From: Bacteroidota bacterium
GTDB taxonomy: Bacteria; Bacteroidota; Bacteroidia; Chitinophagales; Chitinophagaceae
Length of the DNA stretch: 64,000 nt
Assembly (NCBI GenBank): GCA_018267625.1
Contig: JAFDYC010000110.1
Span: 1 to 64,000, forward strand
Reading direction: 5' to 3'
Position numbers and translations under genes: made by a program. The notes beneath the pieces are model-generated. The model did not search any database. It was not told the DNA's origin and saw nothing but the letters and a program-made list of their open reading frames with translations. Shown here one piece after another: positions 1 to 64,000 of this stretch (within the stretch, counting starts at the first letter, position 1; every line of letters starts with the position of its first letter).

Positions 1-2
1 CG

Positions 3-446
3 GCCGTGTACTCCAGCTATCAGTGGTACAAAAACGGAGTCATCATCAATGGGGCTACGAGCAATACCTACACGGCTACGAGCAATGGGCTGTATTCGAT
101 ATGGGTGATGATGCGGGCTGCCGAATGCCAGGACAGCGTCTCCTACGACCTGAAGAACCTGGGCATAGCAGGCGCCGCAGGTGGTAATGTGGAAAGCGTG
201 CAGGTGATGCCCAACCCCGCGCCGGGCGGGCGATTCCACATCTCGTTAGATGCCAGTAAGCCAATGAAAGACCTGCGCGTCAGCATCAGCGACATCACCG
301 GCCGGGAGCTGTGGCAGCATCAATATACCCACCCAGGCAAGCGCTACATTGAAGAAGTCAATCTGGGTGAAGCTGCTAAGGGCATGTACTTCGTGCGCAT
401 CACGGCAGATGGCGAGACCTTCAGCCGAAGGGTGGTGCTGGAGTAG
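3..446 (+). CDS. T9SS type A sorting-domain protein, C-terminal part (5' truncated)
   Basis: The reading frame is open from the first bases of the window, so the true start lies upstream; the GTG at 6 is probably an internal valine. The visible N-terminal part looks like the end of an Ig-like/PKD-type fold (YQWYKNG, then an SNTYTATSNGLYS-type strand pattern). The last ~80 residues form a type A sorting domain of the type IX secretion system: VMPNPAPGGRF entry, SDITGREL turn, GMYFVRI strand and a final RRVVLE. Such proteins cross the outer membrane by T9SS and are released or attached to the surface. The function of the missing part cannot be seen. It converges on ahcY across a shared terminator. 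Confidence 0.85.
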   Translation, partial: AVYSSYQWYKNGVIINGATSNTYTATSNGLYSIWVMMRAAECQDSVSYDLKNLGIAGAAGGNVESVQVMPNPAPGGRFHISLDASKPMKDLRVSISDITGRELWQHQYTHPGKRYIEEVNLGEAAKGMYFVRITADGETFSRRVVLE

Positions 447-510
447 GCTTTTTCACTCGCTGCAAGAAGGCACGGAAGGCTGCTTCGTTATGGAGGCGGC
501 CTTTCGTTTT

Positions 511-596
511 TCCGGGCAAAGCCGAATAGCGAAATATGGCTGAAACGTGCGACGCAACGGATGCTCCATCGGGCTGCAAATGCCGGCTAAAAAAAG
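511..596 (+). repeat. Dispersed intergenic repeat, copy A
   Basis: An ~86-bp element sharing a core GTGCGACGCAACGGA (547-561) and flanks with copies near 23851 and 35485. Shared blocks are TCCGGG at the left (copies A and B), GAAATAT before the core and a CTAAAAAAAG-type right end. It lies directly beyond the terminator of the leftward ahcY gene. By-eye identity between copies A and B is high over the full length; copy C is more diverged. Confidence 0.65.
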
Positions 597-623
597 CTGT
601 CTCAAACCCATGAGACAGCTTTT
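592..623. terminator. Bidirectional intrinsic terminator between convergent genes
   Basis: A perfect 13-bp stem (AAAAGCTGTCTCA / TGAGACAGCTTTT) closes a 6-nt loop AACCCA. A-run on the left and T-run on the right let it work in both directions, ending the truncated T9SS gene (rightward) and ahcY (leftward). Confidence 0.9.
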
Positions 624-646
624 CAAGTATTGATAACAGGGCTGGA

Positions 647-1975
647 TTAATACCGGTAGAAATCGGCTTTGAACGGCCCGTTTTTCGGGATGCCGAGGTA
701 AGCAGCCTGCTCATCGCTGAGCACTTCTAAAACCGCGCCGACCTTGGCCAGGTGCAGCCGGGCTACTTTTTCATCCAGATGCTTGGGCAGCACATAGACG
801 CGGTTTTCGTACTGGCTGTGGTTCGTCCACAGTTCAATTTGTGCGAGGGTCTGGTTGGTGAATGAATTAGACATCACAAACGAAGGGTGCCCGGTGGCGC
901 AACCGAGGTTTACCAGGCGGCCTTCTGCCAGTATGATCACTTCTTTGCCTTCAATATTGTAAAGGTCCACTTGTGGCTTGATGGTGTCTTTCGTGTGGCC
1001 ATAGTTCTTATTGAGCCAGGCCATGTCTATTTCGATATCGAAGTGGCCGATGTTGCAGACGATGGCTTTGTCTTTCATCTTACGGAAATGCTTTTCGGTG
1101 ATGAGGTCGCGGCAGCCAGAGGCGGTGACGATGATGTCGGCTTCCTGCACAGCATCCTCCATTTTCTTCACTTCAAAACCGTCCATAGCAGCCTGTAAGG
1201 CACAGATGGGGTCAATTTCGGTAACGAGTACGCGGGCACCGGCGCCCCTCAGGCTTTCGGCAGAGCCTTTGCCCACATCGCCATAGCCGCCTACGACAGC
1301 CACCTTACCGGCCAGCATCACATCCGTAGCACGGCGGATGGCATCCACCAGCGATTCTTTGCAGCCATACTTGTTGTCGAATTTGCTCTTTGTCACGGAG
1401 TCATTGACGTTGATGGCCGGAATGGGCAGGCTGCCTTTGGCCATGCGCTCATAAAGGCGATGTACGCCGGTGGTCGTCTCTTCAGACAGGCCGCGGACGT
1501 GCTGAACCAGCTCGGGGTATTTGTCGAATACCATGTTGGTCAGGTCGCCGCCATCGTCCAGAATCATATTCAGGGGACGGTCTTCAGCACCAAAGAATAG
1601 GGTTTGTTCGATGCACCAATCGGCTTCCTGCTGGCTTTGGCCTTTCCAGGCATAGACCCCAATTCCTGCGGCGGCAATGGCTGCGGCAGCATGGTCTTGC
1701 GTCGAGAAGATGTTGCAGGAACTCCACTTCACTTCGGCACCCAAGGCTACGAGGGTTTCTATCAGCACGGCAGTCTGAATGGTCATGTGCAGGCAGCCGG
1801 CAATGCGGGCACCTTTGAGAGGTTGTTGACCGGCATACTCGGCACGTAGCGCCATCAGTCCGGGCATTTCTGCTTCAGCGAGGCGGATTTCCTTACGGCC
1901 CCAATCGGCCAGGGAGAGGTCTTTTACTTTATGGGCCAACTTAAAATCAAGCCGCTCGGTGAGGGAATTGCTCAT
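647..1975 (-). CDS. ahcY: Adenosylhomocysteinase (S-adenosyl-L-homocysteine hydrolase)
   Basis: Cytosolic NAD-dependent enzyme that splits S-adenosylhomocysteine into adenosine and homocysteine, closing the methyl cycle. The 442-residue length suits the long bacterial form. Visible family marks are the N-terminal [16 protein letters not shown] block, [14 protein letters not shown], the Rossmann loop [23 protein letters not shown], and the C-terminal [15 protein letters not shown] block ending in KADFYRY. I place the start at the ATG at 1973-1975 ([13 protein letters not shown]), because the longer frame opens with a TTG that overlaps a promoter box. Single-gene unit, convergent with the upstream T9SS gene and ended by the terminator at 592-623. 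Confidence 0.97.
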
Positions 1976-1996
1976 AGGGAGAAAATTTTGGAAGCG

Positions 1997-2004
1997 CAAA
2001 TTTA
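1997..2004 (-). promoter_or_regulatory. Bacteroidota-type -7 box upstream of ahcY
   Basis: TAAATTTG on the minus strand matches the Bacteroidota -7 consensus TAnnTTTG exactly and lies 21 nt before the ahcY start. I see no clear TTG at the -33 position, so it is a one-box assignment. Confidence 0.5.
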
Positions 2005-2181
2005 CCAGCTCAGGAAGTTCTGCTCTGCCTTTGTAAAACTTTGGGAGGACCTTCTGTAATTGCCGGTGTTTTAGCGAAAGGAAATTTGAAATTTTCCTAT
2101 CCCGTTATGCTTCTGGGAGCTCAGAGGCGCAAGCAAGGGCCGGGATGAACAGGCTCAGGCTTTTTTCTCTTTTTTGTAGGG

Positions 2182-4308
2182 TTAATCACCTTGCACCATA
2201 TCCAAAAAATCTTCTTCACTCAGGATAGAAACGCTACCCAGTTTTCGGGCTTTTTCCAGTTTGCTGCCCGCATCGGAACCCACCACGAGGTAGTTGAGTT
2301 TGCTGCTGACACCGGAAAGGATGCTGCCGCCTTTGGCCTCGGCCATGGCTTCGGCCTCACTGCGTTTGAGCTTTGAAAGGGTACCGGTAAACAGGAATGT
2401 CTTACCGCTGAAAGCACCTTCCGAAACCTGCATGGCCTTCTGATCGTTTGCCAGGTTGAGACCAGCCATTTCCAGCGCATCAAGAGTCGCTCTGGTTTCG
2501 CTGCGGCGGAAAAAGTGTGTAGCCGAAGCTGCCACTTTGGGGCCAATATCTTCCAGCGTGATGAAGCGGTCTTCATCCCATTCATAGAACTCACGAATGT
2601 GGCTCACGGCCTGGGCCAGCGTCTTTGCTGTTGTCTCGCCCACATGCCGGATGCCGAGGCCGAATATGAGGCGGGCCAGAGGCTGCGACTTTGACTTTTC
2701 GAGGGCTGCTTGCAGGTTGGTGACTGATTTTTCGCCGAAGCCTTCCAGCGTAGCAACGCGCTCCCATTCGATGTGATACAGGCCTGGGATGTCTTTCAGA
2801 ATATCCAATGCACAAAACTTTTTCACGTTGCTCTCGCCCATGCCGCGTATGTCCATGGCATCTTTCGAACAAAAGTGGATGATACGCTCCTGCACCTGTG
2901 CCGGGCAGGCAATATTGATGCAACGCCACACGGCCTCATCCTCCTGTCGTTCCAGGTTATGTCCACATTCAGGGCAATTAGAAGGGTAAACTATTTCCAC
3001 CTCGCTGCCGTCGCGCATTTCAGCCAGGGGCTTCACGATGTAAGGAATCACATCACCGGCACGTTCCACCAATACCGTATCGCCCACCCGCAGGTCTTTC
3101 TCCCGAATCACATCTTCATTGAACAACGACACCGAGCTAACGGTAACACCACCAATAGGCACAGGGTCAATCTTCGCAACCGGAGTTACCGATCCCGTGC
3201 GCCCCACGCTGAAGACAACCTGGCGGAGCTTGCTGGTGGCTTGCCGTGCTGCCAGCTTGTAGGCCACAGCCCAGCGGGGATGGTGTGCCGTCATGCCCAG
3301 TTTTTCCTGCAAGGCAAAATCATTCACCTTAATGACGAGGCCATCCACTTCAAAGGGGAGCGAGTCGCGGCGCAGGGAGAAGCCTTCGCAATAGGCAATC
3401 ACATCGTCTATGTGCCGGAACAGGTGCATTTCTCCGGCAGGAGTGGGAAAGCCTAATGCAGCCAGGTTTTGAATGGTATGGAAATGGTCATTGGCTGCTC
3501 CGATAGAGGTTGAATCATCGGACAAACGGGTTTCGAATAAGCTTGCAGGAATCCGCTCCAGCTCTGAGACATGATAGAGTACGGCACTGAGTCTTCGCTG
3601 GCTCACTTCGGCAGGGTCCAGCATTCGAAGGGTGCCGCTGGCTGCATTGCGCGGGTTCGCTAAGGGTGCTAGTCCTTCCGCCATCCGCCGTGCGTTATTA
3701 TCCGCAAAAATGTCTTTATGTATGACGGCTTCGCCCCGGATTTCAATCTGGTGGATGCCCAACTTTGAAAAGGGCGCCGAGAGTGGAATGGAGCGTATCT
3801 GCCGCACATTCGCGGTGATGTCTTCGCCCATGATGCCATCGCCCCGGGTAGCCCCGCGCAGCAGTTGGTCGTTTTCATAGATCAAGGAGATGGAAGCCCC
3901 GTCATACTTAGGTTCCACACAATATTCAATCACTTCCTGTGCTCCGGCTCCGGCCCGCACCTTCCGGTCCCAGTCGCGCAGGTCTTCGGCATTGTAGGTG
4001 TTTTCCAGCGACAGCATCGGAACCAGATGGGACACGGTAGGGAAACGTTCTGACAGGCCTTTGGCCACGCGCTGTGTGGGGGAATCCGGAGTGCTGTTTC
4101 CTGGGAAACGGGCCTCTAATGCCTGCAACTTCTTGAACAGGGTGTCATATTCGAAGTCGGCCAGGGCAGGGTCGCTCTGCACATAATAGCGCCAGTCGGC
4201 CCAGCGCAAAACGGCGGCCAGGCGAGGCATTAGCCCGGGAGCATTTTCGGCCTCAAGCAGGTCCTTTGCGTCTTGAAAAAGCAGTTGTTGCTGCGCTGCT
4301 GCGTACAT
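2182..4308 (-). CDS. ligA: NAD-dependent DNA ligase
   Basis: Seals nicks during replication and repair using NAD+. The 708-residue protein has the full LigA layout: an N-terminal Ia domain, the adenylation domain with catalytic lysine K134 in EPKYDGAS, GATRGDG and the GEAV motif, an OB fold, a four-cysteine zinc finger (CPECG ... CINIAC), helix-hairpin-helix repeats (FGLGIRHVGETTA) and a C-terminal BRCT domain (FLFTGTLSKLKRSEAE). The frame is open for another 77 residues upstream, but that stretch is unlike LigA and runs through the divergent pdxA start. The ATG at 4306-4308 (MYAAAQQQLLF) is therefore chosen. Confidence 0.97.
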   Translation of the reverse strand: MYAAAQQQLLFQDAKDLLEAENAPGLMPRLAAVLRWADWRYYVQSDPALADFEYDTLFKKLQALEARFPGNSTPDSPTQRVAKGLSERFPTVSHLVPMLSLENTYNAEDLRDWDRKVRAGAGAQEVIEYCVEPKYDGASISLIYENDQLLRGATRGDGIMGEDITANVRQIRSIPLSAPFSKLGIHQIEIRGEAVIHKDIFADNNARRMAEGLAPLANPRNAASGTLRMLDPAEVSQRRLSAVLYHVSELERIPASLFETRLSDDSTSIGAANDHFHTIQNLAALGFPTPAGEMHLFRHIDDVIAYCEGFSLRRDSLPFEVDGLVIKVNDFALQEKLGMTAHHPRWAVAYKLAARQATSKLRQVVFSVGRTGSVTPVAKIDPVPIGGVTVSSVSLFNEDVIREKDLRVGDTVLVERAGDVIPYIVKPLAEMRDGSEVEIVYPSNCPECGHNLERQEDEAVWRCINIACPAQVQERIIHFCSKDAMDIRGMGESNVKKFCALDILKDIPGLYHIEWERVATLEGFGEKSVTNLQAALEKSKSQPLARLIFGLGIRHVGETTAKTLAQAVSHIREFYEWDEDRFITLEDIGPKVAASATHFFRRSETRATLDALEMAGLNLANDQKAMQVSEGAFSGKTFLFTGTLSKLKRSEAEAMAEAKGGSILSGVSSKLNYLVVGSDAGSKLEKARKLGSVSILSEEDFLDMVQGD

Positions 4309-4362
4309 GTGGTAAAAGTAGCGCGGCAGCAGCCCTGAGTGAATCGGGCCTACTTTTACGCC
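4309..4362. promoter_or_regulatory. Divergent ligA/pdxA promoter region with mirrored boxes
   Basis: Only 54 bp separate the two start codons. A TACTTTTAC box occurs on each strand just before each gene: 4312-4320 on the minus strand for ligA and 4351-4359 on the plus strand for pdxA. Both fit TAnnTTT(G/A). About 30 bp lie between the boxes, so upstream promoter elements of the two genes must overlap. Confidence 0.5.
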
Positions 4363-5412
4363 ATGAGCAATAAGCCCAGAATCGGTATTTCCATCGGCGA
4401 CACAAATGGCATAGGACCGGAAGTAATTGCAAAGTGTTTTTCCGACCAGCGGATGTTGCAGCGTTGCACTCCGGTAGTGTTTGCTTCGGGACGTTTTATG
4501 GAGCTGTTTCAGTCCTTTTTGGCTGAGACTCCGATTCATGTAACCAGAGATTTTTCACAGCTTAATGAAGATGCATTAAACGTTTTTGCCTGCTGGGATG
4601 AAGAAGTGCCTTTACAACCGGGCATCCTCAATGAACTTGGCGGAAAGTATGCGATACGCTCCCTGATGGTAGCCACTCAATGCCTCAAAGATGCTGAGGT
4701 GGATGTGCTGGTGACCGCACCCATACATAAGGCCAATACCCATCTGCCGGATTTCCCTTTCACCGGGCATACCCCTTTTCTCAAAGAAAAATTCGGTGCC
4801 AAAGATGTGCTGATGTTGCTCTGCAACAACCGCCTTCGGGTAGCCTTGGCGACAGAACATGTACCTGTTCAGGAAGTATCATCGCGCATCACGGCTGAGT
4901 TATTACAAAGCAAGCTGAGCCTGCTTCGGGATACGCTTGTGAAAGATTTTTCGATTGAAAGGCCCCGAATTGCCGTGCTGGGACTTAACCCGCATTCCGG
5001 TGATGAAGGCCAAATAGGCCGGGAAGAAATAGAAGTCATTCGCCCTTTGCTGGAACAATTGCGCGACCAAGGCCAGCTCATTTTCGGCACTTACAGTGCG
5101 GATGCCTTTTTTGCCCGCGGCCATTACCAGCATTTCGATGCCGTGTTGGCCATGTATCACGACCAGGGCCTGATACCCTTCAAAACATTGGCAGATGGTG
5201 ATGGAGTCAATTTCACAGCCGGTCTTCCCGTGATTCGTTGTTCGCCCGACCACGGTACAGCCTTCGATATTGCGGGTCAGGGTATCGCCGACCCTTCTTC
5301 ATTCCGGGAGGCCGTGTTTATGGCTATTGACCTTTGGCGCAACCGTCGCGACTATCTGGAGGCAACGGCCAACCCCCTACAGCGGGGAAAGTTGCAAAAG
5401 GAAAGACATTGA
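4363..5412 (+). CDS. pdxA: 4-hydroxythreonine-4-phosphate dehydrogenase
   Basis: Oxidises 4-phosphohydroxy-L-threonine in the DXP-dependent pyridoxal phosphate pathway; cytosolic and metal dependent. The 349-residue protein opens with RIGISIGDTNGIGPEVI. The three metal-ligand histidines are visible in FTGHTPFL, AMYHDQGLIPFK and RCSPDHGTAFDIAG, and substrate residues lie in GLNPHSGDEGQIG. The start is the ATG at 4363 (MSNKPRIG); the eight codons before it are the divergent promoter. The gene stands alone, with terC 71 bp downstream in the same direction. Confidence 0.96.
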   Translation: MSNKPRIGISIGDTNGIGPEVIAKCFSDQRMLQRCTPVVFASGRFMELFQSFLAETPIHVTRDFSQLNEDALNVFACWDEEVPLQPGILNELGGKYAIRSLMVATQCLKDAEVDVLVTAPIHKANTHLPDFPFTGHTPFLKEKFGAKDVLMLLCNNRLRVALATEHVPVQEVSSRITAELLQSKLSLLRDTLVKDFSIERPRIAVLGLNPHSGDEGQIGREEIEVIRPLLEQLRDQGQLIFGTYSADAFFARGHYQHFDAVLAMYHDQGLIPFKTLADGDGVNFTAGLPVIRCSPDHGTAFDIAGQGIADPSSFREAVFMAIDLWRNRRDYLEATANPLQRGKLQKERH

Positions 5413-5483
5413 TATGTGCTAGGATGCCCCTTACACGGGACGTATCTGCAGAATTTTGAAACTTCCTATTTTCTTCCTGCCTG

Positions 5484-6359
5484 ATGATTGAATCTTTCCA
5501 CGAACTGATTGCCCAAATAGCGAACAAGCCCTTGGGTGCACTCAGTGTTGTTGCAAACCTCATCATCATTGAAAGCCTGCTCTCGGTGGACAATGCTGCC
5601 GTGCTGGCCACCATGGTACTCGACCTGCCGAAAGACCAAAGACCCAAGGCTCTGCGTTATGGCTTGCTGGGAGCCTATGTATTTCGGGGCATTGCCTTAT
5701 TGTTTGCTGCCCTGCTCATCAGTATCTGGTGGGTGAAGCCCTTGGGTGGCTTTTATCTGCTCTGGCTTGCCGGGCGTTACTTTTTCAGGAAAGCGCAGCA
5801 ACGAAAGTTGCAAACTCCCGATGAGGAATTGCGGGAAAAGAAGCAAAGCTGGCTCTACCAAAAAACCTTGGGCGTACTTGGACCTTTTTGGGCTACGGTG
5901 GCTATGGTGGAACTGATGGACATAGCCTTCTCTATTGACAACGTCATTGCAGCAAATGCATACAGCCGCAACATCATCCTCATTTGGGTCGGTGTGTTTA
6001 TTGGCATCTTAGCTATGCGCTTTGTAGCTCAGAGCTTCGTGAAACTGATGGAACGGTATCCTTTCCTGGAGGCTTGTGCCTATTGCGTGATTGCTCTTCT
6101 GGGAATTAAGCTGACACTGGCAGGCATTTCCCACTTTCAGCCCTGTAGTCGCTTTGCCTTATTTATGGAAGGGCCGATAGATTGCCTGGCTTCTCAAGGT
6201 AAAAGCCTCCCTACCGGGGAGCATCCGCAGGTCTGGGGCGATGTGCTGACTTCGGGCCTGAGCTTAGCCATATTTTTTATTCCGGTGCTGAGTTCCATTT
6301 TGTTTAACTGGCCCCATCACGGGAAGGGGAGCCGGGATCAAGAAGAAAGGTTGCGCTAA
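5484..6359 (+). CDS. TerC family integral membrane protein
   Basis: A 291-residue polytopic membrane protein with about seven hydrophobic segments. The TerC signature occurs twice: ESLLSVDNAAVLATMV near the N-terminus and ELMDIAFSIDNVIAANAY in the second half. The acidic SxDN motifs within membrane helices are typical of the family, whose better studied members (Alx/YkoY type) export manganese or load exported metalloenzymes. The cytoplasmic loop between helices is charged (KAQQRKLQTPDEELREKK). I see no metal riboswitch in the 71 bp upstream. The exact substrate in this organism is not known. Confidence 0.88.
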   Translation: MIESFHELIAQIANKPLGALSVVANLIIIESLLSVDNAAVLATMVLDLPKDQRPKALRYGLLGAYVFRGIALLFAALLISIWWVKPLGGFYLLWLAGRYFFRKAQQRKLQTPDEELREKKQSWLYQKTLGVLGPFWATVAMVELMDIAFSIDNVIAANAYSRNIILIWVGVFIGILAMRFVAQSFVKLMERYPFLEACAYCVIALLGIKLTLAGISHFQPCSRFALFMEGPIDCLASQGKSLPTGEHPQVWGDVLTSGLSLAIFFIPVLSSILFNWPHHGKGSRDQEERLR

Positions 6360-6643
6360 TTCGCTTTAGGTGCAATAAAGACTATTCAGGAGTGAAGCAT
6401 GCACCAAGGCTCTTCTTTTCATTAGGCTATTATTTAGTTGCCTGAATCAGGGTGCATTCAAAAAAGAATTTCAGTAGAAAATCTCCTACCCGTCCATGGG
6501 GAAATTTGTTTAAGACCACGATGGGCTTAGGTGGATAATTGATAGAAGCTATTGCCCAATATTAAAAAGACAAAAAGCACCTGTAACCTTTTTGCCTGCC
6601 GGCGACTCTATTGATGTATCGTACACCTAAAAAAACACAGATT

Positions 6644-7183
6644 ATGATTCCTATTAAGACACCCATTAAATGGATGGGTACTTTGGCATTAGTCAGCCTT
6701 TTCCTGGTACCCACGGCAGAAGCACAGAAAACAAAACTGACTGATCCGGAGATTGCATCTATCGCGGTAACAGCGAACCAAATTGATGTCAACTACGGTA
6801 AGATTGCACTGAAAAAAAGCCATAATGCAGACATTAGAACGTTTGCAGAAACGATGGTTCGCGACCATGAAGGCGTCATCAAACAAGCTGTTGAACTGGC
6901 TAACAAATTGCACGTGACCCCTAAGACCAATGCAATGACGAAAAGCTTGCTGAACGGTGAAAAGAAGACCACCAAAATGCTGAACAGTAAATCAGGCAAA
7001 GCCTTCGATAAAGCATATGCTGAGAATGAAGCTGCGTACCACGATGCGGTGATCAGTGCGATAAAGACTAAGCTGATACCAGACTGTCACAATGCCGAAT
7101 TAAAAGGCTTGCTGACGAGTGTCATGCCCGTGCTGGAACATCACCTGCACATGGCCAAAGAAATGGCCGCTAAGTTTAAATAA
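6644..7183 (+). CDS. DUF4142 domain-containing exported protein
   Basis: A 179-residue protein with an N-terminal signal peptide (hydrophobic MGTLALVSLFLV, then AEAQ), so it is exported. The rest is a helical, ferritin-like DUF4142 domain: IASIAVTANQIDVNYGKIAL, AETMVRDHEGVIKQ, and a C-terminal MPVLEHHLHMAKEMA with a histidine pair. Members of this family are common in Bacteroidota beside stress genes, but their role is not established. The ATG at 6644 gives the best signal peptide; TTG 6611 and ATG 6614 are in frame but add a polar leader. The cupredoxin lipoprotein and an ECF sigma factor follow, suggesting an envelope stress role (inference). Confidence 0.85.
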   Translation: MIPIKTPIKWMGTLALVSLFLVPTAEAQKTKLTDPEIASIAVTANQIDVNYGKIALKKSHNADIRTFAETMVRDHEGVIKQAVELANKLHVTPKTNAMTKSLLNGEKKTTKMLNSKSGKAFDKAYAENEAAYHDAVISAIKTKLIPDCHNAELKGLLTSVMPVLEHHLHMAKEMAAKFK

Positions 7184-7215
7184 TCCGGAGAAAGGCTCTT
7201 GGTGTTTGGATATAT

Positions 7216-7245
7216 CAATGTGCGGGGCCCTTCCCCCGCACATTG
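7216..7245. terminator. Strong hairpin after the DUF4142 gene
   Basis: A perfect 12-bp GC-rich stem (CAATGTGCGGGG / CCCCGCACATTG) with a 6-nt loop, 32 bp after the stop codon. There is no T-run behind it, so it may end transcription weakly or protect the mRNA 3' end. Confidence 0.55.
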
Positions 7246-7401
7246 CTTGAGCCCTATTGCCTCCGCACACCTACGCCCCCTGATTGCTCCAATACAAACG
7301 CTTCCCTTCAAGAGGTTAATGGGAAGGATTACCAAAGACAGGTTTCAGCTTTTCAAAAAAGATAATATTCCGCGATGCCTATTATGAACAAACCACACTT
7401 A

Positions 7402-7788
7402 ATGAATAAGACGAAATACACTACCCTGGGACTGGCGCTTTCTGCTATGCTGTTTTCTGCATGTTCAGGCAATTCAAGCCAGCAAGTAGCCCATCCGGCA
7501 GACACGGGGACAACAGTCAATACCCAGTTGCCCGCTGCGCCTCATACAGATACCATTGAGATAAAAGGAATGGCCTTTAACCCCGGTGAGCTGACCATAT
7601 CAAAAGGAGATTCAATTTTTTGGATTAACCATGATATAGTGGCTCATAATGTGACTCAGTTCCCCCAGGGACATTGGAAATCTCCCTTACTGCAACCCGG
7701 CGACCATTTTATCCAGGCATTTGATGACAGCGCCAGCTATTATTGCAGCATTCATCCTACCATGCGGGGGAAGTTTCTAATAAAATAA
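7402..7788 (+). CDS. Cupredoxin (plastocyanin/azurin-like) lipoprotein
   Basis: A 128-residue protein with a lipoprotein signal peptide: short basic start MNKTKYTT, hydrophobic core and lipobox FSAC with Cys21 as lipidation site. After a Ser/Thr/Pro-rich linker comes a single cupredoxin domain with the type 1 copper ligands: His in IVAHNVT, then Cys, His and Met in YYCSIHPTMRG. It is probably an envelope electron carrier or copper-binding protein facing the periplasm. In-frame ATGs at 7375 and 7384 are possible, but 7402 gives the most typical signal peptide length. It ends just before a good terminator at 7827. Confidence 0.88.
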   Translation: MNKTKYTTLGLALSAMLFSACSGNSSQQVAHPADTGTTVNTQLPAAPHTDTIEIKGMAFNPGELTISKGDSIFWINHDIVAHNVTQFPQGHWKSPLLQPGDHFIQAFDDSASYYCSIHPTMRGKFLIK

Positions 7789-7826
7789 GCAGAAGGTTTT
7801 CTCCAACCATATTCAGATTCAATTAT

Positions 7827-7850
7827 GAGGTTGCCTGTTTGGGCAGCCTC
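7827..7850 (+). terminator. Intrinsic terminator of the cupredoxin gene
   Basis: Nine-bp stem GAGGTTGCC / GGCAGCCTC with one G-U pair and a 6-nt loop, followed by ATTTTATTATTG. Confidence 0.75.
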
Positions 7851-8173
7851 ATTTTATTATTGAAATCATTTTAGCAGGCTGAAGGTTCCGGCCTTGAAGA
7901 AACGTTCGTTGCAGCCCGATTTGAACTTGATTTAGCATCGTAAACTTCAGGGGCATCGCTTCTGTGTGCTTCCGCCCATAAATTCTTAATACGGGGCTAA
8001 TTGCCTCAAAATGAAAATCCCCCATGCCTGGGAACTGTAAATTCCTATTGGTGGCTGCAATGCACCGGATTCCCGACTAGGAGCAATAAAAGAAATAGCT
8101 CTATCAAAGCTTTAAAGACAATGGCATCCTTTTTTAGGCAAAAGAAGCAATCTATAGGGCAACCATATTCATC
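7851..8173. other. Gene-free spacer before the ECF sigma factor gene
   Basis: About 320 bp with no credible reading frame, RNA gene or strong hairpin. It must hold the promoter of the sigma factor gene. The last 70 bp are A/T-rich, but I cannot assign a specific promoter there. Confidence 0.5.
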
Positions 8174-8803
8174 ATGAATCATCCATCTGCTGATGCAACA
8201 GAGTCAATCCAGATAAAAGAAATTATCTCCAAAATCTTGAACGGCAAGTCCGATTTGTACAAAGAAGTAGTCAGCAGGTACGATAAGTACTTATACAAGA
8301 TTGGCCGATCCTATGGTTACAACCACCAAAGCACAGAAGACTTAATGCAGGATGCGTTTGTGAATGCCTACATCCATTTAAACAGTTTCAAAGGGGAAGC
8401 AACATTTAAGACCTGGCTGGTGCAAATCATGCTTCATGAATGTGACCATAAAAAGCGCCATTCAACTTGCCGTTTAGAAATTTATTCAGCCATGCAGCCC
8501 GGGGAATATCCCGAACCCCCATTTACCCATTCAAGAACTGTGGATGAAATTGTCAGCAATCATGAACTGAAAAGCAACATCAATAAGGCCCTTGCAGCGA
8601 TTCCGGAGAAATACCGTAGTGTATTTATTTTTCTCAAAATGAAAGGCTACTCGGTACACCAAACGGCTCATTTCTTAGGTATTTCTGAGTCAAACGTAAA
8701 AACGCGTCTCTTCCGGGCTAAGTCCATGTTGCGGGACAAGTTATACCGGGCATATCCCCGTATTCCTGCACCACATACTGCCCCCTTTATTAAGGCTGCT
8801 TAA
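8174..8803 (+). CDS. RNA polymerase ECF-type sigma factor
   Basis: A 209-residue sigma-70 family protein. Region 2 spans about residues 25-100: the core-binding helix includes STEDLMQDAFVNAYIHL, then FKGEATFKTWLVQIMLHECDHKKR. Region 4 spans about 130-185 and has the ECF helix-turn-helix pattern IPEKYRSVFIFLKMKGYS then LGISESNVKTRLFRAKSML. No anti-sigma factor gene lies next to it; dcd follows from its own promoter. Regulation may therefore occur through transcription or a distant partner. Its position behind the DUF4142 and cupredoxin genes suggests they may be targets (inference). Confidence 0.93.
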   Translation: MNHPSADATESIQIKEIISKILNGKSDLYKEVVSRYDKYLYKIGRSYGYNHQSTEDLMQDAFVNAYIHLNSFKGEATFKTWLVQIMLHECDHKKRHSTCRLEIYSAMQPGEYPEPPFTHSRTVDEIVSNHELKSNINKALAAIPEKYRSVFIFLKMKGYSVHQTAHFLGISESNVKTRLFRAKSMLRDKLYRAYPRIPAPHTAPFIKAA

Positions 8804-8844
8804 CCCCAAAAGCGGGCAGTATGCACCCATCGCTTTGCCGCACC

Positions 8845-8852
8845 TACATTTG
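8845..8852 (+). promoter_or_regulatory. -7 box upstream of dcd
   Basis: TACATTTG, an exact TAnnTTTG match, ends 7 nt before the dcd start codon, so the transcript would have almost no leader. Confidence 0.5.
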
Positions 8853-8859
8853 CGCCGCT

Positions 8860-9396
8860 ATGATTCTTTCTGACGCCCGCATTCTTGAAGAGATGCAGAA
8901 AGGCACGATTAAGATTTCGCCCTACGATCGGGCCTGCCTGGGCTCCAATTCCTACGATGTGCATCTTGGTAGCACGCTGGCTACCTACCGAGAGCATATC
9001 CTTGATGCCAAGAAGCATAATGAAATCGAGTGTTTCGAAATTCCGGAGGATGGTTTCGTGCTCTACCCGCATATTTTCTACCTAGGTGTCACACTCGAAT
9101 ACACCGAAACACATGCCCATGTTCCGTTCCTTGAAGGTAAAAGCAGCACAGGCCGCCTCGGCATTGACATCCATGCTACAGCGGGGAAGGGCGATGTGGG
9201 CTTTTGCGGCAACTGGACCCTGGAAATATCGGTGAAGCAACCCGTGAAGGTGTACAAGGGTATGCCCGTGGGGCAGCTCATCTACTTCCCGGTGCAGGGC
9301 GAAATTCTGGAGCCTTACAACCTTAAGGCAAATGCCAAATACAATGCACAACCGAACCGGCCGGTAGAAAGCATGATGTGGAAGAACCGATTCTAA
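8860..9396 (+). CDS. dcd: dCTP deaminase
   Basis: Converts dCTP to dUTP for thymidylate synthesis. The 178-residue protein starts MILSDARILEEM at the ATG at 8860; the in-frame upstream ATG at 8821 would place the promoter box inside the coding region. Family marks are GSNSYDVHLGSTL, the substrate loop EGKSSTGRLGIDIHATAGKG, and the Dut-like end GMPVGQLIYFPVQG. The catalytic glutamate region is within GNWTLEISV. Its stop overlaps the stop of the convergent acetyltransferase-fold gene by four bases, so there is no room for a terminator between them. Confidence 0.95.
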   Translation: MILSDARILEEMQKGTIKISPYDRACLGSNSYDVHLGSTLATYREHILDAKKHNEIECFEIPEDGFVLYPHIFYLGVTLEYTETHAHVPFLEGKSSTGRLGIDIHATAGKGDVGFCGNWTLEISVKQPVKVYKGMPVGQLIYFPVQGEILEPYNLKANAKYNAQPNRPVESMMWKNRF

Positions 9397-10562
9397 TTTT
9401 TCGCTGAGGGTGTTGCAAACGGATGCCTTTGTTCCCAGGCACCACTTCGCTCCGTAAACCGTTCTTGTAACTGGCTCACAATCCAGCGCATCAAAGGATT
9501 TTGGACATGCAGAAAGCTGTTCAGGTACCTTGGGCGGCAACCTACTCTTGCCTTTGCCTCGAGTGCGGTACGGCCTAAAATGAGCAAGGGCTTTTTCAAA
9601 AGAATAGCTTGCTCCACAGAGAAAAAAAGAATGTTGAAATAAAGCTGAAGCGCCGCATTACGCGCATAATCAAGGCCGATGTAAAACATGTCGAAGCTGT
9701 GCTCGTGCACCCAGCCAGAGGCAAAGGCCACTAAGCGGTCGGCTTCCCAAAAACCCCAGATTCGAAAGGTGTCTCCATGAGCTTTTTTTAGTCCGGGCAA
9801 AAATTCTTTGCTTAAAAAGCCTAATCGCGAAGGCTGATGCTCTGCCACTTGACGATATAAAGCATAGACTTCATCAGCCTGTTCTGTCAGTGCTTCCGCA
9901 TCGAATTCCCGAATAGAAAGTTGCCGGGCCGCATGCCGCAGCTTCCGAAAACGTTGGGCGTATTTATGCTTTAGGCTGGCAGCATAATCGCCCATGTCCC
10001 TCCAGTGTTCCGGGATGTCTAGTTGCATGGAGATATCATTCCGAAGCAAAAGGAAATTCGGCGCCTGATGTTGAAAATAGCCGGTGATGTCCTCAGGCAA
10101 TTCTTTGAGTAATGTAGCCATCACACGATGTTGTTTCCGGCAGGTGTCCAGTAATCCACGATACCCCGTAAAGGCCTCAAAAGCTGGTAGCGAAGGATGA
10201 TACCAGAAGCTCTCCACATCATGCCGGAATAACTGCCCACCCACCAGCAGCCGGGGCCGCAAGCATCGTAAAAGGCAAAGCCAAAGTATGCGCTGCCAGG
10301 CCGGCAATGCATCTATTTTCAAGTGTTGTGGGCGGATACGCAACACCTGAAATGCGGCCCTTCCTAAAATGCTTTTTCCCTCACGCAACAAAGCAAATAC
10401 GGGACGTACATCCGGTAAAGCGGCGGCTTCTTGCAAGGCCAGGGATGCCCGGCGCAAAAAGGCTCCTTCATCAAGCCCTTCATCCCAGTCAGCCGGTAAA
10501 GAAGCGGCATCTTCAAACCACTCGCTGCAAAGCTGCTTTCTCTTTCTGGGCCTGCAATTCAT
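9393..10562 (-). CDS. GNAT-fold (FemAB/BioF2-like) acyltransferase family protein
   Basis: A 389-residue protein without signal or membrane segments. The C-terminal half resembles the acetyltransferase-like domain of CelD/BioF2-type proteins: ASLKHKYAQRFRKLRHAA, a central RIWGFWEADRLVAFASGW strand pair and FDMFYIGLDYARNAALQLY. Such proteins transfer acyl or aminoacyl groups, but the substrate here is unknown. The start ATG (10560-10562) overlaps the stop of the upstream GNAT gene as TGATG, implying translational coupling. Its 3' end overlaps dcd by four bases in convergent orientation. Confidence 0.7.
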   Translation of the reverse strand: MNCRPRKRKQLCSEWFEDAASLPADWDEGLDEGAFLRRASLALQEAAALPDVRPVFALLREGKSILGRAAFQVLRIRPQHLKIDALPAWQRILWLCLLRCLRPRLLVGGQLFRHDVESFWYHPSLPAFEAFTGYRGLLDTCRKQHRVMATLLKELPEDITGYFQHQAPNFLLLRNDISMQLDIPEHWRDMGDYAASLKHKYAQRFRKLRHAARQLSIREFDAEALTEQADEVYALYRQVAEHQPSRLGFLSKEFLPGLKKAHGDTFRIWGFWEADRLVAFASGWVHEHSFDMFYIGLDYARNAALQLYFNILFFSVEQAILLKKPLLILGRTALEAKARVGCRPRYLNSFLHVQNPLMRWIVSQLQERFTERSGAWEQRHPFATPSAKN

Positions 10563-11005
10563 CAGAGGGTCTTTATCATAAAACGATGTGGAATGCCAAC
10601 TTCGGTAAACACGGTTCCTGCTGATTCGAAGCCCGCCTGCTCGTAGAAAGGAATGACTTGCTGCCGGGCATGCAGGCTGATTTCGCGAAACCCTTTCGCA
10701 CGTGCAAATGCTTCTGCAGTTTCTAATAGTTGCCGGCCAATTCCCATTCGCTGATTTTGCACGCTTACAGCCATCTGGCGCAACTTGAGGGTGCAGGTGC
10801 TCAGTGGGCGCAGCATTACGCAGCCTATCACTTCTGCGGTTGCAGTGCAGGCATAAAATGTGGTGTCTTCAGCTTCCTCTTTGGGGTCTTCGTCACGAAG
10901 GCTCAGGCCCAGCGGCTGGCGCAGCAACTCTTCGCGCAATTGCCACACCTGCTGCGCCAGCATGGTATCTTCTGCTTCGAGGATTTGAATGAATACTTCG
11001 GGCAT
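10562..11005 (-). CDS. GNAT family N-acetyltransferase
   Basis: A compact 147-residue single GNAT domain. The acetyl-CoA binding motif A is visible as LRQMAVSVQNQRMGIGRQLLETAEAF (key residues Q-x-x-R/G-x-G/A in QNQRMGIG), and motif B as FYEQAGFESAG. The ATG at 11005 is chosen (MPEVFIQIL); upstream in-frame codons do not resemble GNAT proteins. A TACTTTAG box lies at 11029-11036 on the minus strand. It is the first gene of a two-gene unit with the FemAB-like gene. The substrate cannot be deduced. Confidence 0.87.
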   Translation of the reverse strand: MPEVFIQILEAEDTMLAQQVWQLREELLRQPLGLSLRDEDPKEEAEDTTFYACTATAEVIGCVMLRPLSTCTLKLRQMAVSVQNQRMGIGRQLLETAEAFARAKGFREISLHARQQVIPFYEQAGFESAGTVFTEVGIPHRFMIKTL

Positions 11006-11166
11006 AAGCAATCCGGAACCTTGAATATCTAAAGTACGTTTATCGCAGTGTGCCCGGGTCAGCAAGGAGCCACTGAATTCACATCATGATACTTCCAAAA
11101 GCAGGGCCCTTATTGGGTTTGCTGTATGAGATTTCGATTCCGGTGAAAAAAATTAGCCCCGTTATT

Positions 11167-12540
11167 TCATTTCAGAATGAGCCTTTTTTCAGGGAAACGA
11201 TCGGCCTCTCGTAGAATATGCCCACGGATAAAATCATTGTCGGACATCGGCTCAATCAACGCTTTAAAGGCCTCCAAATCCACAGGCATGCCGACTTTAT
11301 TAAAATATCCCATCCCTTTGAATGCACCTGCTTCCATCAGGATACAACTGCTTTCGCCAGGTGTTCTGCCTATATCAATCAGTGCCAGTGTGGGGAGGTT
11401 CTGTGCGATCCATTGCATTGCCTGTTGTACTTGCACATTGTAGCGCTCCGGGCCATCAGACGAACAACAGAGCCCCGGGCATCCTTCGGCGAAATTTCCC
11501 TGAGCACAGTTGGCTCCTTTGGCCAGCCCGCAGAGGCGCAGACAGAGCTGAAAGCGGTCACTCAGTAGGCGAAGCCATTCCTGCCCTTCTGCTATGGTGT
11601 TGAAGCTATGCAGTGCGTTCAGGCGCGGGTTGTGCCGTTCAATACCCAACCTCAGGAATCCCTGGCGGTCTTTGTAGGAATATAAAGCATATTTAGGGTG
11701 AAAGCCGCGCTGGCTTCGGTTATGGATTGGCCATAGCTTTCTGATTTCGGTACTCTCCAGTATTTGGGCCATCAGTTCTGTAGCGGTGTTGCGGAAGGAG
11801 AGCCGATAGATGTCCCGCAGGAAATCAGCCTTTTGTTTGCTGCCTTTATTATTCGCGAAATGGCCCTTTACTCGTTTCAACAGGTTTAGAGCTTTCCCAA
11901 CATAAATCACCTGCCCTTTGGCATTGTAGAAATAATAAACGCCCGGTGTTTCAGGCAGGTTGTCGAGTTGTTCTACGGGTAGGTTGGGTGGTAAATATTG
12001 CTCCCGGTTTCGGCCTTTGATCATGGCCGCCCAGTGCTTTTCAGTATCTGCTTCAAAAAGCTTTGAAAAGAGTAAGGATGTGGCGGCAGCATCCCCATAA
12101 GCCCGATGCTGGTCTTCATGTGGGATGCCCAGCAAGTGGCACAATGGCCCAAGGCTGTAACGACGCAGCCCTGGGAAAACTTTTCGGGCCAGCCGGACGG
12201 TGCAGAGCTTCCTGTTGTGCAAGTCGAATCCACATTGAGCCAACTGATATTTGATGAATGAATAGTCGAAGTTGACGTTGTGGGCCACGAATATTTTATC
12301 CTGCAGCAACGTGTGGACATGGGCAGCCAGTTCGGCAAAGCTGGGTGCTCCTGCCAGCATCTCCGGCTTTATGCCGGTGAGTTGCTGGATGAATCCTGGA
12401 ATGGGCTGCAGAGGATTGACCAAAGACTTCCAGGAGTTGAGCACTTCCTGTCCGTCGCTGGTGATTATGGCAATTTCCGTGATGCCTGCAGCGGCAGCGT
12501 GGCCTCCGGTGGTTTCAATATCTACTATGGCAAACAGCAC
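11167..12540 (-). CDS. DnaQ-like 3'-5' exonuclease fused to a UvrC-type GIY-YIG nuclease
   Basis: A 457-residue two-nuclease fusion. Residues 1-165 are a DEDDh exonuclease like the polymerase III epsilon subunit: D7 and E9 in VDIETTGG, D92 in HNVNFDY, H145 and D150 in HRAYGDAAAT. Residues ~195-280 are a GIY-YIG domain (GVYYFYNAKG, then VIYVGKALNLLKRV) like the N-terminal half of UvrC. The remaining 170 residues include a cysteine-rich stretch (CLRLCGLAKGANCAQG, CPGLCC) conserved in this fusion family. Related fusions occur in actinobacteria and many Bacteroidota and probably act in DNA repair. The gene stands alone between leftward genes. Confidence 0.92.
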   Translation of the reverse strand: MLFAIVDIETTGGHAAAAGITEIAIITSDGQEVLNSWKSLVNPLQPIPGFIQQLTGIKPEMLAGAPSFAELAAHVHTLLQDKIFVAHNVNFDYSFIKYQLAQCGFDLHNRKLCTVRLARKVFPGLRRYSLGPLCHLLGIPHEDQHRAYGDAAATSLLFSKLFEADTEKHWAAMIKGRNREQYLPPNLPVEQLDNLPETPGVYYFYNAKGQVIYVGKALNLLKRVKGHFANNKGSKQKADFLRDIYRLSFRNTATELMAQILESTEIRKLWPIHNRSQRGFHPKYALYSYKDRQGFLRLGIERHNPRLNALHSFNTIAEGQEWLRLLSDRFQLCLRLCGLAKGANCAQGNFAEGCPGLCCSSDGPERYNVQVQQAMQWIAQNLPTLALIDIGRTPGESSCILMEAGAFKGMGYFNKVGMPVDLEAFKALIEPMSDNDFIRGHILREADRFPEKRLILK

Positions 12541-12585
12541 GTTGAGCCTACCCGTTTTTCAAAAAAATGACTTCTAACGATGATA

Positions 12586-13896
12586 TTATTCCGTCAGTAA
12601 ACCGGGCTCATTACCCAAAGCGACGGAAGCATTCCAATTCATGCTTTCAATACCCGAAATGCCTTCGATGGAGCCGGAAATCTGCAGCGAATTTTTGATA
12701 ATCATGTCCAGCATCTTCTCTTTCTTCTTCCAGTTTTTCTCAAAATCGTCGCGTTCTTTCTGAAGTTGATTGCGGAAGTTTTGGAAAGACTCGCGCATCG
12801 TATTCCAGGGAGCCATAAACTCAGAAGAAGTGAGGTAGTCGTATAAAGCCACCATCTTGTCGCCTTTGTTTTCCTGGCTTTTTCGGACTTCAAATAACTT
12901 AAGAAGGGCATTGCGCAGCACCGCTAACAGGCTTTTTGCTTCGGCGATGGAGCAGATATACACCCCTTGCCGCTCGCCAAAACGATCCATGTCTTTGGGG
13001 AACGTCTGCGTGACGATGACGGCTATTTCTGCACGGCAAATCAGCATATCAGCTTTCAGTTTTTCAATCCAGTCGCTACCGAAATTTTGGGTGCGTTTGC
13101 TTTCAATGACGATGATGCCGCATTCCTGTCCGAAGTTGTTGCGCACCTTCAGGAGGCAATCAGCCCCTCGTTTGCCTTTGGGCACTTCCAGCACTTCATC
13201 GAAAGGGAAAGCTGTTCGCAGCATGTCTTCCAGCTCCAGTTCCTGCACCTCACCCTGAAGCTGCATGGAGCCTTGCTCCGATTTACGCTTCATTTCCTCA
13301 ATCAGTTTCTTCTGGTCACTGAGTTGTTTTTCATATTCCCTAAAACGCAGGGTGTTTTGTTCTTCCCGCAGCCGGGTACGTTCTTCTTCCGCATGTTGTA
13401 GTTCTTCCTGCAAGCGTGTCCGTTCGGCAGCAAAAGCCCTTTGTTTTTCTATTTCCATACTTTCTTCTCGTTGCCGTAATGCTTCTTCTTTGCGTAAGAA
13501 TTCCAATTCCTTTTGCTGCGATTCACGAAGCTGCTCCTGCGTGCTTTTGCTTTGTTCTTCCAGGAAGTTCAAGCGAGCGGCCACCTTTTGTTCTGCCTGC
13601 TGACGCAAATCTTTCTCTAATTCCTGCCTCACTTTTTGGCTCTCTACTTCCAGGCGCTTATTAAGCTCTGTGTCCAGGCTGCGGCGCTGAGATTCTAATT
13701 GTTCTAAGCTTTGCTGCAAGGCCGTCTCCCGAAGGGCAAATTCAGCATCTTGTTTTTGCTTTTGTTCGGTCCATTTTCTGTTGTATTCGTTGCTCAACCT
13801 TTCACGCATGGTTTGTTCCATAGCGGCTGTAGGTTCGAAAGAATGCCCGCAATTGGGGCAGGTTATCTGGGCAGGATTTGAGGCATTAAGGGGCAT
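12586..13896 (-). CDS. DUF2130 domain coiled-coil protein
   Basis: A 436-residue cytosolic protein. It starts with a zinc-ribbon-like CPNCGHSF motif, continues with about 190 residues of Glu/Gln/Arg-rich coiled coil, and ends in a DUF2130 domain (~residues 215-430). That domain holds GKRGADCLLKVRN and IVIESKRTQNFGSDWI, whose D...E-x-K spacing resembles PD-(D/E)xK nucleases (inference). The function is not established in the family. The ATG at 13894-13896 is preferred to an in-frame TTG at 13920. A TACATTTG box lies 28 nt upstream. Confidence 0.88.
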   Translation of the reverse strand: MPLNASNPAQITCPNCGHSFEPTAAMEQTMRERLSNEYNRKWTEQKQKQDAEFALRETALQQSLEQLESQRRSLDTELNKRLEVESQKVRQELEKDLRQQAEQKVAARLNFLEEQSKSTQEQLRESQQKELEFLRKEEALRQREESMEIEKQRAFAAERTRLQEELQHAEEERTRLREEQNTLRFREYEKQLSDQKKLIEEMKRKSEQGSMQLQGEVQELELEDMLRTAFPFDEVLEVPKGKRGADCLLKVRNNFGQECGIIVIESKRTQNFGSDWIEKLKADMLICRAEIAVIVTQTFPKDMDRFGERQGVYICSIAEAKSLLAVLRNALLKLFEVRKSQENKGDKMVALYDYLTSSEFMAPWNTMRESFQNFRNQLQKERDDFEKNWKKKEKMLDMIIKNSLQISGSIEGISGIESMNWNASVALGNEPGLLTE

Positions 13897-13924
13897 AAAC
13901 TGGGGCGTCGTTTGTCGCAAAATT

Positions 13925-13932
13925 CAAATGTA
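13925..13932 (-). promoter_or_regulatory. -7 box upstream of the DUF2130 gene
   Basis: TACATTTG on the minus strand, an exact TAnnTTTG match, 28 nt before the chosen start. It lies in a 129-bp divergent spacer shared with the PorE-like gene. Confidence 0.45.
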
Positions 13933-14025
13933 GGCAAGCCTCATCCCGCCGGATTCTGAAAGGCCATTCCCCCAACAATACATACTAATTTTAGCCACTT
14001 TTCAGCCTTCCCCTGTATCGCTTTA

Positions 14026-15915
14026 ATGGGACGACTCCTCTGCTTGCTTCTTCTGCTCTTGCCGTTGTGTTCCTCCGCCCGGGATATTCCCCCCCGTGCC
14101 CGGCGCGCCTATGAACGGGCGCTGAAGGCAGAAGCCCGGCACGACTGGCCGGTAGCGGAAGAGCAGATTGTAAAAGCCATTAAATTATTCCCTGCCTATA
14201 CGGATGCGTATTTCACGTATGGCCGCTGGCTCATGGACCGGCATCTGTATAGCGCTGCCGCAAAATTGTATCTGGATGCAGAACGCAGGTTGCAAAATGG
14301 AGCAACGATGGTTCGGGTGCCGCTGGCCCGTGCACTCATTTTTTCGGGCAACGAAACGGAAGCCTTGAAACGCATTCCGCTTGACGGTGATTCTACATGG
14401 ACCGCCTTGCGCAAGCAGGCATTTTTTATTCGCGAAGCCCGGCAGCATCCGGATTTCTCCTGCATCGCGAAGCCGGTGGCCCCACCCTGGCGCATCAACA
14501 CGAAAGATGCAGAACTCTTTCCCAGCATTGCTGCCGATGGTCACACCCTCTATTTCACCCGGCGTATGAATGGGCAGGATGAAGATTTTTTCTACGCTAA
14601 GCCAGACTCTTGCGATGGCTGGTTTGCGGGTATCAATATGGGTTCTCCACCCAATTCACTTCAGCAGGAAGCAGCTCAATTTGTGTCTGCCGATGGCCAT
14701 TACTTATTCTTCATGCGCTGCGACAACCGCACCCTTTCCGGTTGGGATCAGGGTGGCTGCGACCTCTACATGGCCTACCGTGCGGATAGTGTCTGGAGTG
14801 TGCCGCAGAGTTTTGGAGGCACCATCAACACGCCAGGCTATGAAGGCATGCCTTGTCTGTCTGGCGATAATCGGGAATTGTTTTTTGTGTCCGACCGTGC
14901 AGGAGGCTATGGGGGGCTCGACATCTGGTCTTCGCGTTTCGACCACGGGCTCTGGCAACTGCCCCGCAACCTTGGCCCCCAGATAAACACTGCGGGTGAT
15001 GAGACAGCCCCCTTCCTTTACGCCGATGACCATACGCTCTTTTTCGCTTCCAACGGGCGTGTGGGTATGGGCGGCTCTGACCTATACACTTCCCATCGCA
15101 TCAACGACAGCACCTGGAGCCCCCCAGTGAACCTGGGCATGCCTTTCAACACGCCTTTTGATGAGGCATCTCTCTCCCTGAATGCACGCGGTGATACAGC
15201 CTATTTTTCTTCTGACCGCGATAGCCTGGCCGGCAATTTCGACATCTACCAGTGTGCCCTGCCCAAGCAGTTTAAACCCGAAGAGGTGATGTACCTGAAA
15301 GGTTTGGTGTATGATAGTATTGGGCGCAGCAGCCTGAACTATGCCAGCATTTTTATTGGCAATGAAACCAGCCACAAAGACCTCTATCAGGTGCGCAGCA
15401 ACCGGGGCGATGGCTCGTACACTATTGCCCTGCCGGTGGGGCATACCTATCATTTCCTGATTGACCGCATCGGCTATCAAATGCACAACGACACGCTGCG
15501 CATAGAGGATTCATTAGCCGGCCATACCTGCACACATAGTTTTAGCCTGCTGCCTTTTGACTATCAGAAGCCCACCAAAGACAGTATGGTTGCGTCCATT
15601 CATTTCGCCAGGAACAGGGTCACGCTGACGGACTCCGCCATTCAGGAGATTGATTCTGCCCTTCGACCCTGGAAAGGCAAAGTGGGGGTCTTGATTCTGG
15701 TCAACGGCTATACAGATAACACCGGCACCCCGCTGCTCAATGAACAACTTTCCAATCAAAGAGCCCGGCTGGTTTCTGACCAGATAAAAGCCCTGGGCTT
15801 CGATGCCGCAGCCATCCAATCGCAAGGCTGGGGAGAGGCAAATCCTATTGCAGACAACGACACGGAAGAGCATCAGAATTTGAACCGGCGTGTTGAAATC
15901 ACAGTACGGGAATAA
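14026..15915 (+). CDS. PorE-like outer-membrane anchor protein (TPR / PD40 propeller / CarboxypepD_reg / OmpA)
   Basis: A 629-residue exported protein. After a signal peptide (~18 residues, LLLLLPLCSSA) comes a TPR-like region (~25-100), then a WD40-like PD40 beta-propeller (~165-420) with repeated blades such as LFPSIAADGHTLYFTR, MPCLSGDNRELFFVSDRAGG and APFLYADDHTLFFASNG. A carboxypeptidase-regulatory-like domain (~425-510) and a C-terminal OmpA peptidoglycan-binding domain (~525-629; NGYTDNTGTPLLNEQL, NRRVEITVRE) follow. This order matches PorE, which tethers the type IX secretion machinery to the cell wall, but paralogues exist, so the exact role is an inference. Confidence 0.85.
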   Translation: MGRLLCLLLLLLPLCSSARDIPPRARRAYERALKAEARHDWPVAEEQIVKAIKLFPAYTDAYFTYGRWLMDRHLYSAAAKLYLDAERRLQNGATMVRVPLARALIFSGNETEALKRIPLDGDSTWTALRKQAFFIREARQHPDFSCIAKPVAPPWRINTKDAELFPSIAADGHTLYFTRRMNGQDEDFFYAKPDSCDGWFAGINMGSPPNSLQQEAAQFVSADGHYLFFMRCDNRTLSGWDQGGCDLYMAYRADSVWSVPQSFGGTINTPGYEGMPCLSGDNRELFFVSDRAGGYGGLDIWSSRFDHGLWQLPRNLGPQINTAGDETAPFLYADDHTLFFASNGRVGMGGSDLYTSHRINDSTWSPPVNLGMPFNTPFDEASLSLNARGDTAYFSSDRDSLAGNFDIYQCALPKQFKPEEVMYLKGLVYDSIGRSSLNYASIFIGNETSHKDLYQVRSNRGDGSYTIALPVGHTYHFLIDRIGYQMHNDTLRIEDSLAGHTCTHSFSLLPFDYQKPTKDSMVASIHFARNRVTLTDSAIQEIDSALRPWKGKVGVLILVNGYTDNTGTPLLNEQLSNQRARLVSDQIKALGFDAAAIQSQGWGEANPIADNDTEEHQNLNRRVEITVRE

Positions 15916-15970
15916 GCAGGTGCCCGTTAGCCCTTGGCATTGTTTTGAGGAGGACTCTTTTTAAAAAAAA

Positions 15971-16192
15971 ATGCAGCTACCAGCAACTGAATTTCAAGTT
16001 GGCGACCATGTGCGCTGGAACTCCGAAGCGGGATTTGTGACCGGAAGAATCATTCGTATCCACACAGCAGATTTTGACTACAAAGGGCATTTACACCGCG
16101 CTTCTGAGGCCGAACCACAGTACGAAATCAAAAGCGACAAAAGCGACCATGTTGCCGCTCACAAAGGCAGTGCCCTGCACAAAATAGATTGA
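15971..16192 (+). CDS. DUF2945 (HVA1 Tudor-like) small protein
   Basis: A 73-residue protein with no signal peptide. FQVGDHVRWNSEAGFVTGRI and PQYEIKSDKSDHVAAHKGSALHKI are the hallmark of the Tudor-like DUF2945 family found in bacteria and fungi. The molecular role is unknown. It lies 55 bp behind the PorE-like gene in the same direction and converges on the repressor gene with a 7-bp gap. Confidence 0.88.
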   Translation: MQLPATEFQVGDHVRWNSEAGFVTGRIIRIHTADFDYKGHLHRASEAEPQYEIKSDKSDHVAAHKGSALHKID

Positions 16193-16199
16193 TGGTGAC

Positions 16200-17018
16200 T
16201 CAGGCCTTCCCGAGCTTTCCCACCTCCACCCGTATCTCACGAAGGCTGTCAGCAATTTGGATCATGGTGATGTTTCCCGCAGGGACTACCTCGCTTAAAT
16301 AGCTCACAAAACGCCACACTTCCAGCACCTCACTGATGGGCACTTCATACGGAGTGAACTCTTCGTAGTTGAGCGAGCGGAGCAGTAGCTTCCGGTCCTT
16401 GCGTATGTGATTTTCTACCACTTTAAACACGAAGTCGGCACCTTCACTTTTCAACACCAGCACACAGAGTGTCCCGTCTTTTATCGAGAACCAGTCTTGC
16501 ACATATTCGGTGATCACGAGGCAGTCTTCCGGAATAGGTAACATGGAACGGCCCGTGGTCGGGAACATTCGATAGCTGCGCGATGGAGGCAAATGCGGCA
16601 GGGTAAAGCGAGGCAGGCTGGCAATAAATTCCGGGTCGCTGTGGCCCGCCAGATAGCCTGCCTTGGCTTTGATGGGCACATACTCGATGTACTCCCGGTC
16701 TTCTTTATCCACCGTAGTTGCCAGCACTCTGATTTTCGTGCCGCTGGCATAATGATCATTACCGCTTTCCAGCTCGCGAAGTTTCAGTTCGGAAAGCTTG
16801 CTCATATCCACTTTCAGGAGGGAGTCAATGCTCATTTTGAAAAACCCTGAAAAGGCAATGAGGTCTTCCGCAGTGGGGTTGATCGTCTTCCCGTTTTCGT
16901 GGGCATTCAACTTTGAGCGTGTGATGCCCAGCTTTTCAGCAAGATCATCCTGGCTCCATCCTTTTCGCTTGCGCAGATGGCGCAGGTTGGTGGCCCAGTA
17001 GATGGCGGAGCTTTCCAT
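16200..17018 (-). CDS. XRE-family repressor with S24 (LexA/CI-like) peptidase domain
   Basis: A 272-residue transcription factor. Residues ~8-62 form an XRE helix-turn-helix (WSQDDLAEKLGITRSKLNAHENG). The C-terminal half is an S24 fold: an Ala120-Gly121 pair in KAKAGYL fits the self-cleavage site, Ser158 in TTGRSMLP and Lys199 in DFVFKVV fit the catalytic dyad. This suggests a LexA/CI-like repressor inactivated by autocleavage; cleavage itself is inferred. A dyad at 17040-17055 upstream of its start could be its operator. It is divergent from the moxR-type gene. Confidence 0.85.
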   Translation of the reverse strand: MESSAIYWATNLRHLRKRKGWSQDDLAEKLGITRSKLNAHENGKTINPTAEDLIAFSGFFKMSIDSLLKVDMSKLSELKLRELESGNDHYASGTKIRVLATTVDKEDREYIEYVPIKAKAGYLAGHSDPEFIASLPRFTLPHLPPSRSYRMFPTTGRSMLPIPEDCLVITEYVQDWFSIKDGTLCVLVLKSEGADFVFKVVENHIRKDRKLLLRSLNYEEFTPYEVPISEVLEVWRFVSYLSEVVPAGNITMIQIADSLREIRVEVGKLGKA

Positions 17019-17039
17019 AGAGATGTTTTTTGCGGTTAA

Positions 17040-17055
17040 TAATGCCCTTGCATTA
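17040..17055. promoter_or_regulatory. Candidate operator dyad for the XRE-S24 repressor
   Basis: TAATGC-CCTT-GCATTA is a perfect 6+6 inverted repeat, 22 bp upstream of the repressor start codon in the 240-bp divergent spacer. Size and position suit dimer binding and autoregulation; no binding evidence is visible beyond symmetry. Confidence 0.4.
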
Positions 17056-17258
17056 CGGCTAATGGTGTCAAAAATAAGTAGCCTGCCGAAACTGAGGAAG
17101 CAGGTAATGAAGGATGCCGCTTGCCCTCTGATGGTTTCTTTAGAAAACGGGTAGCATTTTTTCTACAAGCACTACTGGGAAATTTTAAAAAAGCTTTACG
17201 CGCAAGGCATCCATGTACGCAACAATTTTTGCCGTACTTCATCGCCTCAAGCAAGCAG

Positions 17259-18269
17259 ATGGAACCCCAGACCCTCAATCCCGTGGCTACTGATGCCACC
17301 GAAAATATACCCCGGCTCATCGCTGCAATGGAGCGGGTCATACGTGGAAAACGTGCTCAGTTGGAGCAAGTCATTACCGCATTAATTGCCGGCGGCCACA
17401 TCCTGATGGAAGACAACCCCGGCACCGGCAAAACGGTCTTAGCCCGCACATTGGCGCAATGTATTGCTGCACCACAAGCCCCCGGTGCCTTTCCGGAAAT
17501 GAGCTCACAGGCGCTCTTCAAGCGTATTCAATTCACACCGGACCTGCTGCCCATGGACCTTATCGGCACCCACATCTTCGATGAACGCAGCAAGGATTTT
17601 GTCTTTAAAAAAGGGCCACTGTTCTGCAATGTCCTGCTGGCTGATGAAATCAACCGGGCATCACCCAAAGTGCAAAGCGCCCTGCTGGAAGCCATGGCCG
17701 AGCAACAAATCACCAGCGGCGACCAGACCTTAAAGCTGGAACGCATGTTCTTCACCATCGCAACCCAAAACCCAATAGAGATGGAAGGCACATATCCGCT
17801 GCCGGCGGCCCAACTGGATCGTTTTTTCATGAAAATCTATTTCGGCTATGTGGATGAAGAGACGGAGCTGAACATTTATCACGAGTATCGCGACATCGCC
17901 GGCAACCTGGAACACGGCAAGCAAGTGCTGACGCTGGAAAATGTGTTGGCCTTGCAGGATCAGGCAGCCCAGGTGCAGGTGCATGATGAACTGATTCGGG
18001 GTGTGAGCAACATTGTACGAGCCACACGGAGTCATCCGGATATTTCATTAGGAGCTTCCACCCGTGCAGGCATCGCGTTCCTGAAATGCCTTCGTGCCTA
18101 TGCCCTGGTTAAAGGCCGCAGCTTCACGATTGAAGATGATCTGAAAGACCTGGCCCGCCCGGTGCTGGATCACCGCCTGATCTACCGGAACAAAGAAGGC
18201 CTCCATCATGCACTCAACAATATCATCGGTAAAGAAATGGAGCGCCTGGCCCGGCTACGCCTGTTCTGA
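17259..18269 (+). CDS. MoxR family AAA+ ATPase
   Basis: A 336-residue ATPase of the MoxR branch. Walker A is NPGTGKT (~54-59), Walker B LLADEINRASPKVQSALLEAM, sensor 1 IATQNPIEMEGTYPLPAAQLDRF, and a C-terminal lid domain (SLGASTRAG). MoxR proteins act as chaperones that mature metal- or VWA-domain partners. Usual partners (DUF58, BatA/B) are not seen in this window; the next gene is an exported TPR-like protein 61 bp away. The ATG at 17259 is chosen because the 46 codons before it are unlike MoxR. Confidence 0.94.
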   Translation: MEPQTLNPVATDATENIPRLIAAMERVIRGKRAQLEQVITALIAGGHILMEDNPGTGKTVLARTLAQCIAAPQAPGAFPEMSSQALFKRIQFTPDLLPMDLIGTHIFDERSKDFVFKKGPLFCNVLLADEINRASPKVQSALLEAMAEQQITSGDQTLKLERMFFTIATQNPIEMEGTYPLPAAQLDRFFMKIYFGYVDEETELNIYHEYRDIAGNLEHGKQVLTLENVLALQDQAAQVQVHDELIRGVSNIVRATRSHPDISLGASTRAGIAFLKCLRAYALVKGRSFTIEDDLKDLARPVLDHRLIYRNKEGLHHALNNIIGKEMERLARLRLF

Positions 18270-18330
18270 ACCGGATACAGGCATGCCCTTATGCCCTCAG
18301 CGTATTCCCTTGAAAGCCCTATGAGCCCTC

Positions 18331-20358
18331 ATGAAAATCATTAAAGCCTGTGCAGTCCTGTTGTTGTTGCTGTGCGGGCTGGAATTACCGGCACAGGAAA
18401 ACAGCCAGCAAGGGCAGCAGCAGGTGTTTGTGATGCCCAAGCCCCGACGGGTAGGAAATCCCGCTTTGCGCTATGAGGTAGATGCCAAGCGAACCGGCAC
18501 CAACATAAACTCTGATGATGCCCTGCCTCGCTCGCGCGAATTCATCCGCATTGACTCCAGCTATTATGTAGGCTGGATGTACCAGGGCGCTTATAAGTAT
18601 AACCACGCCGCAGATTATGCAGGGTACAAAAACGCCGAAGCACCGCTGGAACGAGCCTTAAAGCAAATCGAGCGCGACTATGCACCGGAACTGCGTACCC
18701 GAACGAAAAATGTGCTGCAATACATTCAGAATTACAACCGGCAAATTGACTATTCCATCATCGTCAATTACCTCAATCAATGCTACCTCAATACCGACCA
18801 GCCGGACAAGGTCTTTGCCCTGATGCACCGCTACCTGAAGTGGGATTTTCAACGCGACTTCTTTGACGCCTATGACTACCTGATGTGGATTACCCACCGC
18901 AATCGCTATTACAATTCAGAGAAATATTTTTTCCTGAAAAATTCTATTGCGGCCAATGAAGCGCTCGCCAACCGTTACCTCGACAGTGCCCTGAACCGCA
19001 TCCGCCGGAATGCCCGGTTCAATGTGGGTATCTACAACCCAGGCTATGATAAGAATGATTACCTCGGCGTGTATCACTACAAGAGCATGCTTTGGGCCTA
19101 TCAATTCAAGATTGATTCCGCAGAACATTACTTCGACCTGCTGCGCAACACACCCTTTTTCCCACACAACAACTACGCAACCTTTAAATCCGTCATCGGT
19201 GATTTTGCTGCCGCAGAAGCAGAATATGGGCTGGCCCGCGACCAGGACCCGGGCGACAAGCGCTTGCAGGAATGGGCTTATTACAGTTCTATCCTCGACA
19301 TCTACAAGGGCCTTCCCAAGCGAGGCGAACTGCTGATGAAGGATATGATCATGGCCAATGGATCCACACCGGGCTTTGGTTGGTACAACATCGCAGAAGC
19401 CCGCTGCCTGCATTATGATGGCCAGATTTCAGAAAGCGAACGACACAATGAACGCGCAGCTTCCTTCAAGGAATTGCATATCGGCACCACGCTCAGCCAA
19501 AGCCAATATGACTTCTCCATCCAGCTCATCAAGCTGATTAATATGGAATCGAATTACGAGTTGCAGCGCTTTGAAAATAATAGCTGGTGGTTTAGCCCGG
19601 GCACACTTTCCACCATGTCCAAACTAATGGCCGAGCGCTACATGCAGGAATTTCTCATCATCAATTCCTTTGCCCAAAACCCCGAACGAGACCAGGTTAT
19701 CTACCGGCTTTTTTCTACCGAAAGCACCATCAGTTGGGATGAAGTATTCCAGCTTGTAAAGAATTTTTCTGCCCAATTTTTCATTAAAAAATTCAAAGCT
19801 TCTGCGGAGAATGACCCGCGTCCGGCTATTCGGAAATACTTCCGCCTCACGGTGGCCCGCTTGCAGGTGCAGGAAGGAAATTTTAAAGAAGCCCAACCTG
19901 AATTGCTTCGCCTGACCCAGGACCCTACTGTGGACAAAACCTATGAAAAACTGTACCTGGCGCGGTGTTACGAAGCGCTTGCCCGCTGTGCCGATGGCCT
20001 GAATCAAACAGCGCAACGCGATGTATGGCTCTATCGCCTCTTCCAGATTTATCCACAGCTTATTCCTTTTTCGGGATTGAAGATGCCCATGCAACTGCAG
20101 GTGACGGGTCCGGCAGATGAGGCAGTGTTGGCCCGGCTCAAGGATTGCAACCTGGATTTCCAAGCAGCAGGTGCAGGCCTCACTGCCCGGCTCCGTTTCC
20201 AACGTCAGGGCAGCTTCCGTTTCGTCACGTATTCCGTGCTGGACCGTCAGGGGCACTACGTGGTGCCGGAGCAGCGCTATGGCTATAGCAAGGATGTAAA
20301 TGTGGCCGGTGTCTCACTCGCGCTCAGGCTCTTTGGTGTAGGAGGCTTGCCTAAGTAA
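18331..20358 (+). CDS. Exported TPR-like protein of unknown function
   Basis: I do not recognise a named family. The 675-residue product has a clear signal peptide (LLLLLCGLELPAQ) and, through about residues 75-580, many helical repeats of TPR/SEL-like character (APLERALKQIERDY, EAEYGLARDQDPGDKRLQEW, ARCLHYDGQISESERHNERA, EGNFKEAQPELLRL). It is rich in Tyr, Asn and Arg. The C-terminal ~70 residues look like beta strands. It probably lies in the periplasm or on the outer membrane and is likely co-transcribed with the MoxR gene. It may be a client or partner of that ATPase (inference). Confidence 0.75.
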   Translation: MKIIKACAVLLLLLCGLELPAQENSQQGQQQVFVMPKPRRVGNPALRYEVDAKRTGTNINSDDALPRSREFIRIDSSYYVGWMYQGAYKYNHAADYAGYKNAEAPLERALKQIERDYAPELRTRTKNVLQYIQNYNRQIDYSIIVNYLNQCYLNTDQPDKVFALMHRYLKWDFQRDFFDAYDYLMWITHRNRYYNSEKYFFLKNSIAANEALANRYLDSALNRIRRNARFNVGIYNPGYDKNDYLGVYHYKSMLWAYQFKIDSAEHYFDLLRNTPFFPHNNYATFKSVIGDFAAAEAEYGLARDQDPGDKRLQEWAYYSSILDIYKGLPKRGELLMKDMIMANGSTPGFGWYNIAEARCLHYDGQISESERHNERAASFKELHIGTTLSQSQYDFSIQLIKLINMESNYELQRFENNSWWFSPGTLSTMSKLMAERYMQEFLIINSFAQNPERDQVIYRLFSTESTISWDEVFQLVKNFSAQFFIKKFKASAENDPRPAIRKYFRLTVARLQVQEGNFKEAQPELLRLTQDPTVDKTYEKLYLARCYEALARCADGLNQTAQRDVWLYRLFQIYPQLIPFSGLKMPMQLQVTGPADEAVLARLKDCNLDFQAAGAGLTARLRFQRQGSFRFVTYSVLDRQGHYVVPEQRYGYSKDVNVAGVSLALRLFGVGGLPK

Positions 20359-20378
20359 GAAACGGATGCTTCTGCGGA

Positions 20379-22631
20379 TTACTGGAGCAGGATGCGTTGT
20401 TCCAACTTCAATTTCAGGCCATAGAGTTTCAGAAAATAAATCCCGCGTGCCAGCCCTGCCGTTGCGATTTCAGTCCTTCCGGCAATATATCCGCGCAGGA
20501 CGACCTGTCCTTGAGTATTCAGCAGGCTGAAGCTGAGGTTGCCGATGCTGTCGGGTATCTGAATCTGTAACGATTGGCCCGCCGGTACCGGTGCAATGCT
20601 CAGCACTTGTGCGACGGGCGGAGGCGGTGGTGGCACCTGCAGGGTGTCGCTATGAAGGATGCTGAAGTTGACTTTATTGATGTTGAAAAACACATTGTCC
20701 CTGCCCTTTACCTTAATTCGGGCCTGATGGGTGGTGGGCGGATTCGGCAGCCAGAGCGCTTCAACGCCATCATTGTCAGTGGCCGCTAATAGTGTGTCGG
20801 GATAGCTGTAACCCCCATCCACAGAAAGCAGGATGTCCACTTTTGTACAGGAGATAGGTGCCTGGTCGGTGCCGGCTATATCCCATTGAATCACTTGCAG
20901 GCTGCGCCCCAAAACGGTATCCGGCGTGCTGAATGATTCTACCTGGAACAGGGTAGGTGTTTGTACCACATGCAATGTGATCCGGTCGTCCGGGAAATTA
21001 AAATTGCCCCAGCCAGCCAGGATGTCGCGCTCTGTAAGGCCGAAGTGCATGTCCCGGGCAGTGTCCGGCAATTTTTCTCCCGGTGTGCTCAGCCCATTGA
21101 GCAACCGGTTTAATGCAGGAAAGACCCGCGTGCGCGAAGAGTCGGGCAGAAACGAACGGAAGAGAGGGCCTTGTGTGTAGGTCAGTGCAAGGCTTTTACC
21201 GAAATCAATGCCGCCCGCATCACGTTGCTCCCAGCAATAGTGAAGGGTGTCTGCTGTGTTGTCTGAAGCAAGCGGTGCTGTCAGTTCAAAAGGTGTTTTG
21301 TAAGGGATAAAATATTCTGCTGAAAAAGGCTCCAGAGTGGCGTTTGTGCTGTTGGGTGTTGGTTGTACGTCCGGGCAGCTACGGCCCGTGCCCGAGGTGA
21401 TATACTGGCTGATTTGTTCCAGCGATGCGGAATGGAAATAAGGGTCACTATGAGCCTGAAAATCGTTGCCGCCACCACAAATACCGGCATACGCCATAAT
21501 GGTGCTGCCAGCTCCTGGCTCAAATGAGATGCTGCGTACACCATTGCCGGCACAAGAGCCCGTGCTGGCATTAAACGTATGCCCGGCACCAAACTGATGC
21601 CCCATTTCGTGCGCCACATAATCTATATCGAAGGCATCGCCCACCGGCGAAGCGCTGCCGGTCACGCCGCGGGCTTTCCGGAGGTTGTCGCACACACAAC
21701 CCTGGTAGGCAATGCCGCCTCCTCCGGTGCTGAAGACATGGCCGATGTCGTAGTTCGCAGTTCCGATGCGGGCATCTATGATTGCCTGATTTTGGCTCAG
21801 CATGATGCCCCCATTGTTGTTGGTGTAGGCGCTGGGGTCGGTGTTGAAGATGAGTGTGTCTTCGTTTGCAATCAGCTTCATACTTACCGAAAGTTCGCGT
21901 TCATACACGCCATTCACGCGGTTGATCGTGGTGAGCATTTTGGCCAGCACATCTGCGCGGGAAGCGCCGACACCCGCTACGGTGCTGCAATATTCAAACG
22001 TAGCTGCCAGCGCTAAACGGTAGGTTTTGCTTTGGGTTCCGTTGGTGCGTGCTGCATTTCCAGATTCAGGTGCCGGCTGGCTGAAAGGCTCATCTTCTGC
22101 AGCGCAAAACATACGCTCATTCAATGGGCGCTGGTAATCCTGGCGGAAATAAACCAGGTAGGCACCATCAGGACGTTGGTGATAGGGGTCAATGAGGTAG
22201 CACTGATCCCCATCAAAGACCAGTGCATGAAAGCCATATGGGGTGTAGTCCAACTTGGCAGTAACCCAGGGGTTGTCGAGAGCTTCGGCGGTGAAGGTTT
22301 TCAATTCAGGATGCCGGGCCGCAAGATCCGCTTCCATGGCCGGTGTCTGCCAGATACGGAAGTGCCGTAGGCTGCCATTGGCCTGCGGCAAAGAGATAAT
22401 GCCTGCCTGCCGGTAATCTGTGGACACCTGTGCCAGAAAGGTGTTTAAGCTGTCTTCGCTGGTCAGGAAGATGCGATATCGCGCGGGGTTCAATGAGGGC
22501 TTTCCGTGGCTGGTTTCAAAGCCAGGCGCTGCTTCGCGCCAAAATGCAGCCTGTGGGTGCGCTGGAAGAACGGAGGAAAACAGGAGCATGAAAAGGACAG
22601 TAAGGGCTGCCGGTTTCAGAAATGGGCGCAT
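20379..22631 (-). CDS. Reprolysin-like zinc metallopeptidase with T9SS sorting domain
   Basis: A 750-residue secreted protease. The signal peptide covers ~1-25, and a propeptide-like region runs to ~200. The catalytic domain holds the extended zinc motif HEMGHQFGAGH (H341, E342, H345, H351) and the Met-turn-like IMAYAGICGG, placing it with the reprolysin (M12B)-like metzincins. The C-terminal half carries Ig/fibronectin-like strands, and the last ~80 residues are a type A T9SS sorting domain (LLNTQGQVVLRG, GLARGIYFLKLY, RILLQ). The gene is convergent with the TPR-like gene and divergent from tsaE. Confidence 0.93.
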   Translation of the reverse strand: MRPFLKPAALTVLFMLLFSSVLPAHPQAAFWREAAPGFETSHGKPSLNPARYRIFLTSEDSLNTFLAQVSTDYRQAGIISLPQANGSLRHFRIWQTPAMEADLAARHPELKTFTAEALDNPWVTAKLDYTPYGFHALVFDGDQCYLIDPYHQRPDGAYLVYFRQDYQRPLNERMFCAAEDEPFSQPAPESGNAARTNGTQSKTYRLALAATFEYCSTVAGVGASRADVLAKMLTTINRVNGVYERELSVSMKLIANEDTLIFNTDPSAYTNNNGGIMLSQNQAIIDARIGTANYDIGHVFSTGGGGIAYQGCVCDNLRKARGVTGSASPVGDAFDIDYVAHEMGHQFGAGHTFNASTGSCAGNGVRSISFEPGAGSTIMAYAGICGGGNDFQAHSDPYFHSASLEQISQYITSGTGRSCPDVQPTPNSTNATLEPFSAEYFIPYKTPFELTAPLASDNTADTLHYCWEQRDAGGIDFGKSLALTYTQGPLFRSFLPDSSRTRVFPALNRLLNGLSTPGEKLPDTARDMHFGLTERDILAGWGNFNFPDDRITLHVVQTPTLFQVESFSTPDTVLGRSLQVIQWDIAGTDQAPISCTKVDILLSVDGGYSYPDTLLAATDNDGVEALWLPNPPTTHQARIKVKGRDNVFFNINKVNFSILHSDTLQVPPPPPPVAQVLSIAPVPAGQSLQIQIPDSIGNLSFSLLNTQGQVVLRGYIAGRTEIATAGLARGIYFLKLYGLKLKLEQRILLQ

Positions 22632-22705
22632 CCGACAAAGGTAACCGGAGGGGAAACCCGGGCCTTGTTGGGGGCGGTGTACGAGACTCTTCTTGCGGCT
22701 GAGTG

Positions 22706-22734
22706 TTGCATCGTCGGGCTGGCTTCTACATTTG
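22706..22734 (+). promoter_or_regulatory. Two-box Bacteroidota promoter of tsaE
   Basis: TTG at 22706-22708, an 18-nt spacer, then TACATTTG at 22727-22734 fits the TTG-N17-23-TAnnTTTG promoter. The start codon follows 7 nt later. This is the clearest two-box promoter in the window. Confidence 0.6.
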
Positions 22735-22741
22735 CTTCTTC

Positions 22742-23200
22742 ATGAGTATGCCTTTCCAGATTTCTTTCGGAAAAGACACCCTTGCAGATGCTGCCAGGCA
22801 GTTTTGGACTTGGGCACAAGGCGTGCGGGTCATCAGCTTTTACGGGGGTCTGGGTGCAGGGAAAACTACCTTCATTCATGCCCTCTGCGAAGTGCTGGGT
22901 GTGGCGGATACGGTGTCCTCTCCCACATTTGCGCTGATCAATGAATACCGCTATCCAGAGCCTGACGGGGCGGAAGGCCTCATCTACCACATGGATTGGT
23001 ATCGCCTGAGCGGCCCTGATGAAGCGATGGATGCCGGCATGGAAGATGCGTTGATGCAGCCGGATGCCCGTTGCTTTGTGGAATGGCCGGAACGGGCAGA
23101 GCAGTTGCTCGCGATGAAGCATATCCGGGTGAAGCTAACGGTACAAGAAAACGACCTGCGCTTGCTGGAGACGCAGGTCGTTGAAGCCGCCCATTCCTGA
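22742..23200 (+). CDS. tsaE: tRNA threonylcarbamoyladenosine biosynthesis ATPase
   Basis: Essential partner of TsaB and TsaD in making t6A37 on ANN-decoding tRNAs. The 152-residue protein has Walker A in GGLGAGKTTF, switch residues TVSSPTFALINEY, and the HMDWYRL and FVEWPERAE blocks typical of TsaE. Start is the ATG at 22742, with a second in-frame ATG at 22748; upstream codons overlap the promoter. Confidence 0.95.
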   Translation: MSMPFQISFGKDTLADAARQFWTWAQGVRVISFYGGLGAGKTTFIHALCEVLGVADTVSSPTFALINEYRYPEPDGAEGLIYHMDWYRLSGPDEAMDAGMEDALMQPDARCFVEWPERAEQLLAMKHIRVKLTVQENDLRLLETQVVEAAHS

Positions 23201-23217
23201 AGGGGCTAAGCTAAAAA

Positions 23218-23715
23218 TCAATGTTCATCGGCGCTGGGGCCATACATGCCCGGTACGGGTGCATTGTTGAGCCGCAGATAAACGGAAAGTTGTCCGCGAT
23301 GGTGGATGAAATGATTGATGGCAGCGCTTCGAATCATGGCGGCTTTGGGGAGGCTTGCGATAATATGATCTCCTGCCCGCATGGCCCAGATTTGCATCAT
23401 GCGCTCTTTGTCGGCTTCTTGCAGGGCGCTAAGTGATGCGGCTAATTCTTCATCGAAGCGTTGCAGCAATTCCGCTCTGCTTGTAGGTATAAAGGGGGCA
23501 TAGGTTCCAGATGCGAAATCCAGCTCATCGGTATTCAGGATGAGTGCAGGCCAGCCGGTGAGTTGGGCAATATGGCCGGCAAGCCTGCCCATGCGAGTGC
23601 TTTTTTCGTGTGGGGCATACTCGAATTGCTCTTCGGGAATTCGCTCAAACATCTTGCGGGTGTTGGCTGCCTCGTGTTGTAGTTCGGCGACTAAGGCATA
23701 GTTGTGTTCGCTCAT
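23218..23715 (-). CDS. DinB-superfamily protein
   Basis: A 165-residue four-helix-bundle protein. The metal-binding histidine pattern of DinB/YfiT proteins is present: one in MGRLAGHIAQLTGW and two in INHFIHHRGQLSVYLR. Members include thiol-dependent transferases and damage-induced proteins; the substrate cannot be predicted. It converges on tsaE and has a TACATTTG box upstream. Confidence 0.9.
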   Translation of the reverse strand: MSEHNYALVAELQHEAANTRKMFERIPEEQFEYAPHEKSTRMGRLAGHIAQLTGWPALILNTDELDFASGTYAPFIPTSRAELLQRFDEELAASLSALQEADKERMMQIWAMRAGDHIIASLPKAAMIRSAAINHFIHHRGQLSVYLRLNNAPVPGMYGPSADEH

Positions 23716-23749
23716 GTTGTTGATTTTGGAGTGGAGGATTGTAGCGGGG

Positions 23750-23757
23750 CAAATGTA
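23750..23757 (-). promoter_or_regulatory. -7 box upstream of the DinB-like gene
   Basis: TACATTTG on the minus strand, 34 nt before the start codon; no clear -33 TTG. Confidence 0.45.
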
Positions 23758-23850
23758 GCAGGAGCAGTCAGCCGCGCCAGTGGGTGTGGATGGCTTTGTG
23801 CTGATGAGCGCTTTGTGATTTTCTATGGCTATGTGTGTAGCGTAGCGTCT

Positions 23851-23934
23851 TCCGGGAAGGGTTGCATAGTGAAATATCGCCGAAGTGTGCGATGCAACGG
23901 ATGACGGGCAGCGAAATATTGCTGATAAAAAAAG
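23851..23934 (+). repeat. Dispersed intergenic repeat, copy B
   Basis: About 84 bp aligned with copy A: TCCGGG start, GAAATAT, core GTGCGATGCAACGGATG (23887-23903), CGGGCAGCGAAATATTGCTG and a TAAAAAAAG end. It sits directly beyond the terminator of the leftward gene at 23977, as copy A does for ahcY. Confidence 0.65.
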
Positions 23935-23956
23935 AACGCACCCGGAGATGCGTTCT
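23927..23956 (-). terminator. Intrinsic terminator of the leftward T9SS gene
   Basis: On the minus strand an AGAACGCA / TGCGTTCT stem with an 8-nt loop is followed by a run of T (plus-strand A-run 23927-23932), 20 bp after the stop codon. Confidence 0.85.
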
Positions 23957-23976
23957 GAAAGGAGCAGGATAGAGAC

Positions 23977-25305
23977 TTATTGCAAAATGACTTTGACGCT
24001 GCCCCAGTCTATACCATCGTCCACACGGATGAGATAGGTACCGGCAGGGAGGTTGGTTTTGATACGGAAGCGGTTGTCGCCTTGCTGTGTGTGGAAGTTT
24101 TGGGTAGCTACGATGCGGCCGTTGAGGTCTATGACGCGGGCCTTGAGATGGGCTGGGCGGCTGAGGACACAGCTCAGGTCAAAGTAACCCTGGCTGGCGG
24201 GGTTGACGACCTGCAAGGGCAAAGCACCGGCTCGGAAGCTGCCAACACTTTCCGTCCAGGAATAAAACTTCCAGGCATTGATGTCGTAGAGTCCGTAACA
24301 GTGGTAGCCGGCAGTGTCAAAGGCCGTGGAGTCAAATGTGATGTAGTATGTGGAAGAAGATCTAAAGCCGGAATGTGCTACAGTAGCTGTGTTGCCTGAG
24401 ATGGTGACGGATGCACTGTTCACGACGATGGTGTCTGTTACATTAAGATTAGAGTCGACAATATAGATGTTGCCCGTGCCCGCAGTCACTTGCTTATCGA
24501 AAGTCATGGACACTATAGCTGTAGGACCAACACCAGTAGCACCATTAGCTGGCGTTACCGAAACGAGGTTGGGGCGTAGCGAAGAGGAAATGATGAATTG
24601 TACGCTGAAGCTATCCACAGCCAAGCCGTCATCCGAGCCGAGAATATTGGGGTCTGACCAGCGGATGATGAGTTTGGCACCACTGGGAATGCTGAGGTTG
24701 ATAGTGCCTGTACGGATGGTGTTGTTGCCTGCTGCGTTGCCATCCAAAGCGCCGCCCGTTGCGCCCATGTTGGGGGTGTAGAGGGAGAGGGCAGTATCAA
24801 CCGTCCAGACAGTAGGTGATGTCGTGTCGCCGAGGGAGTCAGCATTGATGCTGTATTCAAAAACCAGGGAGTCGAGGTTTGTACGTCCTGTGCTGCCCAT
24901 GCGCCATTGTTCGCCGCGGTAGCGAATGCTGAAGCCGGAAATCGTACTGCCGGTATTGTTTACGAAAGCTGCGCCAAAGTGTGGGGAAACGGAGCCGGAA
25001 GCCAGGGTGCCTAATGCCCGTTCTGTGCTGCCGGTGCTGCCATAGCTGTAAGTGTCGCCGGAATTACTGTAGCCATAGTCGCCTACATAATCATTCCCAT
25101 TGCGGGTGCTGCTGCTGCCAAATTCCCAAATCAGCCAGCCTGATGGCAGGTTGGTGCTACCATGGAAGCCGGAACCGGAATAGGAAGTGGTGTCTAAAGC
25201 ATCGAAATTTTGGGAATAGCTGAGCGAGCTACTCGTGATGGAAATCTGAGCCTGCCCGATCAGGGCCGTTCCGCAGGCAGCAAGAAGGAGTAAGAATCTT
25301 TTCAT
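23977..25305 (-). CDS. Secreted Ig-like (Big_5) protein with T9SS sorting domain
   Basis: A 442-residue secreted protein. Signal peptide MKRFLLLLAACGTALIGQAQ, then a Ser/Gly/Asn/Thr-rich beta-sandwich region (~20-235). A SbsA-type Ig-like domain (~245-340) follows, with the typical VSVTPANGATGVGPT opening and SMTFDKQVTAGTGNIYI. A type A T9SS sorting domain ends the protein (VIDLNGRIVATQNF, LPAGTYLIRVDDG). The function is unknown, perhaps adhesion or matrix. The ATG at 25305 is used; the longer frame starts with TTG. It is the last gene of a leftward set with the DUF5689 lipoprotein and TonB receptor, but separated from them by a strong terminator. Confidence 0.87.
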   Translation of the reverse strand: MKRFLLLLAACGTALIGQAQISITSSSLSYSQNFDALDTTSYSGSGFHGSTNLPSGWLIWEFGSSSTRNGNDYVGDYGYSNSGDTYSYGSTGSTERALGTLASGSVSPHFGAAFVNNTGSTISGFSIRYRGEQWRMGSTGRTNLDSLVFEYSINADSLGDTTSPTVWTVDTALSLYTPNMGATGGALDGNAAGNNTIRTGTINLSIPSGAKLIIRWSDPNILGSDDGLAVDSFSVQFIISSSLRPNLVSVTPANGATGVGPTAIVSMTFDKQVTAGTGNIYIVDSNLNVTDTIVVNSASVTISGNTATVAHSGFRSSSTYYITFDSTAFDTAGYHCYGLYDINAWKFYSWTESVGSFRAGALPLQVVNPASQGYFDLSCVLSRPAHLKARVIDLNGRIVATQNFHTQQGDNRFRIKTNLPAGTYLIRVDDGIDWGSVKVILQ

Positions 25306-25369
25306 AGGATTCAAAAAATTTTTGTGATGCTAATATCCTTTTTTTAACGGGAAGGCGGCTTTGCAATTC

Positions 25370-25403
25370 AAAAAAAATCCGCTCAGGCATGGCCTGAGCG
25401 GAT
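25370..25403 (-). terminator. Intrinsic terminator of the DUF5689 lipoprotein gene
   Basis: Perfect 12-bp stem ATCCGCTCAGGC / GCCTGAGCGGAT with a 3-nt loop, followed on the minus strand by an eight-base T-run. Confidence 0.92.
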
Positions 25404-25424
25404 GAAATACGATATTGTTTTCAC

Positions 25425-26828
25425 TCAATTCGACATCACACTCACATCATCAAGTTCCCAGGTTGTGCTGTGTTCTGTGCCCGAGCTCGGGTCGGCTCCT
25501 TCATACTTAAAAGCGATGTACACATTGCCCGTAAAGGAACTCAGGCTCACATTACCGGATGGCGTGAAAGCACTGTAACCACTGGGAGAAGAAGGGGCCA
25601 GTGTCGGGTTAAGTTGTGTCCAGGTAGCCGTTGAAAAATTGCTGCCATTGAAATTGCTGCTGGCATACACTTTCAGCGTTGCTCCATTATCATACCCGTT
25701 GGCACTTCTGAAGGAAAGCATAGGATTCACCTTCCCGGTCAGGTTGATGGCCGGTGTAACGAGCCAGGAGATAACACTGTTTTGGTTGGTGTTGTAGGCA
25801 GACATTTTTGCGAAGACATTGGTGCTGCCACTGATGACCGAAAAGATCCACTTCTTGCCCCCGGCTTCTGCGTAATTGCTCCAGCCTGTCAAGTTGATAT
25901 CTGTATTGCTGGCACCCCCGCTAAAATTTTCAGAGAACAGCACAGAGCCAGTAGAAACGGCACCACAACGCGGGCCGTAGAAGCGAACATCTGTAGTGTC
26001 TCGGAGGATAAGTTGCGGGGTAGTCTTGTAAATCGTGTAAATGCCAGATATTTTTCCTTTCCCGAAAGGGAGATTCTGAGCGTGGAACGAGGCATGGTTG
26101 TCGGTGCGAACGGCCATCATGCCAGTGGGTGTGGTGTTGCCTACATACAGGTTGGAACCGCAGGTCCAGATATAGCGGTTGGTCGCATCGGTGGGGGAGG
26201 CGTAGGTATGGAGGGTATCACCAAACTGTACGCTGTCGGCAATAGTCACCAGGCGGCACAAGAGCGTGATGTCAGCATTGGCTGTGTAGTTACGGGCCGC
26301 ATTAAATGAAACGACTGTATCCTTCACTTCATTGCCCATTGTGGCCCCGATGATGTGCTGGTCTATGGCTTGGCCATTCAGGCCCAGGGGTGCAGCTTGC
26401 TCGCTGATGCCGCCGCTGATGCAGGGAGTGCCGGTGCCGGAATTGTAACTCAGGTACATACCCTTCAGACGCACATAAAGTTTTCGCCCCACGGGATAAC
26501 GGTTGTAGAGGCTATAAGCATCAATGTATATCTGAATGCCCCCGCTGCTGTCCTGAGCGTAGATGGATTTGTAGATGTTGCCGCTGCGGTCATCTGCATT
26601 CACAATCACGGTTAGTGTCAGGTCCTGAGTGATGAGCAGGGTGTCTAAGCTGCCGCCGGTATAGGGCCGCATGTTGAGCAGGCTGCGGATGTTGATGGCA
26701 GAGTCGCCGGCAGGGAGGCCCGGGTCATAGCCGCTGAGGTCGGCAGGCTGGTCAAATGATTTTTTTAGACAGCCGCTGAGCAGCCCGCCGGCAAGGATTG
26801 CCAGAAAAAGGAGTCGAAGCTTATTCAC
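25425..26828 (-). CDS. DUF5689 domain lipoprotein
   Basis: A 467-residue lipoprotein with GTG start, signal peptide and lipobox LLSGC. The first ~260 residues fit DUF5689, an OB-fold-like domain found in Bacteroidota next to TonB receptors (TVIVNADDRSGNIYKSIYAQD, GGIQIYIDAYSLYNRYPVG). The C-terminal ~170 residues resemble a choice-of-anchor-J/cleaved-adhesin beta-sandwich (SVLFSENFSGG, LTGWSNYAEAGGKKW, WELDDVSVM). It likely sits on the outer membrane and works with the TonB receptor encoded 42 bp upstream, in place of a SusD protein (inference). Confidence 0.88.
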   Translation of the reverse strand: MNKLRLLFLAILAGGLLSGCLKKSFDQPADLSGYDPGLPAGDSAINIRSLLNMRPYTGGSLDTLLITQDLTLTVIVNADDRSGNIYKSIYAQDSSGGIQIYIDAYSLYNRYPVGRKLYVRLKGMYLSYNSGTGTPCISGGISEQAAPLGLNGQAIDQHIIGATMGNEVKDTVVSFNAARNYTANADITLLCRLVTIADSVQFGDTLHTYASPTDATNRYIWTCGSNLYVGNTTPTGMMAVRTDNHASFHAQNLPFGKGKISGIYTIYKTTPQLILRDTTDVRFYGPRCGAVSTGSVLFSENFSGGASNTDINLTGWSNYAEAGGKKWIFSVISGSTNVFAKMSAYNTNQNSVISWLVTPAINLTGKVNPMLSFRSANGYDNGATLKVYASSNFNGSNFSTATWTQLNPTLAPSSPSGYSAFTPSGNVSLSSFTGNVYIAFKYEGADPSSGTEHSTTWELDDVSVMSN

Positions 26829-26870
26829 TTGTTTCGATTGAATTTTTAAGAAATAGTGGTAGGAAGATGT

Positions 26871-29675
26871 TTAGAATTTCAGGCTCAGGTTAAGGAAGAA
26901 ATTCCGGCCATAACCATAGAAATATTTGGAGGGAAACTTATCCGGATTCTCACTGGCAAAGTCGTAGCGGAGCTGCTCAAAGCCGCCCGTGCGGATGTCT
27001 TTCGAATCGAGCAGGTTGGACACACCCAGGCTGAAATAAAGGAAGGTATTGCGGGGCAGTGCTTTCGAATATTTGGAAAGCAGGAAGGACTTGCTGATGC
27101 TCAAATCCACGGTGAAGGATGAGGGTAATTTTTCCTGATCCACGATGCGGTGGTATTGTTCAGAGCCCGGCACTAAGCCAGAGACCGCTTCTGATGTACG
27201 GCGGTCTGGGTTGATGTCCACATAATTCCGGTCGAAATAATTCAGGTTCAGGTTGGCATACCAGTATTTCATCGGCCCATAACGGAAGCCCAGCGTGTAG
27301 GCGCTCTGCGGCCCCACAGCGAGGTAATAGTTTTGGATATATGCCTTGCGTTCAGTGGGCACACTCACGGTGTCATTATCCTGATAGATGCCAATGGACT
27401 TGGGATTGCTGGTATAGAAAGCCTGCCCCAGAGCTGCTACTGCAGACACCGATAAGACCGGCATCAGTTTCACTTCTACCGCTGCTTCCAGGCCGGTGTA
27501 GCGCGTGTTCACGCCGCGGATAACATAGTTTACGAAGCTGCGGAAGGCAGGGTCGTCATTGTAAAAACGCTTGATTTCGGTGGCATCTTTCACATCCGTG
27601 GCATAGCCTACCAGCCTTATGTTATACTTGGGTGTGCGCATTAGGTAGCCGCCTTCAATGCTGGATATTTTTTCCACAGAGGGGTCCAGTACGGTGAGGC
27701 TGCGGGTGCGCGGCGAGATATAGGTATTGTCGAAACTGGGCGGCTCCTGGCTCAGGCCGGCATGTAGGAAGAAATAATTCCGGCCATCCAGCTTGTAGGT
27801 GACTCCTCCTTTCAGGCCATAGCTGCCGAAATGCTGCTGGCTGCTCCTCCCATAGGATTCGGTAGGGAACAAACCATTCCGGTACAGCCCTTCTCTTGAA
27901 AAATTTTGAAAGCCTCCACGGCCAGAAAGGAAGAAATCAAATTTGTTGAAAGTAGCCTGCATCTGTGCCCAGATGAACCCTTTGCTGAAACGGCTGATGT
28001 AGTCATAGCCATATTTATCTCCTTCCCTTATGGCCCGGTTGGGCGCATTCAGGTCATACTGGTCGAAGGCTACATCGGGCACATTTTGAAGCACGGCAAA
28101 CTGATTCAGATTGGTATAAAAATCACCTCCCATCAAGTCGGTCAGTTGGCGGTAGCTTTCGGCACGCTGCGACATAAATTGAAGTCCGGCCTGCACCGTG
28201 ATATGTTCCGATTCTACTTTTTCAATGCGGGTGTTGAAATTGAACTTCCGGACATCATCCACATCATCAGCCACAACATACACCGAGCGCTTGCCGCGAA
28301 CCGTATTCCCGGCTATCCCACCCGCATTCACGATGGAATCGTAGTTGCTGTAGTTCTCATTGTAGAGCTTGTTCCAATCCACTTGTTGCTGTCCATAAAA
28401 CTGAGCAGTTGATGGGTCGAGCTCATTCAGGCTGAGGTAGCTGGGCAGGTTGCGGTAGTAGTCCGGGCGCGGGTTCTCGGCATTATACCAGTCCAGGGAA
28501 CTGTTACGATTTTTCCCGCTCTGAACACTCAGGCTCGTATTCCAGCGCAGGTTGTTCGAGGGGGCATAACGATAGTTGAGAATGGCTACCGGCTGATAGC
28601 TATTTGCTACCCGCGCATTGCGCTTTTCTCCATTTTGGTAGCCCCAGTTGGGATTGTAAAAATTACTACCGGCCAAGTCATAAGTCTCCTGAGTAACCGG
28701 CGATGACTTACCCCGCTGCGTTGGTGCGCCAAACGTGATCAGGTTCAGTTCATGCTTGCCTCCGGCAAAGCGTTTACTTAGGCCCGCATAGTATGAATAG
28801 CCATCATAAAAAGTACCCGGGATATAGCCTTCTTTCGCCCAACGCCGGGAGGCAGATAGTGAATATGCCCAGCCATTTTTCAACAACCCGCTGCTGTAGG
28901 TCAGCATTAGACGATTGCTGTAGTTGCGGTTCGTAGCGCTATAGGTGACGCGGGTTTGCTTTCGCTGGCTGGCAGCCGAGGCATCGAAATACACTGAGCC
29001 ATTTACATCCCCAAAACTGTATGCTGCCGGCTGCAAGCCATAGGTATTGCTGCGGCTGCGAAACACATCATTCAGCCCGCCCCACTGAGACCAATAGGCA
29101 TCCCCGGTTTCCACATCATTCATCGGGGCTCCGTTGATCATCACTTCCTGACGGTTGCGGTCATAGCCGCGCGCCTGAAAACGGTAGGGCCCGAACACAA
29201 AAGCAACAGCCGATACAAAGGGGTCGCGGGAGGCGCCGAGCAACCCGCTCACATTGGCTAAGCGCACGCCATCGTCATCTGCTGAGAGGTCATTTTCTTC
29301 TAGAGAAATGACCGGTATTTGCTGGCTGCTCGGCCCTTGGTTATTGTCCGTCCGAACGACCACGATGTCACCCAAGTCCACAATGGCTTTTTGTAGGCTC
29401 ACTTTAAGAGTGTCTGCCTGAATGGAGGGGCTACTGATGAGCAATTCATAGTTGCCAAAAGGCACCCGGCTAAATACAAACTTGCCTTCGGCATCTGTTG
29501 TGGCTAGCAACTTCCGACGGGGCAGCACCAACTGCACATCTGAGACTGGCTTATGAGCATCCTGCGACACCAGTCGGCCCGTCACCAGGCCACTGCCGCC
29601 GCCGTCCTGTGCCAAGACCGGAAAGCTGCCTATGGTAAAAAGAGAAATCAGTGCTACGCCTAAAAATCCTCGCAT
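26871..29675 (-). CDS. TonB-dependent receptor with CarboxypepD_reg N-terminal domain
   Basis: A 934-residue outer-membrane transporter. Signal peptide to ~22, carboxypeptidase-regulatory-like domain (~30-105; VTGRLVSQDAHKPVSDVQL), plug (~125-240; RGYDRNRQEVMINGAPMND), then a long beta-barrel rich in Tyr/Asn/Arg ending in an aromatic strand (RNFFLNLSLKF). The plug is of a Bacteroidota type seen with DUF5689 lipoproteins rather than SusC/SusD. The substrate is unknown. The lipoprotein gene follows after 42 bp, so they are probably co-transcribed. Confidence 0.92.
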   Translation of the reverse strand: MRGFLGVALISLFTIGSFPVLAQDGGGSGLVTGRLVSQDAHKPVSDVQLVLPRRKLLATTDAEGKFVFSRVPFGNYELLISSPSIQADTLKVSLQKAIVDLGDIVVVRTDNNQGPSSQQIPVISLEENDLSADDDGVRLANVSGLLGASRDPFVSAVAFVFGPYRFQARGYDRNRQEVMINGAPMNDVETGDAYWSQWGGLNDVFRSRSNTYGLQPAAYSFGDVNGSVYFDASAASQRKQTRVTYSATNRNYSNRLMLTYSSGLLKNGWAYSLSASRRWAKEGYIPGTFYDGYSYYAGLSKRFAGGKHELNLITFGAPTQRGKSSPVTQETYDLAGSNFYNPNWGYQNGEKRNARVANSYQPVAILNYRYAPSNNLRWNTSLSVQSGKNRNSSLDWYNAENPRPDYYRNLPSYLSLNELDPSTAQFYGQQQVDWNKLYNENYSNYDSIVNAGGIAGNTVRGKRSVYVVADDVDDVRKFNFNTRIEKVESEHITVQAGLQFMSQRAESYRQLTDLMGGDFYTNLNQFAVLQNVPDVAFDQYDLNAPNRAIREGDKYGYDYISRFSKGFIWAQMQATFNKFDFFLSGRGGFQNFSREGLYRNGLFPTESYGRSSQQHFGSYGLKGGVTYKLDGRNYFFLHAGLSQEPPSFDNTYISPRTRSLTVLDPSVEKISSIEGGYLMRTPKYNIRLVGYATDVKDATEIKRFYNDDPAFRSFVNYVIRGVNTRYTGLEAAVEVKLMPVLSVSAVAALGQAFYTSNPKSIGIYQDNDTVSVPTERKAYIQNYYLAVGPQSAYTLGFRYGPMKYWYANLNLNYFDRNYVDINPDRRTSEAVSGLVPGSEQYHRIVDQEKLPSSFTVDLSISKSFLLSKYSKALPRNTFLYFSLGVSNLLDSKDIRTGGFEQLRYDFASENPDKFPSKYFYGYGRNFFLNLSLKF

Positions 29676-29876
29676 AGAATTCTGTTAAAATTTTTTTCGC
29701 ACGCTAAGGTAATTGTCCCTCGCATTCCGGATTAGCCTTAAGTATTCTGCTTGAAATCAAGAAATAAGAGTCGCGCTCTTGTGCGGGTCAACCTTGGCTT
29801 TCTGAGATTTTTTTTGTCGGCGGTAGTTCGCTACAAAACATCTGTTGCAGCACGAGCACTGAAAAAAATTTGCCCC

Positions 29877-30437
29877 TCAAGCAGGAATCAAATACCGCAT
29901 TGACTCGGGCCCTTCATTCATCATCAGGTCCAGCACCGACAGCCCGGATAGAAAGCCCAGGCGTGCTTCGAACACCTGGTGGTAAGCCGGTAAGACCAAT
30001 GCGGGTAAGGGCTGTGGCGCTTCATTAATGGCGTCAGAAAAAAGGAGTGATAGGCGCAGGCTCTGGCTTACCCAGGTCAGGGCTGCATGGTTCAGCCGTT
30101 CTAAGTGCTCATGCCCACCATAAATCAGCCCTCGAAGCCCGGGGGCAAAATGCTCGAAAAAAGGGGCCCGTCCATAGGCGGAATACAAAGCCCCCCAATG
30201 CCGGCGCTGCCAGTCGTGTGTATAGTCAATGCGCCAATCAGCCAGGGGGCTTCGTTGACGCCGCCCTCCCTGCAAAGGCACAGAAAGGAGCAGGAGGCCA
30301 TTGGCGGAGGAGATACTGTATTGGTTGGGATGCCCCGCCGGCAAGTGACCACTAAACAGCTCTGCCCCGCCTGCTGCTCGTGCAGTGGCCCACCAGTCAA
30401 GGCCGGGGAAAAGAGAAAGGGGCAATACCGGCATCAT
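29877..30437 (-). CDS. WbqC family protein
   Basis: A 186-residue protein of the WbqC family: LSLFPGLDWWATARAAGG opening, GLLLLSVPLQGGR, DWRIDYTHDWQRRHWGALYSAYGRAPFF and a FSDAINE segment. The family is linked to sugar and O-antigen pathways, but its reaction is not well defined. The start is placed at one of two adjacent ATGs (30437, 30434); the GTG at 30476 would overlap the divergent promoter. A second, more typical WbqC gene lies at 48557 in the pse cluster. Confidence 0.8.
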   Translation of the reverse strand: MMPVLPLSLFPGLDWWATARAAGGAELFSGHLPAGHPNQYSISSANGLLLLSVPLQGGRRQRSPLADWRIDYTHDWQRRHWGALYSAYGRAPFFEHFAPGLRGLIYGGHEHLERLNHAALTWVSQSLRLSLLFSDAINEAPQPLPALVLPAYHQVFEARLGFLSGLSVLDLMMNEGPESMRYLIPA

Positions 30438-30455
30438 TGCCGCAAGTTGAGGATT

Positions 30456-30463
30456 TACTTTTG
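30456..30463 (+). promoter_or_regulatory. -7 box upstream of the GWxTD gene
   Basis: TACTTTTG, an exact TAnnTTTG match, 15 nt before the start codon at 30479. Confidence 0.45.
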
Positions 30464-30478
30464 CCGAAAGATGCACGA

Positions 30479-31942
30479 ATGCGCCGCTGTTTGCTGGTAC
30501 TACTTTCCCTTATTACGTTGATGCAGGCCCAGGCCGGAACCCTTGAGGCAGCAGCAGGATTTGCTGTTTTTCAATCTTCTTCAGACAGTGGCCACCTGGA
30601 TCTTTACTGGGAAATATTTCCGCAAAGCCTCCGGTATCAGAAGGATTCACTAGGCAGGCTCAGCGCCCGTATCCGCACCCAAATTCGCGTCAGCAGAGAC
30701 ACCGGCATCGTCTATCAGGACTTTTATTACCTGCAAACACAAGCCTTCGACCCCAGCCGGGAAACAGCACCCCGAATCTTGGAGCAGACACATATTCCAA
30801 TTCAGGATGGCCATTATCGGGTGGAACTGTACCTGGCCGAAGACGGACGCGAAGACAGCCGTTTTTATTACAAAGACACGCTCAGCGTAGTCCGTCGTGC
30901 GCCGCAATACAGCAGCCTGGAATTGTTGGATACGTTCTTTCGTTTTGCTGTTCCGAGCCCCTTTTTGAAAGCAGGTTTTCAATGTCTGCCCAAGGCCTTG
31001 AATTTTTATGATGAAGGACGGCAAAACCTGCATGCCTATGCCGAATTGTATCGTAGCGACAGCCTGCCGGCTTCTTGGTTTCCCTTGTATCAACTATGCT
31101 ACATCTCGCGGGAGCGCAACGGGCGCAGCACAGGTGTATATGTGAGCGATACGATTCGCCGGCCCCAGTCCAAACAGGCTTTCCGATTCAACCTGTCCAC
31201 GGCCTCTTTGCCAACGGGCAACTATTGGCTTTGCCTCGCCCTGCGCACGGCTTCCGGGCAGGAGCTGGCCCAGGCTTCCACTTTTTTTCAAACCATCAAT
31301 GCGCATCCCACGGGGGGCAAAGGGATCGAAATACTAGACAGTGCCGAGGCGAAAACGGTCACGGATGCACACCTGCTGGACCTCGGCAAGACTTTCGTGG
31401 CAAAGTTTACCATGCCGCAGCTCCGCTCGATTCTGAAGATGATTCGCCCGGCAGCTACCGGCTCTGAAATTGCAGCCATCAACGGGTTCCTTGAGCGTCC
31501 CGATGACCTCTACATGCGCTATTTCATCTACAACCATTTTTCACTGATCAGCCCAAAAGACCCAGACAAAGCCTGGGAGGATTTTGCGAACGAAGTGCGG
31601 GAGGTAAACCGTCAATTTGGCCCGGGCAGCACCCCCGGCTACGAGACCGACCGGGGCATCATCTGGTTACGCTATGGCAAGCCCGATGAGGTCATCCGGG
31701 TGCCTAACGAATCCGGTTCACTGCCCTATGAAATCTGGCGCTACAATCCCAACCAGAAGATGCATGGCGCCGGACTGTTCCTCTTTTATTCGCCCGGCGT
31801 GATGCGCTCCGATTTTCGGCTGCTGACCAGCACGGTGATGGGTGAATTACAAAATACGAACTGGCGGCAAATGCTCTATGTGGGGGCACAACAAGGTGAA
31901 TTGCTCAATGAACGCGCCGAAGAATATTTTGGAAAAAAATGA
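30479..31942 (+). CDS. GWxTD domain-containing exported protein
   Basis: A 487-residue protein with a signal peptide (MRRCLLVLLSLITLMQAQA). The C-terminal half has the GWxTD domain seen in Bacteroidota and other phyla: TPGYETDRGIIWLRYGKP, with EIWRYNP and LFYSPG following. The N-terminal half is beta-rich. The family function is unknown. ATG 30479 is chosen for its signal peptide; an ATG at 30471 is out of frame. The stop overlaps dapF as ATGA, so the two genes are coupled. Confidence 0.88.
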   Translation: MRRCLLVLLSLITLMQAQAGTLEAAAGFAVFQSSSDSGHLDLYWEIFPQSLRYQKDSLGRLSARIRTQIRVSRDTGIVYQDFYYLQTQAFDPSRETAPRILEQTHIPIQDGHYRVELYLAEDGREDSRFYYKDTLSVVRRAPQYSSLELLDTFFRFAVPSPFLKAGFQCLPKALNFYDEGRQNLHAYAELYRSDSLPASWFPLYQLCYISRERNGRSTGVYVSDTIRRPQSKQAFRFNLSTASLPTGNYWLCLALRTASGQELAQASTFFQTINAHPTGGKGIEILDSAEAKTVTDAHLLDLGKTFVAKFTMPQLRSILKMIRPAATGSEIAAINGFLERPDDLYMRYFIYNHFSLISPKDPDKAWEDFANEVREVNRQFGPGSTPGYETDRGIIWLRYGKPDEVIRVPNESGSLPYEIWRYNPNQKMHGAGLFLFYSPGVMRSDFRLLTSTVMGELQNTNWRQMLYVGAQQGELLNERAEEYFGKK

Positions 31943-32724
31943 AACCGATCTCTTTCGTCAAATACCAGGGCACAGGTAATGATTTTATCCTGATGGACAA
32001 TCGCCGGGGAAACATAAGCCTGAACCAGGAGAAAATTGCCCTGCTCTGCCACCGCCGTTTCGGAATTGGTGCCGATGGGCTGATGTTGCTGGAATCCTCT
32101 GCCCGAGCCTCTTTTCGTATGGTCTATTTCAATGCAGATGGTGGCGAGAGCAGTATGTGTGGCAATGGTGGTCGGTGTATTGTAGCCTTTGCGCAAAGGC
32201 TGGGTATCCTGCAAGGCCCCGACACTGAATTTGAAGCCATTGACGGCTTGCACCGGGCACGGATAGAACCCGATGGCATCGTCAGCCTCCACATGAATGA
32301 TGTGCCTTCGATCCGGCAGGATCAAGGTCAGGTCCTCTTAAATACCGGCTCGCCGCACTGTGTGGTATGGGTGGACGATGTGCAGCAGGTCGCAGTAGTG
32401 CGCGAGGGCCGCCGCATCCGGCAGGAAGCCCGCTTTGCGCCTGGGGGCGCCAATGTGAATTTTGTTAGCCGGCTGGGTGCGAGAAGGATTGCCGTTCGCA
32501 CTTACGAGCGTGGTGTGGAAGATGAAACACTGAGTTGTGGCACCGGCGTGACGGCTGCAGCCCTTGCAGCCAGTGAAAAGGAACTGGGCCGCTTTTCTTA
32601 TGAGATTGAAACGCCCGGTGGCGGCTTGCAGGTGCAGTTTGAAAAATCGCAGCCAGACAGCGCTCACTCCGTCATTTTACGTGGCCCGGCTGTGTGTGTG
32701 TTTGAAGGGAGCCTGGATGTATGA
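31939..32724 (+). CDS. dapF: Diaminopimelate epimerase
   Basis: Interconverts LL- and meso-diaminopimelate for lysine and peptidoglycan synthesis. The 261-residue protein has both catalytic cysteines: C74 in SSMCGNGGRC and C200 in ETLSCGTGVTAA, plus QGTGNDFI, FNADGGE and GGANVNF. The ATG overlaps the preceding stop by four bases. Confidence 0.97.
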   Translation: MKPISFVKYQGTGNDFILMDNRRGNISLNQEKIALLCHRRFGIGADGLMLLESSARASFRMVYFNADGGESSMCGNGGRCIVAFAQRLGILQGPDTEFEAIDGLHRARIEPDGIVSLHMNDVPSIRQDQGQVLLNTGSPHCVVWVDDVQQVAVVREGRRIRQEARFAPGGANVNFVSRLGARRIAVRTYERGVEDETLSCGTGVTAAALAASEKELGRFSYEIETPGGGLQVQFEKSQPDSAHSVILRGPAVCVFEGSLDV

Positions 32725-32852
32725 GCGGGGTATCTGAGCGGCAGATGCACCCTTCAATAAACGTATTCGGAAATAAGCGTTTGATTGTTTGCTTTCGTGA
32801 TTTGATTGGCTCTGGAATTGATTCACCATCGTTGTGGATATAGCCTAGCACC

Positions 32853-35276
32853 TCACTTCCATTCCATGGGCACCTGCAAGGTCAGGCTGAGGTTTCTGCC
32901 CATGCCCGAAATCCCCATACGGCCATTTACCGGGTTTACATCGGCATAGCGCAGCCTGCTGAGGTGATTCTGATAGGCGATGTCTGCCAGGTTCTGTGCC
33001 GATACAATCAGGGTGCAAACCGTTTTCCCTTTCTGCTGCCAGTCGAAGCCCAGGCTGGCATTCAGCAGGGTGTATTCCGGCGAAGCGGTCTCCGAGCCAT
33101 AGGCACGGAACACCTGGCTTTGGGCGAAGTAATGGTCGGCCTCCAGCTTCAGCCAGGCATGAGTGATGTGCTTGCCCATTGCCGCGCGTTGCACCCGGAT
33201 CCCGCTGAGCCAGCGTGCAGCCGGCATTTGAGGCAGCCATTGGGTACTATCTGATCCCTCTAAGTTTTGGCCTTGTACATACGAGATGCTTTGCTCCAGA
33301 TGCAGCCAGTCGAAAGGGTGCGGATGTAAGTCAAAGTATAGTTCGCCGCCGCTCAGCAAGGCTTGGGTTTGCGTGAAGCTGAAGGCGGAATAACCTTCTG
33401 GATTTTCGAGGCTGGGAATCGAGTCGGCGCCATTTTGGCCCAGCAGTTTTTGATAGAAAATGTAGTTGCTGATGTAGTTGGCAAAAAGGTCGGCCTGGAA
33501 GGATAGATGGTCTGAATGCCAGTTCCCGCCGAGGTCTGCCTGAATGCTATGCTCCGGCTTTAGATTGGTATTCCCATACTCATACCGTAAGGCGCCCTCG
33601 TGCACCCCATTGGCGGCCAGCTCGGCGATATTGGGCGTGCGGAAACCCGAGGCCAGATTGAAGCGCAGTACCGTGTTCCGGATGCCGGCAAAGGAAAGCC
33701 CCAGGCTGCCGGATGGGGCCAGAAAGGAGCGGGAAAATGATGTGAAACGTATAAACCCGCCGGCAGTTTGTTTTTCGCTGCGCTGACCTGTAGAATCTTC
33801 ATACAAGGCAGCCCCATTTATGTCCCGATGATCTAAGCGCAGGCCGGCAGCGAAGGTCCAGTGATTGGTTTCGCGGCGCAGCATGGCAAAGCCGCCAAGG
33901 TCGAAAAGCTGATAATCGGGCACGATGAATTCCGAACCCCGGTTCTCATTCTGCTGGCTCATACTGTTCAGCCCGGTGATGAACTGCAGGTCATGTGCAA
34001 ATTGATGCTGGTATTGCAGGTTACCGGTGATGCTGCGCAGCCGCAGCCAAAGTCCTGGGATGTCGGGTTGCAACACGTCTCCAAATTCCTTACGGTCGTT
34101 TTGCTGATAGCCTGCCGTGAAGCTCAGCCGGTCATTGTTGTGGAGGAATACTTCCGAGTTCCAGGCCAGGCGCTGGTGACGGATATGCTGACTGGGAATG
34201 TTGCGGTCATAGCTTTTACCATCGGCTTCCGTTACAGGGATTTCTTCCTCAAGGCCCCCCAGGTTGATGGGCTTCAGAAAGCGGCCACTGAGGCTGTCGC
34301 GGGTGCCTTCCGGGATGCCTAAAGTTTGGTTGAAGGAAGTGAAAGAAAGCTTGCTGTTGCCCCAGTGTTTGCGGATGCCGATGCTGGCTCCAAAGTCATC
34401 ATTGCGGAAGCGCGAATCGAACACGAATCCATCGGCACTGTTCTGATAATCGTGGGCTCGTTTGCCGGTGTAGTACGCGCTCCAGTTCAGACCCTGTTCA
34501 TTGCCGACAACCCGTCCATGGAGCGCAAACTGACCGTTGTTGCTTTGATAGTTTGTGGCCAGTTGCGCCTGGATATGACCATCAGGCGGCGGTAGCGGAC
34601 TGAGGATGTTGATGACTCCCGCCACTGCATCTGAGCCATAGGTCAGGGAAGAGGGGCCTTTTACTACTTCCACACGGCTCAGGTTGTAGTCGTCTATCTC
34701 AATACCATGCTCATCGCCCCATTGCTGCCCTTCCTGGCGGATACCATCGGACACGGTGACGACCCTGTTGTATCCGAGGCCCCGGATGACAGGCTTGGAT
34801 ATGGCAGGGCCTGTTGAAACCTGTCGGACACCGGGCATTCTGCTGATAGCATCTATGATGTTGCTGCTGGCTTGCTCGCGCATCTGAGTAGCAGAGATGC
34901 TCTGCACCGGGGCGACACTGCGGCGCAGGCCGGTGGCGAGGCTGGTGCCTGTGACGACTACTTCGTGCTGTGCAATCACGGTTTCGATGAGGCGTAGGTT
35001 TAGCTGGGTCTGGCCCTGAAGCTGAACGTATCGGCTTTGGGACGCAAAGCCTAGCAGCCGCACGGAGACTAAAAAGCGACCGGAGGGCAGGTCGTTGATG
35101 TGGAAATGTCCGCCCGTGTCGGCGACATCCCCGGTGTGGAGTTCAGGTAGCTCGATGATGGCTCCGGGCAGGGGTTGACCTGCTGTATCGGTGATCTGGC
35201 CATATAGGGAGGAGCGGACGGCAGCGGATGCCGGAAGGCTCAGCAGGAGAAAGAGTAGGAGTGTGGATAGCCGCAT
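32853..35276 (-). CDS. TonB-dependent receptor, ZnuD-like (candidate metal receptor)
   Basis: An 807-residue outer-membrane receptor with signal peptide, CarboxypepD_reg domain (~24-105), plug (~115-225) and barrel ending in a LTLQVPMEWK strand. The plug motif PVIRGLGYNRVVTVSDG followed by QQWGDEHGIEIDD resembles ZnuD-type zinc receptors. Histidine-rich patches occur in the barrel region. Two genes upstream on the same strand, a His-rich small protein and an outer-membrane barrel, support a divalent metal role; zinc is the best guess (inference). Confidence 0.85.
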   Translation of the reverse strand: MRLSTLLLFLLLSLPASAAVRSSLYGQITDTAGQPLPGAIIELPELHTGDVADTGGHFHINDLPSGRFLVSVRLLGFASQSRYVQLQGQTQLNLRLIETVIAQHEVVVTGTSLATGLRRSVAPVQSISATQMREQASSNIIDAISRMPGVRQVSTGPAISKPVIRGLGYNRVVTVSDGIRQEGQQWGDEHGIEIDDYNLSRVEVVKGPSSLTYGSDAVAGVINILSPLPPPDGHIQAQLATNYQSNNGQFALHGRVVGNEQGLNWSAYYTGKRAHDYQNSADGFVFDSRFRNDDFGASIGIRKHWGNSKLSFTSFNQTLGIPEGTRDSLSGRFLKPINLGGLEEEIPVTEADGKSYDRNIPSQHIRHQRLAWNSEVFLHNNDRLSFTAGYQQNDRKEFGDVLQPDIPGLWLRLRSITGNLQYQHQFAHDLQFITGLNSMSQQNENRGSEFIVPDYQLFDLGGFAMLRRETNHWTFAAGLRLDHRDINGAALYEDSTGQRSEKQTAGGFIRFTSFSRSFLAPSGSLGLSFAGIRNTVLRFNLASGFRTPNIAELAANGVHEGALRYEYGNTNLKPEHSIQADLGGNWHSDHLSFQADLFANYISNYIFYQKLLGQNGADSIPSLENPEGYSAFSFTQTQALLSGGELYFDLHPHPFDWLHLEQSISYVQGQNLEGSDSTQWLPQMPAARWLSGIRVQRAAMGKHITHAWLKLEADHYFAQSQVFRAYGSETASPEYTLLNASLGFDWQQKGKTVCTLIVSAQNLADIAYQNHLSRLRYADVNPVNGRMGISGMGRNLSLTLQVPMEWK

Positions 35277-35608
35277 AATATGGATGTCCTGAATAATCTT
35301 TTTACGGAGGATGAAAGGCGTGGAATGGAAGAAGAGTTAGGCTTGTATGAGAAACCTGAGATGAGGATCCCGAAAGATGATGGGAGGAAGCAGCAGAATC
35401 TGCCGACTTCTTTTTTGCTTGATCGGGGCTCTTTTGTCTGGGAATGTGCTTCGGGCCTGCGAAGGTGTCGTTTGTGGGCTTGACGTTATGCGAAAAGCTC
35501 AGTAGAGAACCGAACGCTGAAGGGTGCGACGCAACGGAAGATGAGCTACGAAATGGAGCTGACTAAATAAAGAAAGCCCTAAATGGCAGAATTTGTTGTC
35601 TGCTGTTT
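35277..35608. other. Spacer between the TonB receptor and the His-rich protein gene
   Basis: 332 bp without a credible gene. A rightward 67-codon frame at 35280-35483 has no family features and lies over the receptor promoter region. The spacer holds repeat copy C. A weak GGCAGA/TCTGCT-type hairpin near 35585-35605 may end the His-rich gene transcript. Confidence 0.5.
35485..35572 (+). repeat. Dispersed intergenic repeat, copy C (diverged)
   Basis: Shares the core GTGCGACGCAACGGA (35524-35538), the CGCTGAAG before it and a GCTACGAAATGGAGCTGACTAAATAAAG-like right part with copies A and B. It lies just beyond the 3' end of the leftward His-rich gene, the same setting as the other copies. Confidence 0.5.
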
Positions 35609-35941
35609 TCAGGAGTTGTCAGGCGGCCCTCGGCCTTCGCGCAGGGCTATATTCTGCTGTGTGGCACGCTCGTCTTGAAGGATGATGAAGCCTTTCGGAA
35701 TCTGCCGCTGAGGGGCTGGAAGCGGAACCCATTGAGGGGGCGCTTCGAAGGGCATCAGGTGGAAACTGAGAAACTGGCAATGGTGGTGCTTCGGGTCTAT
35801 GCTGAATCGCTCCTGGCTATGGTGGTGCAGCGTATCATGATGATGCGCGAAGGCATGGATTGCTGCTGCTGGGGTGGTGCCGAAGAGAAGCAGCGCGGCA
35901 AGCCAAAGCGAACATAGAATATGCAGGAAGCGGGCAATCAT
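35609..35941 (-). CDS. Small histidine-rich exported protein
   Basis: A 110-residue protein with a signal peptide (LHILCSLWLAALLLFGTTPAAA). The mature N-terminus is full of histidines (HAFAHHHDTLHHH, then KHHHCQF), which points to metal binding in the periplasm. No named family is recognised. It lies between an outer-membrane barrel gene (40 bp upstream) and a ZnuD-like TonB receptor gene, all leftward, suggesting a metal-uptake operon (inference). A TACCTTCG box is at 35950-35957 on the minus strand. Confidence 0.72.
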   Translation of the reverse strand: MIARFLHILCSLWLAALLLFGTTPAAAIHAFAHHHDTLHHHSQERFSIDPKHHHCQFLSFHLMPFEAPPQWVPLPAPQRQIPKGFIILQDERATQQNIALREGRGPPDNS

Positions 35942-35980
35942 GCGCGCGGCGAAGGTAGTGGCCTCGTTGCGGGGGATGCG

Positions 35981-36811
35981 TTAAAGTGGGGCAACTGCAG
36001 GGTGCTGCCGTTGGTGCCCGAAGTTGAGGTCGTAGCCGGCGAGGAGGATGACGGAGCCGTAACAGAATTGATGATTTGCCTTTCCCCCGCCCTCTATGGC
36101 AAGGGAATTGAGGTAGTTGGCATAGCCTCCTTTCATATTCAGCTCCAGGAAGAAGTTGCGCAGAGGATAGTAACGGATACCGGCCTCGGCAGAGATGATG
36201 TAGCCAGCAACATGAAATTTGTTGTTGAGGCGCTGGCCCATGTAGGTGACGTCGGTACGTGGAATGACGACACCGGCCCCTCCTTTGAGCAGGTAAGAGA
36301 GTTTGCCGTATCTCTTGCCTTCAAGCAGGAATTTTTGATGGACGTAGTTTATGTGGAAGAAGTTGGCACCATCGGTGTGTTCAAAGTGTAGAAACTGCCG
36401 GTGGATGACGGTGTCTTTATCAATTTGCTCGCCGGCAATCTGGCCACTGAGCCGTAGCCTCTGGTCATCATTGACTACGTATTTGGCATGGTCGAAATTG
36501 AGCTCGATGGCCCAGGTGTTCTGGCGATTTAGATAGACTCCAATGCGGTAGGAGTATTGCGGAATGGTGATGTCTAAGGGCGAATTCCAAATACCGTCGA
36601 AGTCGGGCTTGTCCACTGCTTTAGCGTCATGGATGGTGAAGTCGTATTGATTGCCGTTTTGAAAATGGATGTCGCTGCGGGTGTAAATCTCACGGTTGTA
36701 GCCCCACTGGAGGTACATGCCGTTGAAGTGAGCCTTTGGAAATATCTGAGCCTGCAGGAGGCTGGGGGTAATGAATAACAGAGTAGGAAGTAAGTAATGG
36801 GACAGCTTCAT
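35981..36811 (-). CDS. Outer-membrane beta-barrel protein
   Basis: A 276-residue exported protein with signal peptide (LPTLLFITPSLLQAQ) and alternating amphipathic strands typical of a small barrel (GMYLQWGYNREIYTR, IGVYLNRQNTWAIELNF, LSYLLKGGAGVVIP, GYIISAEAGIRYYPL, SVILLAGYDLNFG). No specific porin family can be named. The ATG at 36809-36811 is used. It leads the leftward group with the His-rich protein and ZnuD-like receptor. Confidence 0.78.
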   Translation of the reverse strand: MKLSHYLLPTLLFITPSLLQAQIFPKAHFNGMYLQWGYNREIYTRSDIHFQNGNQYDFTIHDAKAVDKPDFDGIWNSPLDITIPQYSYRIGVYLNRQNTWAIELNFDHAKYVVNDDQRLRLSGQIAGEQIDKDTVIHRQFLHFEHTDGANFFHINYVHQKFLLEGKRYGKLSYLLKGGAGVVIPRTDVTYMGQRLNNKFHVAGYIISAEAGIRYYPLRNFFLELNMKGGYANYLNSLAIEGGGKANHQFCYGSVILLAGYDLNFGHQRQHPAVAPL

Positions 36812-36817
36812 GGGCGA

Positions 36818-36825
36818 CAAAAGTA
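36818..36825 (-). promoter_or_regulatory. -7 box upstream of the outer-membrane barrel gene
   Basis: TACTTTTG on the minus strand, exact TAnnTTTG, only 6 nt before the start codon. It would give a nearly leaderless mRNA for the putative metal operon. Confidence 0.45.
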
Positions 36826-36836
36826 GTGGGATGGGG

Positions 36837-36876
36837 AGATAGAGGGGCGAAGGCTCCAGCCTTCGCCCCTCTATCT
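36837..36876. repeat. REP palindrome, left of the RAYT gene
   Basis: A perfect 19-bp inverted repeat around a CC centre. Its inner 22 bp (36846-36867, GGCGAAGGCT-CC-AGCCTTCGCC) equal the reverse complement of the right palindrome, so the two lie in opposite orientation. It is followed by a second small hairpin, ATAGCC-TCTT-GGCTAT (36878-36893), which overlaps the transposase stop codon. Confidence 0.88.
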
Positions 36877-36889
36877 TATAGCCTCTTGG

Positions 36890-37447
36890 CTATTGTAATT
36901 CAAACAATGCAACTTTAAGATTGCCCACTTGTCTTCCTAGCCGATAATCTGAAGCGCTACTGTAAAGCCAGTGATGTGATTCTGCCACCCAACCAGCACG
37001 TACCGGACTGTTGTGTATATAATCTATTTTCTGTCGGATGATCGAAGAACTACAAAGCGCTTCCGGCTGGTTGAAGTGCTTCCAGATCTGAAAATCCTTG
37101 TTGCGCCTATGGCCACCAGCAGCATACTCAAATACTAAGTGTAACCAGGCTTGTCGGGAATCTTCGTCTTCATACATCTTCCGGAACATAGCCTTAGAAC
37201 TAAAGCTTTTTGAATCGCGAAGGATACTGGATAAATTTCCGTGTACAGCAGATAGGATACAATGAATGTGATTGCTCATAAACACGTATGCGTGAATGCG
37301 CAAGCCCTTGTGCTCCTCGCAAAAATTCAAGCTGTCTATCACAATATCCCGATATACCTGAAGCGTAAACAAATCAGCATCTTGCACAATGGTGAAGGTG
37401 CAGAAATAGGCTGTAATGAGGCTCTCAACCGGAGAATTAGTGTTCAT
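36890..37447 (-). CDS. REP-associated tyrosine transposase (RAYT, Y1/HUH family)
   Basis: A 185-residue single-strand DNA transposase of the IS200-like Y1 family. The HUH metal motif is HIH in MSNHIHCIL, and the catalytic tyrosine is in [15 protein letters not shown]. RAYTs cut and join REP hairpins but rarely mobilise their own gene. No accessory TnpB is present. The frame is intact, so the protein may still be active. Flanking REP palindromes at 36837-36876 and 37506-37527 are its likely substrates. Confidence 0.93.
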
Positions 37448-37505
37448 GTGGCCCTTCTTTTCTAAAAAGTTTCATCTCTGTAGCCAGGAGACTACACAAT
37501 ACACC

Positions 37506-37527
37506 GGCGAAGGCTGGAGCCTTCGCC
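37506..37527. repeat. REP palindrome, right of the RAYT gene
   Basis: GGCGAAGGCT-GG-AGCCTTCGCC, a perfect 10-bp inverted repeat and the exact reverse complement of the left core. A TGTAG/CTACA mini-hairpin lies inside at 37479-37496. It ends only 2 bp before the thiolase stop codon. Confidence 0.88.
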
Positions 37528-37529
37528 TC

Positions 37530-38708
37530 CTACCGCAGCAATTCCCATACTCCTGCGATGCCCTGGCCGCCGCCGACGCAGGCGGTGACCATCCCCTTTT
37601 TCTTACCCAGCCGTTCCATATCGTGCAGTAGTTGGATGCTCAGTTTAGCACCCGAGCAGCCCAGTGGATGTCCTAAGGCAATAGCGCCCCCGTTCACATT
37701 CACTATGTCCGGGTTCAGGCTCAGCTCGCGGATGACGGCCAGCGATTGTGAGGCAAAAGCTTCATTCAGTTCGATCAGTTCTATGTCCGACAGGTTTAGG
37801 CCGGCTTGTTTCAGCACTTTTGGTACTGCCACTTTCGGTCCCATACCCATGATGCGTGGGTCCACACCGGCGCAGGCATAATTCAGCAGCCGGGCCCAGG
37901 GTTTCAGGCCCAGGCTGTTCATCATTCTTTCGCTCATCACCACTACAAAGGCAGCTCCATCTGAGGTTTGGGATGAATTTCCGGCAGTCACAGTGCCCTT
38001 ATTTGCAAATACCGGGGGCAGCTTTGCCAGCACTTCGATGCTTGTATCTGCTCGGGGGCCTTCATCCGTTTCCACTACCTGACTGCGGGTTTGTGGTTTA
38101 TTGTTTTTGTCTAAAAAAGTTTCCGGTACGGTGATAGGTAAGATGCCGCTTTTGAAATAGCCGGCTGCAAGGGCATGCAGTGCTTTCTGATGTGAGGAAA
38201 AGGCAAAAGCATCCTGTGCTTCGCGGCTTATTTGGTAGTCCTGTGCAACTTGTTCAGCCGTGAGGCCCATTGCTAAATAGTAATCGGCGTGTGCGGCGGC
38301 GACAGAATAATTCGGCATGGTACGCCAGCCGGCGGTAGGCACCAGGCTCATGCTTTCCGTGCCGCCAGCAATGACACACTCGGCCATGCCACATTGAATT
38401 TTCGTAGTAGCCATGCCAATCGTTTCGAGGCCCGAGGCGCAGTACCGATTGACCGTGACGCCGGCAGCCCATTCCCCCACCGCTCTGTTGGCGATAATGC
38501 GCCCCACCTGCAAGCCCTGTTCTGCTTCCGGCACGGCACATCCTACCATCACATCATCCACCAGCCTGGGGTCTAATTGTGGCAGGGAAGCCAGCAGGCC
38601 CTTGATGACATCTACTGCCAGGTCATCAGAACGATAAAAGCGAAAGGCACCCCTCTTAGATTTGGCAACGGCTGTACGAAAACCGGCAATTACATACGCA
38701 GCTTGCAT
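37530..38708 (-). CDS. Acetyl-CoA acyltransferase (thiolase)
   Basis: A 392-residue thiolase for the last step of fatty acid beta-oxidation or for acetoacetyl-CoA turnover. The nucleophile is C90 in [11 protein letters not shown]. The C-terminal catalytic residues are in [15 protein letters not shown] and CVGGGQG. Sequence style fits the FadA/FadI type, but no hydratase/dehydrogenase partner is adjacent. ATG 38706-38708 is chosen over an in-frame TTG at 38714. A TACTTTTA box lies at 38732-38739 on the minus strand. The REP palindrome abuts its 3' end. Confidence 0.95.
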
Positions 38709-38823
38709 GGACAATGAATTTTAGATCAGATTAAAAGTAGCAGAAAACGAAGCCAGACCTCGTTCGTGTACCATCGGCATTCATTCCTGAAAGAAAGAAG
38801 CGACAAAGGCTATGCCTTCAGCC

Positions 38824-39486
38824 TTACATGTTGATATAATTCATCAGCGAGCGGTAGCGGTCCATCACATCTTCCGTGCCTATTTGTGCGCCATACACCT
38901 CCTGCACTTCATATTCCCGGCGGCGGAAGGAAGAGACTAAGGCTTCCAGGTTGGTGCGGTTCGTCTTCAGCGTCACTCGCAGCCGGCCCGATTCCCTGTC
39001 CGTGCTGAGCTGACTCGAGATGATGGTGACGTCTTCATTTTCGCAGATGCGGGCAATTTCAGAAAGGCTGTACTGGCGGGAATCCAAATCGAGGATAATG
39101 ATGCCGCCGGGGAAGTCAAGGCCACTGTTTTCGGTTATAAAGCGCAGCAGGTCATCGCGGGTGATGCTGCCCAGGTAATGGAGGCTGTCGTCCACTACGG
39201 GCACCACATTCAGGTGTTGTTCCGAAGCCACCCGCATGGCATCATACGGGTGTGCGGTGACCGGCACTGCCGGGCGGTATTGAGCGAAGTCAGCGCTGCT
39301 CAGGGCGCGTTCGGGTGTGCCCCAGTCCAGCACTTCATGTTCGCGGATGAGGCCGAGGTACTCATCCCCCTTCACCATCGGCAGTTGTGCCAGGTGTGAT
39401 TCTTCCATCAGGTACAAGGCATGGTTGCCCGTGTCTGTGGGAGACAGGGTTGGTACGCTGGCGGAGATGAGTTCTTGAATCAACAT
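38824..39486 (-). CDS. CBS-domain protein with ACT-like C-terminal region
   Basis: A 220-residue cytosolic protein. Residues ~1-120 form a pair of CBS domains (MLIQELISASVPTLSPTDT, LPMVKGDEYLGLI, VVPVVDDSLHYLGSITRDDLL), which usually bind adenine nucleotides. The C-terminal ~90 residues (GGIIILDLDSRQYSLSEIARICENE, LRVTLKTNRTNLEALV) look like an ACT-type ligand domain. The role is regulatory but unassigned. Confidence 0.88.
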   Translation of the reverse strand: MLIQELISASVPTLSPTDTGNHALYLMEESHLAQLPMVKGDEYLGLIREHEVLDWGTPERALSSADFAQYRPAVPVTAHPYDAMRVASEQHLNVVPVVDDSLHYLGSITRDDLLRFITENSGLDFPGGIIILDLDSRQYSLSEIARICENEDVTIISSQLSTDRESGRLRVTLKTNRTNLEALVSSFRRREYEVQEVYGAQIGTEDVMDRYRSLMNYINM

Positions 39487-39594
39487 AGGGACAAGGCTTC
39501 AATCAGGCTGTGTACAAATAACGCACCGCCCGGACAAATAGTGGTCTGGGCAGCGTTAAGGAGATGAAAATTCGCGGGGAAAGTACCCGGAGGG

Positions 39595-40674
39595 TTAATG
39601 GTTTTTCGGATAAGGCACCCAGTCAGCGATGAATAAGTTGGTGGCATGACCACCGCCATTGTTGCGGTTAGACGAGAAGATAATTTTCTTGCCATCTGGA
39701 GTAAAGGCGGGGAATGCATCGAAGCCTCCATCGTGCGAAATACGTTCCAGGCCTGTACCGTCGAGGTTGATGAGATAGAGATTGAAAGGGAAGCCGCGAG
39801 GATATTCGTGGTTTGAGGCAAAGATGATTTTCTTGCCATCCGGCGTGAAGTTGGGCGCCCAGTTAGCCCCAGCCAGGAAGGTGATTTGCTTCACATCCGA
39901 GCCATCCGCATTGGCCACATACACCTCCATATTGGTAGGCATCACGAGGCCCTGAGCCAGCAGGTCTTTATATTCTTTTTGCTCTTCTTCCGTCTTTGGA
40001 CGAGAAGCACGCCACACGATTTTTTTACTGTCCGGCGAAAACCAGGCGCCGCCATCATAGCCCAATTCATGGGTGATTTGCCGCACATCGCTACCGTCAA
40101 TATTCATCGTGTAGAGGTCCAGATCGCCATTGCGCATGGAGGTGAAGATGATCTTTTTACCATCCGGTGAGATGGTGGCTTCAGCATCATAACCCGGAGT
40201 ATTCGTGAGGTGTTTCAGCACCTTTCCCTTTAGGTCTGCCACCACGATGTCATAGCTGTCGTAGATGGGCCATACATACTTCTTCAGCTTTTTCTTGTCC
40301 GGCACCGGAGGGCATGCATCACCGCCGCCAAACTGTGTAGTGGCATACAGGAAATGCTTCATGTCTGGCATGAGGTAGGCGCAGGTCGTGCGGCCTTTTC
40401 CGGTAGAGACCATGCGGGTTTCAAACTGCCCCTTCTTGCCTTCCGGCAGGGTGCCGAGGAATATCTGGTCGCAGGGGATGCCCGATTGAGGGTCGGTGCG
40501 TTGATACGTGAAATGACGATTGTCCCAGCCGAAATAAGCCTCGGCGTTATCACCACCAAAGCTGAGCTGGCGGATGTTTTTGAAATGTTTCTCGCCGGGA
40601 TAATGCAATGAATCCTGAGCCTGGCTGCAATATCCTGCTGCGAGCAGAAGAGTAGTTAAGAATAAGAGACGCAT
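39595..40674 (-). CDS. TolB-like PD40 beta-propeller exported protein
   Basis: A 359-residue exported protein with signal peptide (MRLLFLTTLLLAAGYCSQAQ). It has repeated PD40 blades: ATISPDGKKIIFTSMRNGD, GAWFSPDSKKIVW, PNFTPDGKKIIFASNHEY and PAFTPDGKKIIFSSNRN. This is a TolB-type propeller, probably periplasmic, binding partner unknown. The start is the ATG at 40672-40674; the longer frame adds 52 unlikely residues across the promoter. Confidence 0.88.
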   Translation of the reverse strand: MRLLFLTTLLLAAGYCSQAQDSLHYPGEKHFKNIRQLSFGGDNAEAYFGWDNRHFTYQRTDPQSGIPCDQIFLGTLPEGKKGQFETRMVSTGKGRTTCAYLMPDMKHFLYATTQFGGGDACPPVPDKKKLKKYVWPIYDSYDIVVADLKGKVLKHLTNTPGYDAEATISPDGKKIIFTSMRNGDLDLYTMNIDGSDVRQITHELGYDGGAWFSPDSKKIVWRASRPKTEEEQKEYKDLLAQGLVMPTNMEVYVANADGSDVKQITFLAGANWAPNFTPDGKKIIFASNHEYPRGFPFNLYLINLDGTGLERISHDGGFDAFPAFTPDGKKIIFSSNRNNGGGHATNLFIADWVPYPKNH

Positions 40675-40866
40675 AAGTCTTGAATAAAAACGCGGCAAAA
40701 TTCGGGAAGCAATTGGGGCCATTTGTAAAATCTTCGACAGGAACGGAAGGGGGCGAGCAGTAGGGCAGCGGGATGTATTCAGACAAATAAATTCAGAATT
40801 TGGGTTAATATAAATTTCAAAGACAGGCACTGTTTAAGTTCGTTCCGCTTCGCCCGCTGTGCCCCG

Positions 40867-40874
40867 TACCTTCG
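40867..40874 (+). promoter_or_regulatory. -7 box upstream of purL
   Basis: TACCTTCG, one mismatch to TAnnTTTG, ending 4 nt before the purL start. The same variant precedes the His-rich gene. Confidence 0.35.
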
Positions 40875-40878
40875 CGCC

Positions 40879-43110
40879 ATGCCACAAAACAGCTCTGTGA
40901 CAGCAGCCCCTGCCAGCCTCGAACAAGCCCTCAAACTGGGTTTGCTGGAAGAAGAATTTGAACAGATAAAATCCATCCTCGGACGCAGCCCCAACTTCAA
41001 TGAAGTGGCCATGTATTCCGTGATGTGGAGCGAGCATTGCAGCTATAAAAATTCCATCAAATGGTTGAAAACACTACCCCGTGACGGCGAACGCCTCCTC
41101 GTGAAGGCGGGCGAAGAAAATGCCGGCCTCGTGGACATCGGCGGCGGCCTGGGCTGCGTGTTTAAGATCGAAAGCCACAACCACCCCAGCGCCATTGAGC
41201 CCTTTCAAGGTGCGGCTACCGGCGTGGGGGGCATCCACCGCGACATCTTCACCATGGGAGCCCGGCCCATTGCTGCCCTCAACTCCCTGCGCTTTGGCCT
41301 GCCCGATAATCCTAAGACGAAATGGCTGGTAAAAGGCATCGTGAAAGGCATCGGTCATTATGGTAATTGCTTTGGTGTGCCCACCTTGGCCGGTGAAGTG
41401 TATTTCGAAGATTGCTATCAGACCAACCCCTTAGTCAATGCGATGAGCGTGGGCATCGTGAAGGCGGGTGAGACCGTGAGTGCCACATCCTATGGTGCCG
41501 GGAACCCGGTGTTTATCGTGGGTGCAGCAACCGGCAAAGACGGGATTGGCGGCGCTTCATTTGCCTCTGCCGACATCACCGAAGACAGTGCGGAGCAATT
41601 GCCTTCCGTACAGGTAGGCGACCCTTTTGAAGAAAAGAAACTGCTGGAAGCCTGCCTTGAAGTGATTCAGACCGGTGCCATCATCGGCATGCAGGATATG
41701 GGGGCCGCAGGCATCACCTGTTCCACCTCGGAGATGAGCGCCAAAGGTGAACATGGCATGATCATCCACTTAGACCGTGTACCCCTGCGCCAGCAAGACA
41801 TGAAACCCTGGGAGATGCTGCTTTCAGAAAGTCAGGAACGCATGCTGGTGGTGGTGAAGAAAGGCCAGGAAGGTGCCGTTCAGGCTGTGTTTGATAAGTG
41901 GGATATCCACTGCGTGGCAATCGGTGAGGTGACTACAGAGCAACGCCTGAAATACTACATGCAGGAAGAACTCGTGGCCGATGTGCCGGCCCAAAGCCTT
42001 GTGCTGGGTGGGGGGGCTCCGGTGTATGAGCGGGCCTATTCAGAGCCTGCGTATTTCAAGGCGATTCAGGCTTTTAATCCAGCCAGCATTCCCATACCAG
42101 GCGATTTAAGAGCAATTGCTTTCCACTTAGCGCAGCTTCCCAACATCGCTTCCAAACGCTGGATTTATGAGCAATACGACAGCATGGTGATGACCGGCAA
42201 CACACAGACCAATGCTCCTTCCGATGCCGCCGTTGTTCGGATTCATGGCTCGGAAAAAGCACTTGCAGTGACCACAGATTGCAATGCTCGCTACGTCTTT
42301 GCCGACCCGTTCAAAGGCGCTATGATAGCCGTAGCAGAAGCCGCCCGCAACATCGTGTGCAGTGGTGGCACACCAGTAGGCGTAACCAACTGCCTCAACT
42401 TCGGCAACCCCTACAATCCCGAAGCCTACTATCAGTTTGTACATGCCGTAAAAGGCATGGGTGAAGCCTGTCGCAAGTTCGAAACGCCCGTCACCGGGGG
42501 CAATGTGAGTTTCTACAACCAGGGGCCGGAAGGGCCGGTATATCCTACTCCCACCATCGGTATGGTCGGCGTGCTGGATTCGATGGAAAACAAAATGACC
42601 CTGAGCTTCCAACACCCGGGTGACCTGATCTACCTGGTGGGCTCTGCGCGGGAAGATTTCAACTGCTCCGAATACCTGCACCAGCTCTGCGGGGTCACCC
42701 ACAGCCCGGCACCTCATTTTGAATTAGATGAAGAGCATGCGCTACAAAAGACCCTTGCGCACCTGATAGACCGCGGCAGCATCCGCTCGGCTCATGATGT
42801 GTCCGAAGGAGGCCTTTTTTGCTGCATGCTGGAAAGCGCGATGAGCTCCGGACATGGATTTAACCTCCACAGCCCGGCAGGCATGCGCAAGGATGCTTTT
42901 CTTTTTGGCGAGGCTCAAAGCCGTGTAGTAGTGAGTGTCAATCCGGATTTGAAATCCTTGTTTGAGGCAGAGGTAGCGGGCACACCATACAGTTTATTGG
43001 GACGGGTGGCATCGAATGCTGAAATCTGTGTGGATGGCGAGAGCTGGGGCTACCTGCCGGAATGGAAACAAGCCTATGAACAGGCGCTGGAGCAGGCTCT
43101 GACGGCCTGA
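40879..43110 (+). CDS. purL: Phosphoribosylformylglycinamidine synthase subunit PurL (small type)
   Basis: ATP-dependent step four of purine synthesis. The 743-residue length is that of the PurL form that works with separate PurS and PurQ; neither is adjacent. Marks are MYSVMWSEHCSYKNS, the KIESHNHPSAIEPFQGAATGVGG region, GMQDMGAAGITCSTSEM, GLAVTTDCN-like AVTTDCNARYVF, and SAHDVSEGGLF near the C-terminus. Single gene, with 204 bp of divergent spacer to the TolB-like gene. Confidence 0.97.
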   Translation: MPQNSSVTAAPASLEQALKLGLLEEEFEQIKSILGRSPNFNEVAMYSVMWSEHCSYKNSIKWLKTLPRDGERLLVKAGEENAGLVDIGGGLGCVFKIESHNHPSAIEPFQGAATGVGGIHRDIFTMGARPIAALNSLRFGLPDNPKTKWLVKGIVKGIGHYGNCFGVPTLAGEVYFEDCYQTNPLVNAMSVGIVKAGETVSATSYGAGNPVFIVGAATGKDGIGGASFASADITEDSAEQLPSVQVGDPFEEKKLLEACLEVIQTGAIIGMQDMGAAGITCSTSEMSAKGEHGMIIHLDRVPLRQQDMKPWEMLLSESQERMLVVVKKGQEGAVQAVFDKWDIHCVAIGEVTTEQRLKYYMQEELVADVPAQSLVLGGGAPVYERAYSEPAYFKAIQAFNPASIPIPGDLRAIAFHLAQLPNIASKRWIYEQYDSMVMTGNTQTNAPSDAAVVRIHGSEKALAVTTDCNARYVFADPFKGAMIAVAEAARNIVCSGGTPVGVTNCLNFGNPYNPEAYYQFVHAVKGMGEACRKFETPVTGGNVSFYNQGPEGPVYPTPTIGMVGVLDSMENKMTLSFQHPGDLIYLVGSAREDFNCSEYLHQLCGVTHSPAPHFELDEEHALQKTLAHLIDRGSIRSAHDVSEGGLFCCMLESAMSSGHGFNLHSPAGMRKDAFLFGEAQSRVVVSVNPDLKSLFEAEVAGTPYSLLGRVASNAEICVDGESWGYLPEWKQAYEQALEQALTA

Positions 43111-43431
43111 TACCGGGATACATTGATCCTTCATAATTCGGGGAAAGTTGCCCTTATCATTGATTGGCCGAGACAGATTGAATGCGAAGTGAAAAGCACT
43201 ATGGATACACGTGCTTCGAAACCCTGTGTCCGGGAATAGGTTCAGGACATGCTGCAACGTCATTCTGTAGTGGTTTTTCACCAATCTGCTCTACCGAATC
43301 GAAACAACAAGCAGGAAGTATTCACCTGTCCGTTCTGCACAGGCAAGCTGAACTTGCTTTATTTTGCCGCCCACCGTCACTACGGCGTTAGTGCCTTTAT
43401 ACCGGCCTGCCGGTAAACTACCGGCTCTGTC
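43111..43431. other. Gene-free spacer before wecB with overlapping inverted repeats
   Basis: 321 bp with no credible gene; a rightward 69-codon frame at 43182 lacks features. Just before wecB, ACCGGC (43401), GCCGGT (43409-43414) and ACCGGC (43420-43425) can form two alternative hairpins that share the middle arm, ending 6 nt before the start codon. Confidence 0.5.
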
Positions 43432-44505
43432 ATGCACAGCATCTTATCTATCATAGGCGCTCGTCCTCAGTTTATCAAGCATGCTGCATTACAGCCGTTG
43501 CTGCAGCGTCATTTCCGTGCCCTTAGCCTACATACAGGCCAGCATTTCGATGGGAATATGAGCGGTTCCTTTTTCGATGAATTGCAGATTCCCAAGCCCG
43601 ATTTTCAGTTGGGCATCGGGGCGGTGCGTGGCCAGGCTGCTCAAACCGCCCGTATGATGGAGGGTATTGAACGGATTTGCCTCGAGCAACAGCCGGATGC
43701 GGTGCTGATTTACGGCGATACGAATACGACTTTGGCGGGCGCACTGGTAGCGGTGAAGCTACAGATCCCGATTTTTCATGTGGAGGCGGGTATCCGGGGC
43801 TTCAACCGTGCGCTGCCCGAAGAGGTGAACCGGATAATTGCGGATACGTTTTCGAGCCTGTTGTTTTGCCCTACCCAGGAGGCCGTGGAAAACCTGCAAC
43901 GAGAGGGAATCCGGCATGAAGGAGTGCTGTTGACGGGCGATGTGATGTGCGATATGCTGGAGGCGATGCGGCAGAAAATAAAGCCTTTTTCTACGCAGCC
44001 TTATTACTACGCCACCATCCACCGACCCTATAATACGGATGACCCGGCAAGGCTCAGGCGCATTTTGAATGTGCTGCAGGCTCTGGACCACCCGGTTTAT
44101 TTCCCCTTGCACCCCAGGACCCAACATTGTATGGAACAGGCCGGAATTGCCTCATCGGCCTTCCCGAATGTCCATTGTTTAGCCCCGGTAGGCTATCTGG
44201 AAAGCCTGTCGTTCCAGGCGGGAGCAGACTGTGTGCTGACCGACAGCAGCGGGGTGCAGAAGGAGGCTTATATGCTGCGGCGCAAGTGTATCACCCTGCG
44301 CTCGGAAACGGAATGGCACGACACGCTGAAAGAAGGCTGGAACCGATTGGTGTTTGAGGATTTGGAAAGCATTAGCGACTTAGTGCATTCTAAACCAGGA
44401 TACTATGTGGAAGGATTGTTTGGAGATGGAGGGGCGGGGGGGAGGATAGCGGAACGGATGGAGGATTATTTTGCAATGGCAGGTAAAAAATATAGTTCAA
44501 TTTAA
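43432..44505 (+). CDS. wecB: UDP-N-acetylglucosamine 2-epimerase (non-hydrolysing)
   Basis: Makes UDP-ManNAc from UDP-GlcNAc for surface polysaccharide. The 357-residue GT-B-fold protein has the typical IGARPQFIKHAAL start, HTGQHFD, VLIYGDTNTTLAGALVA, FHVEAGIRGFNRALPEEVNR and DSSGVQKEA motifs. Composition matches the GC-richer backbone rather than the AT-rich pse block that starts directly after it. It is the first gene of the polysaccharide locus. Confidence 0.94.
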   Translation: MHSILSIIGARPQFIKHAALQPLLQRHFRALSLHTGQHFDGNMSGSFFDELQIPKPDFQLGIGAVRGQAAQTARMMEGIERICLEQQPDAVLIYGDTNTTLAGALVAVKLQIPIFHVEAGIRGFNRALPEEVNRIIADTFSSLLFCPTQEAVENLQREGIRHEGVLLTGDVMCDMLEAMRQKIKPFSTQPYYYATIHRPYNTDDPARLRRILNVLQALDHPVYFPLHPRTQHCMEQAGIASSAFPNVHCLAPVGYLESLSFQAGADCVLTDSSGVQKEAYMLRRKCITLRSETEWHDTLKEGWNRLVFEDLESISDLVHSKPGYYVEGLFGDGGAGGRIAERMEDYFAMAGKKYSSI

Positions 44506-44593
44506 TCAGCTATTATTTAGTCTGATTCCTATACTCTTTTTTAGAGATTTTCACTACTAACAATTGCTTTAAGTCTCTGAATCATAAAACGAC

Positions 44594-44601
44594 TAAATTT
44601 G
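44594..44601 (+). promoter_or_regulatory. Candidate promoter -7 box of the pse operon
   Basis: TAAATTTG, exact TAnnTTTG, followed by GCGCCTC; it leaves a ~115-nt AT-rich leader before pseB. A TTG lies 27 nt upstream of the box, longer than the usual spacer. Confidence 0.4.
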
Positions 44602-44719
44602 CGCCTCTGTTAACCGAATCCAGTAATTCTTGCTTTTATCGAAAATTAGCTGCAATTTCTCTAACATTTAATTTGTTAGTTCACAAACTGGTTTTCTCAT
44701 TTAATTACCAACCCGATAC

Positions 44720-45742
44720 ATGGCTCTAGACCTTACAAATAAGTCTGTTTTAATCACTGGAGGTACAGGCTCATTGGGGAAAGCATTAACGAAAACGATT
44801 CTTACTCGTTGGCCTAATATAAAACGATTGGTCATTTATTCCCGTGATGAGCAGAAGCAGTTTCAGATGGCGTTTGAATATCCGGATAGTAAGTATCCGA
44901 ACATTCGGTTTTTTATTGGCGATGTGCGTGATTATGACCGGCTTAAGCGGGCGTTTAAAGGGATAGATTACGTTATCCATGCTGCGGCAATGAAACATGT
45001 GCCGATAGCAGAGTACAATCCGGATGAATGCGTTAAGACAAATGTCAATGGGGCGGAAAATGTAATCCGCGCTACATTAGAGACTTCAGTTCAAGGTGTT
45101 GTTGCGCTTTCTACCGACAAGGCATGTGCGCCCATTAATTTGTATGGTGCCACTAAACTGACTTCGGACAAGCTGTTTATAGCGGCTAATAATATCAGGG
45201 GTGACAACCCGGTCAAGTTTTCCGTGGTTCGGTATGGCAATGTGATGGGGTCCAATGGTTCTGTCATGCCTTTCTTCCTGAAGCGCAGGCATTCCGGGGT
45301 GATTCCGATAACGGATCCCAATATGACCCGCTTCAATATCTCGTTGGATGAAGGGGTGAATATGGTGCTACATGCTTTGGAGACTGCCTGGGGTGGTGAG
45401 TTGTTTGTACCTAAAATTCCCTCGTATCGCATCACGGATGTGGCAACGGCCATTGCTCCCGACTGTACTCAGGAAGTGATTGGCATCCGGCCCGGTGAAA
45501 AGGTACACGAGGAAATGATAACACCTTCTGACTCATTTACTACCTATGACTTGGGTAAGTACTACGTCATTCTGCCCCAAACAACTAACTGGAAGCTGGA
45601 TGATTTTATCCGGCAATTTGACGCCAAAAAAGTACCCGTTGGCTTCAAGTATAATTCCGGCGAAAACGACGAGTGGCTTGATGTCCCTAGCTTACGTCGG
45701 TTGATTCGTGAACATGTAGATCCAGAATTTAATGTTTCCTAA
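44720..45742 (+). CDS. pseB: UDP-N-acetylglucosamine 4,6-dehydratase (inverting)
   Basis: First step of CMP-pseudaminic acid synthesis: dehydration with C5 inversion of UDP-GlcNAc. The 340-residue short-chain dehydrogenase-type protein has the nucleotide loop TGGTGSLGKAL, YSRDEQKQFQM, HAAAMKHVPIAEYNP, STDKACAPINLYGATKL with the Tyr/Lys pair, and RYGNVMGSNGSVMP. These are PseB marks and separate it from retaining dehydratases. pseC starts 11 bp inside its 3' end. Confidence 0.95.
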   Translation: MALDLTNKSVLITGGTGSLGKALTKTILTRWPNIKRLVIYSRDEQKQFQMAFEYPDSKYPNIRFFIGDVRDYDRLKRAFKGIDYVIHAAAMKHVPIAEYNPDECVKTNVNGAENVIRATLETSVQGVVALSTDKACAPINLYGATKLTSDKLFIAANNIRGDNPVKFSVVRYGNVMGSNGSVMPFFLKRRHSGVIPITDPNMTRFNISLDEGVNMVLHALETAWGGELFVPKIPSYRITDVATAIAPDCTQEVIGIRPGEKVHEEMITPSDSFTTYDLGKYYVILPQTTNWKLDDFIRQFDAKKVPVGFKYNSGENDEWLDVPSLRRLIREHVDPEFNVS

Positions 45743-46913
45743 TATACTTAAAGCAGAATTTGCTGCTATTCACTATGGAAAGCAGCACATTACCGATGAG
45801 GACATCGCAGCCGTTGCAACTACTCTTCGCTCCGATTACCTGACCCAGGGGCCGAAAATTGCTGAGTTCGAGTCGGCATTTGCAGAGTATGTGGGTGCTA
45901 AATACGCTGTGGCAGTAGCAAATGGTACGGCCGCCTTGCATTTGTGTACGCTAGCACTTGGCGTAAACGAAGGCAGTAAGGTGATTACAACACCGATAAC
46001 TTTTGCAGCCTCAGCCAATTGCGTACGTTATTGTGGTGGCCAAGTTGTGTTCGCAGACATAGACCCCGAGACGGCCACACTGGATATTGATAAGGTTCGT
46101 GACTGGCTCAGCGAGGCCCCGAAAGGAACTTACGCTGGAATTATTCCGGTTGATTTTGCCGGTTATGCCGTCAATCTGGAAGCTTTTCGTAGTCTGGCCG
46201 ATGAATATGGCTTGTGGATTATTGAAGATGCTTGTCATGCACCGGGTGGCTTCTTTACGGATAGTCAGGGTATTCGGCAGCATTGCGGAAATGGAACGTT
46301 TGCTGACCTGGCCATTTTCTCCTTTCACCCGGTGAAACACATAGCCTGTGGAGAAGGGGGCGCAATTACTACGAATAGTAAGGAGTTGTATGAGAAACTG
46401 CTGATGTTGCGGACGCATGGTATTACCAAAGACCCAGCCCTGATGCATGAAAATCATGGCGGCTGGTATATGGAAATGCAGGAATTGGGCTATAACTACC
46501 GGCTTACTGATTTTCAAGCTGCCTTAGGCTTGTCGCAATTGAAGCGTGCAGACGAAGGACTGGCCCGCCGAAGGGAAATTGCGAAACGTTATGATGAGGC
46601 TTTTGCCAACACAAAGGTTCTCCCACTTACGCCGCCGCAGGATGGTGGACATGCCTATCACTTATATGTGATTCAGGTTGCCGACCGGAAGGGTTTATAC
46701 GACTACCTACGCAGCAAAAATATTTTTGCCCAGGTGCATTATATACCTACTCATTTAATGCCTTATTACCAGCAGTTTGGGTATAAGAATGGCGATTTCC
46801 CGCTTGCAGAATCATATTACAGACAATGTTTGAGCCTGCCTATGTATCCAACTCTAACTCATGAGGAGCAGGATTATGTGATAAGTCAGACCAAATCATT
46901 TTGTAGTCAATAG
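45732..46913 (+). CDS. pseC: UDP-4-amino-4,6-dideoxy-N-acetyl-beta-L-altrosamine transaminase
   Basis: Second step: PLP-dependent transfer of an amino group to C4 of the PseB product. The 393-residue DegT/AHBA-fold enzyme has ITDEDIAAVATTLRSDYLTQGP, ANGTAALHL, IIEDACHAPGG and the PLP lysine K202 in FHPVKHIACGEGG. The first ~10 residues (MFPNILKAEF) go beyond the usual PseC start, but no better start codon is seen; it overlaps pseB by 11 bp. A 124-bp gap to pseG follows. Confidence 0.94.
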   Translation: MFPNILKAEFAAIHYGKQHITDEDIAAVATTLRSDYLTQGPKIAEFESAFAEYVGAKYAVAVANGTAALHLCTLALGVNEGSKVITTPITFAASANCVRYCGGQVVFADIDPETATLDIDKVRDWLSEAPKGTYAGIIPVDFAGYAVNLEAFRSLADEYGLWIIEDACHAPGGFFTDSQGIRQHCGNGTFADLAIFSFHPVKHIACGEGGAITTNSKELYEKLLMLRTHGITKDPALMHENHGGWYMEMQELGYNYRLTDFQAALGLSQLKRADEGLARRREIAKRYDEAFANTKVLPLTPPQDGGHAYHLYVIQVADRKGLYDYLRSKNIFAQVHYIPTHLMPYYQQFGYKNGDFPLAESYYRQCLSLPMYPTLTHEEQDYVISQTKSFCSQ

Positions 46914-47037
46914 GTTGTCGAACTTACTATGCTTGCATGAGAAATCATGAAATTAATAAATGAGCAACTTAATAGTATTTTTGAAATCATTGTTAGTTAA
47001 GTGAGTAATACTTCGATTTCAGTAAAATTCTTTTGTG

Positions 47038-48066
47038 ATGGCCATTGAATTGAATAAACCACTTCTTGTCCTCCGAGCAGATGGAAGTGAGCTAATTGGG
47101 CTTGGACATATTTATCGATGCATTGCACTAGCAGATATCTTGCATGACCTGTTTGAAGTTCATTTTTATTCCAGATTGATAACCGCGACAGTTAGTAGTG
47201 AAATCCTCCGGTACTGTGACAGATATTTTGAATTGCCTTCAAATGTTGATTATGTTGATGAAGCCAGGTTATGGGTAAATGGCTTTAGTGGATCAGAGAT
47301 TGTTGTATTAGATGGATATCAATTTACTAATGCGTATCAATCTGAACTCTACACCAAGGTTAAGAAGCTGATTTGCATAGACGACATTAACGTTGAAGAC
47401 TTTTGCGCTGATGGGGTCATAAATCACGTAATTGGAACAAGTAATGTTGAAATGAAGCGGCTCAACTCTACCCAGTTATTTCTTGGAGCTGATTTTGCAA
47501 TCCTTCGTAAGCAATTCTTATTGGCTGCACTTGAAAGCAGATATCAGCCACCTGCGCATAAGACCTTTTTTGTCGCAATGGGTGGTGCTGACCTGCATAA
47601 CGCAACGCTGTCAATACTTATGACACTCCTTGTTTCATATCCATCTGCAACATGTCATATTGTGCTTGGCAAGGCATACTCGCATCGAAACACGTTGGAT
47701 TCGTTTGGTAATTTCCAAAATATCCAATTTCATGTGGGTATTGAAGCAGATGAATTAATTAAGCTATTGGGTTCTTCTTCTTTAGCTATTTGTCCTGCAA
47801 GTACTATCTCATATGAAGTGATGTGCTTAAACATTCCGTTAGTGACAGGATATATATCAGACACTCAGAAGCATGTAGCAGTTAAATACCAGGATTATGG
47901 TATAGCATTAAACGTTGGGTCCCTGTTATCTGCTGATACAGCCTTGATTAACGCAATAAATTATTTGGAATGTAATTTTCACGAAATGGTTCAAGCTCAA
48001 AAACGATTTTTTCATGGTCAATCACTTTCTAATTTAAGAAGCATCTTTAAATCAATGGCAGCATGA
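47038..48066 (+). CDS. pseG: UDP-2,4-diacetamido-2,4,6-trideoxy-beta-L-altropyranose hydrolase
   Basis: Fourth step: removes UDP from the bis-acetamido sugar. The 342-residue GT-B-like protein has RADGSELIGLGHIYRCIALADIL (PseG start with the catalytic-type histidine in GLGH), VVLDGYQF, FVAMGGAD and the SLAICPASTISYEV motif. Start ATG at 47038; a GTG three bases earlier is possible. The gene is very AT-rich. A TATTTTTG box at 46976-46983 may be an internal promoter. It overlaps pseH as ATGA. Confidence 0.9.
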   Translation: MAIELNKPLLVLRADGSELIGLGHIYRCIALADILHDLFEVHFYSRLITATVSSEILRYCDRYFELPSNVDYVDEARLWVNGFSGSEIVVLDGYQFTNAYQSELYTKVKKLICIDDINVEDFCADGVINHVIGTSNVEMKRLNSTQLFLGADFAILRKQFLLAALESRYQPPAHKTFFVAMGGADLHNATLSILMTLLVSYPSATCHIVLGKAYSHRNTLDSFGNFQNIQFHVGIEADELIKLLGSSSLAICPASTISYEVMCLNIPLVTGYISDTQKHVAVKYQDYGIALNVGSLLSADTALINAINYLECNFHEMVQAQKRFFHGQSLSNLRSIFKSMAA

Positions 48067-48557
48067 TTGCACTTGTTCCATTTGGGGAATCGCATTTAGA
48101 TAATACATTTCACTGGTTGTCATCCAACAGATTACAGGTGGAATTTTTGCTTCGGCGCAATATATCATATGAAGAGCATGTTACTTGGTTTGAGCACTAC
48201 AAAGCAGATGAATCACAAAAAATTTTCGCAATTGAGTACGATGGTTTACATTGTGGGAATTGTGGGTTTAAGTTAATTAATCATATTGATAGCAAGGCAG
48301 AACTATGGATTTATTTAGGTGAATCTTACTTGGAAGGGAAGGGTATTGCATTTCAATCCCTGACGAAGCTAGTTAATATTGGTTTTTCCGTAATTGGCCT
48401 TCGCAAAATATACCTACATGTAGCTGATTTTAATACCAAGGCGCTTAGTTTGTATAGAAAATTTGGATTCCAGGAAGAAGGGAAATTTGTCAATGATTTT
48501 TTTATTGACAACCAATATATTAGCATATTTAGATTATACATAGCTAAAGATAGATAA
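48063..48557 (+). CDS. pseH: UDP-4-amino-4,6-dideoxy-N-acetyl-beta-L-altrosamine N-acetyltransferase
   Basis: Third step: acetylates the C4 amino group using acetyl-CoA. The 164-residue GNAT protein fits PseH in length and in HWLSSNRLQVEFLLRRNISYEEHVTWF, the GNCGFKLINHIDSKAELWIYLG strands and GLRKIYLHVADFNTKALSLYRKFGF-type motif B. Identity as PseH rests on both sequence style and position. It overlaps pseG (ATGA) and the next gene (TAATG). Confidence 0.88.
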   Translation: MIALVPFGESHLDNTFHWLSSNRLQVEFLLRRNISYEEHVTWFEHYKADESQKIFAIEYDGLHCGNCGFKLINHIDSKAELWIYLGESYLEGKGIAFQSLTKLVNIGFSVIGLRKIYLHVADFNTKALSLYRKFGFQEEGKFVNDFFIDNQYISIFRLYIAKDR

Positions 48558-49324
48558 TGACAAAGAAAATTGCAATAATGCAACCAACTTTTAACTCTTG
48601 GTTGGGCTTGTTTGATATGATTGACAAGGTAGATACTTTTGTATTTTATGATGATGTGCAGTTGACAAAACGAAGTTGGCAGGTGCGTAATAGAATTTTA
48701 ACAACAAACGGAGAGTTGTTTCTCACTATTCCTATAACAAAGAGTGCCCACCGCGATGAAATTTTAATTTTATCCGCTGAAATTAATTATAAGGAAAATT
48801 GGATGGACAAACACATAAAATCAATAGAAATGGCATACAAAAAATGCCCATTTTATTTCGAAGTATTTGAGGTTCTTGAACAACATTATCAAGAGAAAAT
48901 TAAAACGCTTTCTGAATTCAACTGCTCATTGATCAACAGAATCTTAAGTAAGATTGGCATCAATACTAATACTTTACGGTCTTCCGATTTATTTAGAATT
49001 GAAGGCACAAAAGATTCACGACTTGTAAATATATGCAAATCATTGGGTGCATCTACATACCTTTCTGCATGCGGTTCCGCTAATTATATCGAGTTACTTA
49101 GCCCTGGTGGCGAATTCACTAAACACGGAATTAATTTACTTTACCACAATTACTCTATACAAAGCTATCCTCAAATTCAAACAAACAAATTCGTTCCTTA
49201 TATGGGAATATTTGACCTACTGTTTAACGTTGGTTTTAATGAAGCATTGGCATATATCAGAAAGGGAAGGGAAGAGGATTACGGGTATCTCGAATACAGG
49301 AAAACGGTATTAAATATTGATTAA
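48557..49324 (+). CDS. WbqC family protein in the pse operon
   Basis: A 255-residue WbqC protein with the classic opening IAIMQPTFNSWLGLFDMIDKVDTFVFYDDVQ, then TKRSWQVRNRILTTNGELFLTIPI and the C-terminal YLSACGSANYIE segment. Family members sit in sugar clusters, but the reaction is not firmly assigned. Its start codon shares a base with the pseH stop, and pseI follows after 9 bp, so it is embedded in the pathway; it may modify an acyl group or the sugar (inference). A second WbqC gene is at 29877. Very AT-rich. Confidence 0.9.
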   Translation: MTKKIAIMQPTFNSWLGLFDMIDKVDTFVFYDDVQLTKRSWQVRNRILTTNGELFLTIPITKSAHRDEILILSAEINYKENWMDKHIKSIEMAYKKCPFYFEVFEVLEQHYQEKIKTLSEFNCSLINRILSKIGINTNTLRSSDLFRIEGTKDSRLVNICKSLGASTYLSACGSANYIELLSPGGEFTKHGINLLYHNYSIQSYPQIQTNKFVPYMGIFDLLFNVGFNEALAYIRKGREEDYGYLEYRKTVLNID

Positions 49325-49333
49325 TCTACATTT

Positions 49334-50374
49334 ATGCAAATTGAATCTTCAAAGATATCAAGGAACAAGCCGCCCTTCATTATTGCCGAAATGTCCGGCA
49401 ATCACAATCGTTCGCTGGAGCGGGCGATGACGATTGTAAAGGCGGCTGCGGATGCAGGGGCTCACGCGCTCAAGTTGCAAACGTACACACCGGATTCCCT
49501 CACGATTGATCATCGAGGTGGGCTGTTCGACATTAACGATCCGAATTCGCTTTGGGTAGGGCGCAACTTGTATGAGCTATATCAAGAAGCTCGCACACCC
49601 TATGAATGGCACAAGCCCTTGTTTGACTACGCGAAGGAATTGGGAATCATTATTTTTTCCACTCCTTTTGATGCGGAAGCAGTAGATTTGTTGGAAGATT
49701 TAGGGGCACCTGCGCATAAAATTGCTTCTTTTGAAAACAATCATTATCCGCTGTTAAAGAAAGTAGCAGCGACGGGTAAGCCGATCATTATGTCTACAGG
49801 TGTGTCGTCGCTTGAGAATTTGTGCGGTGCGGTTGAAATTTTGCGAACAGGCGGGTGCAAAGATCTGGCACTCCTGAAGTGTACCAGCACCTATCCTTCT
49901 ACACCGGAAAACACCAATCTGAGAACCATCCCACACATGCGGGAATTGTTTGGTTGTGAGGTAGGCCTGTCGGATCATACAATGGGGATAGGGGCTGCAG
50001 TAGCCGCGGTAGCTTTGGGCGCTACAGTCATTGAAAAGCACTTTTGCCTTAGCCGGGCAGAAGGTGGCGTGGACAGCGCTTTTTCATTGGAACCACATGA
50101 GCTAAAAGCCTTGGTGGTAGAAACCGAACGTGCATGGCAATCGCTGGGTAAAGTGCAATACGGAATTCAAGAGGCGGAACGCAAGAGCTTGAATTACAAG
50201 AGGTCTATTTATGTGGTAAAGGATATTCAGGAAGGGGAAGAATTTTCAATTGAAAATGTAGCCATTATCCGTCCCGGAGATGGCATGGAACCGAAGTACA
50301 TTGAAGGCATACTTGGCCGCACGGCTCGGACAGCCATAAAACGGGGCACTGCCTTGACTTGGGAACTGATTTAA
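49334..50374 (+). CDS. pseI: Pseudaminic acid synthase
   Basis: Fifth step: condenses the free bis-acetamido sugar with phosphoenolpyruvate. The 346-residue protein has the NeuB-like barrel (FIIAEMSGNHNRSLERAM, HALKLQTYTPDSLTI, STPFDAEAVDLLEDLGAPAHKIASFE, MSTGVSSLENL, LKCTSTYPSTPENTNL, GLSDHTMGIG) and a C-terminal SAF antifreeze-like domain (RRSIYVVKDIQEGEEF-type, GRTARTAIKRGTAL). The NHNRSLERA and SFENNH marks fit PseI over NeuB. GC is higher than in the genes just before. Confidence 0.94.
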   Translation: MQIESSKISRNKPPFIIAEMSGNHNRSLERAMTIVKAAADAGAHALKLQTYTPDSLTIDHRGGLFDINDPNSLWVGRNLYELYQEARTPYEWHKPLFDYAKELGIIIFSTPFDAEAVDLLEDLGAPAHKIASFENNHYPLLKKVAATGKPIIMSTGVSSLENLCGAVEILRTGGCKDLALLKCTSTYPSTPENTNLRTIPHMRELFGCEVGLSDHTMGIGAAVAAVALGATVIEKHFCLSRAEGGVDSAFSLEPHELKALVVETERAWQSLGKVQYGIQEAERKSLNYKRSIYVVKDIQEGEEFSIENVAIIRPGDGMEPKYIEGILGRTARTAIKRGTALTWELI

Positions 50375-50391
50375 ACCTTTCTATACTTCGC

Positions 50392-51084
50392 ATGAAAAAG
50401 TCAATAGCTATTATTACGGCGCGTGGCGGAAGCAAGAGGATTCCACGAAAGAATATCAAAAGCTTTTCCGGGAAGCCGATCATCTGTTACTCCATTGAAG
50501 CAGCCCTCAGCTCCGGAATATTTGATACTGTAATGGTTTCCACTGACGACGAAGAGATTGCGACAGTAGCAAAGCAAGCGGGGGGCGAAGTTCCTTTTTT
50601 GCGTTCGGCGGGCGCATCAAACGATTTTGCTACAACGGCAGACGTGTTGGCGGAGGTGTTGGAGCAGTACCAAGCAATTGGACAATCGTTTCAATACAGT
50701 TGCTGTATTTATCCAACGGCGCCTTTTGTCACTGCTGATAAGTTAAAAACTGCATTTGAAATACTACAACAAACTCATGCAGATTCCGTAATACCGGTAA
50801 CGCGATTTAGTTTTCCAATATGGCGCTCTTTTCATATGAAGGAAGGAAAATTGGAGTATAACTGGCCAGAACATGCCAAGACGCGTTCCCAGGATCTCCC
50901 CGCCTCGTTTCATGACTGCGGGCAATTTTACTTCTTCGATACCGCGAAATTCATAGAAACCAAATCGTTGGTTTCTGCGAACACTTTTGGGATTGAAGTA
51001 CCGGAATCGGAGGTGCAGGATATTGACAATGAGGAAGATTGGAAAATTGCAGAAATGAAGTATTCCATGTATCATAACCGATAG
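50392..51084 (+). CDS. pseF: CMP-pseudaminic acid cytidylyltransferase
   Basis: Last activation step: joins CMP to pseudaminic acid. The 230-residue protein has the nucleotide-binding ITARGGSKRIPRKNIK motif, GKPIICYSIEAAL, VMVSTDDEEIA and the ending EVQDIDNEEDWKIAEM. Start at ATG 50392 (MKKSIAIITARG), 17 bp after the pseI stop. Confidence 0.93.
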   Translation: MKKSIAIITARGGSKRIPRKNIKSFSGKPIICYSIEAALSSGIFDTVMVSTDDEEIATVAKQAGGEVPFLRSAGASNDFATTADVLAEVLEQYQAIGQSFQYSCCIYPTAPFVTADKLKTAFEILQQTHADSVIPVTRFSFPIWRSFHMKEGKLEYNWPEHAKTRSQDLPASFHDCGQFYFFDTAKFIETKSLVSANTFGIEVPESEVQDIDNEEDWKIAEMKYSMYHNR

Positions 51085-51087
51085 AAG

Positions 51088-52041
51088 TTGGGCATATCAG
51101 CACTAATCATTGGATGCGGCAATATCGGTGCATTATACGACTTGGATGCACCAGAGAAAGTATGGACACATGCCAAAGCCTTTTCACTTTGTAAGAAATT
51201 AAGATTCACTATAGCAGATACGAATGAAGTTTCTTTAAAGAAAGTATCGCAACGGTATGATGTTCAAGTTGCTACTTTGTCGAAAGATTTTGACTATTCT
51301 CGATACGATATAGTCAGTATTACAACACCTACGTCGACCCATTTTGATTATCTGAAGCTTGCATTGACGCAAAATGTACCGGTAGTAATCTGCGAAAAGC
51401 CCGTAGCTGCAAGCGCTGACGATCTGGATCGGTTGCTCCAGTTTTATGGTCAGTCGCGTAGTCGGGTGTTGGTGAATTACATCCGAAGGTTTCAGCCGGC
51501 ATTTACTGTTTTGAAACTCCGATTGGCATCAGTCATTCAAGCTGATACGTGTGTCGCCATTGTCATAAAATATCAGCGAGGCTTCCTCAATAATGGTGGT
51601 CATGCCTTCGACCTGCTCGAATTTTTATTTGATAAGCCGTTTCTGTTCGAAAGATTCGAGATACAATCAGCAGTCTTTGATGCATTTGAGCATGATCCCA
51701 CAATAACCGGCACTTGTCATTTTGGTGAAATTCCGGTTAGTATTATCGGGGTGGCAGCTGCGTCATATCCCGTTTTTGAAATAGAACTATTCTTTCGCAA
51801 TCAGAAGATTGTAGTCTGTCATAGCGGCGATGAGGTACGATACTATGAAACTTCTGAGCAATCATCGCAGTTAAGCGAAAATTTGAAGTTGAGGCAGAGC
51901 GACATTTTAAAACAATATATGGTGCCGGTAGTGATACAAGCACTGGTACTATTGAAAAACGAATATTATCCCGATAACTTTCAACAGGCGGCACAACTCA
52001 ACCGGCGAATGGTAAATTTGCTGCCTTTAAATGCCAAGTAA
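51088..52041 (+). CDS. Gfo/Idh/MocA family oxidoreductase (TTG start)
   Basis: A 317-residue NAD(P)-dependent oxidoreductase. The Rossmann loop IIGCGNIGALYD is at the N-terminus, then ITTPTSTHFDYLKLAL and the family lysine in ICEKPVAAS, and an EPR-like GGHAFDLLEFL segment. It starts with TTG three bases after the pseF stop; no ATG or GTG is near. With the aminotransferase that follows, it could build a further amino sugar or alter the nonulosonic acid (inference). Confidence 0.88.
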   Translation: MGISALIIGCGNIGALYDLDAPEKVWTHAKAFSLCKKLRFTIADTNEVSLKKVSQRYDVQVATLSKDFDYSRYDIVSITTPTSTHFDYLKLALTQNVPVVICEKPVAASADDLDRLLQFYGQSRSRVLVNYIRRFQPAFTVLKLRLASVIQADTCVAIVIKYQRGFLNNGGHAFDLLEFLFDKPFLFERFEIQSAVFDAFEHDPTITGTCHFGEIPVSIIGVAAASYPVFEIELFFRNQKIVVCHSGDEVRYYETSEQSSQLSENLKLRQSDILKQYMVPVVIQALVLLKNEYYPDNFQQAAQLNRRMVNLLPLNAK

Positions 52042-52050
52042 GCACAAGAC

Positions 52051-53352
52051 ATGTCAAAAAAGCTGGCTATCAATGGAGGTACTCCAATTCGTACCAAACT
52101 ATTTCCTGCCTACAACACAATTTCTGAGGAAGAGAAAAAGGCCGTACTGCAAGTACTGGATTCAGGCAACCTTTCACAATATCTAGGCGCATGGACTCAT
52201 GACTTTTTGGGTGGACCAACCGTCAGAAAGTTTGAGGAAACTTGGTGCGCTGCTTTTGGTGTCAAACACGCCGTTTCGATTAATTCGAACACTTCAGGAT
52301 TGTTTACAGCGATGGGTGCAATCGGCATCCAGCCCGGCGATGAAGTTATTGTGTCCCCCTATTCTATGTCGGCCAGCGCAATCGCACCCTTGGTATATGG
52401 TGGCATTCCTGTTTTTGCAGATATACATCCCGATACTTTTTGCATGGATCCCAGAAGTATCGAGGCAAGGATTACGCATCGGACAAAAGCTATTGTTGTA
52501 GTACACATATTTGGCCATCCTGCTGATATGGATTCAATAATGGCAATTGCTAAAAAGCATAACCTAATTGTAGTAGAAGACTGTGCGCAGGCTCCGATGG
52601 GAAAATATAAAGGTCGGTATGTGGGCAGTATAGGAGACTTGGGAGTATTCAGCCTGAACTATCACAAGCACATCCATACGGGTGAGGGCGGGGTCATCAC
52701 GACAAATAACGCCAGCCTGGCCGAACGCTGCCAGATGATTCGAAATCATGCCGAGAATATAGTAGGCCCCAAAGGAGTGACGGATCTTACTAACCTTATT
52801 GGTTACAACTATAGGATGACGGAAATTGAATGCGCAATCGGCATTGAACAAATTAAGAAGTTGCCCGGACTGCTGGCGCAGCGCTTAGAGAATGTTGCAT
52901 TTTTGAATGATAGTTTTGCTGCCTTCCCGGCATTTGAAATTTTGCCGACTCTGTCCGATGGTTCGGTAAATACCTACTACGTGTACCCGATAAAATTCAA
53001 CAAAGAGATTGCGGGGATACACCGGAATAAGTTCGTGGATGCACTCAAGGCAGAAATTCCATCCGCAGTACTGCGGGAAACGGCTCCGCTGGTTGGTGCG
53101 GGATATGTCAAGCCGCTATATCTACAACCGATTTATCAACAAAAGGCTGCTTGGGCCTATAATCCCAAATTGTACGAAGGGCATGTGGATTATAGCGCCG
53201 GTATCTGCCCCGTTACGGAACAAATGCATTTCGATGTACTCTTCACCCACGAATATATGCGTCCGGGTATGACCAGGGAGGACATGCAGGACGTAGTCAA
53301 TGCCTGTGACAAAATATTCAGCAATATTGACGAGCTAAGGGAAGCGAAATAA
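52051..53352 (+). CDS. DegT/DnrJ/EryC1/StrS family aminotransferase
   Basis: A 433-residue PLP enzyme. LAINGGTPIRTKLFPAYN is the opening of the StrS-like/scyllo-inosose branch; SINSNTSGLFTAMGA, VVEDCAQAPMGKYKG and the PLP lysine K206 in LNYHKHIHTGEGG are present. The substrate is probably a keto sugar made by the Gfo/Idh enzyme just upstream (10 bp apart). The next gene shares a base with its stop (TAATG). Confidence 0.92.
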   Translation: MSKKLAINGGTPIRTKLFPAYNTISEEEKKAVLQVLDSGNLSQYLGAWTHDFLGGPTVRKFEETWCAAFGVKHAVSINSNTSGLFTAMGAIGIQPGDEVIVSPYSMSASAIAPLVYGGIPVFADIHPDTFCMDPRSIEARITHRTKAIVVVHIFGHPADMDSIMAIAKKHNLIVVEDCAQAPMGKYKGRYVGSIGDLGVFSLNYHKHIHTGEGGVITTNNASLAERCQMIRNHAENIVGPKGVTDLTNLIGYNYRMTEIECAIGIEQIKKLPGLLAQRLENVAFLNDSFAAFPAFEILPTLSDGSVNTYYVYPIKFNKEIAGIHRNKFVDALKAEIPSAVLRETAPLVGAGYVKPLYLQPIYQQKAAWAYNPKLYEGHVDYSAGICPVTEQMHFDVLFTHEYMRPGMTREDMQDVVNACDKIFSNIDELREAK

Positions 53353-54347
53353 TGCAGCTATCACCGAATATTCAGTTGACGGGAAATGGACTAATTGTCT
53401 TTAGCGATCCTGCAGGTACTAAAGCTTGCCTTGCTCTTGCTGCCCTATTACAGAGGGAGCAACCAGAACTTTTGGTGTCCGCTTATAGCAACAAGGAATA
53501 CGATTTCTATTCCCACTGGCATACGCATGTAAACGTCGTTGAATCGCTAGACCTAAATATCTTGCCCTATCGGCCTGATTGGATATTTACAGGAACATCA
53601 TTTCCTACTTCTTCTGCATGTTTTGAAATCAAAGCAGTGGCTCAGGCAAAGACTATGAATATCCCGGTGTATTCATTTGTGGACCATTGGACAAACATGA
53701 GGCTTCGTTTTGAGCTGCAACATTCACTTGTATTACCCGACCGGATATTTGTGCTTGATGAGACCGCAAAGAAAATTGCCATACAAAGTGGGCTGCCTGC
53801 CGAGACATTGGCAATTCTTCAAAATCCATATTTAACATATATTGCCAAATGTTGGAGGCCGGAGCTTTCCTCATTAGAAATATTAGAGGCTGCAGGTTCC
53901 ATTCACCCAACTGGATCATATATACTTTACGCTCCTGACCCCATTTCTCTCCGCAATCAGGATGGGAAATGGGGTTTCGATGAATGCAGCGCACTGCGGG
54001 ATATTGCTTCCGCGTGGCCAAAAAGTACCGATGCTACCTTGGTGGTAAAAGCCCATCCGCTACAGCCGATGGGACCTATACTGCAAGTAGCTAAGCAAGC
54101 TGCCAACACGAACAACATTCAAATCCTATTTGCGCCGCCGGTGGACAATCTTGAACTTGCCCATGCAGCCGCACTAGTAATCGGGATGCATTCAAACTTC
54201 CTTATTGAAGCTGCCGCATTAGGGAAGTGTCCAGTTCGATACTTCCCGAATTCGGACGAGTTAGATGCAATAGCTCACTTGGATATTGGAATTAAAGTGA
54301 GTAGTATAGATGGCCTACGGAAGGAAATTAATAAGTTCATTTTATAA
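53352..54347 (+). CDS. Orphan GT-B-like glycosyltransferase candidate (HP motif)
   Basis: A 331-residue cytosolic protein that I cannot place in a named family. The overall pattern is GT-B-like: GTSFPTSSACFEIKAVAQAK and PVYSFVDHWTNM in the first half, then LVVKAHPLQPMGP and VIGMHSNFLIEAAALGKCPV in the second. The HP motif and the later Ser region are also seen in bacterial sialyltransferases and polysaccharide transferases. Its position behind a full CMP-pseudaminic acid pathway makes it a candidate for transferring or handling that sugar (inference). Confidence 0.6.
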   Translation: MQLSPNIQLTGNGLIVFSDPAGTKACLALAALLQREQPELLVSAYSNKEYDFYSHWHTHVNVVESLDLNILPYRPDWIFTGTSFPTSSACFEIKAVAQAKTMNIPVYSFVDHWTNMRLRFELQHSLVLPDRIFVLDETAKKIAIQSGLPAETLAILQNPYLTYIAKCWRPELSSLEILEAAGSIHPTGSYILYAPDPISLRNQDGKWGFDECSALRDIASAWPKSTDATLVVKAHPLQPMGPILQVAKQAANTNNIQILFAPPVDNLELAHAAALVIGMHSNFLIEAAALGKCPVRYFPNSDELDAIAHLDIGIKVSSIDGLRKEINKFIL

Positions 54348-54377
54348 ATAGCGTGATTTATATTTATCATTAATTTT

Positions 54378-54385
54378 TATTTTTG
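54378..54385 (+). promoter_or_regulatory. Candidate internal -7 box
   Basis: TATTTTTG, a TAnnTTTG match in a very AT-rich 86-bp spacer, 48 nt before the next gene. Chance matches are likely in such sequence. Confidence 0.3.
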
Positions 54386-54433
54386 CACGATATTAATTTA
54401 ATACGTAAAATGCTATTTGCTTTATAAATCATA

Positions 54434-55657
54434 ATGAGGATTCTTATAATTGTTCAACCAGACCGGATTGATCACTATCAATATTTAGCTCAAGATACTA
54501 CATCCGAATATTGTTTACTTTGGTATGAAAAAAGAGAACTTGTCCAAGTTAATTTTGAGCAGCTACCCATTAAATTCTCTACTGTCGCCTTTTGGAAAGA
54601 TTATGCTACACCCAAAGCACTTATCAAAAAATTGCAGCCTGACAAGATTGTCTTCTTTGAAATAATTGACCTTCGACAAATTGCCCTAATTTCTGCCGCC
54701 CATGCAATGGGAATCAGTACTTTTTATTTGGAGCATGGCGCTGCAGGAGACCGAAATACGACTATTGCCCGTTGGCAGGAAATTACATTTGTGGGTAGCA
54801 AGCTACCTTATTTGTTTAATCGCCTTCGTAAGGCCTTGCCCGATGTAATAGCATCAAAGTACTTTTACTATTCCCAACAATCCGGCTTCAAATCACTTTC
54901 AAGCCGATTAAAGTATAATTTCCTGCCCTTTAAGCTGGCATTAAAAGGGCCCAATGAGGGTTTATCTGAGAGCATATTCCCCGAACGGATTCCGAAATAC
55001 GCCATTTGCTTTAATCAAGCCAACCTGGAAGCTTTTCAGACCTATACGGGAATCAGTAAGGATAAAGCTTTACTTATCGGTATCCCGTTTTTTGATCACT
55101 ATTTCAGGTCCGAACATAAAATTGGGAATTATGTGGTTTTTATTGAACATCCTTATCTAGAACAAAAGAACTTTAATTGGAATGATGATTTTCATTCAAA
55201 AGTGGCTCATACCATTTACGCTTTTGCAACGAAACGTAAGCTAAAGGTTTATGTCAAATTACATCCGCGTTCAAATATGGCCAATTGGAGTCGATATAAT
55301 TTTGATCCACAATTTGTCGAAATTATCCAGGAAGGCGACTATACACAATTGTATTTAGAAAGTAGATTGATTATAGGCTATAGCTCCAGCCTAATGACCG
55401 GTTTTCTTTGTGCAAAAAAGAATATTGTACTCTTGGGCTGGAATCCTGAACCTCGCATTTTTGGTAGCGATTTCTCTGCAACCGGCCTTTGTCGTAAATC
55501 ATTAGACATGTCCGATCTTGAAAATAAGTACGACTATTGGGTGGCCAATAATTTATGTAATGAATCTGAAAACTATCAGGCGTTTTTAAAACGATATAAC
55601 TACCCCTTCGATGGTAAGGCCACCCAACGGGTTATTGACGCTATCCATTCGCTTTGA
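54434..55657 (+). CDS. Candidate nonulosonic-acid/capsule glycosyltransferase (HP and SSS motifs)
   Basis: A 407-residue protein with no signal or membrane span. STFYLEHGAAGD in the first half and KVYVKLHPRSNMANW followed by LIIGYSSSLMTGFLCAKKN in the second match the HP and S(S/T) motif pair of bacterial sialyltransferases and CDP-glycerol-type transferases. Given the CMP-Pse pathway upstream, transfer of pseudaminic acid is the leading guess; a teichoic-acid-like transferase is the alternative. AT-rich. The stop overlaps a TTG start of the flippase (TTGA). Confidence 0.7.
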   Translation: MRILIIVQPDRIDHYQYLAQDTTSEYCLLWYEKRELVQVNFEQLPIKFSTVAFWKDYATPKALIKKLQPDKIVFFEIIDLRQIALISAAHAMGISTFYLEHGAAGDRNTTIARWQEITFVGSKLPYLFNRLRKALPDVIASKYFYYSQQSGFKSLSSRLKYNFLPFKLALKGPNEGLSESIFPERIPKYAICFNQANLEAFQTYTGISKDKALLIGIPFFDHYFRSEHKIGNYVVFIEHPYLEQKNFNWNDDFHSKVAHTIYAFATKRKLKVYVKLHPRSNMANWSRYNFDPQFVEIIQEGDYTQLYLESRLIIGYSSSLMTGFLCAKKNIVLLGWNPEPRIFGSDFSATGLCRKSLDMSDLENKYDYWVANNLCNESENYQAFLKRYNYPFDGKATQRVIDAIHSL

Positions 55658-56934
55658 AGCTCCTCCGTTCCCTTTCCATCTACACCTTCGTAGGCTTCTT
55701 TGGTGCCGGCGTCAACTTCCTGTTGATGCCCATCATCTCACACTACCTCACACCGGAGGATTATGGTATTACGGCGCTCATCAACACCTATGTGTCCCTG
55801 CTCCTGCCTTTAGTGAGTGTGGTGGCCTACAGCCTGATTAGCGTTTCATATTTCCAGCTTGAAGACCCGAAAGAGTTTGCCTCGCTCTTTTCTTCGGTTT
55901 CCTTCATTCCCCTCCTGCCCACCCTGTTTCTGTTTCTCATCGCCTGGCCCAGCTATGGCTCCATTGCCGCTGCGCTGGAATTACCCGCCGATGCTCCATG
56001 GTGGGGCCTGAGCATGTTTCCTCTGGCCATGATGTCTATCTACATCGAGACGACCCTGGGCTATCTGATTTATGCCAAGCAGGCAAACACCTATGCCCTC
56101 TACAATATAGGCAAGGCGCTCACCGAAGTCGGCCTGACCTTAGTCTTCGTCGTTGGGCTGCGCATGGGCTGGAAAGGCCGCATCCTGGCCTGGATCATCG
56201 CCTCCTTCGTCTTTACCTTGGTTGGCTTCGTCTATTTTTTCCGCAAAGGGCTGCTCACGACCGATATCCGTTGGAAATACATCCGCGAAGGCCTTTTGTT
56301 CGGCGCACCGCTCATCCTGCATACATTGGGTAAGTTTGCGGTCAACCAGAGCGATCGGCTGTTTATCTCCAAAATGGTGTCGGTGAGCGAGGCCGGCATC
56401 TACAGTGTGGGCTATACTATTGGCACCGTGATGTTGATTGTGGGCACAGCCATCGCCAACGTGGTCAGCCCCTACATCATGGAGCGGCTTAAGGCCCCGG
56501 ACGAAGCCCAACAGCGCCAAATCCGGCGCCTGACCTATGCCTCGATGGGCGGATTGGTGCTCGTATTGCTCCTGCTTAACCTGGTCAGTCCTTTTTTCTT
56601 CCGTTTCTTCATGGATCCTCGTTATGCCGAAGGGGCCCACTACGTGTTTTGGGTGAGTGTAGGCTATTTGTTTTGGGCGATATACATGCTATTTACAGCC
56701 TATATATATTATTACAAGAAAAACAATTATCTGGTCATCCTGGCGGGTGTCAATATCGTCTCGAACTTAGTGTTCAACTATATATTTATCCGGCATTTTG
56801 GCGGCATCGGGGCGGCTTATGCCACGGCCCTGTCCTTCTTTATAAACTTAGTTTTGCTACTTTTCAAAGTAAAGCGCATGATGCCTTGGTTGCGTTTTGC
56901 GCTGCATGATTTTAAAAGCCTCCGAGGGGGATAG
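55654..56934 (+). CDS. Oligosaccharide flippase family (Wzx-like) membrane protein (TTG start)
   Basis: A 426-residue polytopic protein with about 12 hydrophobic segments and the MATE-like polysaccharide transport fold: LSIYTFVGFFGAGVNFLLMPI, LTPEDYGITALI, NQSDRLFISKMVSVSEAGIYSVGY. It likely flips lipid-linked repeat units. The TTG start lies in a TTGA overlap with the previous gene; the next ATG would remove the first membrane helix. Base composition switches here to the GC-rich backbone, so this overlap joins two compositional types. Confidence 0.9.
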   Translation: MKLLRSLSIYTFVGFFGAGVNFLLMPIISHYLTPEDYGITALINTYVSLLLPLVSVVAYSLISVSYFQLEDPKEFASLFSSVSFIPLLPTLFLFLIAWPSYGSIAAALELPADAPWWGLSMFPLAMMSIYIETTLGYLIYAKQANTYALYNIGKALTEVGLTLVFVVGLRMGWKGRILAWIIASFVFTLVGFVYFFRKGLLTTDIRWKYIREGLLFGAPLILHTLGKFAVNQSDRLFISKMVSVSEAGIYSVGYTIGTVMLIVGTAIANVVSPYIMERLKAPDEAQQRQIRRLTYASMGGLVLVLLLLNLVSPFFFRFFMDPRYAEGAHYVFWVSVGYLFWAIYMLFTAYIYYYKKNNYLVILAGVNIVSNLVFNYIFIRHFGGIGAAYATALSFFINLVLLLFKVKRMMPWLRFALHDFKSLRGG

Positions 56935-56979
56935 TTTCGAGCTGTAATAGTCACCCCAACCGGAAATTATAGGTCATTT

Positions 56980-58056
56980 ATGCCTTCCCAAACCATCATT
57001 CATGTCATCAACTCCCTCGGGGTGGGAGGGGCTGAAGTATTGCTGGTCAACACGATTCGGCTTCTGCCGGAATACAACCATGTATTGGTAACCCTGGGGC
57101 CGGAGGCTGAACTACTAGCGGATATAGAGCCACAACTTGAGGCGTTTTACTGCCTGAACGCTTTGGCGGTTTCTGCCTGGCCGAAAGGAATCATCAAACT
57201 ACGGGGAATCATCCGGAAACATCAGCCGTTACTTGTTCATGCACACCTGCAAGTAGCGGGTATTTTGGCTCGTCTGTCCTGTCCTAAACGAATACCACTG
57301 TTCTATACGTTGCACAGCCCGTATAGTGTGGACGCATTTAGTGTAAACAAATATTCGCTCCGTCTGGAGCGACTGGTGGCCGGGCCCTGGCATCATTTAA
57401 TCGGGGTTTCAGAATTAGCCTTAGCCGACTATCAACGTCACGTGCCACGTAGTGGCAGCGGTGATGTCGTTTTCAATATGGTTGCGGCTCCTTTTTTCGC
57501 AGCAGCACGAAATATATCCTACGAACCCGGGCAGCAATTGCGCTGTGTGTCAGTGGGTAATCTGAAACGTGCCAAGAATTACGCATATTCTCTACAAGCG
57601 TTTGCGAAGCTAAAATCGTTACCGGTTAGCCTGGACATCTATGGAGCCGGGGCAGATGAAACAAATTTGAAGGAATTAATTGAGCGGGAAAAACTTCAAC
57701 AGGTTTGCCTAAAAGGTAAATCAACGCAAGTAGCTGCGATTTTACCGCAATATCAGCTGTACATCATTTCATCGTCTTATGAAGGCTTTGGCCTGGCACC
57801 CCTCGAGGCCATGGCACTGGGTCTACCGACTATAGTGTCGGACATTCCAGTGTTCCGCGAAGTGATGGGTGATGCCGCGCTTTATTTCAGTCTGGATGAC
57901 GATCAACAACTTGCCGACATCTTGTCGGGAATTGTTTCCGGCCGCATCGTCCTGGATACAATGGCCACGAAGGGCAGGGAACGTGCCCTCCAGATAGCGC
58001 ACCCGGATACTTATATCCGGTCGTTGAAGGCCGTGTACGATAAATATATATCGTAA
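56980..58056 (+). CDS. Glycosyltransferase family 4-like
   Basis: A 358-residue GT-B glycosyltransferase. N-terminal HVINSLGVGGAEVLLVNTI is the usual acceptor-domain loop, LLVHAHLQVAGILARL follows, and the donor domain has CVSVGNLKRAKNYAYSLQAF and ISSSYEGFGLAPLEAMALGLPTI with the E-x7-E type motif. The donor sugar is unknown. It is followed by a 235-bp gap with a possible terminator. Confidence 0.92.
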   Translation: MPSQTIIHVINSLGVGGAEVLLVNTIRLLPEYNHVLVTLGPEAELLADIEPQLEAFYCLNALAVSAWPKGIIKLRGIIRKHQPLLVHAHLQVAGILARLSCPKRIPLFYTLHSPYSVDAFSVNKYSLRLERLVAGPWHHLIGVSELALADYQRHVPRSGSGDVVFNMVAAPFFAAARNISYEPGQQLRCVSVGNLKRAKNYAYSLQAFAKLKSLPVSLDIYGAGADETNLKELIEREKLQQVCLKGKSTQVAAILPQYQLYIISSSYEGFGLAPLEAMALGLPTIVSDIPVFREVMGDAALYFSLDDDQQLADILSGIVSGRIVLDTMATKGRERALQIAHPDTYIRSLKAVYDKYIS

Positions 58057-58103
58057 TATACAGAGTGCATATTGCGTCTATATCCAATTAGATATGGCAT
58101 CTC

Positions 58104-58126
58104 GGCTTGGCCTGAGCCTATTTTTT
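58104..58126 (+). terminator. Weak intrinsic terminator after the GT4 gene
   Basis: GGCT...AGCC stem extended by two wobble pairs, followed by TATTTTTT. It suggests asnB begins a new unit. Confidence 0.4.
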
Positions 58127-58291
58127 GTGCTACTATTAAACCCATATATCGTTAACGGATATCTAACTGGTGAATAACGAACTGTGTATGATGCATGGTA
58201 TTCGTGAGACTATCACTATTGAAGTCACTTGCGTTAACAGCCAGCAGCCTGTTTTTCCAAGACGAATCACGGAACTTTGCTGCCCAATATT

Positions 58292-60196
58292 ATGTGCGGA
58301 ATAGCCGGCTTCGCCGATTTTAAACACCAAAGCAACGAGACGCAGCTCCAGGGCATGGCCGCCTGCATGGCCCACCGCGGCCCCGACGGACAACACCTTT
58401 GGATGACCCAAACGGATAAGGCCCAGCTTGGCTTTGCCCATGCCCGCCTCTCCATCATTGACCTCAGCCATGCCGCCGACCAGCCCATGCACTTTGAAGG
58501 GCTGAGCATCGTCTTCAACGGGGAGATATACAACTACAACGAAATCCGGGACGAGCTGATCGCCCTCGGCCACAGCTTCCAAACCCACAGCGACACCGAA
58601 GTCATCCTGCACGGCTGGAAAGAGTGGGGGCCGGATTGCATCCACAAATGGCGGGGCATGTTTGCCATCGTGTTGCATGATGCCGAAAAGCAAGAACTGA
58701 TTTGCATGCGCGACCGCGCCGGCGTGAAGCCCTTTCACTACTCCTTTCAGGACGGCCTCTTCCTCTTCGGCTCTGAGCTGAAATGCCTGATGGCGCATCC
58801 CCGATTTCAGAAGGAAATTGACCCGGCTGCCGTAGCATCGTTCCTGCAATATGGCTGTGTCTCCGGCGCCCATTCCATTTTCAGGAACACACAAAAATTG
58901 TTGCCGGGCCATATCCTGACGTTCAATCTGCAGACCCAGGAAATCACTACCCGACAGTATTGGAATGTGTACGACTACTACAATAAACCCAAGCTGAACA
59001 TCGCCCTGCCGGAAGCTATTGAAGAGACTGAACGCATTCTGAAGCAATCCTTCGAATACCGCATGGTGGCCGACGTGCCCGTAGGCGTGTTCCTCAGTGG
59101 CGGCTACGACAGCACCTGCGTGACGGCCCTGCTGCAAAGCGGCCGCACCGAGAAACTGAAAACCTTCACCATCGGCACGACCGATGGCAAGATGGACGAA
59201 GCCCCCTTTGCCAAAGAAATCGCCCAGCGCCTCGGCACCGACCACACAGAATACTATTGCAGCGTCAAAGAAGCTTTGGACATCATCCCCACGCTGCCGC
59301 AGTATTACGATGAGCCTTTTGCCGACAGTAGTGCCATCCCCACCATCCTCGTGAGCAAGATGGCGCGCCAAAAGGTGACCGTCGCCCTCTCCGCCGATGC
59401 GGGAGACGAGATTTTTGCAGGCTACAATCGCTACGATTACATCAGCCGCTACGGCAATAAACTGGCTTCAATTCCTAAACCCTTACGCAAGATGGCCGCG
59501 GCGATGATGGAAGGGGTTTCCTCGGAAAGCATACCGGTGCTGAAGCACAAAGCCAATTTTCACAGCCGCTACGACAAGCTCAAAAACCTGCTCAACGACC
59601 CCTCGCCGGCAGAGTTGCTGAAAAACCTGAGCCAGGTCTTTAGCGATAAAGAGATTCAAAACCTGATGGCCGCACCCGTGCCGCCGCTGAAGACCGCCCA
59701 CACCAGCGACGAACTGAAGCCAGAAGCGTACGATGCCCTCTCCTTCATGATGGCGGTGGACTACCAAACTTATATGGTGGACGACATCCTGCAGAAGGTG
59801 GACCGTGCCACCATGAGCGTGTCGCTGGAGGGCCGGGAGCCGTTTCTGGACCAGCACATTATTGAGTGGGCGGCGCAGCTTCCTTCCGACTACAAATACC
59901 ACAAGGGCATCAAGAAATATCCTTTGCGGCAAATCGTACACAAATACGTTCCGAAAGAGATGATGGATCGCCCGAAGATGGGATTCGGCATTCCCGTAAA
60001 CGACTGGCTGCAGGCAGAGTTAAAGCCCCTCGTGATGGAGTATTTCAGCGATGTCGCCCTCAGCCACGGGCTGTTCCGCAAGGAGGGCATAAAAAAATTG
60101 CTGGACGAATTCTACACCGGCCGCACCGAAAAATATTTGAAGCTCTGGTACCTCCTCATGTTCCAGATGTGGTATCAAAAATGGATGTCGGCATGA
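58292..60196 (+). CDS. asnB: Asparagine synthase (glutamine-hydrolysing) family amidotransferase
   Basis: A 634-residue two-domain enzyme. Start at ATG 58292 puts the catalytic cysteine at position 2 (MCGIAGFADF), as needed for the class II glutaminase. HRGPDGQHLW, LSIIDLS and VFNGEIYNY follow. The synthase domain has the PP-loop LSGGYDSTCVTALL, and SADAGDEIFAGYNRY. In polysaccharide loci, AsnB-type enzymes often amidate a uronic acid or similar sugar, so free asparagine may not be its product (inference). It overlaps the next gene by four bases. Confidence 0.93.
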   Translation: MCGIAGFADFKHQSNETQLQGMAACMAHRGPDGQHLWMTQTDKAQLGFAHARLSIIDLSHAADQPMHFEGLSIVFNGEIYNYNEIRDELIALGHSFQTHSDTEVILHGWKEWGPDCIHKWRGMFAIVLHDAEKQELICMRDRAGVKPFHYSFQDGLFLFGSELKCLMAHPRFQKEIDPAAVASFLQYGCVSGAHSIFRNTQKLLPGHILTFNLQTQEITTRQYWNVYDYYNKPKLNIALPEAIEETERILKQSFEYRMVADVPVGVFLSGGYDSTCVTALLQSGRTEKLKTFTIGTTDGKMDEAPFAKEIAQRLGTDHTEYYCSVKEALDIIPTLPQYYDEPFADSSAIPTILVSKMARQKVTVALSADAGDEIFAGYNRYDYISRYGNKLASIPKPLRKMAAAMMEGVSSESIPVLKHKANFHSRYDKLKNLLNDPSPAELLKNLSQVFSDKEIQNLMAAPVPPLKTAHTSDELKPEAYDALSFMMAVDYQTYMVDDILQKVDRATMSVSLEGREPFLDQHIIEWAAQLPSDYKYHKGIKKYPLRQIVHKYVPKEMMDRPKMGFGIPVNDWLQAELKPLVMEYFSDVALSHGLFRKEGIKKLLDEFYTGRTEKYLKLWYLLMFQMWYQKWMSA

Positions 60197-61425
60197 GTGG
60201 AAAGCGCATCCTCTACCTCTCATACGACGGCATGACCGACCCATTGGGTCAGAGTCAGGTATTGCCCTACCTGAAAGGACTCAGCCAACAAGGCGCCTAT
60301 CAGTTTACCCTGCTGAGTTGTGAAAAGCCGGAACGCTTTGCGCAGCACCGCGAAAGGCTGGAAGGTATCACACGCGAAGCCGGCATTGAATGGCATCCAT
60401 TGCCCTACACCAAGCGTCCGCCTATTGTTTCTACCCTCGCTGACCTGCGCCGGATGCGCAAGCTGGCCCTAAAACTGCATCAGGAAAAACCCTTTGATGC
60501 GGTGCATTGCCGGGGGCATGTTACCTCCTTGGTCGGGCTGTTTTTAAAAAAGAAATTCGGAATAAAATTCCTGTTCGACAACCGCGGCTTTTGGGCCGAT
60601 GAAAAAGTAGATGCTGGCGCCTGGGACCTGAAAAAGCCGGTTTACAACACCGTCTATCGCTATTTCAAACGGAAGGAAAAGGAGATGATAGAACAATGCG
60701 ACCAGCAGGTATGCCTCACCCATTCGGGCAAGGCGGACATGCTGCGCTGGAAGCACGTGCAGGCTCGGGCGGAACGTATTACGGTCATCCCCTGCTGCGC
60801 AGATACGGGCCTTTTTTCTCCGGAAACCGCCGCCGATACCGTCGAAAAATTCAGAACAGAATTAGGCTTGCATCCCGGGGGTCCCGTGCTCGCCTACCTC
60901 GGCTCCATCGGCACCTGGTATATGCTCGATGAGATGCTCGATTTTTTTGTCGCCTACCGCAAGGCACTGCCGGATGCCCGTTTCCTTTTCATCACCCAGG
61001 ACGAGCACGAACGGATCCGCCAAACGGCGGCAGCAAAGGGTTTGCCGGCAGCGGCTATCCTCATCCGACCGGGAATGCGCCACGAAGTGCCCGGCCTGCT
61101 TGCCCTGGCACAACACAGCCTGTTTTTCATCCGACCCACCTATAGCAAAATCAGTTCATCCCCCACTAAGCAGGGTGAAATCATGGCGATGGGCATACCC
61201 GTGGTGTGTAATGCCGGGGTGGGTGACAGCGACCAGATTATCTCCGAATACAAGAGTGGCATCCTGGTGAGGCGCTTTGAAAAAGCAGACTACGAACGTG
61301 CGGCTCAGGAACTGCTCCAGACATCGTTTTATGCCCCGGAAATTCGCCGCGGTGCGGAACGAGTTTTTTCCCTGAGCAGCGGAGTGGATAAGTACTTGGA
61401 AGTGTATAAAAATATGTTCCGCTAA
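60193..61425 (+). CDS. Glycosyltransferase (GT4-like)
   Basis: A 410-residue GT-B protein. RILYLSYDGMTDPLGQSQVLPYL is the typical opening for this branch, with HCRGHVTSLVGLFLKKK, FDNRGFWADEKVDAG, TVIPCCADTGLF and a donor domain around SSSPTKQGEIMAMGIPVVCN. I take ATG 60193, which overlaps the asnB stop (ATGA); ATG 60181 is also in frame. Donor and acceptor are unknown. Confidence 0.9.
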   Translation: MSGKRILYLSYDGMTDPLGQSQVLPYLKGLSQQGAYQFTLLSCEKPERFAQHRERLEGITREAGIEWHPLPYTKRPPIVSTLADLRRMRKLALKLHQEKPFDAVHCRGHVTSLVGLFLKKKFGIKFLFDNRGFWADEKVDAGAWDLKKPVYNTVYRYFKRKEKEMIEQCDQQVCLTHSGKADMLRWKHVQARAERITVIPCCADTGLFSPETAADTVEKFRTELGLHPGGPVLAYLGSIGTWYMLDEMLDFFVAYRKALPDARFLFITQDEHERIRQTAAAKGLPAAAILIRPGMRHEVPGLLALAQHSLFFIRPTYSKISSSPTKQGEIMAMGIPVVCNAGVGDSDQIISEYKSGILVRRFEKADYERAAQELLQTSFYAPEIRRGAERVFSLSSGVDKYLEVYKNMFR

Positions 61426-61551
61426 CGGCTTGTAATTCTGATCCGCTTATCAAAATGGACAACATAGTTCTTGCAACTTTGCGGTCCAACCCTGCCAAAA
61501 CAATATCGCCTCAAATAATAAAATAGATATTCATTTGCCTTCTTCCTCATT

Positions 61552-62808
61552 ATGATCAACGTAGTTTCTTTCAACGGCGGCAGAGGCGCAAAAAACCTCA
61601 TTCCCGCCCTCATGGGCATCAATGGCATCAACCTCACTTCCATCGTCAATGCGTATGATGACGGCAAGAGCACCGGCCTCATCCGCGCCTTCTTCAACAT
61701 GCTGGGCCCGTCAGACATCCGAAAGGTGCAGGAAGCAATGGTGCCCAAAGAATTGAGCGACTACGATGCCATCCTCCGGGCCTACGATTTCCGCTATCCG
61801 GAAAGTGAAACACGCGACAGCATTCTGAAAGCACTGAAGGCATTCGCCGATGGCGCCACCGATGAGCTTAGCGCCATCCGCTTTCAGGACAAGACCATCC
61901 GCGAATCATTGCGTGTGTTTATCCAAACGCTGCTGCGGGGCATTCACCTGACCGAGCAGGCTCAGGGCAAGACCTTTTCGTTCCACGATTGCTCGCTGAT
62001 GAACCTCATTTATGCCGGCGCGTACCTGCATTTCGGGCACAACTTCGAAGAGGCCACACTCTTCATTGACCGGCTCTTTAAGCTGCGTGGTACCGTGCTG
62101 CCCACTTCCAACGAAGACCGTAAGCTGGTAGCCATCCGCGAAGACGGAACCATCTTATTTTCTGAAGCAGAAATCGTGGAGCTACGAGCTAATTCCCGCA
62201 TCAAACGCATCTACCTGCTTGACCAATATCCCGACCGTGACAAGCTGAGCAAGATGAGTATGGCCGAGGTGGAGGCATATTTCGACATGGCCAACCGATT
62301 GGTAAACGCCACCAGCCGTGTGACTCAAAGTATTGCCCAGGCAGATATCATCATTTACTCACCCGGCACGCAACACTCCTCGCTGTATCCTTCTTACATG
62401 ACGGCTGGCATCACTGATGCAATTGCAGCCAATAAGAAAGCACTGAAAGTATTCATCACCAACATCGGCGAAGACTATGAAACGCCGTCCTATGATGCTA
62501 ACGACTTCATCGAAGGGGGTATCCGTTACATGCGCATGGGCTCGGAATACGAGATTGATGTGAATGATTTAATCAGTGTGGCATTGGTCAACAATCGCTT
62601 CTCCACCAACCTGGAGAACTATGTGAAGTGTGATGATGCTCGCCTGACTCAGATTGGCTGTCCCGTGATTATTGATGCTTTTGAAGATGAAACCGCACCT
62701 GGTAAACACAACGGCACGCTGCTCTCCAAATTTATCATAGACCTCTACGAGCGCCGGATGAATCTGGGTCGCGAAAAGCAAAAGCAACATGAGCATATTG
62801 TCGGGTAA
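61552..62808 (+). CDS. CofD/YvcK-like protein (2-phospho-L-lactate transferase family) in a polysaccharide locus
   Basis: A 418-residue protein with the family P-loop-like start VVSFNGGRGAKNLIPALMG, then SIVNAYDDGKSTGLIR, MLGPSDIRK and later IIIYSPGTQHSSLYPSYM and VFITNIGEDYETPSYDAND. CofD makes the F420 phospholactyl diester; YvcK/GlmR binds UDP-GlcNAc. No F420 gene is near. It overlaps a HAD phosphatase by 20 bp, then a GT2, so it likely makes or transfers an activated, perhaps phospholactyl-like, group onto glycan (inference). It is longer than typical CofD (~310). Confidence 0.8.
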   Translation: MINVVSFNGGRGAKNLIPALMGINGINLTSIVNAYDDGKSTGLIRAFFNMLGPSDIRKVQEAMVPKELSDYDAILRAYDFRYPESETRDSILKALKAFADGATDELSAIRFQDKTIRESLRVFIQTLLRGIHLTEQAQGKTFSFHDCSLMNLIYAGAYLHFGHNFEEATLFIDRLFKLRGTVLPTSNEDRKLVAIREDGTILFSEAEIVELRANSRIKRIYLLDQYPDRDKLSKMSMAEVEAYFDMANRLVNATSRVTQSIAQADIIIYSPGTQHSSLYPSYMTAGITDAIAANKKALKVFITNIGEDYETPSYDANDFIEGGIRYMRMGSEYEIDVNDLISVALVNNRFSTNLENYVKCDDARLTQIGCPVIIDAFEDETAPGKHNGTLLSKFIIDLYERRMNLGREKQKQHEHIVG

Positions 62809-63460
62809 GCGGGCCCTGCTGCTCGATTTTGACGGCACACTCGGCGATACCTTTTCGCTCCATGAACAGGCCTTCCTGAAAACCCTGGCTCCTTACCAGA
62901 TTTCGTTTGCCTACAAAGACTACATCGGCCAAAGCACCGGTGAAGTATTCGAACGCATTTTCAAGAAGGCAAATCGAGACTTTGCCCCGGGTGAGTTAGC
63001 TGTGCTGGTGGCGGCTAAGCGTAAAGCGGCCAATGAGCTTTATGCCACGCATCTCCGCTTCATTGATGGTGCGGAAGCTTTTGTGCATCAGGCGCATCGC
63101 CTGGGCTACAGCTTGGCCGTAGGTTCTTCGGGCTCGCGCAAAAATATCCTGGCCGGCATTGAAGGGCTGGGGCTGGCTCCCTTTATCACCGAAATCATCA
63201 CCGCCGATGATGTGCAATATGGCAAGCCCCACCCTGAAATTTTCGAGAGCCTGCTACACCGGTTGCAGGTGCCTGCAGCGGAGGCCCTGGTGGTGGAAGA
63301 TGCCCCCTCGGGCCTTGCGGCTGCACTGGAGGCGGGTATTGAGGTAGTCTGTATAGACCCTGAGCTACGCGATAGCGAATACGGAAATCATCCAACTGTT
63401 CACTTTGCGACCTTCGCGCAACTTTCGGAGGCACTCGTGCCGCCGGTTTTTACCGAATGA
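62789..63460 (+). CDS. HAD-superfamily hydrolase (phosphoglucomutase-like)
   Basis: A 223-residue HAD protein. Motif I is LLLDFDGTLGDT, motif II SSGSRKN, motif III a lysine in QYGKPHPEIF, motif IV VVEDAPSGLAAAL. The helical cap fits the beta-phosphoglucomutase/phosphatase class. It overlaps the CofD-like gene by 20 bp and the GT2 gene by four, so the three are translationally linked. It probably removes phosphate from an intermediate of that cassette. Confidence 0.92.
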   Translation: MSILSGKRALLLDFDGTLGDTFSLHEQAFLKTLAPYQISFAYKDYIGQSTGEVFERIFKKANRDFAPGELAVLVAAKRKAANELYATHLRFIDGAEAFVHQAHRLGYSLAVGSSGSRKNILAGIEGLGLAPFITEIITADDVQYGKPHPEIFESLLHRLQVPAAEALVVEDAPSGLAAALEAGIEVVCIDPELRDSEYGNHPTVHFATFAQLSEALVPPVFTE

Positions 63461-64000
63461 CAGAGGCAAAAAATGTATTGGCCGTTGTGGTTACCTACAA
63501 CCGGCTGGAACTGCTCAAACGCTGCGTGGCGCACCTGCAACAACAGGAGGCCTGTCCTGATTTGCTCATCATTAATAACACCTCACCGGACGGTACGGAG
63601 GCCTGGCTGAAAGCGGAGAAATTGAACTTCATCACCCAGCCCAATGGTGGTTCCTCCGCAGGTTGGAAGACGGGTATTGAACAGGCCATCAACCGGGGCT
63701 ACGAGTACGTCTGGCTCATGGACGATGACGGCTTTTCGCACCCCGAAGCCCTGAAAAAGTTGTTGGCCAACATCACACCGGAAACCGCTATTCTGTCTTC
63801 CATTGTCGTAAAAGAAAACAAACCGGATGAGTTTGTATTTGGCCTGCCGGTGGTGAACAACAAGCAGCAACCCGTCGTCTTTGCACGCAAGCGCAAGTAT
63901 GCCTCCTTCGCCGAACTGCCGCAGGGCATACGCCAATATCCCTTTGCCCATCTTTTCAATGGCGCACTCATCAACCTGAGTCTCGCGCGAAAGACGGAGA
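63457..64000 (+). CDS. Glycosyltransferase family 2 (3' truncated by the window end)
   Basis: The first 181 residues of a GT-A glycosyltransferase: NVLAVVVTYNRLELLKRCV, LIINNTSPDGTEAWL, QPNGGSSAGWKTGIEQA and the metal-binding DDD in WLMDDDGFSHPEAL. The GG(S/A)xG and long spacing recall galactofuranosyltransferase-like GT2 proteins. Start ATG overlaps the HAD stop (ATGA). The end lies outside the window. Confidence 0.9.
   Translation, partial: MTEAKNVLAVVVTYNRLELLKRCVAHLQQQEACPDLLIINNTSPDGTEAWLKAEKLNFITQPNGGSSAGWKTGIEQAINRGYEYVWLMDDDGFSHPEALKKLLANITPETAILSSIVVKENKPDEFVFGLPVVNNKQQPVVFARKRKYASFAELPQGIRQYPFAHLFNGALINLSLARKTE

Follow-up and report, generated by a model that had tools for sequence, protein, structure and literature searches.

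The window analysed here, meaning the whole stretch of 64,000 bp, covers positions 1-64000 of a contig of 84,852 bp from a 3.0 Mb, 100%-complete genome. The original prediction had described three genes at its end as a tight unit, with overlaps of 20 and 4 bp, encoding a CofD-like protein, a HAD phosphatase and a GT2 glycosyltransferase. The open reading frames were found exactly as described and Pfam searches confirmed their families. The features of the cassette are the following:

61552..62808, + strand: CofD-like protein of 418 aa (PF01933, 1.6e-35, 123 bits; curated cut-off 30 bits)
61657..61662, + strand: codons of D36-D37 of the CofD-like protein, DDG motif (alignment of 18 members)
61714..61716, + strand: codon of D55 of the CofD-like protein, within the clade motif LGPSDIRKVQ (alignment of 18 members)
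62789..63460, + strand: HAD-superfamily hydrolase of 223 aa, beta-PGM/CbbY-like (PF13419, HAD_2, 1.7e-29, 103.7 bits)
62825..62833, + strand: codons of HAD motif I, D13-F14-D15 (from sequence)
63457..64000, + strand: GT2 glycosyltransferase of 299 aa, of which the first 181 aa lie inside the window; the gene ends at contig position 64356 (PF00535, 7.4e-18)
Contig 64357-65094, outside the window: MobA/GlmU-type nucleotidyltransferase of 245 aa (PF12804, GlmU-like)

The CofD-like and HAD genes overlap by 20 bp and the HAD and GT2 genes by 4 bp, while the nucleotidyltransferase gene follows that of the GT2 with zero gap, and the next gene beyond it lies on the opposite strand. The predicted grouping of CofD, HAD and GT2 is thus real but incomplete: the cassette consists of four genes, in the order CofD-HAD-GT2-nucleotidyltransferase, at the end of a surface glycan locus. 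The search for the same gene order in other genomes, which the original prediction had suggested, located it in a sister species, where CofD-HAD-GT2 are found in unchanged order and the contig breaks at the GT2 end. The sister nucleotidyltransferase (63% identity) is encoded from base 62 onwards on a different contig, the first bases of which complete the GT2 frame. The conservation of both the three-gene order and the nucleotidyltransferase argues that the cassette is not a chance arrangement.

Upstream of the cassette, the locus encodes PseB, PseC, PseG, PseI and PseF, all scoring above the NCBIfam cut-offs, together with WbqC, a polysaccharide flippase-like protein, an asparagine synthase-like protein and GT4 glycosyltransferases. 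The pseudaminic acid pathway genes occupy positions 44720-51084 of the window and are directly preceded by a UDP-GlcNAc 2-epimerase gene. The asparagine synthase-like gene (window 58277-60196) also lies beside the cassette in the sister species, which in addition has a PF13489 methyltransferase gene between the GT4 and CofD-like genes (L006, 9079-9963) that is absent from this position in the window genome. At 54434-55657 of the window, one protein is similar to both polysialyltransferase (PF07388) and CDP-glycerol glycerophosphotransferase (PF04464), and may possibly be a sialyl/pseudaminyl or a polyol-phosphate transferase. The F420 ligase (PF01996) was absent in a profile search of the complete genome, in agreement with the earlier description of a glycan cluster free of F420 genes. 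UDP-galactopyranose mutase was also absent from the genome.

The CofD-like protein is the only member of the CofD/YvcK family in the genome, and its PF01933 score and predicted fold place it in the CofD superfamily. None of the three subfamilies compared accommodated it. The model of ordinary YvcK/GlmR (TIGR01826) scored 112.5 bits against a cut-off of 196, and the neighbours are glycan genes, without the rapZ-yvcK-whiA context that is seen, for contrast, in Priestia. The GAK CofD-like model (TIGR04357) was the highest-scoring NCBIfam model at 129.3 bits, yet far under its cut-off of 340, and no GAK neighbours (ATP-grasp enzyme or HprK-related kinase, as in annotated GAK loci) were seen near the cassette. 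A CofD/FbiA role in F420 biosynthesis was rejected on the absence of the F420 ligase. Neither of the two outcomes that the original prediction had named as telling against it was observed: the protein is not an ordinary YvcK orthologue, being below the cut-offs of both TIGR01826 and TIGR04357 and rare in relatives, and its key active-site-like positions are kept.

The AlphaFold model (pLDDT 86) matched YvcK/GlmR over the whole chain with a Z score of 33.9 (Z about 33 for 2HZB, 2O2Z and 2PPV), and FbiA and CofD (6UW3, 3C3D) with Z of about 21. Residues D36 and D55, the counterparts of which in YvcK lie in the DDG and GDIR motifs, were invariant in 18/18 aligned members, while position 37 was D, N or A. 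By motif, D36-D37 are matched to D40/D41 of GlmR (PMC10128056), and D36/D55 may be equivalent to the metal ligands D45/D57 of FbiA (PMC7253369); by analogy with FbiA D57, D55 is likely the second metal ligand. The DDG motif is common to the CofD-like protein and YvcK/GlmR, and Asn304 aligns with the YvcK residue that contacts UDP-sugar/NAD. The protein differs from YvcK/GlmR in its length (418 aa compared to about 320), in carrying LGPSDIRKVQ where YvcK/GlmR have PPGDIRN, and in a genomic context of glycan or phage DNA-glycosylation genes. With CofD/FbiA it shares the superfamily and the fold, it appears to keep the candidate metal aspartates, and a logic of nucleotidyltransferase partner and acceptor is possible, although its partner is GlmU-like rather than CofC.

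The window HAD scored 101.9 bits with TIGR02009, below the cut-off, and 76.5 bits with the beta-phosphoglucomutase model TIGR01990, where the cut-off is 189.4; its top PDB match was CbbY (4.7e-14). Residues D13 and D15 of motif I are presumably the nucleophile and the acid/base, following the family rule, and the protein is proposed to be a sugar-phosphate phosphatase. The GT2 was weakly similar to the galactofuranosyltransferase GlfT1 (NF050113, 78.1 bits, cut-off of 330 not reached), and a PDB sequence search with it gave nothing at E 0.001. For the nucleotidyltransferase, PF12804 scored 57.8 bits (cut-off 27), and the sequence AAGKGSR..YPK fits the G-x-G-S-R...PK signature of the MobA-like NTP transferase domain. 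Its family profile had GlmU as the top PDB match, and the protein is of the sugar-1-phosphate nucleotidyltransferase type (GlmU N-terminal domain). It is not a full GlmU, since TIGR01173, a model that includes the acetyltransferase domain, gave 73.4 bits against a cut-off of 366.85 for this protein of 245 aa. CofC was also considered, with a sub-threshold match only, and the GlmU type fits better.

The CofD-like gene is rare and accessory in the Bacteroidota genomes sampled. Besides its own genome, it was found in 1/38 relatives, the second carrier being the sister species of the same genus (70% CofD identity), while two further congeners contain neither the CofD-like gene nor the nucleotidyltransferase. 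No other CofD-like match was found in samples of 295 genomes of the class and 395 of the phylum, and a scan of genome contigs for further bacterial homologues retrieved the sister species only.

Homologues were found in phages, and the cassette can be linked to phage DNA-glycosylation operons. In the huge-phage genome LR756500, the CofD-like protein is fused to a HAD domain and a nucleotidyltransferase is encoded 1.2 kb downstream. The clade motif LGPSDxRKNQ occurred in 26 viral contigs and the window-type KVQ variant in one more; in the first scan of viral contigs, the CofD::HAD fusion with the HAD nucleophile motif was present in 17/17 distinct full-length proteins. Where the viral contigs extend far enough, the nucleotidyltransferase nearly always adjoins CofD::HAD, and most of the contigs encode a T4-type DNA beta-glucosyltransferase (PF09198, phrog_7922) upstream. 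The assignment of the latter is supported by PF09198 scores of 81.7 and 64.2 bits (cut-off 27) and by an alignment with 1bgt at 3.1e-37. In locus L033 it is replaced by a TET-associated glycosyltransferase (TAGT, PF20691; 6402-7373) upstream of CofD::HAD, while no glycosyltransferase was recognised in the L024 stretch, and L014/L092 has CofD::HAD without a nearby nucleotidyltransferase. A different arrangement was seen in L066 (IMGVR_UViG_3300033463_000045), where the CofD-like protein stands alone and the nucleotidyltransferase carries the HAD fused to its N-terminal end. None of the Pfam models scored this HAD half, which was identified from its motif and from its resemblance to the phage HADs. 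Beside the CofD operon of L066, a 438 aa open reading frame (1483-2799) resembles a dNMP kinase fused to a thymidylate-synthase/hydroxymethylase-like protein.

The model of the phage HAD domain matched alpha-phosphoglucomutase/phosphomannomutases (Z 16.6) and trehalose-6-phosphate phosphatases (Z 16.0), which is a tie. The window and phage HADs belong to different subfamilies, class IA and class IIB respectively, and both fall in groups rich in sugar-phosphate enzymes. In every thymidylate-synthase-like protein near the phage operons, the residue that distinguishes dCMP hydroxymethylases is Asp, and dNMP kinases are common, so that the phages with the operon probably carry hydroxymethylcytosine. 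With their hydroxymethylase-like protein, dNMP kinase and T4-type beta-glucosyltransferase, the operons resemble the T4 DNA glucosylation and RB69 modules. In the arabinosylation module of RB69, NTP-transferase-like and sugar isomerase-like genes are the proposed source of UDP-arabinose for the DNA (PMC6024577); in contrast to the operons described here, no CofD is named in the description of that module.

The association of the parts was examined in reverse, by retrieving viral loci with the glucosyltransferase alone (n=50). Both CofD and the nucleotidyltransferase were present in 33/50 loci (including L099, where CofD was located on the contig but beyond the retrieved stretch), CofD only in 1, the nucleotidyltransferase only in 0 and neither in 16. 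The linkage between CofD and the nucleotidyltransferase was significant (Fisher p 3e-12; 4e-10 without loci of 90% identical glucosyltransferases), although the loci are kin and the p value overstates their independence. The query glucosyltransferases were taken from CofD loci, which biases the CofD fraction upward but does not explain the linkage. PHROGs contains no family for the CofD::HAD fusion, a search of the phage collection for annotated isolates with the operon gave a metagenomic assembly only, and no paper joining CofD with phage glycosylation was found in the literature searched.

Taken together, these data point to a route to an activated sugar that is undescribed so far. We propose, with moderate confidence, that the CofD-like protein, the HAD and the GlmU-like nucleotidyltransferase are successive enzymes leading to an unusual nucleotide-activated sugar, which the neighbouring glycosyltransferase would use. 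The CofD-like enzyme, through a nucleotide and metal site, would phosphorylate, or add a phospho group to, the anomeric position of a sugar phosphate; the HAD would then strip the remaining, older phosphate to give a sugar-1-phosphate, and the nucleotidyltransferase would couple this to a nucleotide, probably from UTP. The GT2 would place the sugar on the surface glycan, and in phages the T4-type or TAGT transferases would place it on hydroxymethylated DNA. GDP-heptose synthesis proceeds by a similar logic, with a sugar kinase for anomeric phosphorylation, the HAD phosphatase GmhB and a nucleotidyltransferase; the proposed step order would be the same, except that a CofD-like enzyme would stand in place of the sugar kinase.

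The step order is suggested by the fusions: the HAD is joined to CofD in most phages, joined to the nucleotidyltransferase in L066 and free in the bacterium, and so would act between the two. Sugar-phosphate substrates are indicated by the nucleotidyltransferase profile, nearest to GlmU, and by the HADs, nearest to sugar-phosphate enzymes. That the bacterial pair and the phage proteins have a common function may be inferred from their shared parts, motifs and fusions, while in an unrooted tree the window pair falls between YvcK/GAK and the phage clade, on a branch that is long. Several observations count against the proposed donor pathway. Anomeric phosphorylation is outside the known chemistry of the CofD fold, and, as in T4, UDP-glucose from the host could serve the phage glucosyltransferases. 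The mismatch in HAD subfamily, the locus L014/L092, the long branch of the window pair and the scores of the window nucleotidyltransferase, which are higher with GlmU models than in comparison with the phage enzymes, also weigh against it.

A scheme nearer to the original prediction would follow the logic of CofC and CofD: the nucleotidyltransferase would make an NDP-X, the CofD-like enzyme would move phospho-X to a hydroxyl and free NMP, and the HAD would trim a phosphate, leaving a phosphodiester substituent on the glycan or on the glycosylated DNA of the phage. This chemistry is documented for CofD/FbiA, where a hydroxyl attacks the beta-phosphate of an NDP-linked acid (PMC7253369), the residues equivalent to the metal ligands appear to be kept, and the nucleotidyltransferase belongs to the same broad MobA-like superfamily as CofC, which it matches below threshold. 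We nevertheless regard it as unlikely, though deserving some weight, given that GlmU sugar-1-phosphate uridylyltransferases are the first matches of the nucleotidyltransferase profile, that fusion of the HAD to either neighbour suggests a middle step, and that the glycosyltransferase, a constant partner, is not needed in such a scheme. Thus, of the donor for the GT2 that had been predicted, a role in supplying a nucleotide sugar is plausible, whereas a lactyl or other phospho-organic acid or a phosphodiester product is less favoured in view of the GlmU-like nucleotidyltransferase, the sugar-phosphate type of the HADs and the middle position of the HAD in the fusions, which an NDP-sugar route fits better.

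The CofD-like protein could instead be an accessory uridylyltransferase of the GlmR kind, or a regulator that senses UDP-sugars, with its neighbours doing ordinary NDP-sugar work. YvcK/GlmR are its nearest structures, GlmR makes UDP-GlcNAc by uridylyl transfer from UTP to GlcNAc-1-P (PMC10128056) and YvcK binds UDP-sugars (PMC5482804). This is nonetheless improbable: a dedicated nucleotidyltransferase beside nearly every CofD::HAD would be redundant, fusion to a HAD suggests a pathway enzyme rather than a regulator, the protein scores below the TIGR01826 cut-off, and the position of GlmR N198 is read from the alignments as Ser or Thr. That an ordinary YvcK-type protein has come to lie beside unrelated glycan-locus genes by chance is scarcely tenable; both bacterial genomes are from one genus, and their gene order could be inheritance, but the same parts recur in many phages in two fusion arrangements, with near-perfect co-occurrence of CofD and the nucleotidyltransferase, and no other match appeared in the Bacteroidota samples.

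With regard to which sugar the proposed donor pathway would activate, the leading guess is a hexofuranose, which is a weak lead. The only lead in the literature is the beta-(1->6)-glucofuranan capsule locus of M. fermentans (PMC11658790), where the synthase is accompanied by a nucleotidyltransferase and by a CofD-family gene split in two. Compared by its published description alone, this locus is like the present cassette in having a glycan synthase, a CofD-family gene and a nucleotidyltransferase side by side, and unlike it in that the CofD gene is split and a HAD is unmentioned. Together with the weak likeness of the GT2 to GlfT1 and the lack of UDP-galactopyranose mutase in the genome, it makes a furanose a reasonable guess, no more, and the lead would be weaker if the CofD of M. 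fermentans is truly dead. We give a low probability to the specific proposal that the CofD-like/HAD/nucleotidyltransferase route makes a nucleotide-activated hexofuranose such as UDP-glucofuranose. Such a donor would account for the M. fermentans glucofuranan and supply a furanosyl GT2 in the bacterium, and large phages would use it to attach a furanosyl sugar instead of plain glucose to their hydroxymethylcytosine DNA.

The proposed donor pathway would probably be a new role for the CofD superfamily, beyond the F420 assembly and GlmR functions for which it is known to date, and predicts one sugar-nucleotide pathway common to bacterial surface glycans and phage DNA hypermodification. If true, the DNA of phages with the operon would be decorated with an unusual sugar, which would affect restriction and the evasion of defences, and a residue with an as yet undescribed donor could occur in bacterial polysaccharides.

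Single CofD/YvcK-family genes were also encountered in other settings. A plasmid search retrieved, besides distant proteins of the GAK/YvcK kind, a single gene from Acaryochloris; this gene (L008, 7983-9080, Acaryochloris marina plasmid pREC4) encodes a stand-alone CofD-like protein of the phage clade, with 37.5% identity to the huge-phage protein, and no HAD or nucleotidyltransferase was recognised nearby. In the record of Microcystis phage MaAM05 (L050, 1561-8094), a YvcK-like gene lies beside genes annotated as panB, panC and pxpA.
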